Source: an uncultured Pelagibacteraceae bacterium
GTDB lineage: Bacteria; Pseudomonadota; Alphaproteobacteria; Pelagibacterales; Pelagibacteraceae
Direction: 5' to 3'
Assembly (NCBI GenBank): GCA_902539445.1
Contig: CACBIY010000007.1
Span: 1-53,085 of the forward strand
Length of the DNA: 53,085 nucleotides
Made by a program: the position numbers and the translations under genes. This document shows, piece after piece, positions 1-53,085 of this stretch. Each line of letters begins with the position of its first letter. Position 1 is the first letter of the stretch. Below the pieces are notes generated by a model that made no database searches, had not been told where the DNA came from, and saw only the letters and a list, made by a program, of their open reading frames with translations.

Positions 1-92
1 AGGCTACTAAATATCAAAAACAAATAATTGATAAAAATAAAAAAGAAAATCCATACATCATTGGGGAGCCTAAACAAGGTGATAGTAGATAA
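1..92 (+). CDS. C-terminal end of an unidentified protein (5' end outside window)
   Basis: An open frame runs in from the left edge and ends at a TAA followed in frame by a second TAA. It encodes about 29 residues with no stop. They are rich in Lys, Asn and Gln and finish in a Gly-Glu-Pro-Lys-Gln-Gly-Asp-Ser-Arg tail. It lies 39 bp ahead of leuS on the same strand, so it may share a transcript with it. Too little remains to assign a family. That it is coding at all rests only on the open frame and its position. Confidence 0.5.
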   Translation, partial: ATKYQKQIIDKNKKENPYIIGEPKQGDSR

Positions 93-131
93 TAAAAAAA
101 TTAAATAAAACAATTAAATTATTCATAAGTT

Positions 132-2672
132 GTGGAAAGATATAATTTTAGGATAGTCGAGGATAAGTGGCAAAGATATTGGGATAAAAATAAATCTTTT
201 AAATCTGAAATAAATAGGGATAAAAAAAAATTTTATTGTTTGGAAATGTTCCCTTATCCGTCGGGAAAAATCCACATGGGTCATGTTAGAAATTACACTA
301 TCGGAGATGTGCTCTCTAGATACAAAACTTTAAAAGGTTTCAATGTTCTACATCCAATGGGATGGGACTCTTTTGGAATGCCTGCAGAAAACGCGGCAAA
401 ACAGAATAATTTAAACCCTAAAACTTGGACAGAAACCAACATTAAAGTTATGAAATCTCAACTGAAAATGTTGGGTCTATCTATTGATTGGGATAGAGAA
501 ATTTCAACGTGTTCACCAGAATACTTCAAACATCAACAAAAAATATTTTTAGATCTTTATGATAAAGGTTTGGTTTATAGAAAGGAAAGTTATGTCAATT
601 GGGATCCGGTAGATAAAACTGTGCTTGCTAATGAACAAGTAATAGATGGAAAAGGCTGGAGATCCGGTGCAATAGTTGAAAGAAAAAAATTAAATCAGTG
701 GTTTTTCAAAATTTCTCATTTTTCTGAGGAACTATTGAATAGTTTGGAAACTTTAAATAATTGGCCAGATAAAGTTAAAACAATGCAAAAAAATTGGATT
801 GGTAAATCATATGGGTGTGAAATTGATTTTACAATAGAAGGTTCAGAAAACATCAAATCAATCAAATGCTACACAACGAGACCAGATACCCTATTTGGAT
901 TTTCTTTTTTAGCACTATCAGTTGATCATCCTCTTTCTAAATATTATGAGGATAATAAAGATTTCCAAAAATTTAAGAAAGAATGCTCAAAAACAGGTAC
1001 AACAGAAGAATCAATTGCTCAGGCAACAAAAATAGGATTTAAAACTGAGCTCACTGCTATCAATCCTTTTGATGAGAGCTCAAAAGTTCCCGTTTTTTTT
1101 GCTAACTTTGTTTTAATGGATTATGGTTTTGGTGCAGTATTTGGCTGTCCAGCTCACGACCAGCGAGACTTTGATTTTGCAAAAAAATATGATCTTGAAA
1201 TAAAAACGGTTGTTAGACCTATTAATAAAGATGACACTTATAAAGTTGGGAATGAGGCTTATTCTGGTGCTGGTGTAATTATTAACTCTAAATTTTTAAA
1301 TAACTTAAACGTTCCAGATGAATCTATAAATGAAGCAATAAAAATTCTTGAAGAGAAAAAATTAGGTAAAAGAAAAACTAATTTTAGATTAAAAGATTGG
1401 GGAATATCAAGACAAAGGTATTGGGGATGCCCTATACCGATAGCATACGATGAAAATGATAATGTTGTAAAAGTTCCAGAGGAACTCTTGCCAGTTAAAC
1501 TTCCAGAAAATATAGATCTTAATACAAACGGCAATCCACTTGATAGCCAGGAAAAGTGGAAAAATGTCGAGATTAATGGAAAAAAATGTATACGTGAAAC
1601 AGATACTTTGGATACTTTTGTAGACTCTTCTTGGTATTATTTAAGATTTTGCTCTGCACAAAATATTAAAGAACCGTTTGATAAAAACGAATTAGATTAC
1701 TGGATGCCTGTTGATCAATATATTGGTGGTGTTGAACACGCAATATTACATCTCCTTTACTCACGTTTTTTTATGAGAGCTATAAGTTTAGATAATAAAG
1801 ATACGACTTTGGAAGAACCGTTTGAAGGTTTATTCACCCAAGGTATGGTTTGTCACGAAACTTATAAAGATAAAGATAATAATTGGATTTATCCAGATGA
1901 CGTTTTCAGCAAAGATGGAAAAAACTATTTCCTAAATAATAACCCAACTGAAAAAGTTATAGTTGGTCCATCAGAGTCAATGTCAAAGTCAAAAAAAAAT
2001 ACTATTGATCCAGAAAAAATTATTAAGTTGTATGGAGCAGATGCTGTTAGATTATTCATTTTATCTGACAGTCCGCCAGAAAAAGACATTCAATGGTCTG
2101 ATACAGGTATAAGTGCATCCTATAAATTTCTTCAAAAATTATGGTCGTTGAACGAAAAAATTATTAATAACAAGACAAAATTCACAATATTTGATAATGA
2201 ATTGGAAAAATTTACAAACCAAATTATTAAGAAACTAGGCGATGACTTAGATAGATTTGGTTTTAATGTAACCATTGCATCACTTCATAAAATTCACTCT
2301 TTTTTAAATCAACACACAAATAAAGAGGATTGGGGAAGCAATTTTCATAAAAATTATGTTAATATTTTAAAAGCGATTAACCCAATAATTCCACATTTTT
2401 CAAATGAGTGTCTTGAAAAACTGAATATGTCAACAAAAGACATGCAATGGCCAACGATTGATAAAAAATATCTTGAACAGGAAATATTTAATATAGTTAC
2501 TCAAATTAATGGAAAAAAAAGAAAAGTTTTCTCAATCAGTAAATCAATTGATGAAAAAACATTAATTGAAAATATTAAAAAAGATGAACAAATTAAGAAA
2601 TACCTTGATAATAAAGAAATTATAAAAACAATATATATAGAAAAAAAATTAATAAATTTTATTATCAATTAA
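132..2672 (+). CDS. leuS: Leucyl-tRNA synthetase
   Basis: Class I aminoacyl-tRNA synthetase that charges tRNA-Leu with leucine in the cytoplasm. The HIGH signature appears as HMGH at residues 48-51, after PYPSGKI. The KMSKS loop appears as MSKSKKN at 617-623. Between them lies the CP1 editing domain, with its TTRPDTLFG threonine-rich motif near residue 247. The length of 846 aa is typical of bacterial LeuRS. The start is GTG, chosen because the family N-terminus ([11 protein letters not shown]) begins immediately after it; no clear Shine-Dalgarno precedes it. It leads a leuS-lptE-holA run, an order common in alphaproteobacteria. Confidence 0.97.
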
Positions 2673-2674
2673 AT

Positions 2675-3142
2675 ATGAAAAATTTGAAATATATCTTTAT
2701 CTTTGTGTTTGTTTTGAGTTGTGGTTACACACCAATCTATCAAACGGATCAAAAATTAAATATCAAATTCAGCACCATAAATTCGTCAGGATATAAAAGT
2801 ATCAACAGAGAAATAATGAGAAATTTAGAAAAATATAGAGATAGTGACACAAATAACATTTTTGACTTATCCATAAATTCGACCAAAAAAGAAGTCGTTG
2901 CTACAAAAGATAAAAAGGGTAATGCTACAAGTTTTAAATTAACTTTAGAAGTCGATATAAATTTAAGTAATAATTCTAATAACAAAAACTTCACAAAAAA
3001 TTTTACCAAAGATATGTCTTTTAATTCTAAAAATAACAAATTTGAACTTGATCAACACAGACTTAACCTTGAAAAAAATATGATTACCCAAATTCTACAG
3101 GATATTAATTTATATTTAAGAAATTTAGAAAATGATCTCTAA
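2675..3142 (+). CDS. lptE: LPS-assembly lipoprotein LptE-like
   Basis: Short lipoprotein. A hydrophobic signal of about 12 residues ends in the lipobox VLSC, so the acylated residue would be Cys16; GYTPIY follows, which is typical of alphaproteobacterial LptE. LptE plugs the LptD barrel in the outer membrane and helps insert lipopolysaccharide. The remaining 140 residues are Lys/Asn-rich and poorly conserved. It starts 2 bp after leuS and overlaps holA by 11 bp. The lipoprotein nature is read directly; the LptE assignment rests on the Cys-Gly-Tyr-x-Pro-x-Tyr start and on its place between leuS and holA. Confidence 0.8.
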   Translation: MKNLKYIFIFVFVLSCGYTPIYQTDQKLNIKFSTINSSGYKSINREIMRNLEKYRDSDTNNIFDLSINSTKKEVVATKDKKGNATSFKLTLEVDINLSNNSNNKNFTKNFTKDMSFNSKNNKFELDQHRLNLEKNMITQILQDINLYLRNLENDL

Positions 3143-4130
3143 ATACTATGAAATAGAAAAGTTTAAAAATAAGATTAATTATTTTTTGTTTTATGGTGAG
3201 AATGAGGGTCAAAAACAGGATGTTATTCAGGCTAGTTTTGCTCAATTTACAAAAGAAAACATCTACAAATATACTGAAAAAGATATAATTGAAAATAAAC
3301 AAATATTTTTAGAAAATATTTATTCTAAATCCTTTTTTGAAACTGAAAAATTAATTTTAATATCTGATGTCTCTGACAAAATATTAAGTTTAATAGAGGA
3401 AATAATTGAGTCAAATATAAATGACGTTGTTATTATTTTGATCACAAAAAGATTAGATAAGAAATCAAAACTTAGGAATTATTTTGAAAAAGAAAAGATT
3501 GTACTAATTGTTCCTTTTTACGAAGATACTCCACAAACTCTTTTATCTATCGCAAAGAAGATTTTGTTTGAAAATAAGATAAATTTATCTTCTGAGAACA
3601 TAAATTTAATCATTGAAAGGTCACAAGGAGATAGAATTAATCTTAAAAATGAATTACAAAAAATTATTAGCCTAAGTCAAAATAATAAAAAACTAGAATT
3701 AGAAGATATTTTAAAATTAACAAACTTAAGTGAAAATTACAGCGCTGGAGAGTTAGTAGATAATTGTCTGAGCAAAAATAAAAAAAGGACTCTAAATATT
3801 CTTAATGAAAATATTCCATCAATCGAAGACAATATTTTGATTTTAAGAACTTTTTTAAATAAATTGAAAAGACTAAGAAAGTTAAGATTAAACTTAAACA
3901 AAAATAATAATATCGATCAAGCAATTAACTCATTTAAACCTCCAATATTCTGGAAGGATAAAAATACAATTAAGCAACAAATCAAAATATGGGAATTAAA
4001 TGATATAGAAAAATTTATTGTAGATCTAAACAGTACTGAGACTTTAATTAAAAAAAATCCCCAGATTTCTAATCAAATCATGAACAATATGATTTTAGAT
4101 AAAGTTGAAAATACTAATATCCAGACTTAA
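3132..4130 (+). CDS. holA: DNA polymerase III delta subunit
   Basis: Clamp-loader delta subunit, which opens the beta sliding clamp. The protein has the usual family length (332 aa). It opens with an NYFLFYGENEGQ segment, the degenerate P-loop region of the delta AAA+ fold, and has a helical C-terminal half. It overlaps lptE at its start. Its 3' end overlaps the convergent parB by 17 bp, so the two genes share their terminal codons on opposite strands. The identification uses fold-level similarity together with the conserved leuS-lptE-holA-parB order. Confidence 0.85.
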   Translation: MISKYYEIEKFKNKINYFLFYGENEGQKQDVIQASFAQFTKENIYKYTEKDIIENKQIFLENIYSKSFFETEKLILISDVSDKILSLIEEIIESNINDVVIILITKRLDKKSKLRNYFEKEKIVLIVPFYEDTPQTLLSIAKKILFENKINLSSENINLIIERSQGDRINLKNELQKIISLSQNNKKLELEDILKLTNLSENYSAGELVDNCLSKNKKRTLNILNENIPSIEDNILILRTFLNKLKRLRKLRLNLNKNNNIDQAINSFKPPIFWKDKNTIKQQIKIWELNDIEKFIVDLNSTETLIKKNPQISNQIMNNMILDKVENTNIQT

Positions 4131-4956
4131 TTATATCAATTATCTTGTTTAATTGATCGAGCTCTTTGTAATAAAATGATATTGTGCCCTTATTGTTTTT
4201 ATTATTTTTAATAGAGACACTAAGTCCAATTTTTTCAGATATAGAGTTTTCTAAATCTCTAATATTTGAGTCTACTCTACTAGAGGAATTTCTTTTAGTT
4301 TTTCTAAATATTTTAACCAAATTTTCAGCTTGCCTAACAGATAATTTTTTTTCAATGAATTTATTTGCTAAAAACGTAGCATTATCTAGTCCTACTAATA
4401 TCTTAGCATGACCAGCGGTGATTTTCTTTTGCTCAACGAAATCAAGAACTTCTTTTGGTAAATTGAGTAATCTTAATGAGTTAGAAATATAACTTCTACT
4501 TTTGCCTATGAATTTAGATACTTTATCCTGATCATATGCAAATTCATCTATTAATCTTTTATAACCCTGTGCCTCTTCTAAAGGGTTTAGATCGTGTCTC
4601 TGAACATTTTCAACAATCGCAAATTCTAAAGATTTAAGATCATCAGCATCTGTTACAACTACAGGAATTTCATGAAGTCCTGCTTTTTGTGCCGCTAACC
4701 ATCTTCTTTCTCCAGCTATAATCTCATATTTAGAAATGTTCGTATCAGATTTTCTAACTATAATTGGCTGAATAACACCGCGTTCTTTTATTGAATTAAC
4801 TAAATCTTTCAAGTTTTCTTCATCAAAATTTTTTCTTGGTTGATATTTGTTTGGAACTATCTCGGCCAAAGCTAAATTATTAGTTTTATTCTCAACCTTA
4901 GTTTCACCAATTAAAGAAGATAATCCTCTACCCAACCCTTTTTTTATTTTGTTCAT
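4114..4956 (-). CDS. parB: Chromosome-partitioning protein ParB
   Basis: ParB binds parS, spreads along DNA as a CTP-dependent clamp and works with ParA to segregate origins. The N-terminus has the GLGRGLSSLIG signature at residues 7-17. The CTPase/arginine motif GERRWLAA is at 82-89. A helix-turn-helix follows at about 142-164 (DQDKVSKFIGKSRSYIS). The C-terminus is the dimerisation region. The length of 280 aa is typical. Its start overlaps the parA stop by one base, so translation is probably coupled. A candidate target site lies 1.4 kb upstream inside rsmG. Confidence 0.97.
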   Translation of the reverse strand: MNKIKKGLGRGLSSLIGETKVENKTNNLALAEIVPNKYQPRKNFDEENLKDLVNSIKERGVIQPIIVRKSDTNISKYEIIAGERRWLAAQKAGLHEIPVVVTDADDLKSLEFAIVENVQRHDLNPLEEAQGYKRLIDEFAYDQDKVSKFIGKSRSYISNSLRLLNLPKEVLDFVEQKKITAGHAKILVGLDNATFLANKFIEKKLSVRQAENLVKIFRKTKRNSSSRVDSNIRDLENSISEKIGLSVSIKNNKNNKGTISFYYKELDQLNKIIDIIKSGY

Positions 4957-5750
4957 TATGCTGCACTCCCAATTTTATTTTCCTGTGCCATAAACTCATC
5001 AGTAAAACTATAATAGGATTTGCTACCTGGACAATTTTTATCATAAATCAAAACAGGAATTCCATGAGATGGCGCCTCTGATAATCTTACGTTTCGAGGT
5101 ATTACCGTTTGGTAAACTTTGTCTTTAAAATACTCTCTAGCCTCTTGCTCAACTTGCGATGAAAGTTTGTTTCTTCGATCATACATAGTTAAAAGTATGC
5201 CCTGAATTTCCAATTCAGGATTTAGATTGGCTTTAATTCTCTCAATAGTCTTCATTAGTTGCGTAAGTCCTTCTAAGGCAAAAAATTCCGTTTGGAGTGG
5301 CACAAGTAATGAATTAGATGATACTAGGGCCATTACTGTTAATAAGCTTAAAGAGGGAGGACAGTCTATAAGTATATAATCATATAATCCTCTAGAATCG
5401 TTTAAATAAGCGGTTAATTTGGCCTTTAAGATAAAGGCTCTGTCACTATCACCAGCCGTCTCAACCTCCAATCCAGACAGATCTACATTGGATGATATTA
5501 AATCAAGATTTTGAAAGTCTGTTTTTTTAATTACGTTTGAAATTGACATTGTGCCATTAAGAATTCCATAAATTGTCTGATCAGATTGAGAGGTATTGGA
5601 TAATCCCAGTCCTGTAGTAGCATTCCCTTGAGGATCTAAATCGATTACTAAAATTTTTTTTCCAAGTTGGGATAACGCGGACGCTAAATTGATAACAGTT
5701 GTTGTTTTTCCAACCCCACCCTTTTGATTAATAATTGAAATTATTTTCAT
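4956..5750 (-). CDS. parA: Chromosome-partitioning ATPase ParA (Soj)
   Basis: Deviant-Walker ATPase that forms DNA-bound dimers and moves ParB-parS complexes. The deviant Walker A motif KGGVGKTT sits at residues 10-17, including the signature lysine. The Walker A' motif VIDLDPQGNAT is at about 35-45, and the DCPPSLSLL Walker B region lies mid-protein. The length of 264 aa fits the chromosomal family. It lies between rsmG (4-bp overlap) and parB (1-bp overlap), the usual rsmG-parA-parB operon. Confidence 0.98.
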   Translation of the reverse strand: MKIISIINQKGGVGKTTTVINLASALSQLGKKILVIDLDPQGNATTGLGLSNTSQSDQTIYGILNGTMSISNVIKKTDFQNLDLISSNVDLSGLEVETAGDSDRAFILKAKLTAYLNDSRGLYDYILIDCPPSLSLLTVMALVSSNSLLVPLQTEFFALEGLTQLMKTIERIKANLNPELEIQGILLTMYDRRNKLSSQVEQEAREYFKDKVYQTVIPRNVRLSEAPSHGIPVLIYDKNCPGSKSYYSFTDEFMAQENKIGSAA

Positions 5751-6394
5751 GAAATCTTTTTTTTAATTTTTTTGATGTTTAATATAAACGAGTCGTTGCT
5801 TGTTAAACTTTTTTTTTCTTCATAATCTAAATCCCACTCTTGAAGTGTTTCATTAAGAATTTTTCTTCCACTACTTCCCATAAAAAAAATAATATTTTTA
5901 TATTTTTTAAAATTTTCATTAACCAAGTTTAAAATCACAGGCATTGGCTTAAACGCCCTGGACATAATTGTTCCTGTTTCAATATTTTTAAGTGAAAAAA
6001 TATCTTTTTGAATTATTTCTGTATTTAAATTTAATTTTTTCGAAACTTCTCTAAGGAAAACACATTTGTGGTAGCTTTTTTCGTAAAGGTTTATTTTGAG
6101 GTCGTTTTTAATTTTTTTCATCACTATAGCCACTATTAGTCCAGGCATTCCACCCCCAGTACCTAAATCTGAGGTTGTATTGCAATTTAAATCAACAAAA
6201 TCAATAATTTGAGCTGAATCTATTATATGGCGTTCTCTTATTACCTCTTTTTCAAACATTTTTTTACTTATAATATTAATTTTCTGATTTTTTTCTTGTA
6301 TCATCGCAATTAAGCTCTCAAGCTCATTACAAGTTTCACGTGAAACATTTAAATTGGAAATTTTGGAATAAGAATTTAAAATTAAGTTATCCAT
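5747..6394 (-). CDS. rsmG: 16S rRNA (guanine-N7)-methyltransferase RsmG (GidB)
   Basis: Methylates N7 of G527 in 16S rRNA with S-adenosylmethionine. The SAM-binding motif DLGTGGGMPG is at residues 76-85, and the protein has the family length (215 aa). Residues 16-21 (Asn-Val-Ser-Arg-Glu-Thr) are encoded by a parS palindrome, a known dual use of this segment in alphaproteobacteria. Its start overlaps the last base of mnmG, continuing the mnmG-rsmG-parA-parB operon. Confidence 0.96.
   Translation of the reverse strand: MDNLILNSYSKISNLNVSRETCNELESLIAMIQEKNQKINIISKKMFEKEVIRERHIIDSAQIIDFVDLNCNTTSDLGTGGGMPGLIVAIVMKKIKNDLKINLYEKSYHKCVFLREVSKKLNLNTEIIQKDIFSLKNIETGTIMSRAFKPMPVILNLVNENFKKYKNIIFFMGSSGRKILNETLQEWDLDYEEKKSLTSNDSFILNIKKIKKKIS
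6332..6347. promoter_or_regulatory. parS centromere site inside rsmG
   Basis: The 16 bases read AGTTTCACGTGAAACA. They match the parS consensus TGTTTCACGTGAAACA at 15 of 16 positions and keep a perfect 14-bp palindromic core. The site overlaps the codons for Asn-Val-Ser-Arg-Glu-Thr of rsmG. It lies beside parA and parB and about 8 kb from the proposed origin. In Caulobacter, parS lies at a comparable distance from the origin. Confidence 0.92.
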
Positions 6395-8265
6395 TAAGCT
6401 ATATGCTTAATAGACTTTCTTTTGACGTGTGACAACAAAATATATACAGCTGCAGGAGTTATTCCATCAATTCTTAGGGCCTGACCCATTGTTTTAGGCC
6501 TAATTTCTTTAAATTTGGCTTTTACTTCATTAGAAAGTCCTGAAAATTGGTCATAATCAATATTATCTGGTATTGTTAAATTCTCGTCTCGTTTAAAAGC
6601 TAAAATATCAGCCTTTTGTTTCTTTAAATATCCTCTGTAATGAGAGTTAATCTCAATCTGCTCATCAATTTCATTCCCATAATCAGCGATTTCAGGCCAA
6701 ATATTCCTAATTTTTGTCATATCAACACTTTTTTGGGTTAGAATTTCCTCTGCTGATCTAAAGACACCGTCTTTTGCTATTTTTATTCCAAATTTATCTG
6801 CCTTAGAGGGTGAAATGTTTAAATTAGACATTTGAAGAGATATTTTGCTTAATTTATTAAATTTGTCCTCAAAGAGTTGCTTTCTAAATTCTGCTATTAA
6901 ACCAATTTTAATTCCTTTGTGGGTAAGCCTTAAGTCTGCATTATCTGACCTTAGACTTAGTCTGTATTCTGCTCGTGATGTAAACATTCTATAAGGTTCT
7001 GCAACACCTTTTGTAACTAAATCATCTATCATAACGCCAATGTAAGCATCTGATCTATCTAAAATAAAAGGCTCCATATTCTTAAAGGATAGAGCAGCAT
7101 TAATTCCTGCAATGAGGCCTTGAGCAGCTGCTTCCTCATAACCTGTAGTCCCATTAATTTGACCAGCAAGATAAAGATTTTTTATTTTTTTTGTCTCCAG
7201 TGTTAAAAAGAGCTCTCTAGGGTCAATATAATCATATTCTATAGCATATCCTGGTCTAATTACTTTTACATTCTCTAAACCACTGATATTATTGAGTATT
7301 TCATATTGCACAACCTCAGGTAGAGACGTAGATATACCATTAGGGTAAATAGTATGATCATGTAGGCCCTCAGGCTCTAGAAATATTTGATGTCTTGTCT
7401 TATCAGCGAATTTTACTATTTTGTCCTCAATAGACGGACAATATCTAGGACCAACACCTTGTATGCTTCCGGAATACATTGCACTTTTAGATAAATTCTT
7501 TTCTATTATTTTATGAACCTTTTCGTTTGTATAAGTCATCGAACAAGACACTTGTTTATTTAAATTTTTTTTGGTCAGGAAAGAAAAAAAATATGGATCT
7601 TCATCGGCAAACTGTTTTTCCAAATTTTCAAAATTAATTGTTCTAGAATCTAATCTAGGAGGCGTGCCTGTTTTTAATCTTCCAATTTTGAAATTATATT
7701 TTTTTAATTGTTCACTTAAACCTGTACTCGGTTTTTCATTAAATCGTCCAGCAGGAGTTCTTTCATTACCTATATGTATCAAACCATTCAAAAAAGTGCC
7801 TGTTGTTAAGATTAACTTGTTACAACTCACTTTGTTACCTTTAAGTGTTATAAACCCACTTATTTGGTTATTTTCAAAAATAAACTTTACCACAGGATCA
7901 GAAAAAATGCTTAAATTACAGTAGTTTACAAGTTTTTCTTGCATATATTTGCGATATAGTGATCTATCAGACTGAGTTCGTGGTCCTCTAACTGCAGGTC
8001 CTCTACTTCTATTTAATAATCTAAATTGTATTCCAGACTTGTCTGCTACCTCTCCCATAACACCATCTAAAGCATCAATTTCTCTAACTAGGTGACCCTT
8101 GCCTAAACCACCTATAGCTGGATTACATGACATTTCTCCGATTGTATTTTTGTTATGTGTAAACAAAGCGGTATTTACACCAAGCCTTGCTGAAGCCGCT
8201 GCTGCTTCACAACCAGCATGACCACCTCCGATAACAACTACATCAAATAGCAAATCTTTTTTCAT
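6394..8265 (-). CDS. mnmG: tRNA uridine 5-carboxymethylaminomethyl modification enzyme MnmG (GidA)
   Basis: FAD-dependent subunit of the MnmE-MnmG complex that modifies U34 in the wobble position of several tRNAs. The N-terminal FAD-binding motif GGGHAGCE is at residues 13-20. Further family blocks include [13 protein letters not shown] and [10 protein letters not shown]. The length of 623 aa is standard. mnmE lies 117 bp upstream on the same strand, and rsmG follows with a one-base overlap. Confidence 0.98.
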
Positions 8266-8382
8266 GGACTAAATTTATATTCGATTAGAATATTTACAAG
8301 ATTTGTGTTTTTTTTCTTAAAAAAGTGTTATTTACCAACAAGAATAGACAAAAACGTTCTAAAAAACCCCATAAAACAACTA

Positions 8383-9714
8383 TTATTTTCCAATGCAAAA
8401 ATCGTTGAAAATACTGCCTAATATCTCCTCTACATCAACTTTACCAACAATCATACCTAATTGTCTTGTGGCTAATCTTAAATCCTCGGCACCTTTATCA
8501 AAATCTTTTTTATCATTTTTATCTAAAAAATTTTTCAAGTGTTCAACACACTGTTGCAAATGTTGTCTATGTCTTTCTCTTGTAATTAAGATATCTTCCT
8601 CTGATATAAATTTATTTTCTAAGTGGTTTTTTATTTTAGAAATTAATTTATCTATATTTAAATTGTCCTTTAGTGAAATCAAAACGTGATTAAATTTAGA
8701 AGTTTCAGGATCTAATTTTTCTTGCAACAGATCTGATTTATTAATAACTAAAATTGCATCTTTTTTTAATAAATCATTCCAAAATCCGCTTAAATCAATA
8801 CTTTTAGCATCGACCACCACTAGTTTTAGATCAGCATTTTCAGCTTTTTTTAATGATAATTTTATTCCTTTTTTTTCGATTTCGTCCTTAGAGTCTCTTA
8901 TGCCCGCTGTATCTGAAATTATAACCGGATAACCATCTATATTTAAATGTATTTCAACAACGTCTCTTGTGGTGCCAGCAATTTCAGAGACTATTGCAAC
9001 TTCTCTGTTTGACAAATTATTTAATAGACTAGACTTACCTGCATTGGTTGGACCTACAATTGCAATTTTAAAACCTTCACGAATTATCTCGCCAACTTTT
9101 TGATCATTTAAAATTTTCTTAATCTCATTTAAGACGTTTGATGAACCCTCTTTTATCTTTTTTAAATTTTCTTCTGGCAAATCCTCATCGGGAAAATCTA
9201 TTTTTGCCTCAACAAATGACAAAATTTTCAATAATTTTTCTCTCAACTCATTAAATTTTTCTGAAGATTTTCCTTTCATCATTTTTACAGCTTGCAATCT
9301 TTGAATTTCGGTTTCTGCAGAGATCAAATCACCTATACTCTCTGCTTTTAGCAAACTTATTTTTCCATTTTGAAAAGCTAGCTTTGTAAACTCGCCAGGG
9401 TCTGCTAGCCGACAACTTTTTACATTTGAGAGAGTATTTAAAAGCGCTTCCACGACAGCTTTACCGCCATGAATATGTATTTCGACCATATCCTCTCCTG
9501 TGTAGCTCTGAGGGCCGGGAAACCATAAAATTAGCCCCTCATCAATAAGCTCAGAAGTGTTGATATTGTTTATTTTTCGAAGGGTAGCCACTCTCGGAGA
9601 TGGCAATTCATGCTTAGTTAGCGATTTTAACACTTTTGAGGAATCTGGACCTGAAATTCTTACAACAGCTACGCCAGAAATACCTGGTCCACTAGATAAT
9701 GCATAAATTGTCAT
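8383..9714 (-). CDS. mnmE: tRNA modification GTPase MnmE (TrmE)
   Basis: Potassium-activated GTPase partner of MnmG in U34 modification. It has the N-terminal folate-binding domain, a central helical domain and an inserted G domain with the G1 motif GPTNAGKS at 221-228. The G2-G3 region runs through GTTRD and DTAG, and the G4 motif is NKSD. The C-terminus ends in the invariant CIGK (440-443), whose Cys is functionally important. The 117 bp between this gene and mnmG is AT-rich with no feature that I can name. Confidence 0.98.
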   Translation of the reverse strand: MTIYALSSGPGISGVAVVRISGPDSSKVLKSLTKHELPSPRVATLRKINNINTSELIDEGLILWFPGPQSYTGEDMVEIHIHGGKAVVEALLNTLSNVKSCRLADPGEFTKLAFQNGKISLLKAESIGDLISAETEIQRLQAVKMMKGKSSEKFNELREKLLKILSFVEAKIDFPDEDLPEENLKKIKEGSSNVLNEIKKILNDQKVGEIIREGFKIAIVGPTNAGKSSLLNNLSNREVAIVSEIAGTTRDVVEIHLNIDGYPVIISDTAGIRDSKDEIEKKGIKLSLKKAENADLKLVVVDAKSIDLSGFWNDLLKKDAILVINKSDLLQEKLDPETSKFNHVLISLKDNLNIDKLISKIKNHLENKFISEEDILITRERHRQHLQQCVEHLKNFLDKNDKKDFDKGAEDLRLATRQLGMIVGKVDVEEILGSIFNDFCIGK

Positions 9715-9752
9715 ATAATTTGGTTTTTTATTTTATATAATTATAAACTTTT

Positions 9753-10595
9753 ATGATTATTTGGGTAGCATCATATCCGAAGAGCGGAAATACATGGGTC
9801 AGGTCTATAATTTCGTCTCTAATCTATACAAAAGATGGAATATTTGATTTTCCTAGCATAAAAAAAATTGATCAATATCCACAAAGACGATTTTTAGAAT
9901 ATTTTACTCAAGATTATAATAATATTCATGAAATTAAAAAGCATTGGATTACATCTCAAGAAAGAATAAATTTAGACACTAAAATAAAATTTTTCAAAAC
10001 ACATCATTTAAACTGTAAAGTTGACAATTATCCTTTTACCAATAAAGAATGTACACGAGCTACGATTTACATTGTTAGAGATCCTAGAAATCTTATTGAC
10101 TCCATATCAAATCACTTCAGCAAATCCATCGAAGAATCCAAAAAGTTTCTTCTCACGTCAAAAATTCTTTCTCCAGGTAAAGAAATTGAGTTAAGAGGTG
10201 GAAACGTAATTACATATATTGGATCATGGAAAGAACATTATAGGTTTTGGACGAACGATAATGAAAATTTGTTAATAATTAAATACGAGGACTTAGTAAA
10301 AAATATACATCAAGAGATTGATAAGATTATTGCATTTCTTAAAAATTTCATCGCTTTCGAGGTGTCTGATACCAAAAAAGAAAATGTTATAAAATCAACC
10401 TCCTTCGAAGCATTAAAAAAAATTGAAGATAATGGAAATTTTACAGAGAACGTTTTCGTTAAAGGAAAGAGTGAAAAAGTAAGATTCTTTAACAAAGGAC
10501 CCAGCAATAATTGGCAAAATACACTACCAAAAAACATTCAAAAAGATTTAGAAACTGAGCTTAATAGTGAATTAAAAGAACTTGGCTACCTTTAA
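9753..10595 (+). CDS. Sulfotransferase family protein (copy 1)
   Basis: Predicted PAPS-dependent sulfotransferase. The 5'-phosphosulfate loop YPKSGNTW is at residues 8-15, the candidate catalytic His lies in KTHH (82-85), and the 3'-phosphate motif RDPRNLIDSISNH is at 109-121. Near the C-terminus a KGPSNNW segment matches the PAPS-binding KG-x-x-x-x-W loop. There is no signal peptide, so it is probably cytosolic; the acceptor is unknown. It stands alone between mnmE and rho and is transcribed against all its neighbours for about 10 kb. That suggests insertion into the origin region. A paralogue lies about 20 kb away and begins with nearly the same residues. Confidence 0.88.
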   Translation: MIIWVASYPKSGNTWVRSIISSLIYTKDGIFDFPSIKKIDQYPQRRFLEYFTQDYNNIHEIKKHWITSQERINLDTKIKFFKTHHLNCKVDNYPFTNKECTRATIYIVRDPRNLIDSISNHFSKSIEESKKFLLTSKILSPGKEIELRGGNVITYIGSWKEHYRFWTNDNENLLIIKYEDLVKNIHQEIDKIIAFLKNFIAFEVSDTKKENVIKSTSFEALKKIEDNGNFTENVFVKGKSEKVRFFNKGPSNNWQNTLPKNIQKDLETELNSELKELGYL

Positions 10596-10596
10596 A

Positions 10597-11865
10597 TTAG
10601 CTAGGTTTGTTCATCGAATTGAAGAAATCAGAATTATTTTTAGTATCTTTTAGCTTAGAACTAATAAACTCAATTGCATCCATTGTTCCCATTGGGGCTA
10701 TTATTCTTCTTAAAACATTCATTTTTTGAAGATCATTTTTATCAAATAACAATTCTTCTCTTCTAGTTCCTGATTTTGTTATATCAATAGCAGGGTAAAT
10801 CCTTTTATCTGCAATTTTTCTATCTAATACAGTTTCACTGTTTCCGGTTCCCTTAAATTCCTCAAAAATTACTTCATCCATTCTGCTTCCAGTATCTATT
10901 AAAGCAGTGGATATGATGGTTAAAGATCCACCTTCTTCTATGTTTCTTGCTGCACCAAAAAATCTTTTGGGTCTTTGGAGTGCGTTAGCATCTACACCGC
11001 CGGTTAAAACCTTACCCGAGCTTGGTATTACAGCATTATAGGCTCGACCTAATCTTGTTATTGAGTCTAGTAGTATTACCACATCTTTCTTATGTTCAGT
11101 AAGCCTTTTGGCCTTTTCTATTACCATTTCAGCTACTGCAACGTGTCTTTGTGCAGGTTCATCAAAAGTTGAACTAATAACCTCACCTTTAACAGTTCTC
11201 TGCATGTCAGTCACTTCTTCTGGACGTTCATCAATCAATAATACGATCAAATAACACTCTGGATAATTCTTAGCAATCGAGTTCGCAATACTTTGTAAAA
11301 TCATAGTCTTTCCTGCTTTTGGCGGAGAGATAATTATCGATCTTTGACCTTTTCCAATTGGGCTAACAAGATCTATTAATCTTGGCGTTAGATCCTGCTT
11401 TTTATCTGGCTTTGTGACCTCAACTTCCATAACTAATTGTTTATCTGGATACAAAGGTGTTAAATTATCAAAAGCTATTTTGTGTCTAGATTTGTCGGGT
11501 TCCTCAAAATTTATTTTACTTACTTGTAGTAAAGCAAAATATCTTTCACCCTCTTTAGGGGCTCTTACAGGGCCCTCAACAGTATCTCCGGTTCTTAGAC
11601 CAAACTTTCTTATTTGGCTTGGACTAACATAAATATCATCAGGACCGGGAAGATAGTTTGACTCCATTGCTCTTAAAAAACCAAATCCATCTTGAAGCAA
11701 TTGTAATACGCCAGCCCCTGTAATTTCCTCTTTTTCTGCAACCTTTTTAAGAATTGCAAAGAGAATTTCTTGTTTTCTTAATGTGCTGGCATTTTCAATA
11801 CCAAGCTCCTCTGCTTGTGTAATAAGTTGTTCTGATGATTTAAGTTTTAATTCCTGTATGTTCAT
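10597..11865 (-). CDS. rho: Transcription termination factor Rho
   Basis: Hexameric RNA-DNA helicase that ends transcription at Rho-dependent terminators. The N-terminal helical domain is followed by the cold-shock-like RNA-binding domain with RNP1 GFGFLR at 60-65. The ATPase carries GKGQR (171-175) and the Walker A motif PPKAGKT at 181-187. The length of 422 aa is standard. Its stop lies one base from the convergent sulfotransferase stop. A promoter and a dyad symmetry lie directly upstream. Confidence 0.98.
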
Positions 11866-11873
11866 GATTAGAG

Positions 11874-11893
11874 ATTATTAAGGACTTAATAAT
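11874..11893 (-). promoter_or_regulatory. Dyad symmetry in the rho 5' leader
   Basis: Two perfect 9-base arms, ATTATTAAG and CTTAATAAT, are separated by only GA. The element begins 9 bases upstream of the rho ATG and coincides with the start point expected from the predicted promoter. It could act as a DNA operator or as a very short-loop hairpin at the mRNA 5' end. Rho is autoregulated in other bacteria, but no link to this element is known to me. Confidence 0.45.
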
Positions 11894-11899
11894 AGAGTT

Positions 11900-11927
11900 A
11901 ATATATATACTATTTGCAAATATTCAA
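11900..11927 (-). promoter_or_regulatory. Putative sigma-70 promoter of rho
   Basis: On the minus strand TTGAAT (11922-11927) is followed after 16 bases by TATATT (11900-11905). The -35 element lies just inside the 3' end of hemJ. AT-rich DNA gives many chance -10 elements, so support is moderate. It comes mainly from correct spacing and position ahead of rho. Confidence 0.4.
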
Positions 11928-12364
11928 CCCCAGATAGGCTTAAAAACCACAACAAATATGATTAAAATAAGCAAGAATGTGGGTATTTCATTTATAAATC
12001 GATAAAATTTATGTGAATACGTATTAAGGTCTAATTTAAATTGTCCTAAAATACGACCAAGATAAAAATGATAAATTGTTAATGTAACCACGAATATCAA
12101 TTTCAAAATCATCCAAGTTTGTCCAAGTTTTTCAAATCCTATCTCATGGATGAGTAGCAAGCCAAATAGCCAAGATAATATCATTGCTGGCGTCATGATA
12201 TAAAAAAATAGTTTTCTTTCCATAACCTTAAATACATCCGATATAATTGGCTGGGTATTGTTTTGAGAATGATAAACAAAAATTCTTGGAAGATATAACA
12301 ATCCAGCCATCCAAGAAATGACGGATATCAAATGTAACGATTTAAAAAGTAAGTAAGTGTTCAT
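11924..12364 (-). CDS. hemJ: Protoporphyrinogen IX oxidase HemJ (UPF0093/CopD-like)
   Basis: Small integral membrane protein (146 aa) with about four transmembrane segments. The N-terminal KSLHLISVISWMAGL block contains the conserved His (His11) of the HemJ family. HemJ converts protoporphyrinogen IX to protoporphyrin IX in many alphaproteobacteria that lack HemG and HemY. It sits three bases after hemH and in the hemE-hemH-hemJ run, which agrees with this role. The rho promoter appears to overlap its 3' end. Confidence 0.9.
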   Translation of the reverse strand: MNTYLLFKSLHLISVISWMAGLLYLPRIFVYHSQNNTQPIISDVFKVMERKLFFYIMTPAMILSWLFGLLLIHEIGFEKLGQTWMILKLIFVVTLTIYHFYLGRILGQFKLDLNTYSHKFYRFINEIPTFLLILIIFVVVFKPIWG

Positions 12365-12367
12365 TAA

Positions 12368-13366
12368 TCAGATGTTTTTTTGAATTAAAGATTTTAATAA
12401 AATTATGTGATCGTCATTATCATTCAAACACGGCACCATATCAAAGTTTTCTCCACCAGATTCTAAAAAACTCTCTTTTCCTTGGATTTGGATTTCTTCT
12501 AAAGTTTCGACACAGTCTGAAGAAAATCCCGGACATATAGCTAAAACATTTTTTTTACCCTCTTTGGGTAAATTTTCTAAAGTTTTATCTGTATAAGGTT
12601 GAAGCCATTTCTCAGGACCAAATCTTGATTGAAATGTAGTCTTAATTTCAATTGAAGTAAACTTTTCTGATATTAGTCTCGTGGTCTTGTGACAATAGCA
12701 ATGATAAGGATCGCCCTTATCAAAATATTTTTGCGGTATTCCATGATAAGAAGCTAATATCAAATCTGGCTTCCAATTTATTTCTTTAATTTTTTTATTC
12801 AAAGAATTTACAAGTGCTTCTATATATAATGGATCTGATTCATAATGCGGCACTATTTTTAGTGATGGTTGCCATCTCATTTTCATAAGAGTTCTATATA
12901 CTTCGTCACAGACGGTTGCGGTGGTTGCCGCAGCATATTGAGGATAAAGTGGGAGAATTATTAAATTTTCACAACCAATTTCATGAAGAGCTGTAATTTT
13001 GCTTTTAATACTGGGATTTCCATATCTCATGGCATAATCTACTATTAAGTTTTTTTCAGATATTAAGTTTGAAAGCTTTTCTGCTTGCTTTTGGGTGTAA
13101 TACATAAGAGGAGAAATGTTTTTATCTTTCATCCAAATTTCTTTATAAGCCTTTGCTGTTTTAGATGGCCGAAAGGTTAATATAATAACATTTAATATGA
13201 TTTGCCAAATTATCGGGTTAACCTCGATTACTCTTCTATCTGATAAAAATTCTTTTAGATATTTTCTTATATCAAACCAACTTGTTGAGTCGGGAGTTCC
13301 AAGATTAACAATTAAAACTCCGGTTTTTCCGAAATTAACTAGTGGGTGTTCTATCTTTTTTTCCAC
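12368..13366 (-). CDS. hemH: Ferrochelatase
   Basis: Inserts ferrous iron into protoporphyrin IX, the last step of haem synthesis. It opens with the family block TGVLIVNLGTPDS. The catalytic His is in SYHGIP (His208), and the PQYAAATTA substrate-channel segment is near residues 142-150. The C-terminal CPGFSSDCVETLEE motif carries the conserved Cys and Glu residues. The length of 332 aa is normal. Its start shares one base with the hemE stop, so the pair is translationally linked. Confidence 0.97.
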   Translation of the reverse strand: MEKKIEHPLVNFGKTGVLIVNLGTPDSTSWFDIRKYLKEFLSDRRVIEVNPIIWQIILNVIILTFRPSKTAKAYKEIWMKDKNISPLMYYTQKQAEKLSNLISEKNLIVDYAMRYGNPSIKSKITALHEIGCENLIILPLYPQYAAATTATVCDEVYRTLMKMRWQPSLKIVPHYESDPLYIEALVNSLNKKIKEINWKPDLILASYHGIPQKYFDKGDPYHCYCHKTTRLISEKFTSIEIKTTFQSRFGPEKWLQPYTDKTLENLPKEGKKNVLAICPGFSSDCVETLEEIQIQGKESFLESGGENFDMVPCLNDNDDHIILLKSLIQKNI

Positions 13367-14367
13367 TAATAATCCTTTACAGTTTTTACTAAATAATCCA
13401 TCATATTAGGGTCTGTCTCCGGAAGAACTCCATGTCCTAAGTTAAATATATATGGATGATCTTTGAATATATCTAAATATTTCGTTGTTTCTCTTTTTAA
13501 ATTTTCTTTATTAGAAAGCAAAACCTTTGGATCCATTCCACCTTGAACAGGAATTTTTATTTCTTTGTTAATTTTCACCGGATCAACTTCATAATCAATG
13601 CAAATTGTATCTGGTTTGATAATTTCACAATAATCTTTGTAATTTGTAATACCTCTTGGAAAACAGATAACAGGCACATTTAAAGATTTGGTATAATTAA
13701 CCAAACTTAAAGTAGGATCATAAATGTAATTAGGTAAATCTTTTTTTTTTAACAGACCAGCCCAACTATCAAAAATTTGGATTATCTGAGCACCATTATC
13801 AATCTGGTTTTTAATATGTATCTTTAAAAATTTATCTAAAATCTTAAGAACTTTATCAATTAAATACTTATCTTCAAAAAAATTTTCATTCAAACTTAAT
13901 TTTGGTGATCTTTTATTAATCATATAAACTAATAAAGTCCAAGGTGCTCCTACAAAGCCTATTGTAGTTTTATTTTTAGTAAATTGAGAATTACTAACTA
14001 ATTTAATTAATTTATAAACAGGAGATAGTTTCTCTATAAATTTAACTTCTTCAATATTCGAAATTTCTTTTAAGTCTAAGTTACCAAGTAATGGGCCTAC
14101 ATTTTTTTTAAATTCAACAATTTGATTAAGACCATATGGTAACATTAAGATATCAGAAAAAATTATTGCTGCATCCAAATTGAATCTTTTTAGTGGTTGT
14201 AAAGTGATCTCACTTGATAATTTTTCGTTAAGACATAATTTAATAAAATCAGGGTTTTGTTTTCTTATTTCTCTAAATTCTGGTAAATATCTTCCAGCTT
14301 GTCTCATTATCCAAATAGGGTTGATATCACTTTTTTTGTTTATTATTACTTCTTCGATTGGTGACAT
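13366..14367 (-). CDS. hemE: Uroporphyrinogen decarboxylase
   Basis: Decarboxylates uroporphyrinogen III to coproporphyrinogen III. The signature MRQAGRYLPE is at residues 21-30, with the conserved arginines that bind substrate carboxylates. IIFSDILMLPYGL supplies the catalytic Asp, and a LGHGVLPETDP block is near the C-terminus. The length is 333 aa. hemE marks the left border of the replication origin in Caulobacter and Rickettsia, and here it flanks the same kind of AT-rich, DnaA-box-bearing spacer. Confidence 0.97.
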   Translation of the reverse strand: MSPIEEVIINKKSDINPIWIMRQAGRYLPEFREIRKQNPDFIKLCLNEKLSSEITLQPLKRFNLDAAIIFSDILMLPYGLNQIVEFKKNVGPLLGNLDLKEISNIEEVKFIEKLSPVYKLIKLVSNSQFTKNKTTIGFVGAPWTLLVYMINKRSPKLSLNENFFEDKYLIDKVLKILDKFLKIHIKNQIDNGAQIIQIFDSWAGLLKKKDLPNYIYDPTLSLVNYTKSLNVPVICFPRGITNYKDYCEIIKPDTICIDYEVDPVKINKEIKIPVQGGMDPKVLLSNKENLKRETTKYLDIFKDHPYIFNLGHGVLPETDPNMMDYLVKTVKDY

Positions 14368-14408
14368 ATTAATAATTAAATATAATTAATTGTAATGTTA
14401 GTATATTC

Positions 14409-14417
14409 TGTGAATAA
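14409..14417 (-). promoter_or_regulatory. DnaA box (hemE side of oriC)
   Basis: The minus strand reads TTATTCACA, a full match to the relaxed DnaA-box consensus TTATNCACA. It points inward from the hemE edge of the spacer. Confidence 0.75.
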
Positions 14418-14430
14418 TGGTGATTAAATT

Positions 14431-14443
14431 TATTGAACATTTT
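14431..14443 (+). repeat. Left arm of 13-bp inverted repeat in oriC
   Basis: TATTGAACATTTT is the exact reverse complement of the sequence at 14601-14613. The two arms are 157 bp apart and lie between the two DnaA boxes. Confidence 0.7.
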
Positions 14444-14600
14444 ATAAACAGTTTGTTAACATTTAGAATTTAAATTTTAATAAATATATACGCAAAATTG
14501 AAGCTTATTAACTAAATACACCAAATGTTTACTGCAAATTTCAACATGTTTAATTTTGTTAATAAAAACATTGTTTTACACCATAAATTTTAAGATATGG

Positions 14601-14613
14601 AAAATGTTCAATA
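14601..14613 (-). repeat. Right arm of 13-bp inverted repeat in oriC
   Basis: AAAATGTTCAATA is the perfect inverted partner of 14431-14443. It may be a protein-binding site used twice in opposite orientation; I recognise no known origin-binding protein motif in it. Confidence 0.7.
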
Positions 14614-14632
14614 TGATAAAAATAGTACAGAT

Positions 14633-14641
14633 TTATACACA
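14633..14641 (+). promoter_or_regulatory. DnaA box (right side of oriC)
   Basis: TTATACACA is identical to the E. coli R2-type DnaA box. It ends 8 bases before the start codon of the next gene. A weaker seven-of-nine copy, TTATACATG, follows at once and runs into that start codon. DnaA bound here could also influence the downstream gene. Confidence 0.78.
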
Positions 14642-14649
14642 TATTATAC

Positions 14650-15474
14650 ATGAATAATTTATATCAAATTTATCTTATATCAGACGCAACTGGTGAAACT
14701 CTTGATCGTATTTTTATAGCCATTAAAGCTCAATTTAAAAATATAAATTATAAGATACACACTTATTCTTTTACTAGAACTGAAAATCAAATTCTAAAAA
14801 TTTTAGAAAGTGCAGAAAAAGAAAAAAACTCAATAATTCTATACTCTATTGTTGATAGTAATCTAGCAAAGTATCTTGCAAAAAATAGTGATACGAAAAA
14901 AATCCCATGCTTTGGGGTATTAGGTGACCTTATATTAAGTTTTTCAAAACTTTTAAATCAAAAAGCTTCACACCGACCAAGCGGGCAATATGCTCTTGAT
15001 GAAGAATATTATAAAAGAATTGAAGCAATTCAATTTACAATGAACCATGATGACGGCAATCTTGTTAAGGAAATAAAAGAGTCTGATATAATTTTGTTGG
15101 GAGTAAGCAGAACAAGTAAAACTCCAACCGCAATTTTTTTAGCTAACAAAGGTTTTAAAACGTCCAATATACCTTTAATAAATGAAAATTCTTTACCAGA
15201 GGTTTTAAAAGAAAACCCAAAAATCTCATGCATAATTGGATTAAATACTGAGCCAGAAAGGCTTGTAGATATTAGAAAAAACAGGATGAATTCTCTTAAG
15301 GAAAATAAAAATAAATTATATACAGATTTGGAACAAATTAAAAAAGAAGTAGATATGGCAAAAAACACTTTCAAAAAATATAAATGGCCATTTATCGATG
15401 TCACACGAAAATCTGTAGAAGAAACAGCAGCTTCTGTAATCAAAATATACGAAATATATAAAGAAAATGCCTAA
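14650..15474 (+). CDS. Pyruvate, phosphate dikinase regulatory protein (DUF299/PPSR)
   Basis: Bifunctional kinase/phosphorylase family that reversibly phosphorylates a Thr of pyruvate, phosphate dikinase (or PEP synthase), with ADP as phosphate donor. It begins with the family block YLISDATGETLDR. The nucleotide-binding loop GVSRTSKT is at 151-158, and a SHRPSGQYALDEEY segment is near residue 107. The length of 274 aa is typical. The orthologue next to the origin in Rickettsia and Caulobacter is the same family. It overlaps maf by 8 bp and begins the maf-aroE-coaE-dnaQ run. The target kinase is not in this window. Confidence 0.93.
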   Translation: MNNLYQIYLISDATGETLDRIFIAIKAQFKNINYKIHTYSFTRTENQILKILESAEKEKNSIILYSIVDSNLAKYLAKNSDTKKIPCFGVLGDLILSFSKLLNQKASHRPSGQYALDEEYYKRIEAIQFTMNHDDGNLVKEIKESDIILLGVSRTSKTPTAIFLANKGFKTSNIPLINENSLPEVLKENPKISCIIGLNTEPERLVDIRKNRMNSLKENKNKLYTDLEQIKKEVDMAKNTFKKYKWPFIDVTRKSVEETAASVIKIYEIYKENA

Positions 15475-16051
15475 AATAATTCTAGCTTCTAAAAGTAAGG
15501 TTAGAAAAAAAATATTGGATGAAAATGATATTTTCAATGAGGTAAAACCATCAAATGTCGATGAAGATATTGTGAAACTAAGTTTATTAAAAGAAAAAGC
15601 TACACCTGAAATTATATCAAAAAATTTAGCTGAATTAAAAGCCAACAAAGTAAGTAACAAATATGTTGATGATCTAGTTCTAGGCGCTGACAGTGTAATT
15701 GATTTAGAGGGAGAGCTCATATCAAAGCCTAACGATAGAAATGAAGCTTTAGAAATTCTAAAAAAACTTAATGGTAAAAAACATCATTTAATAAGTTCAG
15801 TTTGTATCTCTAAAAACGGATCTATGGTATGGAACCATACTGATAAAGCATCACTGACAATGAAAAAAATGACAGAGGAAGAACTAAAAAAATATTTATT
15901 AAAAATTTCGGATGAGGCGTTATATGCTTATAATGTTTATCAAATAGAAGGTGAGGGAAGAGATTTATTCTCACGTATTGATGGAAACGAAAATACAATA
16001 ATGGGACTTCCAATTGAGAAAATTAAAAAATATTTAGATAATTATAAATGA
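15467..16051 (+). CDS. maf: Maf-like nucleoside triphosphate pyrophosphatase
   Basis: House-cleaning enzyme that hydrolyses non-canonical or canonical NTPs to NMP and pyrophosphate. The N-terminus ILASKSKVRKKIL matches the Maf block (usually LASxSPRR), with Lys in place of the usual Pro-Arg. The LGADSVIDLEG motif with catalytic Asp and the GEGRDLFSRIDG region are present. The length of 194 aa is standard. It is embedded in overlapping genes, 8 bp with the PPDK regulator and 4 bp with aroE. Confidence 0.92.
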   Translation: MPKIILASKSKVRKKILDENDIFNEVKPSNVDEDIVKLSLLKEKATPEIISKNLAELKANKVSNKYVDDLVLGADSVIDLEGELISKPNDRNEALEILKKLNGKKHHLISSVCISKNGSMVWNHTDKASLTMKKMTEEELKKYLLKISDEALYAYNVYQIEGEGRDLFSRIDGNENTIMGLPIEKIKKYLDNYK

Positions 16052-16842
16052 AAAAATATCTTGTAATTGGAAATCCTATTGAACACTCACTATCACCTAA
16101 ATTACATAATTATTGGTTTGAAAAAAATAATATTGATGCAAATTACGATAGAAAAAAAATAGATAAAAGTGAAATCCAAGAAATTATTACTGAAATTAGG
16201 GAGAATAAATTAGATGGAATAAATGTTACTGTTCCTTTTAAAACTGATGTCATACCTTTTTTGGATACGCTAAGCAAAGAGTCTCAAATTACCCGTTCTG
16301 TTAATACTATATACAAACAAGATAAAAAACTCATTGGTCATAACACTGATATAAAAGGTTTTGAATTGAGTTTAAAGGAAACCCAATTTAATTTGGAAAA
16401 CAAGACAATATTTATATTGGGAGCTGGAGGCGTTGTACCTTCTATAATTTACGCTTTAGAAAAACTAGGTACTTCTAAAATTATAGTAAGTAATAGGACT
16501 AAGCAAAAAACTGAAAACTTAAAAAAATATTTTTCAAATATCAGCGTAGTTGACTGGGGAGATCAACCTGAATTTGATATGATTATTAATGCCACTAGTC
16601 TAGGCTTAAATAAAGAAGATAACATTGATTTGAACTTCAAAAACATAAATAAAAAAAAACTATTCTACGATGTTATCTATAATCCAAAAGAGACTAATTT
16701 TTTGAGAGCTGGAAAAAACTTAGGTTGTCAGGTTTCTAATGGTAAAATGATGTTTATTTATCAAGCTTTGGAAGCGTTTAAAATATGGCACAAGGTTGAA
16801 CCAGAAATTAACGAAGAATTAAAGAAATTATTAGATTTATGA
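16048..16842 (+). CDS. aroE: Shikimate dehydrogenase
   Basis: Reduces 3-dehydroshikimate to shikimate with NADPH in aromatic amino acid synthesis. The substrate-binding N-terminus is IGNPIEHSLSPKLHN. The catalytic Lys65 is in NVTVPFK (59-65), and Asp101 is in NTDIKGF. The Rossmann glycine motif GAGG is at 125-128. The length of 264 aa is typical. ATGA-type overlaps with maf and coaE suggest translational coupling. Confidence 0.96.
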   Translation: MKKYLVIGNPIEHSLSPKLHNYWFEKNNIDANYDRKKIDKSEIQEIITEIRENKLDGINVTVPFKTDVIPFLDTLSKESQITRSVNTIYKQDKKLIGHNTDIKGFELSLKETQFNLENKTIFILGAGGVVPSIIYALEKLGTSKIIVSNRTKQKTENLKKYFSNISVVDWGDQPEFDMIINATSLGLNKEDNIDLNFKNINKKKLFYDVIYNPKETNFLRAGKNLGCQVSNGKMMFIYQALEAFKIWHKVEPEINEELKKLLDL

Positions 16843-17408
16843 AAAGAATAGGTATTTTAGGAGATATAGGTTCTGGCAAAACTTACATAGCTAAATGTTT
16901 TGGTTTTCCTGTGTTTAACGCTGATTTAGAAGTTGCTAAAATTTATAAACATAACAGAAATGTTTTTCAAAAATTAAAAAAAGAACTTCCAAATTATTTT
17001 GATTCTTTTCCCGTAAAAAAAAAAGAAATTATTAATGCAATTTTATCTAATAGGAAAAATTTAAAAATAATTATTAAGATTGTTCATCGCGAAGTTAGAA
17101 AAAAAATGAATGATTTTTTAAGAAAGAACAAACATAAAAAACTTGTTGTATTAGATATTCCTCTTCTGTTGGAGAACAAGATTAATAAAAAAAAAGATAT
17201 ATTAATTTTTGTTGAGTCTAAGAAATCAGAAATTTTAAAAAGATTAAAAAAACGAAAAAATTTTGACATAGAAATACTTAATAATTTTAAAAAGATGCAA
17301 CTGTCGCTTGTCTTAAAGAAGAAAAAGTCTCAATTTATAATTAAGAACAATTTTAAAAAAAATTCTGTTAAAGTTAGAGTAAAGGAAATTATAAAAAATT
17401 TAGTATGA
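16839..17408 (+). CDS. coaE: Dephospho-CoA kinase
   Basis: Last step of coenzyme A synthesis, phosphorylating the 3'-OH of dephospho-CoA. The P-loop reads GDIGSGKT at residues 8-15; most homologues have GGIGSGKS, so the second residue and the last position differ conservatively. VFNADLEVAKIY contains the conserved Asp, and LDIPLLLEN supplies the CoaE core motif. The protein is unusually lysine-rich and short (189 aa). It overlaps its neighbours by 4 bp at both ends. Confidence 0.93.
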   Translation: MKRIGILGDIGSGKTYIAKCFGFPVFNADLEVAKIYKHNRNVFQKLKKELPNYFDSFPVKKKEIINAILSNRKNLKIIIKIVHREVRKKMNDFLRKNKHKKLVVLDIPLLLENKINKKKDILIFVESKKSEILKRLKKRKNFDIEILNNFKKMQLSLVLKKKKSQFIIKNNFKKNSVKVRVKEIIKNLV

Positions 17409-18067
17409 AAGAAATTGTCTTAGACACAGAAACAACTGGTCTCTCAGTCAAAGAGGGGCATAGAGTTGTTGAAATTGGGTGTATCGAATTAGATAATTTA
17501 ATACCGACAAAAAAAAAATTTCATTGTTATTTAAATCCTGAAAGAAAAGTATCTGAGAAAGCTTTCGAAGTGCATGGATATTCAGATAGTTTTTTATCAG
17601 ACAAAATGAAATTTAAAGAAATAGCTGATGATTTTCTAAGATTTATAAAAGATAAAAGATTAATAATTCACAATGCAGAATTTGATTTATCTCATTTAAA
17701 TAATGAACTAAAGATCATTGGAAAAAACAAAATTGATAATGAGGTAGTAGACACGATATCATTAGCCAGAAATAAATTTCCAGGATCCCAAATAAGTTTG
17801 GATGCTTTATGTAAGAGATATAAGATAGACAACTCCAAAAGGGTCCAGCATACTGCACTTATCGACTGTGATTTGCTATCTAAGGTTTATATAAATTTAA
17901 TTGATCAAAAAGAACCAACCTTAGACTTTAAAAATAAAGAGGAAGACGTTTCAAAATTAAATACTGGAAAAGTTATCTATTCCACAAAAGTAATCAAACC
18001 CTCTTCTGAGGAGCTTAAAAATCATCAAATTTATTTAAAGACATCTCTCAAAAAAAACTTTTATTAA
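17405..18067 (+). CDS. dnaQ: DNA polymerase III epsilon subunit (proofreading exonuclease)
   Basis: 3'-5' exonuclease of the DEDDh type that proofreads for the replicative polymerase. ExoI is LDTETTGL, with Asp7 and Glu9. ExoII is IIHNAEFDLSHL, and the ExoIII His-Asp pair appears in RVQHTALIDCDLLSKVY. The length of 220 aa agrees with alphaproteobacterial DnaQ; a short variable tail would bind the alpha subunit. Its last 4 bases overlap the convergent secB stop. Confidence 0.96.
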   Translation: MKEIVLDTETTGLSVKEGHRVVEIGCIELDNLIPTKKKFHCYLNPERKVSEKAFEVHGYSDSFLSDKMKFKEIADDFLRFIKDKRLIIHNAEFDLSHLNNELKIIGKNKIDNEVVDTISLARNKFPGSQISLDALCKRYKIDNSKRVQHTALIDCDLLSKVYINLIDQKEPTLDFKNKEEDVSKLNTGKVIYSTKVIKPSSEELKNHQIYLKTSLKKNFY

Positions 18068-18492
18068 TTAAGTCTTTCTAAATAAAGCTTTGTAAAATCA
18101 ATTTTTTTCTCTAATTTGATATTAGGATATCCAGAATTATGCATCATATCTAAAAATGATTTTTCTAAATCTGGATAAACTGAATTGGGTACATCGCATA
18201 GAACAATTTTTTCAAGATCTTTTTTTTCTTTTATGGATTCGTCAATTTTTACAGCTACTGCGTAAACAATCTCAAAATAAGATTTTTTAACTTGTGTGTC
18301 TTTGTGTTGAAATTTTAGTGTAATATTTATTTCAATCATCTTATTTTTAAGTGCTATTGATTTGATATCAATATCTAATTGATATTTACCCATGTTATTT
18401 CCTGCAGATATGTAAGTTTCAACATCTGGTGTTTCACTGGACATGTCTTTGATGTATTTTGCTAAAATTTTAAATTTTTCTGTCATTGTCAT
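18064..18492 (-). CDS. secB: Protein-export chaperone SecB
   Basis: Tetrameric chaperone that keeps precursor proteins unfolded and hands them to SecA. A QLDIDIKS segment and the acidic mid-region strands match the family. The protein (142 aa) is slightly shorter than E. coli SecB. Two in-frame ATG codons (residues 1 and 3) are possible starts. Its 5' end overlaps fxsA by 23 bp on the same strand. Location beside dnaQ and the Tim44-like gene is conserved in alphaproteobacteria. Confidence 0.92.
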   Translation of the reverse strand: MTMTEKFKILAKYIKDMSSETPDVETYISAGNNMGKYQLDIDIKSIALKNKMIEINITLKFQHKDTQVKKSYFEIVYAVAVKIDESIKEKKDLEKIVLCDVPNSVYPDLEKSFLDMMHNSGYPNIKLEKKIDFTKLYLERLN

Positions 18493-18895
18493 CTTCTACG
18501 TCCTCAAATTCTCCCTCAATAAAATCACCCTTTTTTGTCTCTTTATTTTCAAATTTTTTGTTAAATCTTCCTAATATTAATTTTCGTGTTATTGGAATGA
18601 TTAATAGGAAACCAATTAGGTCAGTTGCAAATCCTGGTATGATTAACAGAACAGCTGCAAATGCTATCGCAGCTCCAGAAATTAATTCGTGAGCTGGGAT
18701 TTGATTTTTAACTATTTGCATCATTCCAGATCTCAGAGTGTTAATACCTTCGTATCTGGCATAGTATATTCCCACAACCGCAGTAAAAAATACCAAGAAT
18801 ATGGTACTGAAAGCACCTATTTGAGACCCGATCTTTATAAAAAGGTAAATCTCAACAATTGGGATTAAAATAACAGCTAAAAGTACTGTGTTCAT
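18470..18895 (-). CDS. fxsA: FxsA family membrane protein
   Basis: Small inner-membrane protein (141 aa) with roughly three hydrophobic segments, at about residues 4-20, 25-45 and 75-105. The N-terminal block IPIVEIYLFIKIG is diagnostic of the FxsA/UPF0716 family. The charged tail is acidic. In E. coli, overproduced FxsA alleviates F exclusion of phage T7; its normal role is unclear. It is divergent from the Tim44-like gene, with a 57-bp spacer. Confidence 0.9.
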   Translation of the reverse strand: MNTVLLAVILIPIVEIYLFIKIGSQIGAFSTIFLVFFTAVVGIYYARYEGINTLRSGMMQIVKNQIPAHELISGAAIAFAAVLLIIPGFATDLIGFLLIIPITRKLILGRFNKKFENKETKKGDFIEGEFEDVEDDNDRKI

Positions 18896-18952
18896 TTGTC
18901 TTTAATGTAATTGTTAGTTGAAATTAATCAACATAGTAATTAAATTTAGTTT

Positions 18953-19549
18953 ATGAATTATAGTTTTGAGTATATCGATATTATTTTATTAGCAATGATT
19001 GCTGGCTTCATTTTTTTAAGACTTAGAGGAATTTTAGGAAAAAGAACAGGTTTTGAGGGGAAAGCCTCACCTCAGTTTGAGGAAATGTTGAAAAATATAA
19101 ATCCTAAAACAAAAATAAATGAAAAAACTGAGTTTGACGAAAATGCAAAAAAAGATTTTTTAAAAGGTGCGAAAATAGCATACGAAACTATTATTACAGA
19201 CTTTGGTGATAGTGACAATAAATTGACCTCAAGTAAGCCTTTGTTAAGTAATAAAATTTACGACCAATTTAATACAGCGCTTAAAGAAAGAAGCAAAAGA
19301 GGACATCTCGCTGAAATTACTTTCATCGGAATAAACTCTGCAAACATTAAAGAGCATAAGTATTTGGGAAAAATTTTACAAGTTACAGTCGAATTTGTTG
19401 GTGAAGTAATTACTTGTATTAGGGATAAGGAAAAAAAAATAGTGTCTGGAGACCCAGAAAAAATTAAGAAGATTTATGATACTTGGGTATTTTCAAGAGA
19501 TACAAGTACTAATAATCCAAATTGGCAGTTAGTAGATACTCTTTCCTAA
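18953..19549 (+). CDS. Tim44-like domain protein (TimA type)
   Basis: One N-terminal transmembrane helix (about residues 8-22) is followed by RLRGILGKRTG and then a Tim44-like/NTF2-fold domain from about residue 60. The block LGKILQVTVEFVGEVITCIRD and the final TWVFSRDTSTNNPNWQLVDT are typical. In mitochondria Tim44 tethers Hsp70 to the import channel; alphaproteobacterial homologues are membrane-associated, with incompletely known roles. It sits beside secB-fxsA, as in relatives. Confidence 0.88.
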   Translation: MNYSFEYIDIILLAMIAGFIFLRLRGILGKRTGFEGKASPQFEEMLKNINPKTKINEKTEFDENAKKDFLKGAKIAYETIITDFGDSDNKLTSSKPLLSNKIYDQFNTALKERSKRGHLAEITFIGINSANIKEHKYLGKILQVTVEFVGEVITCIRDKEKKIVSGDPEKIKKIYDTWVFSRDTSTNNPNWQLVDTLS

Positions 19550-19963
19550 TTGAACAATAATATTTCAGATAAAGACAAAAAAGATTGGAAAGACTTTCTA
19601 GAAAAGAAAGAGAGATTACCAAATAAAGATTTAGAAAAAAAAGAGAATAAATTTCATATTACTAAATCATTAGATCTTCATGGTTACACACTTGATGAAG
19701 CAAACAAAAAAGTTGAAAGTTTTATAACTGATTGTTTTGATCAAAAGGTCTCTAAAGTTATAATAGTTACTGGTAAAGGACTACATTCTCAAAATGATAA
19801 AGACCCATATATTTCAAAGAAATTTGGTATTTTAAAAAATTCTGTTCCTGATTTTATTAAAAATAATTCTAGCTTAATGAAAAAAATAAAAACTATAACT
19901 GATGCCGAAATTGAAGATGGTGGCAGTGGAGCTTTTTATATTTTTTTAAAAAAAAAATTATAA
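19550..19963 (+). CDS. Smr domain protein
   Basis: Small protein with a C-terminal Smr (small MutS-related) domain. [12 protein letters not shown] is at about residues 42-53, the TGKGLHS loop at about 74-80, and the terminal [10 protein letters not shown] at about 124-133. Smr domains often nick or bind nucleic acids. The start is a TTG directly after the upstream TAA; I chose it because DKDKKDW matches the family N-terminus and no better codon is near. The 3' end overlaps hslU by 6 bp on the opposite strand. Confidence 0.88.
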
Positions 19964-21331
19964 AATAAATTTTGATAGATCTGTATCTTTGACAAGATTA
20001 TCCAGATTTTTGTTTATATATTCCTTATTTATTGAGATTTTTTCACCAGATCTGTCGGTTGCCGTGAAACTAATTTCATCAAGGATTTTTTCTATTATTG
20101 TGTGTAATCTTCTAGCGCCTATATTTTCAACAGTTGCATTTACCTCAGAAGCAATATTAGCGATTGCATCAATACCATCTTCAGTAAACTCAAGTTCAAC
20201 ATTCTCAGTCTTTAACAAAGCCACATACTGTTTAATTAAACTAAAATCAGGTTCTTTAAGAATTCTTTTAAAATCTTCACTTGATAAAGCCTCTAGCTCA
20301 ACTCTAATTGGTAGTCTACCTTGTAACTCAGGAAGTAAATCAGAAGGCTTAGCTAATTGAAAAGCACCGGATGCAATAAATAATATGTGATCTGTTTTAA
20401 TAGGTCCGTACTTTGTATTAACTGTTGTTCCTTCAATTAAAGGTAATAAATCTCTCTGCACACCTTCTCTAGATACATCTCCACCAACTCTGTCTGTTCT
20501 TCCAGAAATTTTGTCTATTTCATCTAAGAAAACTATGCCATTGTTTTCTGTGGAAATTTTTGCAGCTTTAATAATTTTATCTTGTTCAATTAACTTATCA
20601 GACTCATCATTAATTAAAATTTCATGAGACTCTTTTACTGTCATTTTTTTCTTCTTTTCCTGCTTACCCATAGATTTTCCAAGCATCTCTCCAATATTAA
20701 TCATTCCTACATTAGCACCAGGCATTCCAGGAATTTCAAAAGATGTGCTATTACCACCACTTTCGCTGACAGCTATCTCTATCTCATTATTATCTAAATC
20801 ACCGTCTCTAAGTCTTTTTCTAAAGCTTTCTCTTGTAGCCGTGCTTGCTTTTTTTCCAACTAAAGCATCTAATACTTTCTCTTCAGCTAATTTCTGAGCT
20901 TTTGCGTAAACTTCTTTTCTTTTTTTTACTTTTTCCATTGCAATTGCTATTTCAATTAAATCTCTGACAATTTGTTCTACATCTCTTCCAACATAACCCA
21001 CCTCAGTAAATCTAGTTGCTTCAACTTTTACAAATGGAGCTTCTGCTAATTTAGAAAGTCTTCTTGAAATTTCTGTTTTTCCAACACCTGTTGGTCCAAT
21101 CATTAAAATATTTTTAGGTAAAACTTCATTTCTCATTTCACCTTTTAAAGCTTGCCTTCTCCATCTATTTCTTAAAGCAACAGCAACTGCTCTTTTAGCT
21201 TTATTTTGACCAACAACAAATCTGTCTAATTCTGAAACAATTTCTCTTGGTGATAAGGAGCTTACTAATGAAGCCTCTTCTTTTTGTTGATCACCTTTAG
21301 GATGTAATTGAGTTACGTTTGATTTATCCAT
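19958..21331 (-). CDS. hslU: ATP-dependent protease ATPase subunit HslU
   Basis: AAA+ unfoldase that feeds substrates to HslV. Walker A GPTGVGKT is at 79-86, Walker B is in [11 protein letters not shown], and the family block [20 protein letters not shown] lies between. The C-terminal LSKFIL matches the tail that docks into HslV. At 457 aa it is about 15 residues longer than E. coli HslU, mainly because about 25 residues precede the [10 protein letters not shown] start block. It overlaps hslV by one base. Confidence 0.98.
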
Positions 21332-21846
21332 TATATTTTTTCAACTTTGACATTTTCATTTGTGAATACGCAGATATCAGCTGCAACTTTTATAGCTTTT
21401 TTTGCAACTTCTTCTGCTGAAATGTTACTTTCCATTAAGACTTTTCCTGCAGCTAAAGCATAATTACCACCAGAGCCAATACCAATAACATCTCCTTCAG
21501 GTTCTAGAACGTCACCAGTACCTGAAATTATATAACTATTTTTCTTGTCACCTACCGCCATTAGAGCTTCTAATCTTCTTAGATATTTATCAGTTCTCCA
21601 ATCTTTAGCTAACTCCACAGCAGCTCTAGATAAGTTACCTGCATGTTTTTCTAATTTTCCTTCTAATCTCTCAAACAATGTTAAAGCATCAGCTGTTGAT
21701 CCAGCAAAACCAGCTACGACATCTCTCTTCTCAATTTTTCTGACTTTTGAGGCAGTGCTTTTTACGACAGTATTGCCCATACTTACTTGACCGTCACCAG
21801 CTACTACTACTTCGTTGTTTTTTCTAACTAACACAATCGTTGTCAT
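21331..21846 (-). CDS. hslV: ATP-dependent protease proteolytic subunit HslV
   Basis: Threonine peptidase related to the proteasome beta subunit. After Met removal the N-terminus is TTIVLVRK, exposing the catalytic Thr. The [15 protein letters not shown] block and [12 protein letters not shown] follow. The start is fixed by the need for Thr at position 2. The length of 171 aa is normal. It is divergent from hisB across a 91-bp spacer that must hold both promoters; I could not choose convincing -10/-35 pairs there. Confidence 0.98.
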
Positions 21847-21937
21847 AGCTTATAAATGGATACTAAATTTGATACTTCAAGCCCAGGTTTAGTATTATTG
21901 CCATAATTGAATAATATATGTATACCTGTTTTTAATT

Positions 21938-22528
21938 ATGAAGCGTAAAGGCAAAATAAGCAGGAAAACAAAAGAAACAAGCATTAGTGTTGATTTAAAT
22001 ATTGACGGTAAAGGTAAATACAAAATTGACACAGGAATAGGTTTTTTAAACCACATGCTTGAACAACTATCTAAGCATTCTTCAATAGACATGAGTATAA
22101 AAGCTAAAGGAGATACTCATATTGATCTACACCACACAACTGAAGATACAGGAATTGCTATTGGTGAAGCTTTAAAAAAAGCTTTGAAAAAATCTGTTGG
22201 AATCAGAAGGTATGCTCACGCGATGATCCCAATGGATGAAACTCTATCACGTGTTGCAATTGATATTTCAAATAGACCTTATTTAATTTGGAAAGTAAAT
22301 TTAAAAGTAGAAAAACTTGGCGAGATGGATACAGAACTTTTTAAAGAATGGTTTCAAGCATTTTCTCAAGCTGCTGGAATTACTCTACACGTTGAAAATA
22401 TTTACGGGGACAATAGTCACCACATTATCGAGTCTTGCTATAAAGGATTAGCAAGGTCTCTAAGAACTGCATTGGAAATAGATCCGAGGAATAAAAAAAC
22501 TATTCCTTCTACAAAAGGTTCTTTATAA
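21938..22528 (+). CDS. hisB: Imidazoleglycerol-phosphate dehydratase
   Basis: Manganese-dependent dehydratase of histidine synthesis that forms imidazole acetol phosphate. The metal-binding motifs are present: [25 protein letters not shown] and DNSHHIIES. The length of 196 aa indicates the monofunctional enzyme, with no fused phosphatase. It is the first gene of the hisB-hisH-hisA-hisF-hisE run, divergent from hslV as in many alphaproteobacteria. Confidence 0.97.
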
Positions 22529-22533
22529 GTTTA

Positions 22534-23160
22534 ATGAATGTCGCAATTGTTGATTATAAATCGGGCAATATAAGCTCGGTAATAAACTCTTTTAAAGAAG
22601 TTGCAAAAGATAGAGTAAAAATAGAGGTTTCTTCGGATTTAAATAAGATAAAATCAAGTGATAAAGTAGTTTTACCAGGTCAAGGCTCATTTAAAAGTTG
22701 TGTGGATGCCTTAAATAAAATTAAAGGTCTTACAGACACTTTAAATGAATTTGCGATAACTAAAAAAAAACCTCTACTTGGAATTTGTGTTGGTTTGCAG
22801 ATGTTTGCTGATGTTGGTTATGAAGAAACTGAAACTAAAGGTTTAGGATGGATTTCAGGCAAAGTTTCAAAAATAGATAATCAAAATGGCAAATTTAAAC
22901 TTCCTCATATCGGTTGGAATCAAATCAACATTGTTAAAGAAAGTAAAATTTTTAAAGATATAGAAAATAATTCACATATGTATTTTGTTCATAGTTATGA
23001 ATTTATACCAAATGATAAAAAAGTAATTTCAGCTACAACAGATTATTCAACAAATATTGTTTGTTCTGTAGAAAAAGAAAATATTTTTGGAACCCAATTC
23101 CACCCAGAAAAGAGTGATATGATTGGACTTAAAATAATTGATAATTTTATAAATTTGTAA
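22534..23160 (+). CDS. hisH: Imidazole glycerol phosphate synthase, glutamine amidotransferase subunit
   Basis: Class I glutaminase that supplies ammonia to HisF. The nucleophile Cys85 lies in LLGICVGLQMF, and the His190-x-Glu192 pair lies in GTQFHPEKS. The N-terminal VDYKSGN and the VLPGQGSF oxyanion region are present. It starts 5 bases after hisB and ends one base before hisA, in the same operon as its partner hisF. Confidence 0.97.
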   Translation: MNVAIVDYKSGNISSVINSFKEVAKDRVKIEVSSDLNKIKSSDKVVLPGQGSFKSCVDALNKIKGLTDTLNEFAITKKKPLLGICVGLQMFADVGYEETETKGLGWISGKVSKIDNQNGKFKLPHIGWNQINIVKESKIFKDIENNSHMYFVHSYEFIPNDKKVISATTDYSTNIVCSVEKENIFGTQFHPEKSDMIGLKIIDNFINL

Positions 23161-23161
23161 A

Positions 23162-23878
23162 ATGAAAATATTTCCTGCAATTGATATTAAAGATAAAAAG
23201 TGTGTAAGATTAGTTAAAGGAGATTTCGAAAAAAAGACCGAGTATGAAATGTCTCCAATTGAACAAGCAGGAAAATTTAAAGATCATGGATTTAAAAATT
23301 TACACATAGTTGATTTAGATGGTGCTTTAATGGGTGGGACAGTAAATTTAGATATTATTCAGGATATAGTTGGTAAATTTAATTTAAAAGTTGAAGTAGG
23401 TGGTGGTATTAGAAATTATGATAGTATTCAAAAATATATCGATGCTGGTGTTGAAAAAGTAATTCTGGGAAGTGCAGCTATTAAAGATAAAAATTTCTTA
23501 AAAGTATCATGTGAAAAATTTCAAAATCAAATTGCTCTAGGTTTAGATGCTAAAGATGGGTATTTATCAATATCTGGATGGAAAGAAAACTCTAATCAAT
23601 CAACTTTAGATTATTTAAAAGAAATTAACGACTATGGTGTCAGTAGATTAATTTATACAGATATTAATAGAGACGGTATGAAACAAAGTCCAAATTTTAA
23701 TGAAACGATGAAAGTTGCTGAGATTTCAAAGTGCCCTGTAATTATATCAGGTGGCGTTTCATCAATAGGAGATATTAAAAAAGCAAAGAATTTAAAAAAT
23801 GTTGAGGGCATAATAGTTGGTAAAGCTATTTATGATGGAGATATAAAATTAGAGGAATTAGTAAAAGAAGATGCTTAA
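23162..23878 (+). CDS. hisA: Phosphoribosylformimino-5-aminoimidazole carboxamide ribotide isomerase
   Basis: TIM-barrel isomerase (Amadori rearrangement) of histidine synthesis. Asp8 in [14 protein letters not shown] is the catalytic residue. The VEVGGGIRN phosphate-binding loop, the TDINRDG motif with the second catalytic Asp, and the late SGGVSS and VGKAIY blocks all fit. The length is 238 aa. It overlaps hisF by 8 bp. Confidence 0.97.
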
Positions 23879-24626
23879 AAATAGAATAATACCATGTTTA
23901 GATGTAAAAAACGGTCGTGTTGTTAAAGGAATAAATTTTGTTGATCTAAAAGATGCGGGAGACCCTGTGGAACAAGCTAAAATCTATAGCGATGGTGGAG
24001 CAGATGAAATTTGTTTTTTAGATATTACTGCGTCTAATGAAAATAGAGATACAATTTATGATGTTGTGGAGAAAACTTCAAAAAAATGTTTTGTACCATT
24101 AACTGTAGGAGGTGGTGTTAGAAGTGTTGAGGATATTAACAAATTACTTAATTGTGGCGCTGATAAAGTTTCCATAAACACTGCGGCAGTTGAAAATTCA
24201 AAAGTTGTTATCGATAGTTCAAAAAAATTTGGGTCTCAATGTATTGTAGTTGCAATCGATGCTAAAAAAAATGGAGATAAGTGGGAAGTGTTTACTCACG
24301 GAGGAAGAAATAATAGTGGTATTGATGCGTTGGAGTACGCTGAACAAATGGAAAAAAACGGTGCAGGGGAGTTATTAGTTACTTCTATGGATAGAGATGG
24401 AACACAAGTAGGTTATGATATTGATCTCATGTCAAAAATTTCATCTAAAGTAAATATTCCAGTTATTGCATCTGGCGGCGTGGGTAATTTAGATCACTTA
24501 GTGGATGGAATTAAATTAGGAAAAGCTAGTGCGGTTTTGGCAGCTTCTATATTTCATTATGGAAAACACTCAGTAAAAGAAGCCAAGGATTATTTGGACT
24601 CAAAAGGAATACCTGTTAGAATTTAA
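23871..24626 (+). CDS. hisF: Imidazole glycerol phosphate synthase, cyclase subunit
   Basis: TIM-barrel cyclase that joins PRFAR with ammonia delivered by HisH. Asp11 is in [14 protein letters not shown], the second catalytic Asp is in VAIDAKK, and the GGGVRS and ASGGVGN phosphate loops are intact. The length of 251 aa is typical. It overlaps hisA and stops one base before hisE. Confidence 0.98.
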
Positions 24627-24627
24627 T

Positions 24628-24900
24628 ATGCTTAATACTTTAGAAAGCTTATTTAATCTTGCAAGAGAACGGAAAAAAACTCCAGTAGATGGTTCATACA
24701 CTAATAAATTACTTAGTGATAAATCTTTGAGCAAAGAAAAGATCCTAGAAGAAATTAATGAACTTATTGAGGCAGTTGAAAAAAATTCAAATAAAATTCA
24801 TGAAGCAGCTGATGTTTTCTTTCATTTAATAATGTATCTAGAGGCAAATGATGTGAAAATTGAGGATGTAATGGAAGAACTCAACAAAAGAAAAAAATGA
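24628..24900 (+). CDS. hisE: Phosphoribosyl-ATP pyrophosphatase
   Basis: Hydrolyses phosphoribosyl-ATP to phosphoribosyl-AMP, the second step of histidine synthesis. This all-alpha MazG-like protein keeps the metal-binding pattern KILEEINELIEAVEK followed by EAADVFFHLIMYLE. At 90 aa it is shorter than most HisE proteins (about 105 aa), with trimming at the C-terminus. It overlaps the HIT gene by 4 bp (ATGA). Confidence 0.93.
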   Translation: MLNTLESLFNLARERKKTPVDGSYTNKLLSDKSLSKEKILEEINELIEAVEKNSNKIHEAADVFFHLIMYLEANDVKIEDVMEELNKRKK

Positions 24901-25262
24901 GTTACGATGATAATAATATTTTTGCTAAAATCTTAAGGGGAGAAATTCCGTGTAAAAAGATTTACGAGGATGATTACGTTTTATCATTTCATGATATTAA
25001 CCCGCAAAAAAAAATTCACGTATTAGTAATACCTAAAGGAAAATATATTGACCTTGATGATTTTAGTCAAAAAGCCTCCCCAGATGAAATGGTGGGTTTA
25101 TTAAAAGGTATAAATTTAGTTGCAAAAAAACTTGGTATATCAGTAGACACCGGTAAGGGTTATCGTGCTTTAGCTAATATATCTGAACACGGTGGTCAAG
25201 AAGTACCTCATTTACATTTTCATCTATTTGGAGGTGAAAAAGTTGGAAAGATGGTGGAGTGA
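24897..25262 (+). CDS. hinT: HIT family nucleotide hydrolase/transferase (HinT type)
   Basis: Histidine-triad protein of 121 aa. The catalytic triad appears as HLHFH at residues 105-109, followed by LFGGEKVGKM, and the N-terminal block FAKILRGEIPCKKIYEDD is typical of HinT. HinT proteins hydrolyse purine nucleoside phosphoramidates. It is translationally linked to hisE (ATGA) and to the next gene (GTGA), so it is co-expressed with the his genes. Confidence 0.93.
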   Translation: MSYDDNNIFAKILRGEIPCKKIYEDDYVLSFHDINPQKKIHVLVIPKGKYIDLDDFSQKASPDEMVGLLKGINLVAKKLGISVDTGKGYRALANISEHGGQEVPHLHFHLFGGEKVGKMVE

Positions 25263-25762
25263 GCACTAAAGTTGAAAGAAATTATTTAGAAATCAATTCA
25301 CTTAAAGACTTAAAAAAATCTAAATTTTCTCCAGATGACTGCTTAATTGATCTTAGTGATCCAGCAGATTTTCAAATAAATAAGTTTTTTTATAAAAGTA
25401 TCGGTAAAGAACATCGATGGACGGATCGATTAGTTTGGACAGATAAACAATGGATCGAATATATTTCTGATCAAAAGGTAAAAACTTATATTCTTAAAAA
25501 AGCAAATGATATGGCCGGATACTTTGAACTTATTTTCCATAAGGAAAAAAAGGAAACAGAAATTGCTTATCTTGGCTTACTCAAAGAATATCAAAATAAA
25601 AAATTAGGCTCTTTCCTTTTGACATCAGCTATAAAAAATTCTTTTTCTGAAAATACTAATAGAGTCTGGGTGCACACTTGTTCTTTAGATCATAAAAATG
25701 CATTAAATAATTATATTTCAAGGGGCATGAGAATCTATAAAACAGAGTCTGTTTCAATTTAA
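25259..25762 (+). CDS. GNAT family N-acetyltransferase
   Basis: Predicted acetyl-CoA-dependent transferase of 167 aa. The C-terminal half shows the GNAT core: a strand with IAYLGLL, then a degenerate motif A (EYQNKKLGSFLL) for the pyrophosphate of CoA, and a late block with ALNNYISRGMRIYK, like the family F-Y-x-x-x-G-F ending. The acceptor is unknown. The GTG start overlaps the HIT stop codon (GTGA), which decides the start. It is the last gene of the extended his operon, convergent with lolA by 4 bp. Confidence 0.82.
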   Translation: MSTKVERNYLEINSLKDLKKSKFSPDDCLIDLSDPADFQINKFFYKSIGKEHRWTDRLVWTDKQWIEYISDQKVKTYILKKANDMAGYFELIFHKEKKETEIAYLGLLKEYQNKKLGSFLLTSAIKNSFSENTNRVWVHTCSLDHKNALNNYISRGMRIYKTESVSI

Positions 25763-26310
25763 TTTTGTTGAGGTAAAATAAATAAATTGCTATTCAATTT
25801 TTGGTTTTTTTTAACCGAGTCTAAAAAAGTGATACTAAGATTTTGATAAATATCTTTAGTTTGCCAACCGATCAAATTAAGAGTTTTATAATCAAAGAAA
25901 ATATTCACCTCAAAATCTTCTTCAAAAAACTTAAAATTTACAAATTTATTATCTAGGACTCTTTCATCTAAATTTTCGATCTTATTAACTAAAAATTTTT
26001 TATTTAATATTAAATTTAATGGTGTTCGTTTAAGGGGATATAGGTAATAGCTACTGTTAGTTTTAATAACTATAGATTTTCCATTGGAAACTAAAATTTT
26101 TTTATTTTTCAAATTATATTTACAAAATATTTTTTGTGGATATGAAAGAGCACAATGGCCGTTTTCTGTTTTACCATTAATGTTTTGCTCAAAGTTAAAT
26201 GTCAAGTTATTAGTAGTTTCTAAATTTTGAATAATTTTTTGTTTAACATTTGCTGAAGCCTCAACAATTGAAAACAAAAGAAATAAAAAAATTAATTTAC
26301 TAATCATCAA
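25759..26310 (-). CDS. lolA: Outer-membrane lipoprotein carrier protein LolA
   Basis: Periplasmic chaperone that ferries lipoproteins from the inner to the outer membrane. A signal peptide covers about residues 1-20 (hydrophobic LIFLFLLFSIVEASA, with likely cleavage after ASA). The mature part matches the LolA beta-half-barrel, with the NLTFNFEQNINGKTENG strand near the start. It is somewhat short (183 aa). It is downstream of ftsK with a 4-bp overlap, a neighbourhood common in alphaproteobacteria. Confidence 0.88.
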   Translation of the reverse strand: MMISKLIFLFLLFSIVEASANVKQKIIQNLETTNNLTFNFEQNINGKTENGHCALSYPQKIFCKYNLKNKKILVSNGKSIVIKTNSSYYLYPLKRTPLNLILNKKFLVNKIENLDERVLDNKFVNFKFFEEDFEVNIFFDYKTLNLIGWQTKDIYQNLSITFLDSVKKNQKLNSNLFILPQQN

Positions 26311-28409
26311 AGAACATCGCGTTTTCCTACATGATTGGCCTTACTCACAATTCCCTCTTCTTCCATCATATCAATTATTCTTGCTGCTCGATTATATCCA
26401 ATTTGTAGTTTTCTTTGTAAAAAAGACGTTGATGCTTTCCCTTCAGATTTTATGATTTCCACAGCTGTTTGATAAAGCTCATCTTTATCGCCCATATTTT
26501 TTGATCCATCACCCATTTCTTTTTCATCTGCAAAATTCAGAATTTCGTCCACATAATCAGGTTCTGCTTGGGATCTTAGAGAATTGTTAATATTTTCAAT
26601 CTCATTGTCAGATACAAATGGTGCATGTATTCTTATAACTCTGTTAGCAGATGACATATACAACATATCACCTTTACCTAATAATTGTTCAGCACCTTGC
26701 TCCCCTAATATTGTTCTGCTATCTATTTTAGATGTCACTTGGAAAGATATTCGTGTAGGAAAGTTTGCTTTAATTGTTCCTGTAATAACGTCAACACTCG
26801 GTCTTTGAGTAGCCATGATAATGTGTATTCCAGCTGCCCTTGCCATTTGAGATAATTTTTGAATATAGTTTTCAATTTCTTTTCCTGCAACCAACATCAA
26901 ATCTGACATTTCATCTACCACTACGACTATATAGGGCATTGGAAGTTTATGTTTTGAGTTGTAACCATCTATATTTCTAACTCCTTCTTTAGTCATAAGT
27001 CTGTATCTACTTTCCATCTCTTTAACCACCCAGCCTAAAACTGAGGCAGCTTTTTTTGCTTCAGTTATCACTGGACACAAAAGATGAGGCACACCTTCAT
27101 ACGTTGATAATTCAAGCATTTTAGGATCAATCAAAATAAATTTACATCTTTCAGGAGTATGACGGTAAAGGAGTGACAATATTATGGTATTTATGCAAAC
27201 TGACTTTCCAGATCCAGTTGTTCCAGCTATCAACAAATGAGGCATTGAAGATAAATCACCAACTATTGGATTTCCAGAAATACTTTTACCTAAAGCGATC
27301 GGTAATTTAATTTCTTTTTTCTTAAAGTCGGAGTTATTTAAAATCTCACTCAAATAAACATTTTCTCTTGATGAATTAGGTAATTCAATTCCAACAGTGT
27401 TACTTCCTGGGATGGTTGAAATTCTGGCTGACTCAGAACTAGTATTTCTCGCGATATCGTCAGATAGATTTATAATCTTCGAAACCTTTACACCAGCAGC
27501 AGGTTCAAATTCATTTAATGTAACAACTGGTCCGTGACTTATTTTTTTGATTTTTCCATTAACACCAAAATCTAATAATATTTTTTCTAAAAATTCAGGA
27601 TCGCTTGATTGATTTTTTTCAGAATTTTCTCTTTCCTTTTTAGACGGAATTTTAAGTAAATCTAGGCTAGGTAATTTAAATTTTTGTATTTCAGTTTTTT
27701 TTATTTCGTCAGCTTTTATAAAAGGTAAATCTTCTTGGATTAAATTTTTAATTTCTTCTTGTGGAATATATTCATTAATAACCTCACTCTTGTTCGTATA
27801 ATTTTTGTTACTTTTAGGATTGAGAAAATTAAAAAATTTTCTTGGACTAAAATTTATACTAAGCAAAAAAAGGCTGATTATTAAGATGATTAAAAAATAA
27901 TAGGATATATTTTCGTTTAAACTTAATAAATTTTTGAAAAAATTTTCATTTAAATAGTTTCCTATAAAACCTCCGTTACCGTTAATAAAAAGTGCAAAGG
28001 CAGTGTTATAAAAATGATTAAAAAATAGTGATCCAAAAATTGAATATAAAATTGAATAAAAAATATTTTCAATTATTAAAAAAAAATCTTTTCTTATAAT
28101 AATATTTATACCAGTAAAAATTAGAGTTAATGAGACTAAATAAGAGATTAAACCAATTGATTGAAAAAAAATATCAGAAATATAACTTCCCCTAAAACCC
28201 AAAAGATTTTTGATTTCTGTATTCTCAGGAAATATAAAATTTGGATCCTCTGGAGAATATGAAACTAATGAGACAAACAAAAATATACCAGCAGATAATA
28301 TTAGAAAACCAAATATTTCTGTTAACCTTTTAGCAATAAAAAGAAGAGTTATATTAACAATTTTTTTTATGTTCATATTAAGTGAATCAAATTTATCACT
28401 TTGTATCAT
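26307..28409 (-). CDS. ftsK: DNA translocase FtsK
   Basis: Septal DNA pump that clears chromosomes from the division site and activates XerCD at dif. There are about four N-terminal membrane helices in residues 15-185, then a short linker. The motor has Walker A GTTGSGKS at 396-403 and Walker B in VVVDEMSDLM. The C-terminal winged-helix gamma domain (about 637-700) should read polar sequences. The 700 aa length shows a short linker compared with E. coli. A second in-frame ATG at residue 12 is an alternative start. Confidence 0.97.
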   Translation of the reverse strand: MIQSDKFDSLNMNIKKIVNITLLFIAKRLTEIFGFLILSAGIFLFVSLVSYSPEDPNFIFPENTEIKNLLGFRGSYISDIFFQSIGLISYLVSLTLIFTGINIIIRKDFFLIIENIFYSILYSIFGSLFFNHFYNTAFALFINGNGGFIGNYLNENFFKNLLSLNENISYYFLIILIISLFLLSINFSPRKFFNFLNPKSNKNYTNKSEVINEYIPQEEIKNLIQEDLPFIKADEIKKTEIQKFKLPSLDLLKIPSKKERENSEKNQSSDPEFLEKILLDFGVNGKIKKISHGPVVTLNEFEPAAGVKVSKIINLSDDIARNTSSESARISTIPGSNTVGIELPNSSRENVYLSEILNNSDFKKKEIKLPIALGKSISGNPIVGDLSSMPHLLIAGTTGSGKSVCINTIILSLLYRHTPERCKFILIDPKMLELSTYEGVPHLLCPVITEAKKAASVLGWVVKEMESRYRLMTKEGVRNIDGYNSKHKLPMPYIVVVVDEMSDLMLVAGKEIENYIQKLSQMARAAGIHIIMATQRPSVDVITGTIKANFPTRISFQVTSKIDSRTILGEQGAEQLLGKGDMLYMSSANRVIRIHAPFVSDNEIENINNSLRSQAEPDYVDEILNFADEKEMGDGSKNMGDKDELYQTAVEIIKSEGKASTSFLQRKLQIGYNRAARIIDMMEEEGIVSKANHVGKRDVL

Positions 28410-28439
28410 CTAATTTTTCTTGTTAAAATTAAATTTATT

Positions 28440-29522
28440 ATGAAAGTCTGTATATTGGGTGATAACCTTACCAGTTTAGCTCTGGCAAAAGCCTTAGTTA
28501 AAAAAGAGATATTTGTTGATTTATTTTATGAGAAAAAAAACACTAAAATAGATACCACTCGTACAATTGGAATTTCAAAATCAAATATTGATTTTTTTAA
28601 TAGGGAAATAACAAATATTAAAAAAATGTTGTGGCCAATTAATAAAATAAAAATTTTTACAGAAAACTCTAATGACAAAGAAATTTTAAAATTTGAAGAT
28701 CAAAAGGGCAATTTATTTTCAATCTTGCAGAATCAAAAAATATTTAATCAATTAATTATCGAACTTAAAAAAAGTAAATTTTTTAAATTCAAAAAGTATA
28801 TAAAATACAGAAAATCTGATTATTTAAGTTATGATCTAATAATTAATTGTGACATAAGAAATGAAATAACAAAAAGATATTTTTCAAAAAAATTTGAAAA
28901 GGGATATAATAGCACTGCATTCACAACAATTATAAATCACATAAAATTATCATCTAACAACGAAGCAATACAAATTTTTACAAATGACGGCCCGATAGCA
29001 TTTTTGCCAATATCAAACGAAAAAACTTCAATTGTTTATTCTGCAAGAGTGAAAAAGTATAAAACTGAATCGGAGATCAACAAAATTATTAATAAGTTCA
29101 ACCCTAAATATGAAGTAAAGAAAATTCACAAGATTTCAAAATTTGATTTAAAATCAATAAATTTAAGAGAATATTATAAAGATAATATTTTAGCCTTTGG
29201 TGATTTATTGCATAAACTTCATCCTTTAGCTGGTCAGGGTTTCAATATGTCAATTAGAGATATAAAAGAATTTCTAAAAATAATTGATTGCAAAATGAAA
29301 CTTGGTTTACCTATAGATCAAAGTGTATGTGTTGAATTTCAGAATAATGTAAAAAGTAAAAATTTTGTTTTTTCGGAAGGAATTAATTTTATCTATGAAT
29401 ATTTTAATTCTGAAAATAAGATCGGAGAGGATTTAATTGACTCAACAGCTAGATTAATTGGACAGAATAAAATATTAAACAAATATTTTAAAAATATTGC
29501 TGATATGGGTTTACAAATTTAA
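28440..29522 (+). CDS. FAD-dependent monooxygenase, ubiquinone-hydroxylase (UbiH/COQ6) family
   Basis: Predicted flavin hydroxylase that probably acts in ubiquinone synthesis. The second FAD motif is clear: a GD pair at residues 254-255, then HPLAGQGFN at 261-269, followed by the ubiquinone-family stretch ending in DIKEFL. The N-terminal dinucleotide motif is altered to ILGDNLTSLALAKAL in place of the usual G-x-G-x-x-G. At 360 aa it is short for the family. I chose the ATG at 28440 because a TTG 39 bases earlier only adds an unrelated stretch overlapping ftsK. The exact ring position hydroxylated cannot be read. Confidence 0.8.
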   Translation: MKVCILGDNLTSLALAKALVKKEIFVDLFYEKKNTKIDTTRTIGISKSNIDFFNREITNIKKMLWPINKIKIFTENSNDKEILKFEDQKGNLFSILQNQKIFNQLIIELKKSKFFKFKKYIKYRKSDYLSYDLIINCDIRNEITKRYFSKKFEKGYNSTAFTTIINHIKLSSNNEAIQIFTNDGPIAFLPISNEKTSIVYSARVKKYKTESEINKIINKFNPKYEVKKIHKISKFDLKSINLREYYKDNILAFGDLLHKLHPLAGQGFNMSIRDIKEFLKIIDCKMKLGLPIDQSVCVEFQNNVKSKNFVFSEGINFIYEYFNSENKIGEDLIDSTARLIGQNKILNKYFKNIADMGLQI

Positions 29523-29523
29523 T

Positions 29524-30165
29524 TTATTGAAGAGTGGTATTATCAAATTGATCATAAGTATAAGTATTTAAAATTTCAGAAATTTTTGTTTTTCTAATTT
29601 CCAGATTTTTAGCCTCTAATAAAACTTGTTTTTCCTCCAGACTAAATGGTGATGTCATCGCTAAAGCGTTTATTGTTTCGTCTAAACTTTGTTTTTCTAG
29701 AGCTTTCCAATTAATGATAAATCCTCTTTTTTCAAATAAAGTTTTTAAATCTTTGAAAATAAGTTCTAAATCAGAAAATTTTAAGTTTTCTTTATTTTCT
29801 TCTAAATCATCTAAAAAATTCTCAAAATTTATCTCAAATTCTCTATACTTTTTATTTGAATCTATTTCTTTTTTGATTTCAAATCTAATTACACCCTTTA
29901 GGTCAATTAAATATCTTCCATCATCAGCTTCTTTGAAGCTTGTAATTTTACCTAAACAACCAACTTTATGAAGTGAAGGTAATTTATTATCATTAAAATT
30001 CTTCGTGATTTTTGGTTGAACCATGCCTATAAACTTATCTGCTTTCATACTATGATTGACCATATCTATATATCTTGGTTCAAAAATGTTTAAAGGCACT
30101 GTAGTTTTAGGAAAAATTATAAAATTACTGAGCGGAAAAACAGGTATAGTTTTTGGAAGTTTCAT
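29524..30165 (-). CDS. LON peptidase substrate-binding domain protein
   Basis: Stand-alone LonN (PUA-like) domain without the ATPase or protease parts. It starts with TIPVFPLSNFIIFPKTTVPL and IFEPRYIDMV, the classic Lon N-domain block, and keeps the GCLGKI strand. The length of 213 aa is standard for the bacterial stand-alone family, which is common in alphaproteobacteria and of unclear function. It converges with the FAD monooxygenase across one base. Confidence 0.9.
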   Translation of the reverse strand: MKLPKTIPVFPLSNFIIFPKTTVPLNIFEPRYIDMVNHSMKADKFIGMVQPKITKNFNDNKLPSLHKVGCLGKITSFKEADDGRYLIDLKGVIRFEIKKEIDSNKKYREFEINFENFLDDLEENKENLKFSDLELIFKDLKTLFEKRGFIINWKALEKQSLDETINALAMTSPFSLEEKQVLLEAKNLEIRKTKISEILNTYTYDQFDNTTLQ

Positions 30166-30215
30166 AATTTATTAAATATATATTAATAATATAAAAATAA
30201 TTAAAAGATAAAAAT

Positions 30216-31067
30216 ATGATAATTTGGCTCGCTTCTTATCCTAAAAATGGAAACACATGGTTAAGATCGTTGATAAGTGCTTATTATTATACAAAAGACG
30301 GTATTTTTCTTGGTGATAATCATTTAAGGAATATTCAACAGTTTCCTGTAAAAAAATATTTAGAAAGTTTTGATTATGATTTATCAATACCAGGAGATAC
30401 TTCGAGATTATGGGTCTTAGCGCAAGAAAAAATTAATGAAGACCGAAAGATAAAATTTTTCAAGACGCATAATGCTTTAGTGAAATTGGGAAATTATGAT
30501 TTTACAAATCGAGCTAATTCACTTGGTGGAATTTACATTGTAAGAGATCCTAGAAATGTTCTAGACTCCATGTCCAGACATTTTCAAATCGATCACGATA
30601 AAGCTTTAGAGGTGATGCAAGATAAAAAAAACTTTACTTATGATTTTAAGAAGAAAAAGGATTATAGTGATTATCAATTTATAAGTTCTTGGGAATTAAA
30701 TTATCAATCTTGGAAAAATAATAACTTATTACCAACAAAATTTTTAAAATATGAAGATTTATTGTCAGAAACTTTTTTTGTATTTAAAGAGATAATAGAA
30801 TTCATAAATAAACTAACAAATGATAAAAGTGGATTTAGTAGGGAAAAAGCTAAAAATGCTGTTAACACTACTTCTTTTGAAAACTTAAAAAAAATAGAAG
30901 AAACAAACGGGTTTAGTGAGTCCATTATCTCACGAGAAGAAAAAAAAAAGATACCTTTTTTCCATTTAGGTCCAAAGAATAATTGGCAAAAAAACTTTGA
31001 TAAAGAATTTGTTAAGAAATTAAATAATGTTTTTAAAAAGAATTTAATTGAATTAGATTATAAATAA
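30216..31067 (+). CDS. Sulfotransferase family protein (copy 2)
   Basis: Second PAPS-dependent sulfotransferase, clearly paralogous to the copy beside rho. Both begin MIIW-x-ASYPK-x-GNTW and share TKDGIF near residue 26. The phosphosulfate loop YPKNGNTW is at 8-15, KTHN with the likely catalytic His at 83-86, RDPRNVLDSMSRH at 110-122, and a late LGPKNNW loop. It is 283 aa with no signal peptide. It lies just upstream of tRNA-Gly and a methyltransferase. The acceptor is unknown; a surface glycan, lipid or secreted metabolite are possibilities. Confidence 0.88.
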   Translation: MIIWLASYPKNGNTWLRSLISAYYYTKDGIFLGDNHLRNIQQFPVKKYLESFDYDLSIPGDTSRLWVLAQEKINEDRKIKFFKTHNALVKLGNYDFTNRANSLGGIYIVRDPRNVLDSMSRHFQIDHDKALEVMQDKKNFTYDFKKKKDYSDYQFISSWELNYQSWKNNNLLPTKFLKYEDLLSETFFVFKEIIEFINKLTNDKSGFSREKAKNAVNTTSFENLKKIEETNGFSESIISREEKKKIPFFHLGPKNNWQKNFDKEFVKKLNNVFKKNLIELDYK

Positions 31068-31076
31068 CTTAATTTC

Positions 31077-31105
31077 TTGAAATAATAATTTACTTTCTCT
31101 ATATT
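31077..31105 (+). promoter_or_regulatory. Sigma-70 promoter of tRNA-Gly
   Basis: TTGAAA (31077-31082) and TATATT (31100-31105) are separated by exactly 17 bases and place the start about 6 bases ahead of the tRNA. Spacing and position are ideal for a housekeeping promoter. Confidence 0.72.
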
Positions 31106-31115
31106 AAATTATATT

Positions 31116-31190
31116 GCGGGCATAGCTCAGTGGTAGAGCGTCTCGTTGCCAACGAGAAGGTCGAGGGTTCGACCCCCTTTGCCCGCTCCA
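31116..31190 (+). tRNA. tRNA-Gly (anticodon GCC)
   Basis: The acceptor arms GCGGGCA and TGCCCGC pair fully. The D arm contains AGCTCAGTGGTAGAGC, and the anticodon stem-loop is CTCGT-TGCCAAC-GAG with anticodon GCC. The T arm contains GGTTCGACCC. The discriminator base is T and the CCA is encoded. It reads the glycine codons GGC and GGU. A strong promoter lies immediately upstream. Confidence 0.97.
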
Positions 31191-31209
31191 AAATTAAAAT
31201 TGTCTGTAA

Positions 31210-31944
31210 ATGAACATTGAAAATATATTTGATGACATAAGTTTCAAAGTTAGTCCAAAAGATGATTACAGATCTTCTTATAAATTTAGATTTATAAAAT
31301 CTTTTTATAAAATTTTTAAAAAAGAAAAAAGTTACGTTTTTGATAATTGTATTATAAACAAAGAAAAGATTGATTTAGATTTAAGAAAAGAATTAATTAA
31401 GATAGATAGCATGTCAACATACGCTATTGGATACTTGATAAACAGAATATGTAAAAATTTATCTAAAAATCAGGTTTACTTAAATATTGGATGTTGGAAA
31501 GGGTTTTCCTTAGTTGCAGGGATGATTAATACCCAATGTAAAGTAATTGGTGTTGATAATTTTTCTCAATTTACAGGACCAAAAAATGATTTCATTAAGA
31601 ATTTTGAAAATTCAAAAAAAAGTAATCATTTTTTTTTTGAGCAAGATTATGAAAAATATTTTGAATCTTTAGACCATACCAAAGATAAATTTGATTTTTA
31701 CTTTTATGACGGAGAGCATTCTTATGATAATCAATTTAAGAACCTAGAAATAGCCGACAATTTCTTAAATGTTGGATCTTTGGTATTAATTGATGATATA
31801 AATTTTGATGAAGTGTATGAGGGCACTTTAGACTTTATAAATAAAACTAAGTCTAAATATAGAATTATAAAAGAGATAAAGACTGCCAATAACCATTGTC
31901 ATCCAAGTTTTTGGAATGGAATAATGATGTTAAAAAAAGTATAA
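31210..31944 (+). CDS. Class I SAM-dependent methyltransferase (Methyltransf_24-like)
   Basis: A Rossmann methyltransferase core begins near residue 88. Motif I is LNIGCWKGFS (91-100), an acidic residue ends strand 2 in VIGVDNF (Asp116), and DFYFYDGEHSYDNQ and LVLIDDINFDEV follow. The Asp-Gly-x-His pattern is typical of the family often found with glycan and surface-modification genes. The first 70 residues are basic and unassigned. It begins 19 bp after tRNA-Gly and could be read from the same promoter. The substrate is unknown. Confidence 0.8.
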   Translation: MNIENIFDDISFKVSPKDDYRSSYKFRFIKSFYKIFKKEKSYVFDNCIINKEKIDLDLRKELIKIDSMSTYAIGYLINRICKNLSKNQVYLNIGCWKGFSLVAGMINTQCKVIGVDNFSQFTGPKNDFIKNFENSKKSNHFFFEQDYEKYFESLDHTKDKFDFYFYDGEHSYDNQFKNLEIADNFLNVGSLVLIDDINFDEVYEGTLDFINKTKSKYRIIKEIKTANNHCHPSFWNGIMMLKKV

Positions 31945-31953
31945 TTTTTATTT

Positions 31954-32298
31954 ATGAGTGATTTATTAGACAAAAAATGTGTTCCTTGTGAAGGTGGTGT
32001 TAAGGCCTTTGATATTTTTGAAATTCATAAATATCAAAAAAAAGTAGATGGCTGGGAAATTGTTCAAAATGATAAAAAAGTTTATCTTTTGGAAAAAAAA
32101 TTTGAGTTTAAAAATTTTATAGAAAGTCAAAAATTTGTAAATGAGGTAGGAAGAGTTTCAGAGGATGAGGGACATCATCCAGACATTATGTTTGGATGGG
32201 GATATGCTAAGATTAATATTACAACTCATGCTATCGAGGGTTTATCTGAAAATGATTTTATATTAGCTGCAAAAATTGACAAAATTATTAATGTCTAA
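31954..32298 (+). CDS. phhB: Pterin-4a-carbinolamine dehydratase family protein
   Basis: Small enzyme (114 aa) that dehydrates 4a-hydroxytetrahydrobiopterin. The active-site block EDEGHHPDIMFGWGY, with two adjacent His residues, and the later ITTHAIEGLSENDF are diagnostic. With no phenylalanine hydroxylase in view, it could serve another pterin or molybdenum-cofactor context. It begins 9 bases after the methyltransferase and overlaps the convergent purH by 11 bp. Confidence 0.92.
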   Translation: MSDLLDKKCVPCEGGVKAFDIFEIHKYQKKVDGWEIVQNDKKVYLLEKKFEFKNFIESQKFVNEVGRVSEDEGHHPDIMFGWGYAKINITTHAIEGLSENDFILAAKIDKIINV

Positions 32299-33844
32299 AA
32301 TGACGAGTTTTTGAAAAAATCAAAACAGTATTTGTTTCGTTAGCAAATTTTATAATTTCCTTATCTCTTATTGATCCAGCAGGCTGAATAATGGCACTAA
32401 CTCCTGACTGGACTAGTTTTTCTACCCCATCAACAAATGGAAAAAAAGCGTCTGATGCAGCTACAATATCATTTTTAATTTTTGAAAACTTGTTCATTTT
32501 ATCTATTGCAATCTTACAACTGTCTAATCTACTGGGCTGACCTGAACCTATACCAACGGTAGACTTATTACTAGCAAGAACGATAGCATTAGATTTTGCA
32601 TAACGACAAACATTAAATGCAAACATTAAATTATCAAGTTGAGATTTATTCGGTTTTTTTTTCGAAACAATTCTAAAATCTTTCTTTGAAAAAATTTTTC
32701 TATCTTCTGATTGTATTAGTGTAAAATTATCCACAGAGTTAAATTTCCAAATTTCATTGAAAGTAATTTTTGATGAATCTATAAGCCTTAAATTCTTTTT
32801 AGATTTTAATATTTTAAGAGCTTTTTTTTCAAAACCATCTGCAACGATTACTTCAAGAAAAATTTTATTTAAAATTAATGCGAGTTTTTGAGTAATTTTA
32901 TAGTTACACGAAATAATACCACCAAATGCGCTTATCGGATCGGACTCTAATGCTGATTTATAGCTATCTAAATTATTTTTTAAAGCTGAGACCCCACAGG
33001 GATTTCCATGTTTAACAATAGCTGTACCTGTATTTTTTGGTAGTGATTTTGAAATAGTGAGTGCAGCAAAAATATCACTGTAATTATTATAACTTAAAGT
33101 TTTTCCATGTAATTGCTCTAATTTATTTTTTATATTTTGAGAATAGAAGGCGCCTATTTGATGAGGGTTTTCTCCATACCTAAGATTTTCTATTAAATTA
33201 GTATAAAGAATTTTTCTTTTAGGAAAATTGATATTGTTAAACTTGTTGAAATAGTTAGAAATTACAGCATCGTAATAAGCAGTCTCACCAAATGCTAATC
33301 TAGACATTTTTTCTCTAAATTTGAGAGAAGTGCTACCCTTGTTTTTCTTTAATTCATTTATAAGTCCTGAATAATGATCAACAGATGTAATTACAGTCAC
33401 ATCATTATAATTTTTTGCAGCAGCTCTAACCATAGTAGGTCCACCAACATCAATATTTTCTATTATTTTTGAATGGTTTTTATTTTGTTCAATCGTTTTT
33501 TCAAATGGATAGAAATTTACTATTACTAAATCAATATTCTCAAAATTATTTTTTTTAATATCACTAAAGTGAGATTTGTTATTTCTTTTGTTCAAAATTC
33601 CTGCATGTATTTTTGGGTGTAAAGTTTTTACTCTTCCGTTAAGTATTTCTTTAAAGCCTGTAAAATCTGAAACGTCTAAACATTTAAATTTAAGTTTCTT
33701 GATTGCTTTAAATGTTCCACCAGAACTTATTATTTTGATATTGTTTCTTCTCAATTCTTTTAATAAGGGCTTAAGATTAGATTTATTAGATAATGATATT
33801 AAAGCTGATCTAATCTTTCTCATTATATCTGTTTTATTTCCCAT
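32288..33844 (-). CDS. purH: Bifunctional AICAR formyltransferase / IMP cyclohydrolase
   Basis: Last two steps of IMP synthesis. The N-terminal IMP cyclohydrolase region begins with RSALISLSNKS. The C-terminal formyltransferase carries KHGNPCGVS with the catalytic Lys-His pair and the GSGQPSRLDS block. The length of 518 aa is normal. The listed start overlaps the upstream heparinase-like gene by 22 bp. Met8 at 33823 forms a TAATG stop-start with that gene and is equally plausible. Confidence 0.97.
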   Translation of the reverse strand: MGNKTDIMRKIRSALISLSNKSNLKPLLKELRRNNIKIISSGGTFKAIKKLKFKCLDVSDFTGFKEILNGRVKTLHPKIHAGILNKRNNKSHFSDIKKNNFENIDLVIVNFYPFEKTIEQNKNHSKIIENIDVGGPTMVRAAAKNYNDVTVITSVDHYSGLINELKKNKGSTSLKFREKMSRLAFGETAYYDAVISNYFNKFNNINFPKRKILYTNLIENLRYGENPHQIGAFYSQNIKNKLEQLHGKTLSYNNYSDIFAALTISKSLPKNTGTAIVKHGNPCGVSALKNNLDSYKSALESDPISAFGGIISCNYKITQKLALILNKIFLEVIVADGFEKKALKILKSKKNLRLIDSSKITFNEIWKFNSVDNFTLIQSEDRKIFSKKDFRIVSKKKPNKSQLDNLMFAFNVCRYAKSNAIVLASNKSTVGIGSGQPSRLDSCKIAIDKMNKFSKIKNDIVAASDAFFPFVDGVEKLVQSGVSAIIQPAGSIRDKEIIKFANETNTVLIFSKTRHFRH

Positions 33845-35448
33845 TTAACGTTCTCTTCATTATTATTCAATATTCCGGATACGAAAATATTCTGGTTCTC
33901 AATATATGAATTTTTATTACCGAAGTATAATCCATTATCAATATTAATTTCATAATTATCACAGGTAAATTTCCAACCCTCATCCTCTAACTCTATTAAA
34001 ATGGATTTATTATCTTGAGTTTTCATCAATTTAATATTTGGTTCCAAATGAAATCGAATATCAAACTTGAAATTATAATTATTTTTTTTTCTAATAATCT
34101 TATCATTTCCGACAAATTTCATTTGCTCAGGAAAAAATTCAATATTTCTCTCATGAATTGATTTAAATTTTTTTAGATATCCGTCATGAGCAGCACTAAT
34201 TTTCCAATAATTTTTCTCAAATACACAATTTTTTTGAGTAATTTTTAAACCTGTTTTTAAAATTAACTTATCTTTACTTTTAATAAATTTGCACGAGGAA
34301 TTGTCATCGATTATTAATGTGCTGTGAGCAGCTGAAGATTTTGATATTTCATTAAGATTTTGATTATTTTTTTTGTAGTAACCACAATTAGTTATAAGTT
34401 TCTTTCCGTTAGAAATTATTTCAAATGAAAGAGCGCCTGACTGATAATCCTGAGTATACTTAGGATTTGGTGAAGATCCCGTATCCATTGCTAAGCAAAT
34501 TTTTTTATTCTTTAGAACTATATATCCACCACAATCTTTACTTTCATTTTTAAATTTATAACCAAGCCTCCTTAAGTAATGATCAAAATCTTGTGTATTA
34601 GACTTATTATTACCATTAAACAAAAGATCTGCGTTTATATTTTGTCTTATGAAAGCATAACTTTGTCCAAAATAATAAATGTTTTCTTCTATGTGATCTG
34701 GAACCTCAACCTGAGACTCTTTAAACCATTCTCTTATAATTATAAAATATTTTAAAAAAAATATTAATTGTTTTATGTTCCGTGAATTTGTAAATCCTTG
34801 GTTATCTATTGAGGTATTTGTAATTTTTTTTAGAAAATTTAAACCTGTATCTAAATAGCTTTTTTCAATTTTGTAACATAGCCCTGCTAAAATTATTGCT
34901 GAACAACCAATTATTTTGTTTTCTAAATTTTTAGAGTTTTTTATCTCGTTTAATAAATGATTTGTTTGCTTTTGGATCATGTGATCGAACATTAATCTGT
35001 ATTCTTTATCATTATCGTCATAAGTAAGTGGGTGATTTGATAAGCAGGAAATAATACGTTTAGCGGTAATATCAAATTCCCAACTTTCTTTTTTAAAGTG
35101 ACTGTTATTAGTTATCCAATTTGTTATGACTTTTTTCACGGATTTTTTTGAGGATTTAAGGTCAAGACTGAATAACCAAAAAAAATTATTTAATTTTTCA
35201 AAATCTTTAGGTTTAATTTGGTTATTCCAAACTGTTTCTAGTTCAAAATCTTCAATTTTATATTTCTTATTTTGATATTTGATTATCGATGAAAGTAAGT
35301 GAGGACTTGGTTTGTATATGAACTCATTATCAAATGTTTTAGAAATTTTTTTTTCATATAAACTTGAATTTTGATAAATACCTCTGAATTTTTTTTTTAT
35401 TATTTCTGCAAACTCATTTAAAGTTTCAAAAAATACATCTAACAGCAT
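33823..35448 (-). CDS. Heparinase II/III family protein
   Basis: Predicted polysaccharide lyase-like protein of 541 aa. The N-terminal half is helical (alpha/alpha toroid). The C-terminal half is beta-rich, with the heparinase II/III block DTGSSPNPKYTQDYQSGALSF followed by SSAAHSTLIIDDNSSC, including the conserved Ala-His pair. No signal peptide is evident. The gene lies between rpe and purH, a linkage conserved in many alphaproteobacteria, where its function is still unclear. It could act in remodelling the cell's own envelope polymer rather than in heparin degradation. Confidence 0.85.
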   Translation of the reverse strand: MLLDVFFETLNEFAEIIKKKFRGIYQNSSLYEKKISKTFDNEFIYKPSPHLLSSIIKYQNKKYKIEDFELETVWNNQIKPKDFEKLNNFFWLFSLDLKSSKKSVKKVITNWITNNSHFKKESWEFDITAKRIISCLSNHPLTYDDNDKEYRLMFDHMIQKQTNHLLNEIKNSKNLENKIIGCSAIILAGLCYKIEKSYLDTGLNFLKKITNTSIDNQGFTNSRNIKQLIFFLKYFIIIREWFKESQVEVPDHIEENIYYFGQSYAFIRQNINADLLFNGNNKSNTQDFDHYLRRLGYKFKNESKDCGGYIVLKNKKICLAMDTGSSPNPKYTQDYQSGALSFEIISNGKKLITNCGYYKKNNQNLNEISKSSAAHSTLIIDDNSSCKFIKSKDKLILKTGLKITQKNCVFEKNYWKISAAHDGYLKKFKSIHERNIEFFPEQMKFVGNDKIIRKKNNYNFKFDIRFHLEPNIKLMKTQDNKSILIELEDEGWKFTCDNYEINIDNGLYFGNKNSYIENQNIFVSGILNNNEENVKWEIKQI

Positions 35449-35449
35449 T

Positions 35450-36109
35450 CTACACTTCTTTAAGTGTTTCTATATTCTTTTTAATGTTTCCGTTGTTTTC
35501 TTTAAATATTGTAGTTCCTGATACAAGAATATTTGCGCCGGCGTTTATTACATCCTTTGAGTTTGAAAAATTTATTCCGCCATCTACTTCAATGTCATAC
35601 TCATAATTTTTATCATCTTTAAGTTTTTTTAATAGTTCAATTTTTTTAATAACGTCAGGAATAAATTTCTGTCCCCCAAAACCCGGATAAACACTCATGA
35701 CTAAAATCAAATCCACATTTTTTAATTCATTTTGAATTAAGTTGACCTCTGTATTTGGATTTAGAGAGACACCAACCTTTTTATTAAAACTTTTAATATG
35801 TTTAATAGATTCTGTTAAATTATCAGTGGCTTCAGGGTGTATAGTAATTATATCAGCTCCTGCATCCGCAAAATCTTTTATATATTTATGGACAGGTGAA
35901 ATCATCAAATGCACATCAAAAGTGAGTTCTGAATGTTTTCTAAGTGTCTTAATGACTGGAGGTCCAATAGTTAAATTAGGAACGAAATGACCATCCATTA
36001 CATCAACATGTATCATGTCTGCACCTGCATCCTCGAGTCTCTTAATCTCATTTCCCAGCTGACTAAAGTCAGCAGACAATATTGAGGGGGAAATTTGTAT
36101 TTTTTTCAT
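35450..36109 (-). CDS. rpe: Ribulose-phosphate 3-epimerase
   Basis: Interconverts ribulose-5-phosphate and xylulose-5-phosphate in the pentose phosphate pathway. This TIM barrel has the SPSILSADFSQLG start, HVDVMDGHFVPNLTIGP with the metal-binding His and Asp, VMSVYPGFGGQKF, and EVDGGIN with the second catalytic Asp. The length is 219 aa. One base separates it from the downstream heparinase-like gene. Confidence 0.97.
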   Translation of the reverse strand: MKKIQISPSILSADFSQLGNEIKRLEDAGADMIHVDVMDGHFVPNLTIGPPVIKTLRKHSELTFDVHLMISPVHKYIKDFADAGADIITIHPEATDNLTESIKHIKSFNKKVGVSLNPNTEVNLIQNELKNVDLILVMSVYPGFGGQKFIPDVIKKIELLKKLKDDKNYEYDIEVDGGINFSNSKDVINAGANILVSGTTIFKENNGNIKKNIETLKEV

Positions 36110-36149
36110 AGATTATTCAATTAACTAGTACCAAATTTTAAAATCTAAT

Positions 36150-36494
36150 TTAATTAAAAAATTGATAAATTTGTCTTGAAATCTCACTTTCTAATGGAAA
36201 TGACAACATACCCATCACCGAGTATCCTAGAACCCAAGGCATAAAGTAAAATCTTATCATGAAAAAAAACCAAGCAACGTAAAGAGGCACGATTGGTTGT
36301 ATTATAAAAGATGGAGTTACAGGTTTAAATAAATTGATTAAAGGATTAGTAAATTTAACAAAGACTCTCATAAAAAAAAATTGAGAATCTTCTCTTTGAA
36401 AAATATTCATTGCAACCCTCCCAATCAAAGTCCACATGATTACCCCAAGAATATAGTCAATTATATATACTAAAGGATGAAAGTTAGCTGACAT
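36150..36494 (-). CDS. YggT-like small membrane protein
   Basis: Protein of 114 aa with two to three hydrophobic segments. The central FVKFTNPLINLFKPVTPSFI matches the YggT pattern of a Pro-rich loop between two helices, followed by PIVPLYVAWFFFMIRF. YggT family members are linked to osmotic stress or division-site functions, but their mechanism is not known. The assignment is by pattern only. A second, more typical YggT gene lies at 49.7 kb. Confidence 0.6.
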   Translation of the reverse strand: MSANFHPLVYIIDYILGVIMWTLIGRVAMNIFQREDSQFFFMRVFVKFTNPLINLFKPVTPSFIIQPIVPLYVAWFFFMIRFYFMPWVLGYSVMGMLSFPLESEISRQIYQFFN

Positions 36495-36520
36495 TTAGAA
36501 ATTTATATTGGAAAAAGGTC

Positions 36521-36552
36521 GAAATTAAAAGGGGCGAAATTAATCGCCCCTT
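36521..36552 (-). terminator. Rho-independent terminator after the SSS symporter gene
   Basis: On the minus strand a nine-base-pair stem AAGGGGCGA / TCGCCCCTT encloses a six-base loop and is followed by TTAATTT. It begins 11 bases beyond the symporter stop. The G+C-rich stem stands out in this AT-rich DNA and is the clearest intrinsic terminator seen in the window. An A-rich run on the other side makes it possibly bidirectional. Confidence 0.82.
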
Positions 36553-36563
36553 AAAAAGATTAT

Positions 36564-38378
36564 TTAGTGTTGTTTGCCAAGGATCGATTTACCAGATGGT
36601 ACACGAACCTCATCAACCATTTTCTGCGTTGCAGCGTTTGGTGCTTGAGTCATTAAACTCACTACAACCATAGCTACTAAGCTGACAGCTGAACCAAAGA
36701 TACCAAACGTTAACTGAGTAATTCCTAAGAATCCACTTCCGCCTGTTCTTACCCAAACTAGGTAAGCAGCACCAGAAACTAATCCTAAGAACATACCAGC
36801 TATAGCACCTTCTTTGTTAGCTCTCTTCCACCATACACCAAGTACAAGCGGGAAGAATAGTCCTGACATTGCAAAGTCAAAAGCCCAGATTACTGAACCT
36901 AAGATACCTTGGATCTCAAGAGCTGCGATTGTTGCTCCTGCAAAACCAATTACTACAAGTAATACCCTTGCAACAACTAGTCTTTTCGCAGTCTCAGCTT
37001 TTGGATCGATGATCTTATAGTAAACATCGTGTGAGATTGCGTTTGCAATTGCTAAAATCAAACCATCAGCTGTTGACATGGCAGCAGCCATACCTCCAGC
37101 AGCAACCAGACCTGAGATTACATATGGTAATCCAGCTATTTCTGGAGTTGCTAACACAACGGCTTTACCACCCATGAAAAACTCATTTAATTCTAGAGTT
37201 CCATTTCCGTTAAAGTCGCTTACAAACATTAAGTTTGCTTGGTTCCAGTTTTGATACCAATCTATCGATTGAACTTCAGCTATTGATTTACCGATAATAC
37301 CTGTTGGTAGTGACGGATCAATCAATGACAACTTAGATAGTGTCGCTAACATTGGAGCAGAAGAATAAAGTAGGAAGATAAAGAATAATGACCAACCTAC
37401 TGATTTTCTAGCTGCTTTTACACTTGGAGTAGTAAAATATCTCATCATAACGTGAGGCAATGAAGCTGTTCCCATCATCATCGCTAACGCTAATGAAATA
37501 AATGCCCAAGGTGTTGCGTTCACCGCTGAGTGAGCTTTAGTTATTCCAGCCAAACCTTTTGGTACTTCTTTTAGATTTTCAGCAGAGTTTTTAACAAAAC
37601 CAAACTGAGCCTCTAATTCAGCTATTCTAGAAACTTCATCAGCTAACATGAAGTGAGGGAAGAAACCCGCACCCATTTTGTTACTGATCCAGAATACTGG
37701 TAATAAGTAAGCTATGATTAGTACGATATATTGAGCTACCTGTGTCCAAGTTACCCCTCTCATACCACCAAGCATTGAACAAAGTAAGATACTTATAAGT
37801 CCAACGTATACAGCGTATTGGAATGGAATATCAAGTGCAACAGATGCAATTGTACCTGTGGCGTTAATTTGTGCAGTCACGTAAGTAAATGAAGCAACAG
37901 TTAATACTACTACCGCCATAAATCTACTTAAATTACCACCGTATCTTGTACCAATAAAATCTGGAACTGTGTAACAGCCAAATTTTCTTAGGTAAGGTGC
38001 TAAAAGTGATGCAACTAATACATATCCACCAGTCCAACCTACAAGTAATGCCATATAACCGTAACCCTTAAAGTAAATACCACCTGCCATTGCAACGAAT
38101 GATGCACCAGACATCCAGTCTGCTGCTGTCGCCATTCCGTTGAACACGGTTGGTACTTGTCTTCCAGCTACGTAATACGCATCAGCTTGAGCTGTACGTG
38201 ATAGATAACCAATTATAGCATAGATGGCTACCGTGAAGGCAACGAAACAAATACCAATTGTTTTCGCTGTCATACCCATCTGCTCGGCAATTGACATAAT
38301 GATTATGAAAGCTAAAAAACCACCTGTATAGATTCCATAAACCTTAGGTAAATTGTCTATAAAATTACCTTTAATCAT
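36564..38378 (-). CDS. actP: Sodium:solute symporter, acetate/monocarboxylate type (VC_2705-like subfamily)
   Basis: SSS-family sodium symporter of 604 aa with about 13 membrane helices. SSS blocks include GRQVPTVFNGMATAADWMSGASF near residues 72-94 and ATAADGLILA-type residues near 435-442 (MSTADGLILAIANA). The DUF4212 partner encoded directly upstream is typical of a two-part symporter, usually annotated for acetate or other short acids. Residues 388-399 form a perfect EF-hand loop (DFNGNGTLELNE). acs lies 1.0 kb away. The substrate is inferred. Confidence 0.88.
   Translation of the reverse strand: MIKGNFIDNLPKVYGIYTGGFLAFIIIMSIAEQMGMTAKTIGICFVAFTVAIYAIIGYLSRTAQADAYYVAGRQVPTVFNGMATAADWMSGASFVAMAGGIYFKGYGYMALLVGWTGGYVLVASLLAPYLRKFGCYTVPDFIGTRYGGNLSRFMAVVVLTVASFTYVTAQINATGTIASVALDIPFQYAVYVGLISILLCSMLGGMRGVTWTQVAQYIVLIIAYLLPVFWISNKMGAGFFPHFMLADEVSRIAELEAQFGFVKNSAENLKEVPKGLAGITKAHSAVNATPWAFISLALAMMMGTASLPHVMMRYFTTPSVKAARKSVGWSLFFIFLLYSSAPMLATLSKLSLIDPSLPTGIIGKSIAEVQSIDWYQNWNQANLMFVSDFNGNGTLELNEFFMGGKAVVLATPEIAGLPYVISGLVAAGGMAAAMSTADGLILAIANAISHDVYYKIIDPKAETAKRLVVARVLLVVIGFAGATIAALEIQGILGSVIWAFDFAMSGLFFPLVLGVWWKRANKEGAIAGMFLGLVSGAAYLVWVRTGGSGFLGITQLTFGIFGSAVSLVAMVVVSLMTQAPNAATQKMVDEVRVPSGKSILGKQH
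37182..37217 (-). other. EF-hand calcium-binding loop encoded within the symporter
   Basis: The codons specify Asp388-Phe-Asn-Gly-Asn-Gly-Thr-Leu-Glu-Leu-Asn-Glu399. Positions 1 (Asp), 3 (Asn), 5 (Asn), 6 (Gly), 8 (Leu), 9 (Glu) and 12 (Glu) all satisfy the canonical 12-residue EF-hand pattern. The loop lies in a hydrophilic segment between membrane helices (about 365-405). Confidence 0.75.
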
Positions 38379-38638
38379 TAGTCATCTCCTCTTTCACTGA
38401 AGCCGAACTCTTCATCAATTTTTTCTTGTCTGTTCGCAAACCAGAAAATCAGTATTACGAAAATTCCAAGAGAACCTTGACATGTGAACCAATAAGTCAA
38501 CGGATAACCAAATGGTCCCGTAACTTCATTCATTTCAGCCCCGAATAGGAAGATGCCAATTGAGAAAACAAACCAAATTGCTAACGTCATCATTAGCAAA
38601 CCCTTGGATTTTTCCCAGTGTTGTTCTTGTTTTGACAT
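38378..38638 (-). CDS. Sodium symporter small subunit (DUF4212)
   Basis: Protein of 86 aa with two membrane helices (about residues 13-33 and 47-66). The blocks HWEKSKGLLMMTLAIWF and FPLTYW-like GYPLTYWFTCQGSLGIFVILIF are diagnostic of DUF4212, which is nearly always encoded just ahead of an SSS symporter. The stop shares a base with the symporter start. An unusually strong Shine-Dalgarno precedes it. Confidence 0.92.
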   Translation of the reverse strand: MSKQEQHWEKSKGLLMMTLAIWFVFSIGIFLFGAEMNEVTGPFGYPLTYWFTCQGSLGIFVILIFWFANRQEKIDEEFGFSERGDD

Positions 38639-38643
38639 TTATA

Positions 38644-38651
38644 CCTCTCTC
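38644..38651 (-). promoter_or_regulatory. Strong Shine-Dalgarno of the symporter operon
   Basis: The minus strand reads GAGAGAGG five bases before the TATAA-ATG start region of the DUF4212 gene. Most genes here have weak or no recognisable ribosome-binding sites, so this one suggests high translation of the uptake system. Confidence 0.7.
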
Positions 38652-38742
38652 TTTTTAGTTATAACTGGCGAAAACCATAACCATTATGAAATAGATTTAA
38701 AGTGTTAAAATTGGTAAATTTACTAGCCTTTTCAAGTTATAA

Positions 38743-39387
38743 GTGTCAAAAATAGGGCTTTTTATGGGAAAATACAAATTAACGTGGAGAGACTTAACTT
38801 GGCACGATTTTAAAACTTACCTTTTCGCCATGTTCAAAGCATTCATTCCCAAGGGGAAAATTAGCAATTTGGATGAACTTGAAACGTTTATTCAAACAAA
38901 ATCTGCCTGGGTCAGTCAGGTCACTCTTTACGGCTATCTTAAAACGAGGATGGGAACTAGATACGTTCTTCATTTTGAAAATGATACTTTTATGGACTCA
39001 GTAAACTTGGCCAAGTGGAATATTTATGCGGTTGCTCTTCAAGATCTTACATTGTTTACATTTTCAAAATTGAAAGCAAACTTTAATTATCAAGACACAG
39101 AAAAAGCAAAAGAAATTTTTTTTAAAATTTTAGATGATGAAACTTCAAATAAGATGCCAATGGATATCATTGAAAATGCAAAAAAAAGTTTTGATGAAAG
39201 AATACAAAATATTAATTGGGATGATCATCACAATGATTTACCATTTAATCCTAGCGCTTTATCTTTATATAAGTGGGCACCGATTGCAGAAGATTTAAAA
39301 ACTTTAGATCGCAAAATAGTTCTAAACTCAGTGATTTTAAAATGGGATGTTGTAAAAAAAGAATTTAATGAAAGAATTAAATTTTAA
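38743..39387 (+). CDS. Conserved protein of unknown function between the symporter and acs
   Basis: Soluble protein of 214 aa, Trp- and aromatic-rich at the start ([16 protein letters not shown]), with a central block [25 protein letters not shown] that looks like a conserved family core. No membrane helix, signal peptide or catalytic motif that I know is evident. The start is GTG; an ATG at 38764 (MGKYKL) is an alternative and has a slightly better purine stretch ahead. It is divergent from the symporter operon and overlaps acs by 4 bp at its 3' end. The context hints at a link with acetate metabolism, but the function is unknown. Confidence 0.75.
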
Positions 39388-41474
39388 ATATTTTTTCTAT
39401 TTTCAACCAAGCTATCGACTACACCTGGATCAGCAAGAGTAGTTGTATCACCTAGTTGTCCATGCTCGTTTGCTGCAATCTTTCTTAAAATTCTTCTCAT
39501 AATTTTTCCAGATCTTGTTTTTGGAAGCCCTGGAGTAAAATGAATTAAATCTGGTGTTGCCAAAGGTCCTATTTGTTTTCTTACCCAAAGTTTTAGTTCT
39601 CTATCCAAATCACCCGTTTCGCTCTCTCCAGCGTTTAAAGTAACATAACAGTACAACCCATTTCCTTTGATATCATGAGGATATCCAACCACTGCAGCTT
39701 CTGCTACTTTAGGATGCGCAACAAATGCGCTTTCAATTTCAGCGGTACCAAGGTTATGACCAGAAACAATAATCACATCATCAACTCTACCAGTTATCCA
39801 ATAATAACCATCTTTATCTCTTTTACATCCATCTCCAGTGAAATATTTTCCATCAAATTGAGAAAAATATGTATCAATAAATCTTTGATGATCACCATAT
39901 ACTGTTCTCATTTGACCAGGCCAAGATTGAGCTATACAAAGTCTACCTTCACCTTCACCTTTTATTTCTTTACCGTCTTTATTGACTAGCACCGGTTTAA
40001 TTCCGTAAAAAGGTTTTGTTGCTGATCCAGGTTTAAGTGGAATAGCTCCAGTTTGTGGTGCTATAAGAATTCCTCCAGTCTCTGTTTGCCACCAGGTATC
40101 AACTATTGGACATTTTGAATTACCAACAGTTTTATAATACCACATCCATGCCTCTGGATTTATAGGTTCTCCAACAGTTCCTAATAATTTTAGAGATTTT
40201 CTAGTGGTTTTATTCACTGGGCCATCGCCCTCTCTCATCAAGGCTCTTATAGCTGTTGGCGCTGTATAAAAAGTATTCACTTTATATTTGTCTACAATCT
40301 GCCACCATCTTGAACTATCAGGGTAATTTGGAACACCTTCAAACATAATGGTTGTTGCACCATTAGCTAATGGTCCATAAATTATATAGCTATGACCAGT
40401 TACCCATCCAATATCTGCTGTACACCAATAAATGTCATTAGGCTTATAATTAAAGATATATTGATGAGTCATTGAGGCATAAACCATATATCCCCCAGTG
40501 GTATGCAACACCCCTTTAGGTTTTCCAGTTGATCCTGATGTGTAAAGAATAAATAAAGGATCCTCTGCACTCATTTCTTCAGGCTCGCAATAATTTGGAA
40601 CATCTTTAATTAGGTCGTGATACCAGACATCTCGATCTTGATCCCAATATACATAATTACCAGTTCTCTTTACTACTATACATTTTTTAACATCTGGACA
40701 ATTAGATAAAGCCTCATCTGTCGTTGCTTTTAAAGGAATAGTTTTGCCTCCTCTTACTCCCTCATCAGCAGTAATTATATATTCTGATTTACAATCATTA
40801 ACTCTTCCTGAAATTGATTCTGCAGAGAAACCACCAAAAATTATTGAGTGGACGGCACCTATTCTTGCACAAGCTAACATCAGAACCGCTAATTCAGGTA
40901 TCATCGTTAGATAAATAGTTACACGATCACCTTTTTGTATCCCTAGTTTCTTTAGACCATTGGCAGCCTTTGAAACTTTTTGATGTAATTGTTTATAAGA
41001 AATTTTTTGAGTATCTTTAGGATCGTCCCCCACCCAAATAATTGCTGTTTTATCTTTTTTATCTTTTAAATGACGATCAATGCAATTAGCAGATGCGTTA
41101 AGGGTACCATCTTCGAACCATTTAATTCTTACTTCGTCTTTACTATATTTAACATCTTTTATTTTTTTGTAGGGTTTTATCCAAGTAATTCTCTTTCCTT
41201 CTTTTTTCCAAAATGAATTATTATTTTTAATCGATTCAGAATATTTTTTTTGATATTGAGCTTTATTTGCCAAACTTCTTTTCACCCATTCAGGTTTAGT
41301 TTTAATAACTTGATCGTTAGATGATGTTTTATCGATTTTTTTATTTTTAGATCTTTTGATAGAGGCTCTATTAGGTTTTGAGACTCTTTTTATTTTCCTT
41401 CTTTTTTTTGAAGTTTTTTTACTTTTTTTTTTTGCTCTTTTCTTTTTCTTTTTTGATTTCTTTTTTTTTGGCAT
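39384..41474 (-). CDS. acs: Acetyl-CoA synthetase with N-terminal polylysine tail
   Basis: AMP-forming acetate:CoA ligase. The P-loop [11 protein letters not shown] is at 311-321, the core [15 protein letters not shown] near 121-135, GRVDDVI in the hinge region, and the regulatory/catalytic Lys657 in [10 protein letters not shown]. At 696 aa it exceeds the usual length of about 650. Residues 1-47 hold 29 Lys/Arg and no acidic residue, resembling a histone H1 tail. The usual family N-terminus would begin near residue 57. The ATG is four bases after the EVE gene stop, which supports this start. No other in-frame ATG occurs before the adenylation domain. Confidence 0.95.
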
Positions 41475-41478
41475 TTTT

Positions 41479-41892
41479 TTAAAATTTACTCATTTTATTT
41501 AAAATTTTCCAGCTTTTAGAGTCAATAGGCATTACAGATAATCTACTTTGTTTAATCAAAGATAAATGGCTTAATTGCTTGTTTTTTTTAATTTTTTCCA
41601 AAGATACTGGATTATTAAGTCTTTTTAAAAATTTTACTGTAACTGCAACAAATCTCCCTGATTTGTCAGTTTTATCCATGTAATGTTCTTTTAAAACCTC
41701 TACAATTCCAACAATTTCTTTTCCAATATTTGAGTGATAAAAAAAACATTGATCACCCTTTTTCATGCTTTTTAGATTCTTAGCTGCTTGATAGTTTCTT
41801 ACACCATCCCAGGGTACCCCTTTTTCACCAGCCTTTTTTTGTTGATCAATCGACCAAACATCAGGCTCAGATTTTAATAGCCAATATTTCAT
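41479..41892 (-). CDS. EVE domain protein (DUF55 / THYN1-like)
   Basis: Protein of 137 aa that is entirely an EVE (PUA-like) domain. It starts [16 protein letters not shown], then [24 protein letters not shown] and [11 protein letters not shown] domains are thought to recognise modified bases in DNA or RNA, but this stand-alone type has no settled function. It begins directly at the OpgB-GDPD stop and ends four bases before acs, so the three genes are probably co-transcribed. Confidence 0.92.
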
Positions 41893-44679
41893 TTAATTAC
41901 ATAAATCTAATATATTGGGAGTTGATGAAAAAATCACGTCAGAATAAATACCTTCAACGTAATTATGTAAATCACAGAGAATTTCGGCTTCTTTCCCAGA
42001 TGTTTCCAAAACATATTTGTTAAATTTTTTATTAATATTATAAGCGTATGTTTTAAAACCAAGAGACTTCGCCTCTTTAAAAAATTCTGGATAATTGTAT
42101 ACAGTTTGTTGATCTACAGCAAAACCATAGGGAATATTTTTTTGACTCATAAGATATTTTAAATAATTTTTAGAATACTTATTTCTGTAAATCATACGTT
42201 GCGATATCAAAATTTTGGAAAAATTGTTCTTAATTGCTTCTTCAATTGATTTTTTTGTAAACAACTCAATGATTAAATTGTTTTGAACCTTCTTAAATGT
42301 TTTTTTTATTAACAAAGCATCATCAAGTTTATCAGTGACTAAAGTAGCATCAGGGTGTTTAATAAACCAATCTAAAATTTCAACTTCACTTAAAGGAGTA
42401 AATTTTTCGTCAATTTTATAATTTAGAAAATTTTTTAAATCGGGAGGGACAGCTCCGTCATATTTAGTTCTTTGTTTCCAAGATGTCCAGTCATGTGCAG
42501 CAACAATTTTGTTATCTGATGTTAAAAGTAAGTCTAATTCAAAATATCTAGCCCCTAAACTATAGTTTTTTTGCAATGACTCTAATGAATTTGTGTATAC
42601 ATGTTTATCAATCGAGCCTCCTGCATGAGCAATAAATGTATCTTTCTTAAGCAGAAATTCTTTATCTATAATTTCTCTATCTTTTGTAAATTTAAAGTAA
42701 ATTTTTTTGTAATTTAATTTTGTAGATAGATAAAATTTATTGATCACTGGGTATGCCCAAGGTATAAAGTTTGACATATTTTCTTTTGTATATTTCCTAA
42801 AATTTTCCCATGAAATTAAAAATGAACTAGGTTTTTCATTTAGATTTTTTATTTTTGATATAAACTCATCTTTTTTTATCTTTTCAAATAAATAAGATTC
42901 TTTATTAAAGCTTTTATCGTAAGGGTAAACTTTGATAGTTATCATATCTTTTTTTTCTTTCACATTAATAAGCATAAACTCACATTGATTTTTATTTGAA
43001 ATAATAGCATAATTAAATTTATTACATTCACCAATTGCTTTAAAATTAATTTTTTTATTTTTTTTTACAATCTCATCAAAAATTATCGCCTCTATGTTTT
43101 TTCTGATGACACCTTTTGCATCAGTTTCTACTTCTATTACTTTTCCTTGAATAGACAAAAGTGGCATAGACATCGTCAGCCCGGACGGAAAAATCACTGA
43201 ATTTTCATTCTCCAAAATTTTACCATCTAAAAGTACCAGCTTCTCATTAATATTAATTAAATCTTTCTCAAAAGTTTTAATTATTTTTGAAATATCTTGA
43301 TTATTATTAGATAAAGATTTCTTTATTCTTTCGTCGTTCTCAAAAAGACTTACACCTAAACCCATTTTGTTGTTCCCGCTTAAATAATCTAGAATTGTTG
43401 CTGGTATATCTAATGTGTTACCTTTAATATTTATTTCCTTTTTTTTTTGAACCTCATAAGGATCAATGATCAAAAATAAATTTTTTCTTTTTTTTTGATC
43501 CTTAAAGTATTTTCTTGAAATATTGGAGTTCATTAAAAGGTGATCTGAGTGAATTATGATTAAATTATTTTTTGACTTATCATTAAAAATTATTTGATTA
43601 ATCAAATTATTTAGGTACAGATCATTACAGTAAACAACCTTAAGATGGTTCATCGATATATGTTTACTTATTTTCTCACAATTTTTCGACAATAGGCCAT
43701 TTGGTGGATGATTATCTACAGTGCTTATCCAAACGGCATAAGGTTTGTCCTTAGTTTCAAAATACTTAATTTGATTTAATGCATACTCTAAAACTATATT
43801 GTCATGAATTCCCCAAGGACTTATTTGTAAATTTCTCTCGCTGTAAAAATCTTTAATCGAATCTAATCCTTTTACCTCTTTGACACTATGAGTATTATAA
43901 AAATTTCCGTTTCCTGCATATTTTTCTGATGTGCCTTGAATTGACATTAAATTATAATTTTTTTTGGCTAATAGGTCAGAAAGACAATTGTAATTAGAAT
44001 AAAAGGTAAGATCCACATATGGTAAACCACAATTACTGGCAACTAAACCTGCAATTGTCCAGTCAGTATAGCCTTTGACTTGATTTATATTTGTGAAATC
44101 AATTAAATCATTACGATCAAGAAGCCTTAAGTTTAAATGCTTAAGATTTTTATTTTTATAAAAAGTTCTTTCTAAACTTTCAGCAGCTATAATAACTAAA
44201 TCTCTATTTAAGAAATTTTTTGGAACTTCTTTTACGTTTTTAAAATATTCATTAAAATCATACTCACCAATGATATTGGAATTACCATATGTCATTAGAA
44301 AACTTTTTATTAATGACATTGATGCGGGATTAACAAATATAAAAATTAATAGAAATATTGTTTTATAAAAATAATTTTTAATTCTGAATTTTATGAATTT
44401 TTTATAAATTAATATCCCAATTGAAAAAAATAAAAAAAACAAAAACATTTGAAAAATAAATATAAATAAATAAGGTAAATAAGTTGATCCGATCAAATCA
44501 CTTTGTAAATGAATCCAAAACGATCTATTAAATCCTTCTCCTGTAATTATATTTATGGAAATATAAAATAGTGATAATAGAATTAATAAATATATTATTA
44601 GGTAATGAATTATTGTGCTTTTGGTTATTTTAAATTCATTTAAAAAATATCCAAAAATAAATGAAAATAAATAAATCAT
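41893..44679 (-). CDS. OpgB-type phosphoglycerol transferase fused to a glycerophosphodiesterase-like domain
   Basis: Protein of 928 aa with three parts. Residues 1-120 hold about four membrane helices. Residues 160-450 are a sulfatase-fold phosphoglycerol transferase: ESLERTF (167-173), TDWTIAGLVASNCGLP (205-220) with the likely Thr nucleophile, PWGIHDN, and SDH at 378-380, all close to E. coli OpgB/MdoB. Residues 480-600 resemble the OpgB C-terminal region. Residues 681-915 are GDPD-like: AHAGG (His685), NSLES, FELDLLLT (Glu714, Asp716) and AAHDW (His729, Asp730). OpgB moves phosphoglycerol from phosphatidylglycerol to periplasmic glucans; a GDPD cleaves glycerophosphodiesters. The extracytoplasmic site is inferred from topology. 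Confidence 0.85.
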   Translation of the reverse strand: MIYLFSFIFGYFLNEFKITKSTIIHYLIIYLLILLSLFYISINIITGEGFNRSFWIHLQSDLIGSTYLPYLFIFIFQMFLFFLFFSIGILIYKKFIKFRIKNYFYKTIFLLIFIFVNPASMSLIKSFLMTYGNSNIIGEYDFNEYFKNVKEVPKNFLNRDLVIIAAESLERTFYKNKNLKHLNLRLLDRNDLIDFTNINQVKGYTDWTIAGLVASNCGLPYVDLTFYSNYNCLSDLLAKKNYNLMSIQGTSEKYAGNGNFYNTHSVKEVKGLDSIKDFYSERNLQISPWGIHDNIVLEYALNQIKYFETKDKPYAVWISTVDNHPPNGLLSKNCEKISKHISMNHLKVVYCNDLYLNNLINQIIFNDKSKNNLIIIHSDHLLMNSNISRKYFKDQKKRKNLFLIIDPYEVQKKKEINIKGNTLDIPATILDYLSGNNKMGLGVSLFENDERIKKSLSNNNQDISKIIKTFEKDLININEKLVLLDGKILENENSVIFPSGLTMSMPLLSIQGKVIEVETDAKGVIRKNIEAIIFDEIVKKNKKINFKAIGECNKFNYAIISNKNQCEFMLINVKEKKDMITIKVYPYDKSFNKESYLFEKIKKDEFISKIKNLNEKPSSFLISWENFRKYTKENMSNFIPWAYPVINKFYLSTKLNYKKIYFKFTKDREIIDKEFLLKKDTFIAHAGGSIDKHVYTNSLESLQKNYSLGARYFELDLLLTSDNKIVAAHDWTSWKQRTKYDGAVPPDLKNFLNYKIDEKFTPLSEVEILDWFIKHPDATLVTDKLDDALLIKKTFKKVQNNLIIELFTKKSIEEAIKNNFSKILISQRMIYRNKYSKNYLKYLMSQKNIPYGFAVDQQTVYNYPEFFKEAKSLGFKTYAYNINKKFNKYVLETSGKEAEILCDLHNYVEGIYSDVIFSSTPNILDLCN

Positions 44680-44810
44680 AAATAAAAGTTAGTTAGTTGA
44701 TTTTTTATTATTAAAAAAAATAAGATTAATTTATATCAAAACCAATAAACTTATGTGTAAAAAGTTATTAATAATTAAAGTAATAATGAAAAAATCTGCT
44801 AAAATTAATT

Positions 44811-45890
44811 ATGAGAGTTTTTTTTGATTATTCAATATTTACACTACAAAGTTTTGGAGGGGTATCAAAATATACTGTAAATCTAGTAGAAAACTTCTCA
44901 GACCAAATTGATCCACTTATAATCTCATTATTTTATAAAAATTATTATCTGAAAAACAGTAGGTTTGCAGATAAAATGTTTTTTTTTAAAAAAGCTGGAC
45001 CTCTAATAAAATATTTAAATAAGACTAATGAAATATATTTTAATTATAGGTTAAGAACAAAAAACCCAGATATAATACATTTAAGTTATTTCAATCAAAA
45101 AAATTTTTATAAATCAAAAGCAAAAACAGTAATTACAGAGCACGATTTGATAAAAGAGAAATTTTATCCTAAAAAATATAAAGATGAAATTGAATACAAA
45201 AAAAGATTATTTGAAAAAATTGATCAAATTATTTGTGTTTCTGAAAATACAAAAAAAGATCTTCTCGAGGAATATAATATAGATGCTTCTAAAATTTCAG
45301 TTGTTTATCATGGTGTAAATAAGAATAAAAATGTTAGAGAAAGATCATTAAATATTAGACCTTTCATACTTTTTGTAGGGTCAAGACAAAGATATAAAAA
45401 CTTTGAAAACGCAATAAAATCTTATGCGAGATCAAGCAAACTTAAATTAGATTTTGACTTTGTTTGTTTTGGAGGAGGAAGTTTTTTAAAAATAGAGGAA
45501 GAATTATTTAAAAATCTTTCGATAAATAGAGAGAGAATTCATTATTATGAAGGAGATGATCAAGATTTAAATTATTTTTACCAAAATGCTCGAATATTTA
45601 TTTTTCCATCATTATATGAGGGATTTGGCATGACGCTTTTGGAAGCAATGAATATGCAATGTCCAATTATTTGTAGTGATACAAGTTGTTTTCCTGAAAT
45701 AGTAAATGACTCTGCGATTTTATTTAATCCAACAGATATAGAGATGCTAACATCTAAAATAGAAAAAATGATTTATGATGATCAGTTATTATTAGATTTA
45801 AAAAAAAAAGGAAATACCAACTTAAATAATTTTAGTTGGAATAAATGCGCTAATGAAACAGAAAACTTGTATAAAAAATTATTCAATTAG
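44811..45890 (+). CDS. GT4-family glycosyltransferase
   Basis: GT-B fold glycosyltransferase of 359 aa. The N-terminal FGGVSKYTVNLVENF is the acceptor-domain loop, ENTKKDLLEEYNI and SVVYHGVN mark the domain link, and FPSLYEGFGMTLLEAM contains the retaining GT4 E-x7-E motif (Glu270, Glu278). The donor and acceptor are unknown. It is divergent from the OpgB-GDPD gene across a 131-bp AT-rich spacer in which I could not single out promoters. The pairing suggests a shared role in envelope glycan or glycolipid assembly. Confidence 0.88.
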   Translation: MRVFFDYSIFTLQSFGGVSKYTVNLVENFSDQIDPLIISLFYKNYYLKNSRFADKMFFFKKAGPLIKYLNKTNEIYFNYRLRTKNPDIIHLSYFNQKNFYKSKAKTVITEHDLIKEKFYPKKYKDEIEYKKRLFEKIDQIICVSENTKKDLLEEYNIDASKISVVYHGVNKNKNVRERSLNIRPFILFVGSRQRYKNFENAIKSYARSSKLKLDFDFVCFGGGSFLKIEEELFKNLSINRERIHYYEGDDQDLNYFYQNARIFIFPSLYEGFGMTLLEAMNMQCPIICSDTSCFPEIVNDSAILFNPTDIEMLTSKIEKMIYDDQLLLDLKKKGNTNLNNFSWNKCANETENLYKKLFN

Positions 45891-45899
45891 ATTACGTTC

Positions 45900-46973
45900 T
45901 TATAATTTTAATCCAGATCCTTTTAAAAAAGCAGCATCTGAGTCTAAAGGCCACCTAGGTTTTGCTGGAAAATCTAAATTGTTAAATTTTTTTAATTTAA
46001 ATTTTTCTAATCCAACCATTGCAATCATAGCTGCGTTGTCCCCACAAAATTCAATTTTTGGAAATATAGTTTGATAGTTTTCTTTATAACATAGATTAAT
46101 TAACATAGATCTAATATTTTTATTTGCAGCTACACCTCCTGCCACAACAAATACTTTATTTTTTAATTTGTTTTGTTTTTCAAATTCTCTAAATGCAATC
46201 TTAGTTTTTTTGTGCAATATCTTTACAACTGTATTTTGAAATGATGCTGCAAGGTCAAATCTTTCTTGGTCAGTTTTAATTTTTTTAGTTATTTTTAATA
46301 TAGCTGTTTTCAGTCCTGCAAAAGATAAGTTACACCCACCCCTAGAATAAATCGGTTTTGGCAAATGAAATTTTTCAGGGTTTCCTTTTTCTGCCAGAAC
46401 CTCAATCTTTGGGCCACCTGGAAATTCAACTCCTAAAAGCTTTGCAGTTTTATCAAATGCTTCTCCTAAAGCATCATCGATAGTTGTGCCTAATCTTTTA
46501 TATTTTTCAAGACCTTGGACATTTAAAAATTGTGTGTGTCCGCCAGAAATCAATAAAAGTAAATATGGATAAGTTAATTCTGAATTTAGTTTTGGACTCA
46601 ATGCATGACCTTCTAAGTGATTTACTGCGATAAATGGTTTCTTTAAGGTAGATGCTAATGCCTTTCCAAAACTTAAACCGACAGATAAACATACTATCAA
46701 ACCTGGACCAGCAGTTGAAGCTACAGCATCAATTTCGTGAATTTTTTTCCCACTATCTTTAATTGCTTTTTGAACAATCAAATCGATTTTTTCCATGTGA
46801 GCCCTAGCAGCTAATTCTGGAACAACTCCTCCAAATTCTTTATGAATATCTATCTGACTTGAAATAACGTTGGATAGAACCAATGGAATTCCTCGTTCAT
46901 CTTCAGTAATTACAGACGCAGCTGTCTCATCACAACTTGACTCAATTCCAAGAATTAGGGTTTTTTTTCTCAT
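45900..46973 (-). CDS. tsaD: tRNA N6-threonylcarbamoyladenosine transferase TsaD
   Basis: Transfers the threonylcarbamoyl group to A37 of ANN-decoding tRNAs, together with TsaB, TsaC and TsaE. The ASKHA ATP-binding fold starts with GIESSCDETA, and the metal-binding HLEGH is at 119-123. ISGGHTQFL and GCNLSFAGLKTA follow. The length of 357 aa is typical. It is divergent from hemC, an arrangement widely conserved in alphaproteobacteria. Confidence 0.98.
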   Translation of the reverse strand: MRKKTLILGIESSCDETAASVITEDERGIPLVLSNVISSQIDIHKEFGGVVPELAARAHMEKIDLIVQKAIKDSGKKIHEIDAVASTAGPGLIVCLSVGLSFGKALASTLKKPFIAVNHLEGHALSPKLNSELTYPYLLLLISGGHTQFLNVQGLEKYKRLGTTIDDALGEAFDKTAKLLGVEFPGGPKIEVLAEKGNPEKFHLPKPIYSRGGCNLSFAGLKTAILKITKKIKTDQERFDLAASFQNTVVKILHKKTKIAFREFEKQNKLKNKVFVVAGGVAANKNIRSMLINLCYKENYQTIFPKIEFCGDNAAMIAMVGLEKFKLKKFNNLDFPAKPRWPLDSDAAFLKGSGLKL

Positions 46974-47029
46974 TCAAATAGTTTCTATTAACTGTACAAT
47001 CTTAATACAAGTAAGAAATAAATTTATTT

Positions 47030-47947
47030 ATGAATAAGAAAATAACCATTGGAACAAGGGGAAGCAAGTTAGCTATGTTGTATGCTCAAAAAGTGAAAGA
47101 GAAAATTATTGAGACAGCCAATTTTATTGATCAGGATATAAATATTAAAAAAATTTCCACCAAAGGTGACGAGATAAAAGATGTAAGATTATCTGATATT
47201 GGTGGCAAAGGATTGTTTACAAGCAGTATTGAACAAGAGCTTCAAAAAAAAAATATTGATTTAGCAGTTCACGCACTTAAAGATATGCCTGCGGTTGAGA
47301 CTAAGGGTCTTTTAACAGATACATTTCTTGAAAGAACTGATGCTAGAGAAATTGCAATAATTAATGGAAATAAAAAATTTAAAGATTTAAAACAGAGTGC
47401 CATTATTGGAACATCTTCTTATAGACGACAATTTCAAATTAAAAAAATTAGACCTGATGTTAATTGTAAACTAATAAGAGGGAATGTTGATACTAGATTA
47501 AAAAAATTAGTGGATGGCGAATATGATGCAATAATTTTATCTTATGCTGGAATAAAGTACCTAAAATTAGAACATAAAATTTCAGAAATTTTTTCTATTG
47601 AGGAAATAATTCCAAGTGCAGGACAAGGTATAATTGCTATACAGTGTAGAGAAAATGATAAAGATATGATTTCAATGTTAAAAAAAATTAATCATAAAGA
47701 GACTTATAAAAGAGCACATGCTGAAAGAAATATTCTTAAAATTTTAGAGGGAGATTGTGAAACAGCAGTTGGAATTTATTCTAAAATAGATGAAAACAAA
47801 ATTACAGTGGAGGCTGAGCTTTTTTCATTAGATGGCTCTCAAAGATTTTATGAAAAAAAAACTGACAAATTAGAAAATTTTAAAAAACTTGGAAATGAGA
47901 TAGGTCAAATTTTAAAAATAAAATCAAATAATTCTTATAAAAAATAA
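47030..47947 (+). CDS. hemC: Porphobilinogen deaminase (hydroxymethylbilane synthase)
   Basis: Polymerises four porphobilinogens into hydroxymethylbilane. It starts TIGTRGSKLAMLYA. AVHALKDMPA is the substrate region with the catalytic Asp environment, and Cys243 in LEGDCETAVG anchors the dipyrromethane cofactor. The length of 305 aa is standard. It is followed one base later by hemD; the two form successive pathway steps. Confidence 0.98.
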   Translation: MNKKITIGTRGSKLAMLYAQKVKEKIIETANFIDQDINIKKISTKGDEIKDVRLSDIGGKGLFTSSIEQELQKKNIDLAVHALKDMPAVETKGLLTDTFLERTDAREIAIINGNKKFKDLKQSAIIGTSSYRRQFQIKKIRPDVNCKLIRGNVDTRLKKLVDGEYDAIILSYAGIKYLKLEHKISEIFSIEEIIPSAGQGIIAIQCRENDKDMISMLKKINHKETYKRAHAERNILKILEGDCETAVGIYSKIDENKITVEAELFSLDGSQRFYEKKTDKLENFKKLGNEIGQILKIKSNNSYKK

Positions 47948-47948
47948 A

Positions 47949-48647
47949 ATGCATATTCTATTAACCAGACCTCTAGAAGATTGTTCTGAAATGATCATTA
48001 AGTTCCAGTCTCTTGGTCACAAGGTTTCACATTTACCTTTATTATCTATTAAAAAGATCCTACATGAACAAATCGATCTTTCTGAATTTAGGGGTATTAT
48101 TTTTACAAGTTCTAACGCTGTAAGATTTTTAAATTTAAATAGGGCAGATAAAAATATAAAATGTTTTTGTGTGGGAGATGCAACTGAAAAAGAAGCAAGA
48201 AGTTGCGGTTTTTCAAATACAATTGCTGCAGAAGGAAACGTTCTAAATTTGAAAGAATTGATATTGCAGAATTTTGATAAAACAGAGGGTAAATTAATTT
48301 ATGTAAGTGGAGAAAACATTTCAGTGGATCTTGACAATCAACTTCAAAGCGAGGGATATGAAGTTGAAAGATTAATAAATTATGAAACCGTGCATAATGA
48401 AAAATTCGATAATGATTTTATCAATAAGTTAAAACTTGATATGCCCGATATGGTTTACGTTTATTCACAAAATAGTGCGTTAAGTCTTTTAAAGTTTATA
48501 AAATTTAATCAGCTAGAAAGTCTTTGGATGAGTACTAATTTGATGTGTATTGGCGAAAAAACGTCAGCTAAATTAAATGAAATTAAGTGGAAAAAGATAT
48601 TTCTTTTTAATCCTGGAGAAGAGGAATTTTTGTTATATAAAATTTAA
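47949..48647 (+). CDS. hemD: Uroporphyrinogen-III synthase
   Basis: Closes hydroxymethylbilane into uroporphyrinogen III with inversion of ring D. HemD is poorly conserved; supporting blocks are ILLTRPLEDC at the start, GIIFTSSNAVRFL, CVGDATEKEARSCGF and YVSGENIS. The length of 232 aa and direct coupling to hemC support the call. Confidence 0.9.
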   Translation: MHILLTRPLEDCSEMIIKFQSLGHKVSHLPLLSIKKILHEQIDLSEFRGIIFTSSNAVRFLNLNRADKNIKCFCVGDATEKEARSCGFSNTIAAEGNVLNLKELILQNFDKTEGKLIYVSGENISVDLDNQLQSEGYEVERLINYETVHNEKFDNDFINKLKLDMPDMVYVYSQNSALSLLKFIKFNQLESLWMSTNLMCIGEKTSAKLNEIKWKKIFLFNPGEEEFLLYKI

Positions 48648-48649
48648 CT

Positions 48650-49735
48650 ATGGAAATAATAAATAATTTTTCTGAGGTCTTTTTATCGGTTTGGAATAGA
48701 GGGATATTAGGAGTAGATATATTTCAAATATTAATTGGTATTGGAATATTTTTAATTTTTTTAATTTTTAGAGGATTAATAAGCAAACTTATTATTAAAA
48801 AATTAGAGATAATTTCTAAAAGAACTACTAATAAATTAGATGATACTTTTGTGTCTGCATTAATTGGACCAGCAAGATTTTTACCGATTGTTTTGGGTTT
48901 TTTTATAGCAAGTTATTATATGACTTTTTCAATTGAAGGTAGAGAAGTTGTTGACACAATAAATAGAACTTTAATAACAATTTTAATCTTTTGGGTGATA
49001 CATCAAATTATTGAACCTGTGTCTTACATTTTAAGTGGACTTGATAAACTTTTAACAAGAGAGTTAATTGGATGGATCATTAAATCCCTAAAAATACTAA
49101 TTTTTATTTTAGGTCTAGCTGCTGTATTAGAACTTTGGGGAATAAAGATAGGACCAATTATTGCTGGTCTTGGTTTATTTGGTGTTGCAGTAGCTTTAGG
49201 TGCTCAAGATTTATTTAAAAATTTGATTTCAGGTATTTTAGTTTTGGTTGAAAAAAGATTTAAAATTGGTGATTGGATATTAGTAGAGGGAATTATAGAG
49301 GGTATAGTAGAAAAAATTGGGTTTAGATCAACAACAATTAGAAAGTTTGATAAATCATTAGCAATTATTCCCAACTTTCAATTTGCTGAAAATGCGGTTG
49401 TTAATGTAAGTGAAACTTCAAACTGGTTAATAAGTTGGATTATAACTCTTCAATATGACACAACGGTTGATCAATTAAAAACTATAAGAAATGAAATTGA
49501 AGATCACATTCAAAAAAGTGAGGACTTTAATACTAGTATAGGAATTGCAGTGAGAGTTGACAAATTCTCTGATAGTTCAATTGATATGTATGTTCGTTGT
49601 TTTACTAAATCAGACAGTTGGAACGAGTGGCTATCAGTAAAAGAGAAATTAGCAATTGGAATCAAAAAGATTGTCGAAAAAAACAAAGCATCTTTTGCAT
49701 TCCCAAGTTCGTCTATTTACATCGAAAAAAAATGA
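48650..49735 (+). CDS. MscS family mechanosensitive ion channel
   Basis: Small-conductance tension-gated channel type. Membrane helices lie at about residues 20-45, 68-90, 100-125 and 140-165. The pore helix carries AGLGLFGVAVALGAQDLFKNLISG near 171-195, the MscS hallmark of Gly/Ala-packed TM3. FKIGDWILVEG opens the beta domain. The length is 361 aa, which is larger than E. coli MscS. It follows hemD by two bases and overlaps the YggT start (ATGA). Confidence 0.92.
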   Translation: MEIINNFSEVFLSVWNRGILGVDIFQILIGIGIFLIFLIFRGLISKLIIKKLEIISKRTTNKLDDTFVSALIGPARFLPIVLGFFIASYYMTFSIEGREVVDTINRTLITILIFWVIHQIIEPVSYILSGLDKLLTRELIGWIIKSLKILIFILGLAAVLELWGIKIGPIIAGLGLFGVAVALGAQDLFKNLISGILVLVEKRFKIGDWILVEGIIEGIVEKIGFRSTTIRKFDKSLAIIPNFQFAENAVVNVSETSNWLISWIITLQYDTTVDQLKTIRNEIEDHIQKSEDFNTSIGIAVRVDKFSDSSIDMYVRCFTKSDSWNEWLSVKEKLAIGIKKIVEKNKASFAFPSSSIYIEKK

Positions 49736-50022
49736 TAGCCATTTTTTATTTAGCTTTACAAATATTAAAGCTTTATTCCTACGTAGTAATAGCGAATGTA
49801 ATTATAAGTTGGTTGGTAGCTTTTAATGTTTTAAATACACAAAATAGATTTGTTTATTCAATTTTAGAATTAACATATCGTTTAACAGATCCTATACTTA
49901 GTAAAATAAGACGTTTTTTACCTAATTTAGGATCCTTAGATATCTCACCAATTATATTACTTCTATTGATTTGGTTTATAGAAATGTGTATGAAGCTCTA
50001 CATTGCACCTTTAATTCTTTAA
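49732..50022 (+). CDS. yggT: YggT family membrane protein
   Basis: Protein of 96 aa with two membrane helices around a central RLTDPILSKIRRFLPNLGSLDISPIILLL-like region: the blocks TDPILSKIRRFLP and LDISPIILLLL are the YggT signature. I chose the ATG that overlaps the mscS stop (ATGA), since a longer in-frame reading only repeats mscS sequence in another frame. It is followed five bases later by folD. Confidence 0.9.
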   Translation: MIAIFYLALQILKLYSYVVIANVIISWLVAFNVLNTQNRFVYSILELTYRLTDPILSKIRRFLPNLGSLDISPIILLLLIWFIEMCMKLYIAPLIL

Positions 50023-50027
50023 AACTT

Positions 50028-50873
50028 ATGATTCTAATTGATGGAAAAAAAGCAGCAGCTGAGTTAAGAGAAGAACTTAAACAAGAAGTAGCTGAATTAA
50101 AAAATAAGTATAATAAAGTACCAGGTTTAACAGTGATTTTGATTGGAGATCTTACTCCCAGTCAAATATATGTAAGGAACAAAGAGAAATCAGCAAAAGA
50201 GGTTGGTTTAAAGTCTGACGTAATTAAATACCCAGACTCTGTGGAAGAAAAAGTTATTTTGGACAAGATTAATGATCTAAATAAAGATAAGAGCGTTTCA
50301 GGTATTTTAGTTCAGTTACCTTTGCCAAAACATATCGATAAACAAAAAATTATTGAAGCTATTCATCCATCAAAAGACGTTGATGGATTTCATCCTATGA
50401 ATGTTGGCAATCTTTCTTCAGGTTATGACAGTTCCGTGCCATGTACTCCATTAGGCTGTTATTTATTAATAAAAAAAATTGAGCCAAACCTAAGTGGAAA
50501 AAAAGCAGTTGTAGTTGGAAGATCTAATCTAAATGGAAAACCAATGACACAACTTCTTTTAAAAGAAAATTGCACTGTAACAATTACCCATTCAAAAACA
50601 AAAGATCTCAAGGCCGAATGCCTAGAAGCAGATATTATTATTGCTGCAGTCGGTATACCTGAACTTGTTAAAGGAGATTGGGTTAAAAAAGATACAATCG
50701 TAATTGACGTTGGAATCAATAAAACTGATAAAGGTATTGTTGGTGATGTTGCATTTGATGAAGTTTCAAAAAATGCTAAAGCTTTAACACCAGTTCCAGG
50801 TGGAGTTGGACCAATGACAATCGCTTGTTTATTAAAAAATACTGTAGAGTGTTTCAAAAGATCGCAACTTTAA
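50028..50873 (+). CDS. folD: Bifunctional methylenetetrahydrofolate dehydrogenase / cyclohydrolase
   Basis: Interconverts 5,10-methylene-, methenyl- and 10-formyl-tetrahydrofolate. YVRNKEKSAKEVG holds the catalytic Tyr and Lys region, then GILVQLPLPKHI, KDVDGFHPMNVG, VVGRSNLNGKP for NADP binding and the final TPVPGGVGPMT. I chose the ATG at 50028 (281 aa), since it matches the family start; an upstream frame extension overlaps yggT and is not conserved-looking. FolD feeds one-carbon units to purH and methionine synthesis. Confidence 0.97.
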   Translation: MILIDGKKAAAELREELKQEVAELKNKYNKVPGLTVILIGDLTPSQIYVRNKEKSAKEVGLKSDVIKYPDSVEEKVILDKINDLNKDKSVSGILVQLPLPKHIDKQKIIEAIHPSKDVDGFHPMNVGNLSSGYDSSVPCTPLGCYLLIKKIEPNLSGKKAVVVGRSNLNGKPMTQLLLKENCTVTITHSKTKDLKAECLEADIIIAAVGIPELVKGDWVKKDTIVIDVGINKTDKGIVGDVAFDEVSKNAKALTPVPGGVGPMTIACLLKNTVECFKRSQL

Positions 50874-50909
50874 AGTTACAACCTATTAAATTTTTTGATA
50901 TTTTGAGGT

Positions 50910-51113
50910 GTGAAGAAACCTAAATATCCATATAGAATTGCAATTGTATTCTTAATTTTGACAGTTCCTACCATTGGAGCGACCCAATTGGGCTGGTACT
51001 TATATGATCAACAAACAGGTTTTGATTATGGTATGATTGTTGGAACATTTTCAGTTATATATGCAGCTTGGCTAATGTATGAAAAAAATTGGAGAGAAGA
51101 GGATGATGATTAG
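50910..51113 (+). CDS. Small two-helix membrane protein of unknown function
   Basis: Protein of 67 aa with hydrophobic segments at about residues 9-29 and 40-56, a basic start (KKPKYPYR) and an acidic end (REEDDD). I do not recognise the family. The start is GTG, with GAGG almost touching it, which is closer than normal; no ATG gives a longer product. It lies 36 bp after folD and 3 bp before the SHOCT gene, so the two small proteins may be co-expressed. Confidence 0.65.
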   Translation: MKKPKYPYRIAIVFLILTVPTIGATQLGWYLYDQQTGFDYGMIVGTFSVIYAAWLMYEKNWREEDDD

Positions 51114-51116
51114 GTA

Positions 51117-51383
51117 ATGGAAAAATTAATTTTTTTTGGACTGGTAATTCCTATTTTATTCTTTGTTTTATACTTAGGGACGAGAGCTATCATGAGTGGT
51201 GTTAGTGCGAAACAAGCTAACCAAGCTAATAAAGATGAAAATGAAATAGATGACAATAATGAGGAATCAAACACTGATAAATCTTTGAGTAATGAATTAG
51301 AAAAATTGAATGCATTAAGAGAAAGCGGTGTATTAACTCAAGAAGAGTTTGAAAAGGCAAAAAATAAATTATTAAATAATTAA
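51117..51383 (+). CDS. Membrane-anchored SHOCT domain protein
   Basis: Protein of 88 aa. One N-terminal membrane helix (about residues 3-24) is followed by a polar, acidic linker and a C-terminal SHOCT module (about 58-88). This has the typical pattern LEKLNALRESGVLTQEEFEKAK and then KLL. SHOCT domains are short oligomerisation or sorting modules, often attached to membrane anchors; function here is unknown. It converges with the EamA transporter gene. Confidence 0.8.
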   Translation: MEKLIFFGLVIPILFFVLYLGTRAIMSGVSAKQANQANKDENEIDDNNEESNTDKSLSNELEKLNALRESGVLTQEEFEKAKNKLLNN

Positions 51384-51386
51384 AGA

Positions 51387-52286
51387 TTAAGTTGTTCTTG
51401 TTAAAAGCAATAAAGTTGCACCAGCTATAAATATCATAATACCTAAAATTTCAATAAGAGTTATTTTTTCTTTAAAAAGATATTTTGATGAAATGTAACT
51501 AAAAAATATTTCAATTTGACCAACAGCTCTAACAAAAGATGCTTGAATTAAAGTGAAAGCAAAAAACCAAGATAGTGTCGCTAAAAAACCAGCTAATCCA
51601 GTCAAGAATATTTCAAATTTATTATCAAAAAATTTTTTGAATTCCGATTTTTCAAAAATTATCAAGTATGCGCTAATGATTATAGTTTGAATTATTAAAG
51701 CAAAAAAAACTGTAGTAAGCGCTTTATCAAAGTTAGATGAAAAATTTTCCAGTGTTAGCGCTGCTGCCCTAAAATAGACAACACTGAGACCCAATAAAAG
51801 TCCTGCTGCCAATCCAATAAGAGTTACCTTTGAAAAAAAATTTTTAAAAAACAATCTATAATCTTTGATCGAAATAATAATAACGCCAAGTGTTGCAATT
51901 ATTATTCCAAAAACACCAAGCAAATTTAGTTTATCTTTTAATATGATATATTCAAAAATCGCAATTTGAATAACTTCTGTTTTACTTAGTGAAGTACCGA
52001 CAACAAAATTCGAAAATCTAAAAAGGTATAATAGCGTTATTGTAAAAGTAACTTGTAAAATAGATCCTAAAAAAGTAAAAAAAATGAAGTTACTTTGATC
52101 TAGAATATCTGAAATGATATCAAAATCGTGAAAAAAAAAAAATAATACAAAAGCAAATGGCAATGCAAAGGCAAATCTTACATATGCAGAAGCAACCAAC
52201 GATAAATCTTTATTTAATTTTTTCTGCAATGAAGTTCTTAGATTTTGAAAAAAAGCTGCTAAAATTGTAAAAACTACCCAATTCAT
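51387..52286 (-). CDS. EamA/DMT family transporter
   Basis: Membrane protein of 299 aa with about ten helices in two repeated EamA halves (residues about 5-140 and 150-295). The first half ends GVFGIIIATLGVIIIS and the second ends EILGIMIFIAGATLLLL, the matching end-of-repeat signature. Drug/metabolite transporters of this type export or import amino acids, sugars or nucleotides; the substrate cannot be told. It stands alone on the minus strand. Confidence 0.88.
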   Translation of the reverse strand: MNWVVFTILAAFFQNLRTSLQKKLNKDLSLVASAYVRFAFALPFAFVLFFFFHDFDIISDILDQSNFIFFTFLGSILQVTFTITLLYLFRFSNFVVGTSLSKTEVIQIAIFEYIILKDKLNLLGVFGIIIATLGVIIISIKDYRLFFKNFFSKVTLIGLAAGLLLGLSVVYFRAAALTLENFSSNFDKALTTVFFALIIQTIIISAYLIIFEKSEFKKFFDNKFEIFLTGLAGFLATLSWFFAFTLIQASFVRAVGQIEIFFSYISSKYLFKEKITLIEILGIMIFIAGATLLLLTRTT

Positions 52287-52343
52287 AAATTTATTTAGAT
52301 ATAATCTTTTAATCGAATTAAGTAGTTACTTATATCTAAAAAA

Positions 52344-53085
52344 TTAGATTTTCTCCATCAGCCAAAGAGCGTCTTCTCCTAAAAAGTAAACTTTTCCGTT
52401 ATCAGGATGTACTTGTATATCTCTTATTCTTCCAATTTTATTTTTAAATATGATTTCCTCTTTTACATTATATAAGTCGTCAAATATTAATTTTCTCAAA
52501 GATTTGTCTTTAAGTGAAGTAATTAAAGCATGTCCATTCCATTCACTAAACTCTTTTCCTTTGTAAATTGTGATTGCACTTGTTGCTATGGACGGCACCC
52601 AATATTGTATCGCTTTTGTAAAACCTGGTTTCCATTTTGGACCAATAGGAATGCCTGAATAGTTTGTCCCTCCCCAACCTAAAATTTTCCATCCATAATT
52701 TTCACCTTTTTTTGCTTCACCAAACCAATCCCCACCCCTCGCTCCATGATTACTCATATAAATTTTTTCATCAAATGGTGATAAAGTTAGACCTTGAGGA
52801 TTTCTAATACCTATTTGATAAATTTCAGGTAACCAATCTGATTTACCCTGAAATTTTGGATTATCTTTTGGGATACTTCCATCAATATTTATTCTAATGA
52901 TACTACCAGGATGCTTTGTAGGATCTTGTGCAATCATACCTTGACCTCTTTCACCAGCAGACGCGAAAAGATAACCATCTTTGATCGCCAACCTTGATCC
53001 AAAGTGATATCCAGAGTCAATAGGTGGATTTGCTTGGAAAATATTTTTAAAGATTAAATCTTTTTCATTAAATTTCGATTTTGCT
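52344..53085 (-). CDS. PQQ-type sugar dehydrogenase (aldose sugar dehydrogenase family), C-terminal part
   Basis: The frame stays open to the right edge, so the N-terminus lies outside the window; about 246 residues are present. The blocks DSGYHFGSRLA, HPGSIIRINIDGSIPKDNP, IYQIGIRNPQGL, MSNHGARGGDW and GENYGW are typical of the six-bladed soluble glucose/aldose dehydrogenase family (YliI-like). The family oxidises sugars in the periplasm with PQQ. Whether this cell makes PQQ cannot be judged here. An internal TTG could be read as a start, but upstream codons continue the family match. Confidence 0.88.
   Translation of the reverse strand, partial: AKSKFNEKDLIFKNIFQANPPIDSGYHFGSRLAIKDGYLFASAGERGQGMIAQDPTKHPGSIIRINIDGSIPKDNPKFQGKSDWLPEIYQIGIRNPQGLTLSPFDEKIYMSNHGARGGDWFGEAKKGENYGWKILGWGGTNYSGIPIGPKWKPGFTKAIQYWVPSIATSAITIYKGKEFSEWNGHALITSLKDKSLRKLIFDDLYNVKEEIIFKNKIGRIRDIQVHPDNGKVYFLGEDALWLMEKI

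What the first reader, a model, noticed from the sequence alone, without database searches (positions are those of the whole stretch)
41893..44679. Fusion of an OpgB-type phosphoglycerol transferase with a glycerophosphodiesterase-like domain
One 928-residue protein joins a membrane-anchored OpgB-like enzyme (ESLERTF, TDWTIAGLVASNCGLP, SDH motifs) to a C-terminal GDPD-like barrel with its His, Glu-x-Asp and His-Asp motifs intact (His685, Glu714, Asp716, His729, Asp730). OpgB makes glycerophosphodiester links on periplasmic glucans; a GDPD breaks such links. A single polypeptide that both adds and removes phosphoglycerol, or recycles glycerol-phosphate from its product, is an unusual design. 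In a phosphate-poor ocean it could tie envelope decoration to phosphorus salvage. The C-terminal domain replaces the tail of classical OpgB. This is my leading candidate for an undescribed system, together with the divergent GT4 gene.
Basis: partly seen in the sequence, partly recalled or inferred. Interest (0 to 1): 0.78.

Follow-up and report, generated by a model that had tools for sequence, protein, structure and literature searches.

The report
Two-headed phosphoglycerol transferase and diesterase
An ocean bacterium carries one membrane protein that looks able both to attach phosphoglycerol to a surface sugar chain and to cut that kind of bond, and relatives in several distant bacterial groups keep the same two enzymes fused or side by side.

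Summary
Window 41893-44679, minus strand, encodes a 928-aa protein with an OpgB/LtaS-type (sulfatase-fold) transferase and a GDPD barrel. Profile searches and fold comparison support both halves. Both are about equally constrained (dN/dS 0.12 and 0.13 against the nearest relative).

Two corrections. The transferase scores far below the OpgB equivalog cut-off, and MdoG/OpgG was found in 0 of 99 congeneric genomes, so periplasmic glucan is an unlikely acceptor. Phosphorus salvage has little support. The diesterase is a distinct 'HAGG' subfamily lacking the usual Arg after the first His.

The stronger finding is genomic. Of 25 distinct HAGG-GDPD loci, 12 are fused to such a transferase, 8 lie beside one on the same strand, 2 are cut by contig ends and 3 have neither. 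They span SAR11, Gammaproteobacteria, a desulfuromonad and Bacteroidota. At least 11 of the 25 lie near glycan genes. None of 8 HRG-type loci had one. One close fused relative keeps the transferase site but has lost both GDPD histidines.

Best reading: a surface-glycan tailoring enzyme that adds phosphoglycerol from phosphatidylglycerol and then cuts or edits that diester. Activity and acceptor are inferred. I found no published description.

The parts
41893..44679 (-). Whole fusion gene, 928 aa: membrane anchor, sulfatase-fold phosphoglycerol-transferase-like domain, middle region, GDPD barrel
44296..44679 (-). Residues 1-128: hydrophobic anchor, three transmembrane stretches by hydropathy and a fourth helix (2-15) in the model; Lys/Arg counts of the loops put the catalytic domains outside the inner membrane
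   Evidence: hydropathy and loop charges; helices in the model, (low confidence there)
43345..44214 (-). Residues 156-445: sulfatase/alkaline-phosphatase-fold domain, OpgB/LtaS type; Glu167, Thr208 (presumed nucleophile), Asp293, His324, Asp379, His380
   Evidence: Pfam PF00884; VIA-align LtaS Z 21.3; in 21 of 21 aligned rows Glu167, Asp293, His324, Asp379 and His380 are identical and position 208 is Thr or Ser
42658..43344 (-). Residues 446-674: middle region; the OpgB model still matches to residue 519, the rest is unassigned
   Evidence: weaker constraint, dN/dS 0.21
41896..42657 (-). Residues 675-928: HAGG-type GDPD barrel; His685, Glu714, Asp716, His729, Asp783, Lys784, Glu805
   Evidence: Pfam PF03009; pLDDT 75-96 per block over 681-880, lower after that; VIA-align GDPD Z 21.0
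44811..45890 (+). Divergently transcribed GT4-type glycosyltransferase, the other gene of the same islet
   Evidence: Pfam Glycos_transf_1 E 1.8e-30
41893..45899 (.). Variable islet between the EVE-domain gene (41479-41892, -) and tsaD (45900-46973, -); relatives have 3 nt (G695), 117 nt (G696) or other genes (G703, G704) here
   Evidence: EVE by Pfam, TsaD by Pfam

Best explanation
It is a membrane-anchored envelope-glycan tailoring enzyme with two periplasmic active sites. Step 1 (inferred from family chemistry): the sulfatase-fold half takes the sn-glycerol-1-phosphate head group of phosphatidylglycerol onto Thr208 and passes it to a hydroxyl of a surface glycan (not the OpgGH glucan), leaving diacylglycerol. 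Step 2 (inferred): the HAGG-type GDPD half, with His685/His729 and a metal held by Glu714/Asp716 and probably Asp783, cleaves that glycerophosphodiester through a cyclic phosphate, so that the decoration can be trimmed, edited or reset. Shown here: the two domains, their intact sites, their linkage across phyla, the glycan-gene neighbourhoods and the selection on both domains. Not shown: activity, acceptor, and which of the two ester bonds is cut.
For: Both domains by profile and fold. The sulfatase-fold site is conserved in 21 of 21 rows. Window vs G202 dN/dS: sulfatase 0.119, GDPD 0.126, middle 0.212, anchor 0.287. Linkage: of 25 distinct HAGG-GDPD loci, 12 fused, 8 adjacent on the same strand, 2 cut, 3 without; HRG-type loci 0 of 8. 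8 of 9 stand-alone GDPDs examined have an N-terminal hydrophobic stretch, two of them lipoprotein-like, so they probably sit on the same side as the transferase site. Glycan genes by Pfam near 11 of the 25 loci; the neighbours of the other 14 were not searched for glycan genes. No MdoG in 99 of 99 genus genomes. Distances of the two domains correlate, r 0.84 over 19 loci. PG-derived phosphoglycerol is the sn-1 enantiomer, which GlpQ does not cut (PMC7086022 passages); the HAGG family lacks the phosphate-binding Arg after the first His, which fits a special substrate.
Against: No activity data. G798, 59% identical and fully open, has His685Gln, His729Gln, Asp783His and Glu805Arg, so its GDPD half should not work by the usual mechanism and may be idle or a binding module. 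A writer and eraser in one chain would be a futile cycle unless regulated, and no regulatory domain was seen. Three HAGG loci have no same-strand transferase neighbour; one of these, G548, ends 2.2 kb upstream of the gene and has phosphonate-uptake-like genes further downstream. The distance correlation partly reflects shared ancestry of the hosts.
Confidence: 0.5

Rival explanations
1. Phosphate-leaving variant: the GDPD half releases glycerol, not the glycan, so that the pair installs a phosphomonoester on the glycan, a phosphorylation outside the cell membrane that needs no ATP.
For: GDPD enzymes work through a cyclic phosphate made by a hydroxyl next to the phosphate; S. aureus LpgD turns lysophosphatidylglycerol into lysophosphatidic acid, so the head-group glycerol is what leaves (PMC10404611 passages). 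The HAGG family lacks the phosphate-binding Arg and has Asp783-Lys784 where I recall Glu-x-Lys in canonical enzymes, so its substrate may bind differently.
Against: GlpQ attacks with the glycerol 2-OH (passages of PMC7086022), which here would return the bare glycan. I ran no search for phosphorylated glycans in these strains.
Confidence: 0.13
2. Phosphorus salvage: the GDPD half digests periplasmic glycerophosphodiesters to feed the cell with phosphate or glycerol phosphate.
For: It is the only Pfam-GDPD protein found in the 92% complete genome. The G169 fusion is convergent with a Dak1 (dihydroxyacetone kinase) gene and an ABC-permease cluster. The lone GDPD of G548 lies 4.6-5.4 kb from phosphonate-binding-protein and ABC-ATPase genes.
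Against: Salvage does not explain why this GDPD subfamily is tied to a phosphoglycerol transferase in 20 of 23 loci that could be judged. G849, close to the G169 fusion, shows no such glycerol genes in the stretch held; the contig of I19 begins inside the gene.
Confidence: 0.12
3. The GDPD half is mainly a recognition or positioning module that binds the glycan or its phosphoglycerol, and its catalysis is secondary.
For: G798 keeps the fold at 60% identity with dN/dS about 0.20 although both histidines are gone.
Against: His685 and His729 are kept in 23 of 24 aligned rows, all but G798; Glu714, Asp716 and Asp730 in 24 of 24.
Confidence: 0.1
4. Poly-glycerol-phosphate synthase with trimming: the LtaS-like half builds a chain of phosphoglycerol units and the GDPD half sets its length.
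For: LtaS and LtaP are among the top fold matches of the first half. The LtaS equivalog NF053595 also matches the split transferases of Rheinheimera (E 1.7e-4) and G659 (E 3.2e-10), though more weakly than the OpgB models.
Against: By sequence the window half matches OpgB (NF003000, 212 bits), and NF053595 was not listed for it at E up to 1. OpgB adds single units (recalled).
Confidence: 0.07

Closest known systems
OpgB (MdoB), phosphoglycerol transferase I/II of E. coli
   Same: Membrane anchor plus periplasmic sulfatase-fold transferase; NCBIfam model matched over residues 15-519, E 1.5e-62
   Different: Far below the equivalog cut-off (212 of 574 bits); the last third of OpgB is not matched and a GDPD barrel stands at the C-terminus; no MdoG partner in 99 genus genomes
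LtaS / LtaP lipoteichoic acid synthases (also GacH-type glycerol-phosphate transferases of streptococci, recalled)
   Same: Same fold; LtaS 2w5q Z 21.3, rmsd 3.6 over 284 residues; head group of PG as donor by analogy
   Different: No GDPD domain and Gram-positive (recalled); LtaS makes a polymer
GlpQ / UgpQ glycerophosphodiester phosphodiesterases
   Same: GDPD TIM barrel, two His and metal-binding acids; 2pz0 Z 21.0, rmsd 2.9 over 224 residues
   Different: HAGG, not HRG, at the first motif; Asp-Lys where Glu-x-Lys is recalled on strand 3; fused to or next to a transferase in most loci; GlpQ is strict for sn-glycerol-3-phosphate (PMC7086022 passages)
LpgD, S. aureus lysophosphatidylglycerol phospholipase D
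   Same: Membrane-anchored GDPD acting on a PG-derived substrate through a cyclic phosphate (PMC10404611 passages); 8ghh Z 17.7
   Different: Stand-alone enzyme with canonical residues; substrate is a lysolipid

Membership tests
OpgB equivalog (NCBIfam NF003000 / NF009027) | Score above the curated cut-off (574 / 572 bits) | tested here: not met
   211.7 and 192.5 bits
OpgB equivalog (NCBIfam NF003000 / NF009027) | Whole-length match including the C-terminal third | tested here: not met
   Match ends at 527 of 763
OpgB equivalog (NCBIfam NF003000 / NF009027) | Genome makes the glucan acceptor (MdoG/OpgG) | tested here: not met
   0 of 99 genus genomes, the window's own among them (92% complete); E. 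coli control positive. Only MdoG was sought, not OpgH
Sulfatase-fold head-group transferases (OpgB/LtaS/GacH type) | Membrane anchor followed by PF00884 domain with metal-site Glu, Thr nucleophile and Asp-His | tested here: met
   residue roles assigned by recall of LtaS
Sulfatase-fold head-group transferases (OpgB/LtaS/GacH type) | Transfers phosphoglycerol from phosphatidylglycerol | not testable with these tools
   Needs an assay
GDPD (PF03009) | Pfam score above gathering cut-off | tested here: met
   41 against 23.6 bits
GDPD (PF03009) | Two catalytic His and the Glu-x-Asp metal motif | tested here: met
   His685, His729, Glu714, Asp716; the set is complete in 23 of 24 rows
Canonical GlpQ/UgpQ-type GDPD | Arg directly after the first His (HRG) | tested here: not met
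   Ala in 24 of 24 rows; the 8 comparison loci do have HRG; role of the Arg from passages of PMC7086022
Canonical GlpQ/UgpQ-type GDPD | Cleaves sn-glycerol-3-phosphodiesters | not testable with these tools
   Needs an assay

The most novel reading that the evidence does not exclude
A two-step machine that phosphorylates surface glycans outside the inner membrane without ATP: the first half installs phosphoglycerol from the membrane lipid, the second strips the glycerol and leaves a phosphate. Strains such as G798, whose second half is disarmed, would keep the phosphoglycerol, so that one gene family would set the charge and identity of the cell surface in three states: bare, phosphoglycerol, phosphate.
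Probability: 0.12. Interest if true: 0.85.

Novelty: new variant of a known kind. Interest (0 to 1): 0.6.

Why it matters
Both reactions are known chemistry, but an enzyme pair that adds and probably cuts the same phosphoglycerol bond, fused or adjacent in 20 of 23 loci that could be judged across several phyla, points to an undescribed step in surface-glycan tailoring. It gives a testable function to a GDPD subfamily that stands apart from GlpQ. The natural copy with a disarmed GDPD is a ready-made comparison. In SAR11 the window's copy sits in a variable islet; genes for surfaces exposed to phages and grazers would be expected in such places (inference).

Tried and rejected
OPG pathway: rejected as the acceptor route, MdoG in 0 of 99 genus genomes; OpgH was not sought.

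Phage or plasmid origin: no relative in viral contigs, phages or PLSDB plasmids; one GDPD query was used in each.

Wide presence in SAR11: of the 40 'matching' genomes, 28 have only weak hits within about residues 381-447; one of these, L013, was inspected and overlaps a protein I recognise as glutamate synthase small subunit, so I dropped all 28. Five more (L008-L012) are HRG-type GDPDs, and G007 has a lone OpgB-like protein. HAGG-GDPD remained in 6 of 297 genomes and 10 of 399; the two samples overlap.

Repeated origin of the fusion: the trees force at least 3 changes of the label fused/split for the sulfatase half and 2 for the GDPD half, but the Maribacter row counted as split is probably a fusion broken by frameshifts, and several branches are long, so more than one fusion event is suggested, not shown.

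Structure: the window model is poor as a whole (pLDDT 53, pTM 0.38), with 10 rows; blocks of its sulfatase part score 32-76 over residues 161-400. A shorter fusion (L044) modelled well (pLDDT 84.7), but the rows shown of its fold list were filled by the sulfatase half, so its GDPD half was not tested there.

G785 neighbour (467 aa, divergent): too weak to call a transferase (tblastn E 1.4e-4 over 92 residues; hhalign probability 1.1; no Pfam or NCBIfam hit). G1406: its neighbour is sulfatase-fold but convergent, so it was counted as without. G193: the GDPD frame holds an in-frame stop and runs off the contig; counted as adjacent, its GDPD left out of the alignments.

dS in the comparisons with G798 is near saturation and failed for one domain, so those ratios are rough.

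Full report
Observation. The ORF at 41893-44679 reads on the minus strand as 928 aa. Pfam finds Sulfatase at 162-433 (E 6.6e-13) and GDPD at 696-876 (E 3.2e-10). NCBIfam finds the OpgB model over 15-519 (E 1.5e-62), but at 212 bits against a cut-off of 574, the match ending at model position 527 of 763. Residues 470-678 searched alone have no PDB match at E up to 1 and no Pfam match at E up to 0.01. A ColabFold model is weak as a whole (mean pLDDT 53.2, pTM 0.38), but most of the GDPD part is good (75-96 per block of ten over residues 681-880; 44-49 over 881-900). Compared with solved structures, residues 139-445 match LtaS (2w5q, Z 21.3) and 675-926 match GDPD (2pz0, Z 21.0). A shorter gammaproteobacterial fusion (L044, 760 aa) modelled well (pLDDT 84.7, pTM 0.61), and its first half matches LtaP with Z 27.3.

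Both halves are kept by selection. Between the window and G202, dN/dS is 0.119 for the sulfatase domain and 0.126 for the GDPD domain, against 0.212 for the middle and 0.287 for the anchor. In 21 aligned sulfatase-fold rows Glu167, Asp293, His324, Asp379 and His380 do not vary and position 208 is Thr or Ser. The roles of these residues are taken from recall of LtaS.

A distinct GDPD subfamily. The first motif is HAGG where GlpQ-type enzymes have HRG; position 686 is Ala in 24 of 24 rows, and G193, left out of that alignment, also reads HAGG. In B. subtilis GlpQ the Arg after the first His binds the phosphate, and GlpQ is strict for sn-glycerol-3-phosphoryl ends, whereas PG carries sn-glycerol-1-phosphoryl ends (passages of PMC7086022). 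Strand 3 ends in Asp783-Lys784 where I recall Glu-x-Lys in canonical enzymes. A GDPD fitted to the sn-1 product of a PG-using transferase is a reasonable guess from this. It was not tested.

Linkage. A scan of GTDB genomes with a GDPD-only alignment gave 17 loci, 14 HAGG-type and 3 HRG-type. In the 14, the GDPD is fused to a sulfatase-fold transferase in 9 (L036-L044) and next to one on the same strand in 5 (L045-L049; in L045 the GDPD gene comes first); in the 3 HRG loci there is none. Fused, 12: window, L036-L044, G798, G956. Adjacent on the same strand, 8: L045-L049, G026, G821, G659. Cut at a contig end before the question could be answered, 2: G744, G737. Neither, 3: G548 (contig ends 2.2 kb upstream), G785, G1406 (with a convergent sulfatase-fold neighbour). 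Five further HRG-type loci from the sister family, all one orthologous gene and held with only about 1 to 1.5 kb on either side, have no such neighbour. So 20 of 23 HAGG loci that could be judged, against 0 of 8 HRG loci. Named hosts are Pelagibacteraceae records, Flavobacteriaceae, Aquimarina, Maribacter, a Prevotellaceae MAG, a Desulfuromonadales MAG, a gammaproteobacterial symbiont and Rheinheimera tangshanensis. The system is rare per genome: 10 of 399 congeneric genomes, 3 of 398 across the phylum with the own genome among them, 1 of 250 and 2 of 247 in the orders around G659 and G548, which include those centres. The reverse does not hold: an OpgB-like gene without a GDPD in the stretch held exists in G007.

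History. In trees, the sulfatase halves fall into two groups (100/100), an OpgB-like one with the window and a second one, and both contain fused members. The window GDPD is 32-39% identical to the GDPDs of the second group and 25-30% to those of the five split pairs of the OpgB-like group, while its sulfatase half is only 17-26% identical to the second group and 36% to the OpgB-like gene of G659. This suggests repeated fusion or domain exchange, but it is not proven. Pairwise distances of the two domains correlate (r 0.84, permutation p 0.0001, 19 loci), partly through host ancestry.

Neighbourhood. The gene lies in an islet between an EVE-domain gene and tsaD, together with a divergent GT4 gene. 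Relatives carry 3 nt (G695) or 117 nt (G696) there, or other genes (G703, G704). By Pfam, glycosyltransferase, UDP-GlcNAc 2-epimerase, sugar nucleotidyltransferase or DegT aminotransferase genes lie near 11 of the 25 loci: window, L038, L043, L044, L046, L047, G659, G026, G798, G821, G1406. I chose these neighbours by eye; the other 14 loci were not searched for glycan genes, and some of them, such as L037, L041 and L049, show none that I recognise. The GC of the gene (0.248) is within the range of the window's genes.

Acceptor. MdoG was found in 0 of 99 congeneric genomes while the E. coli control rang. The acceptor is therefore probably a surface glycan. No other Pfam-GDPD or Pfam-Sulfatase protein was found in the own genome, which is 92% complete.

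Evidence against a simple story. The fusion of G798 (934 aa, 59% identical over its length) has the full transferase site but His685Gln, His729Gln, Asp783His and Glu805Arg. Its GDPD domain is still 60% identical to the window's, with dN/dS about 0.20 (dS near saturation). Either GDPD activity was shed in that lineage while the domain kept a binding role, or it is on its way out. For a writer-eraser reading it is a natural eraser-dead copy; for the view that GDPD catalysis is the point of the fusion it is a warning. For the salvage reading speak a Dak1 gene and an ABC permease near the G169 fusion and a phosphonate-binding protein 5.4 kb from the lone GDPD of G548.

Mechanism. By family chemistry, OpgB moves phosphoglycerol from PG to glucans and its soluble form moves it between glucans (passages of PMC3818809). 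GDPD enzymes act through a cyclic phosphate (passages of PMC10404611). Together, the likeliest working is installation of phosphoglycerol on a surface glycan and cleavage of that diester by the second half. Which ester bond is cut decides between erasing (glycerol phosphate released) and leaving a phosphate (glycerol released). Nothing here decides it.

Novelty. Three paper searches on this combination returned nothing relevant: 0 papers; 1 paper, on WhyD of pneumococcus; 1 paper, on Erysipelothrix; titles and abstract starts were seen in the listings only. The library holds open-licence PMC papers, so subscription papers could describe it. I rate it a new variant of a known kind.

Noticed in passing
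L068:5332-8133 (G798): Close fused relative with an intact transferase site and a disarmed GDPD site (both catalytic His changed to Gln).
   Followed up: yes
L046:3740-6696 (Maribacter halichondriae Hal144): Sulfatase and GDPD ORFs lie in different frames and the GDPD end diverges abruptly from its fused kin L038; looks like a fusion gene broken by frameshifts or sequence errors.
   Followed up: partly
L033:1-495 minus (G193): GDPD frame of the split pair holds an in-frame stop and runs off the contig.
   Followed up: partly
window 41893-45899; L080, L084, L099, L100: The site between tsaD and the EVE gene is a variable islet in SAR11 relatives with different cargo per genome.
   Followed up: partly
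L031:1-9226 (G169): The fusion is convergent with a Dak1 gene and an ABC-permease cluster; other members of that cluster look like a DhaL and sugar- or glycerol-type transporter parts (by eye). Not seen in the stretch held of G849.
   Followed up: partly
L056:1497-3352 (G548): Phosphonate-binding protein (PF12974, E 1.7e-65) and ABC ATPase about 4.6-5.4 kb from a lone HAGG GDPD gene.
   Followed up: partly
window 9753-10595 and 30216-31067: Two similar sulfotransferase-domain genes (PF00685, E 4.9e-25 and 6.5e-20) starting MIIW(V/L)ASYPK(S/N)GNTW.
   Followed up: partly
PMC12421898 (one passage): A SAR11 glycerophosphodiester phosphodiesterase gene is reported among genes rare or absent at lower latitudes; whether it is this HAGG type is unknown.
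   Followed up: no
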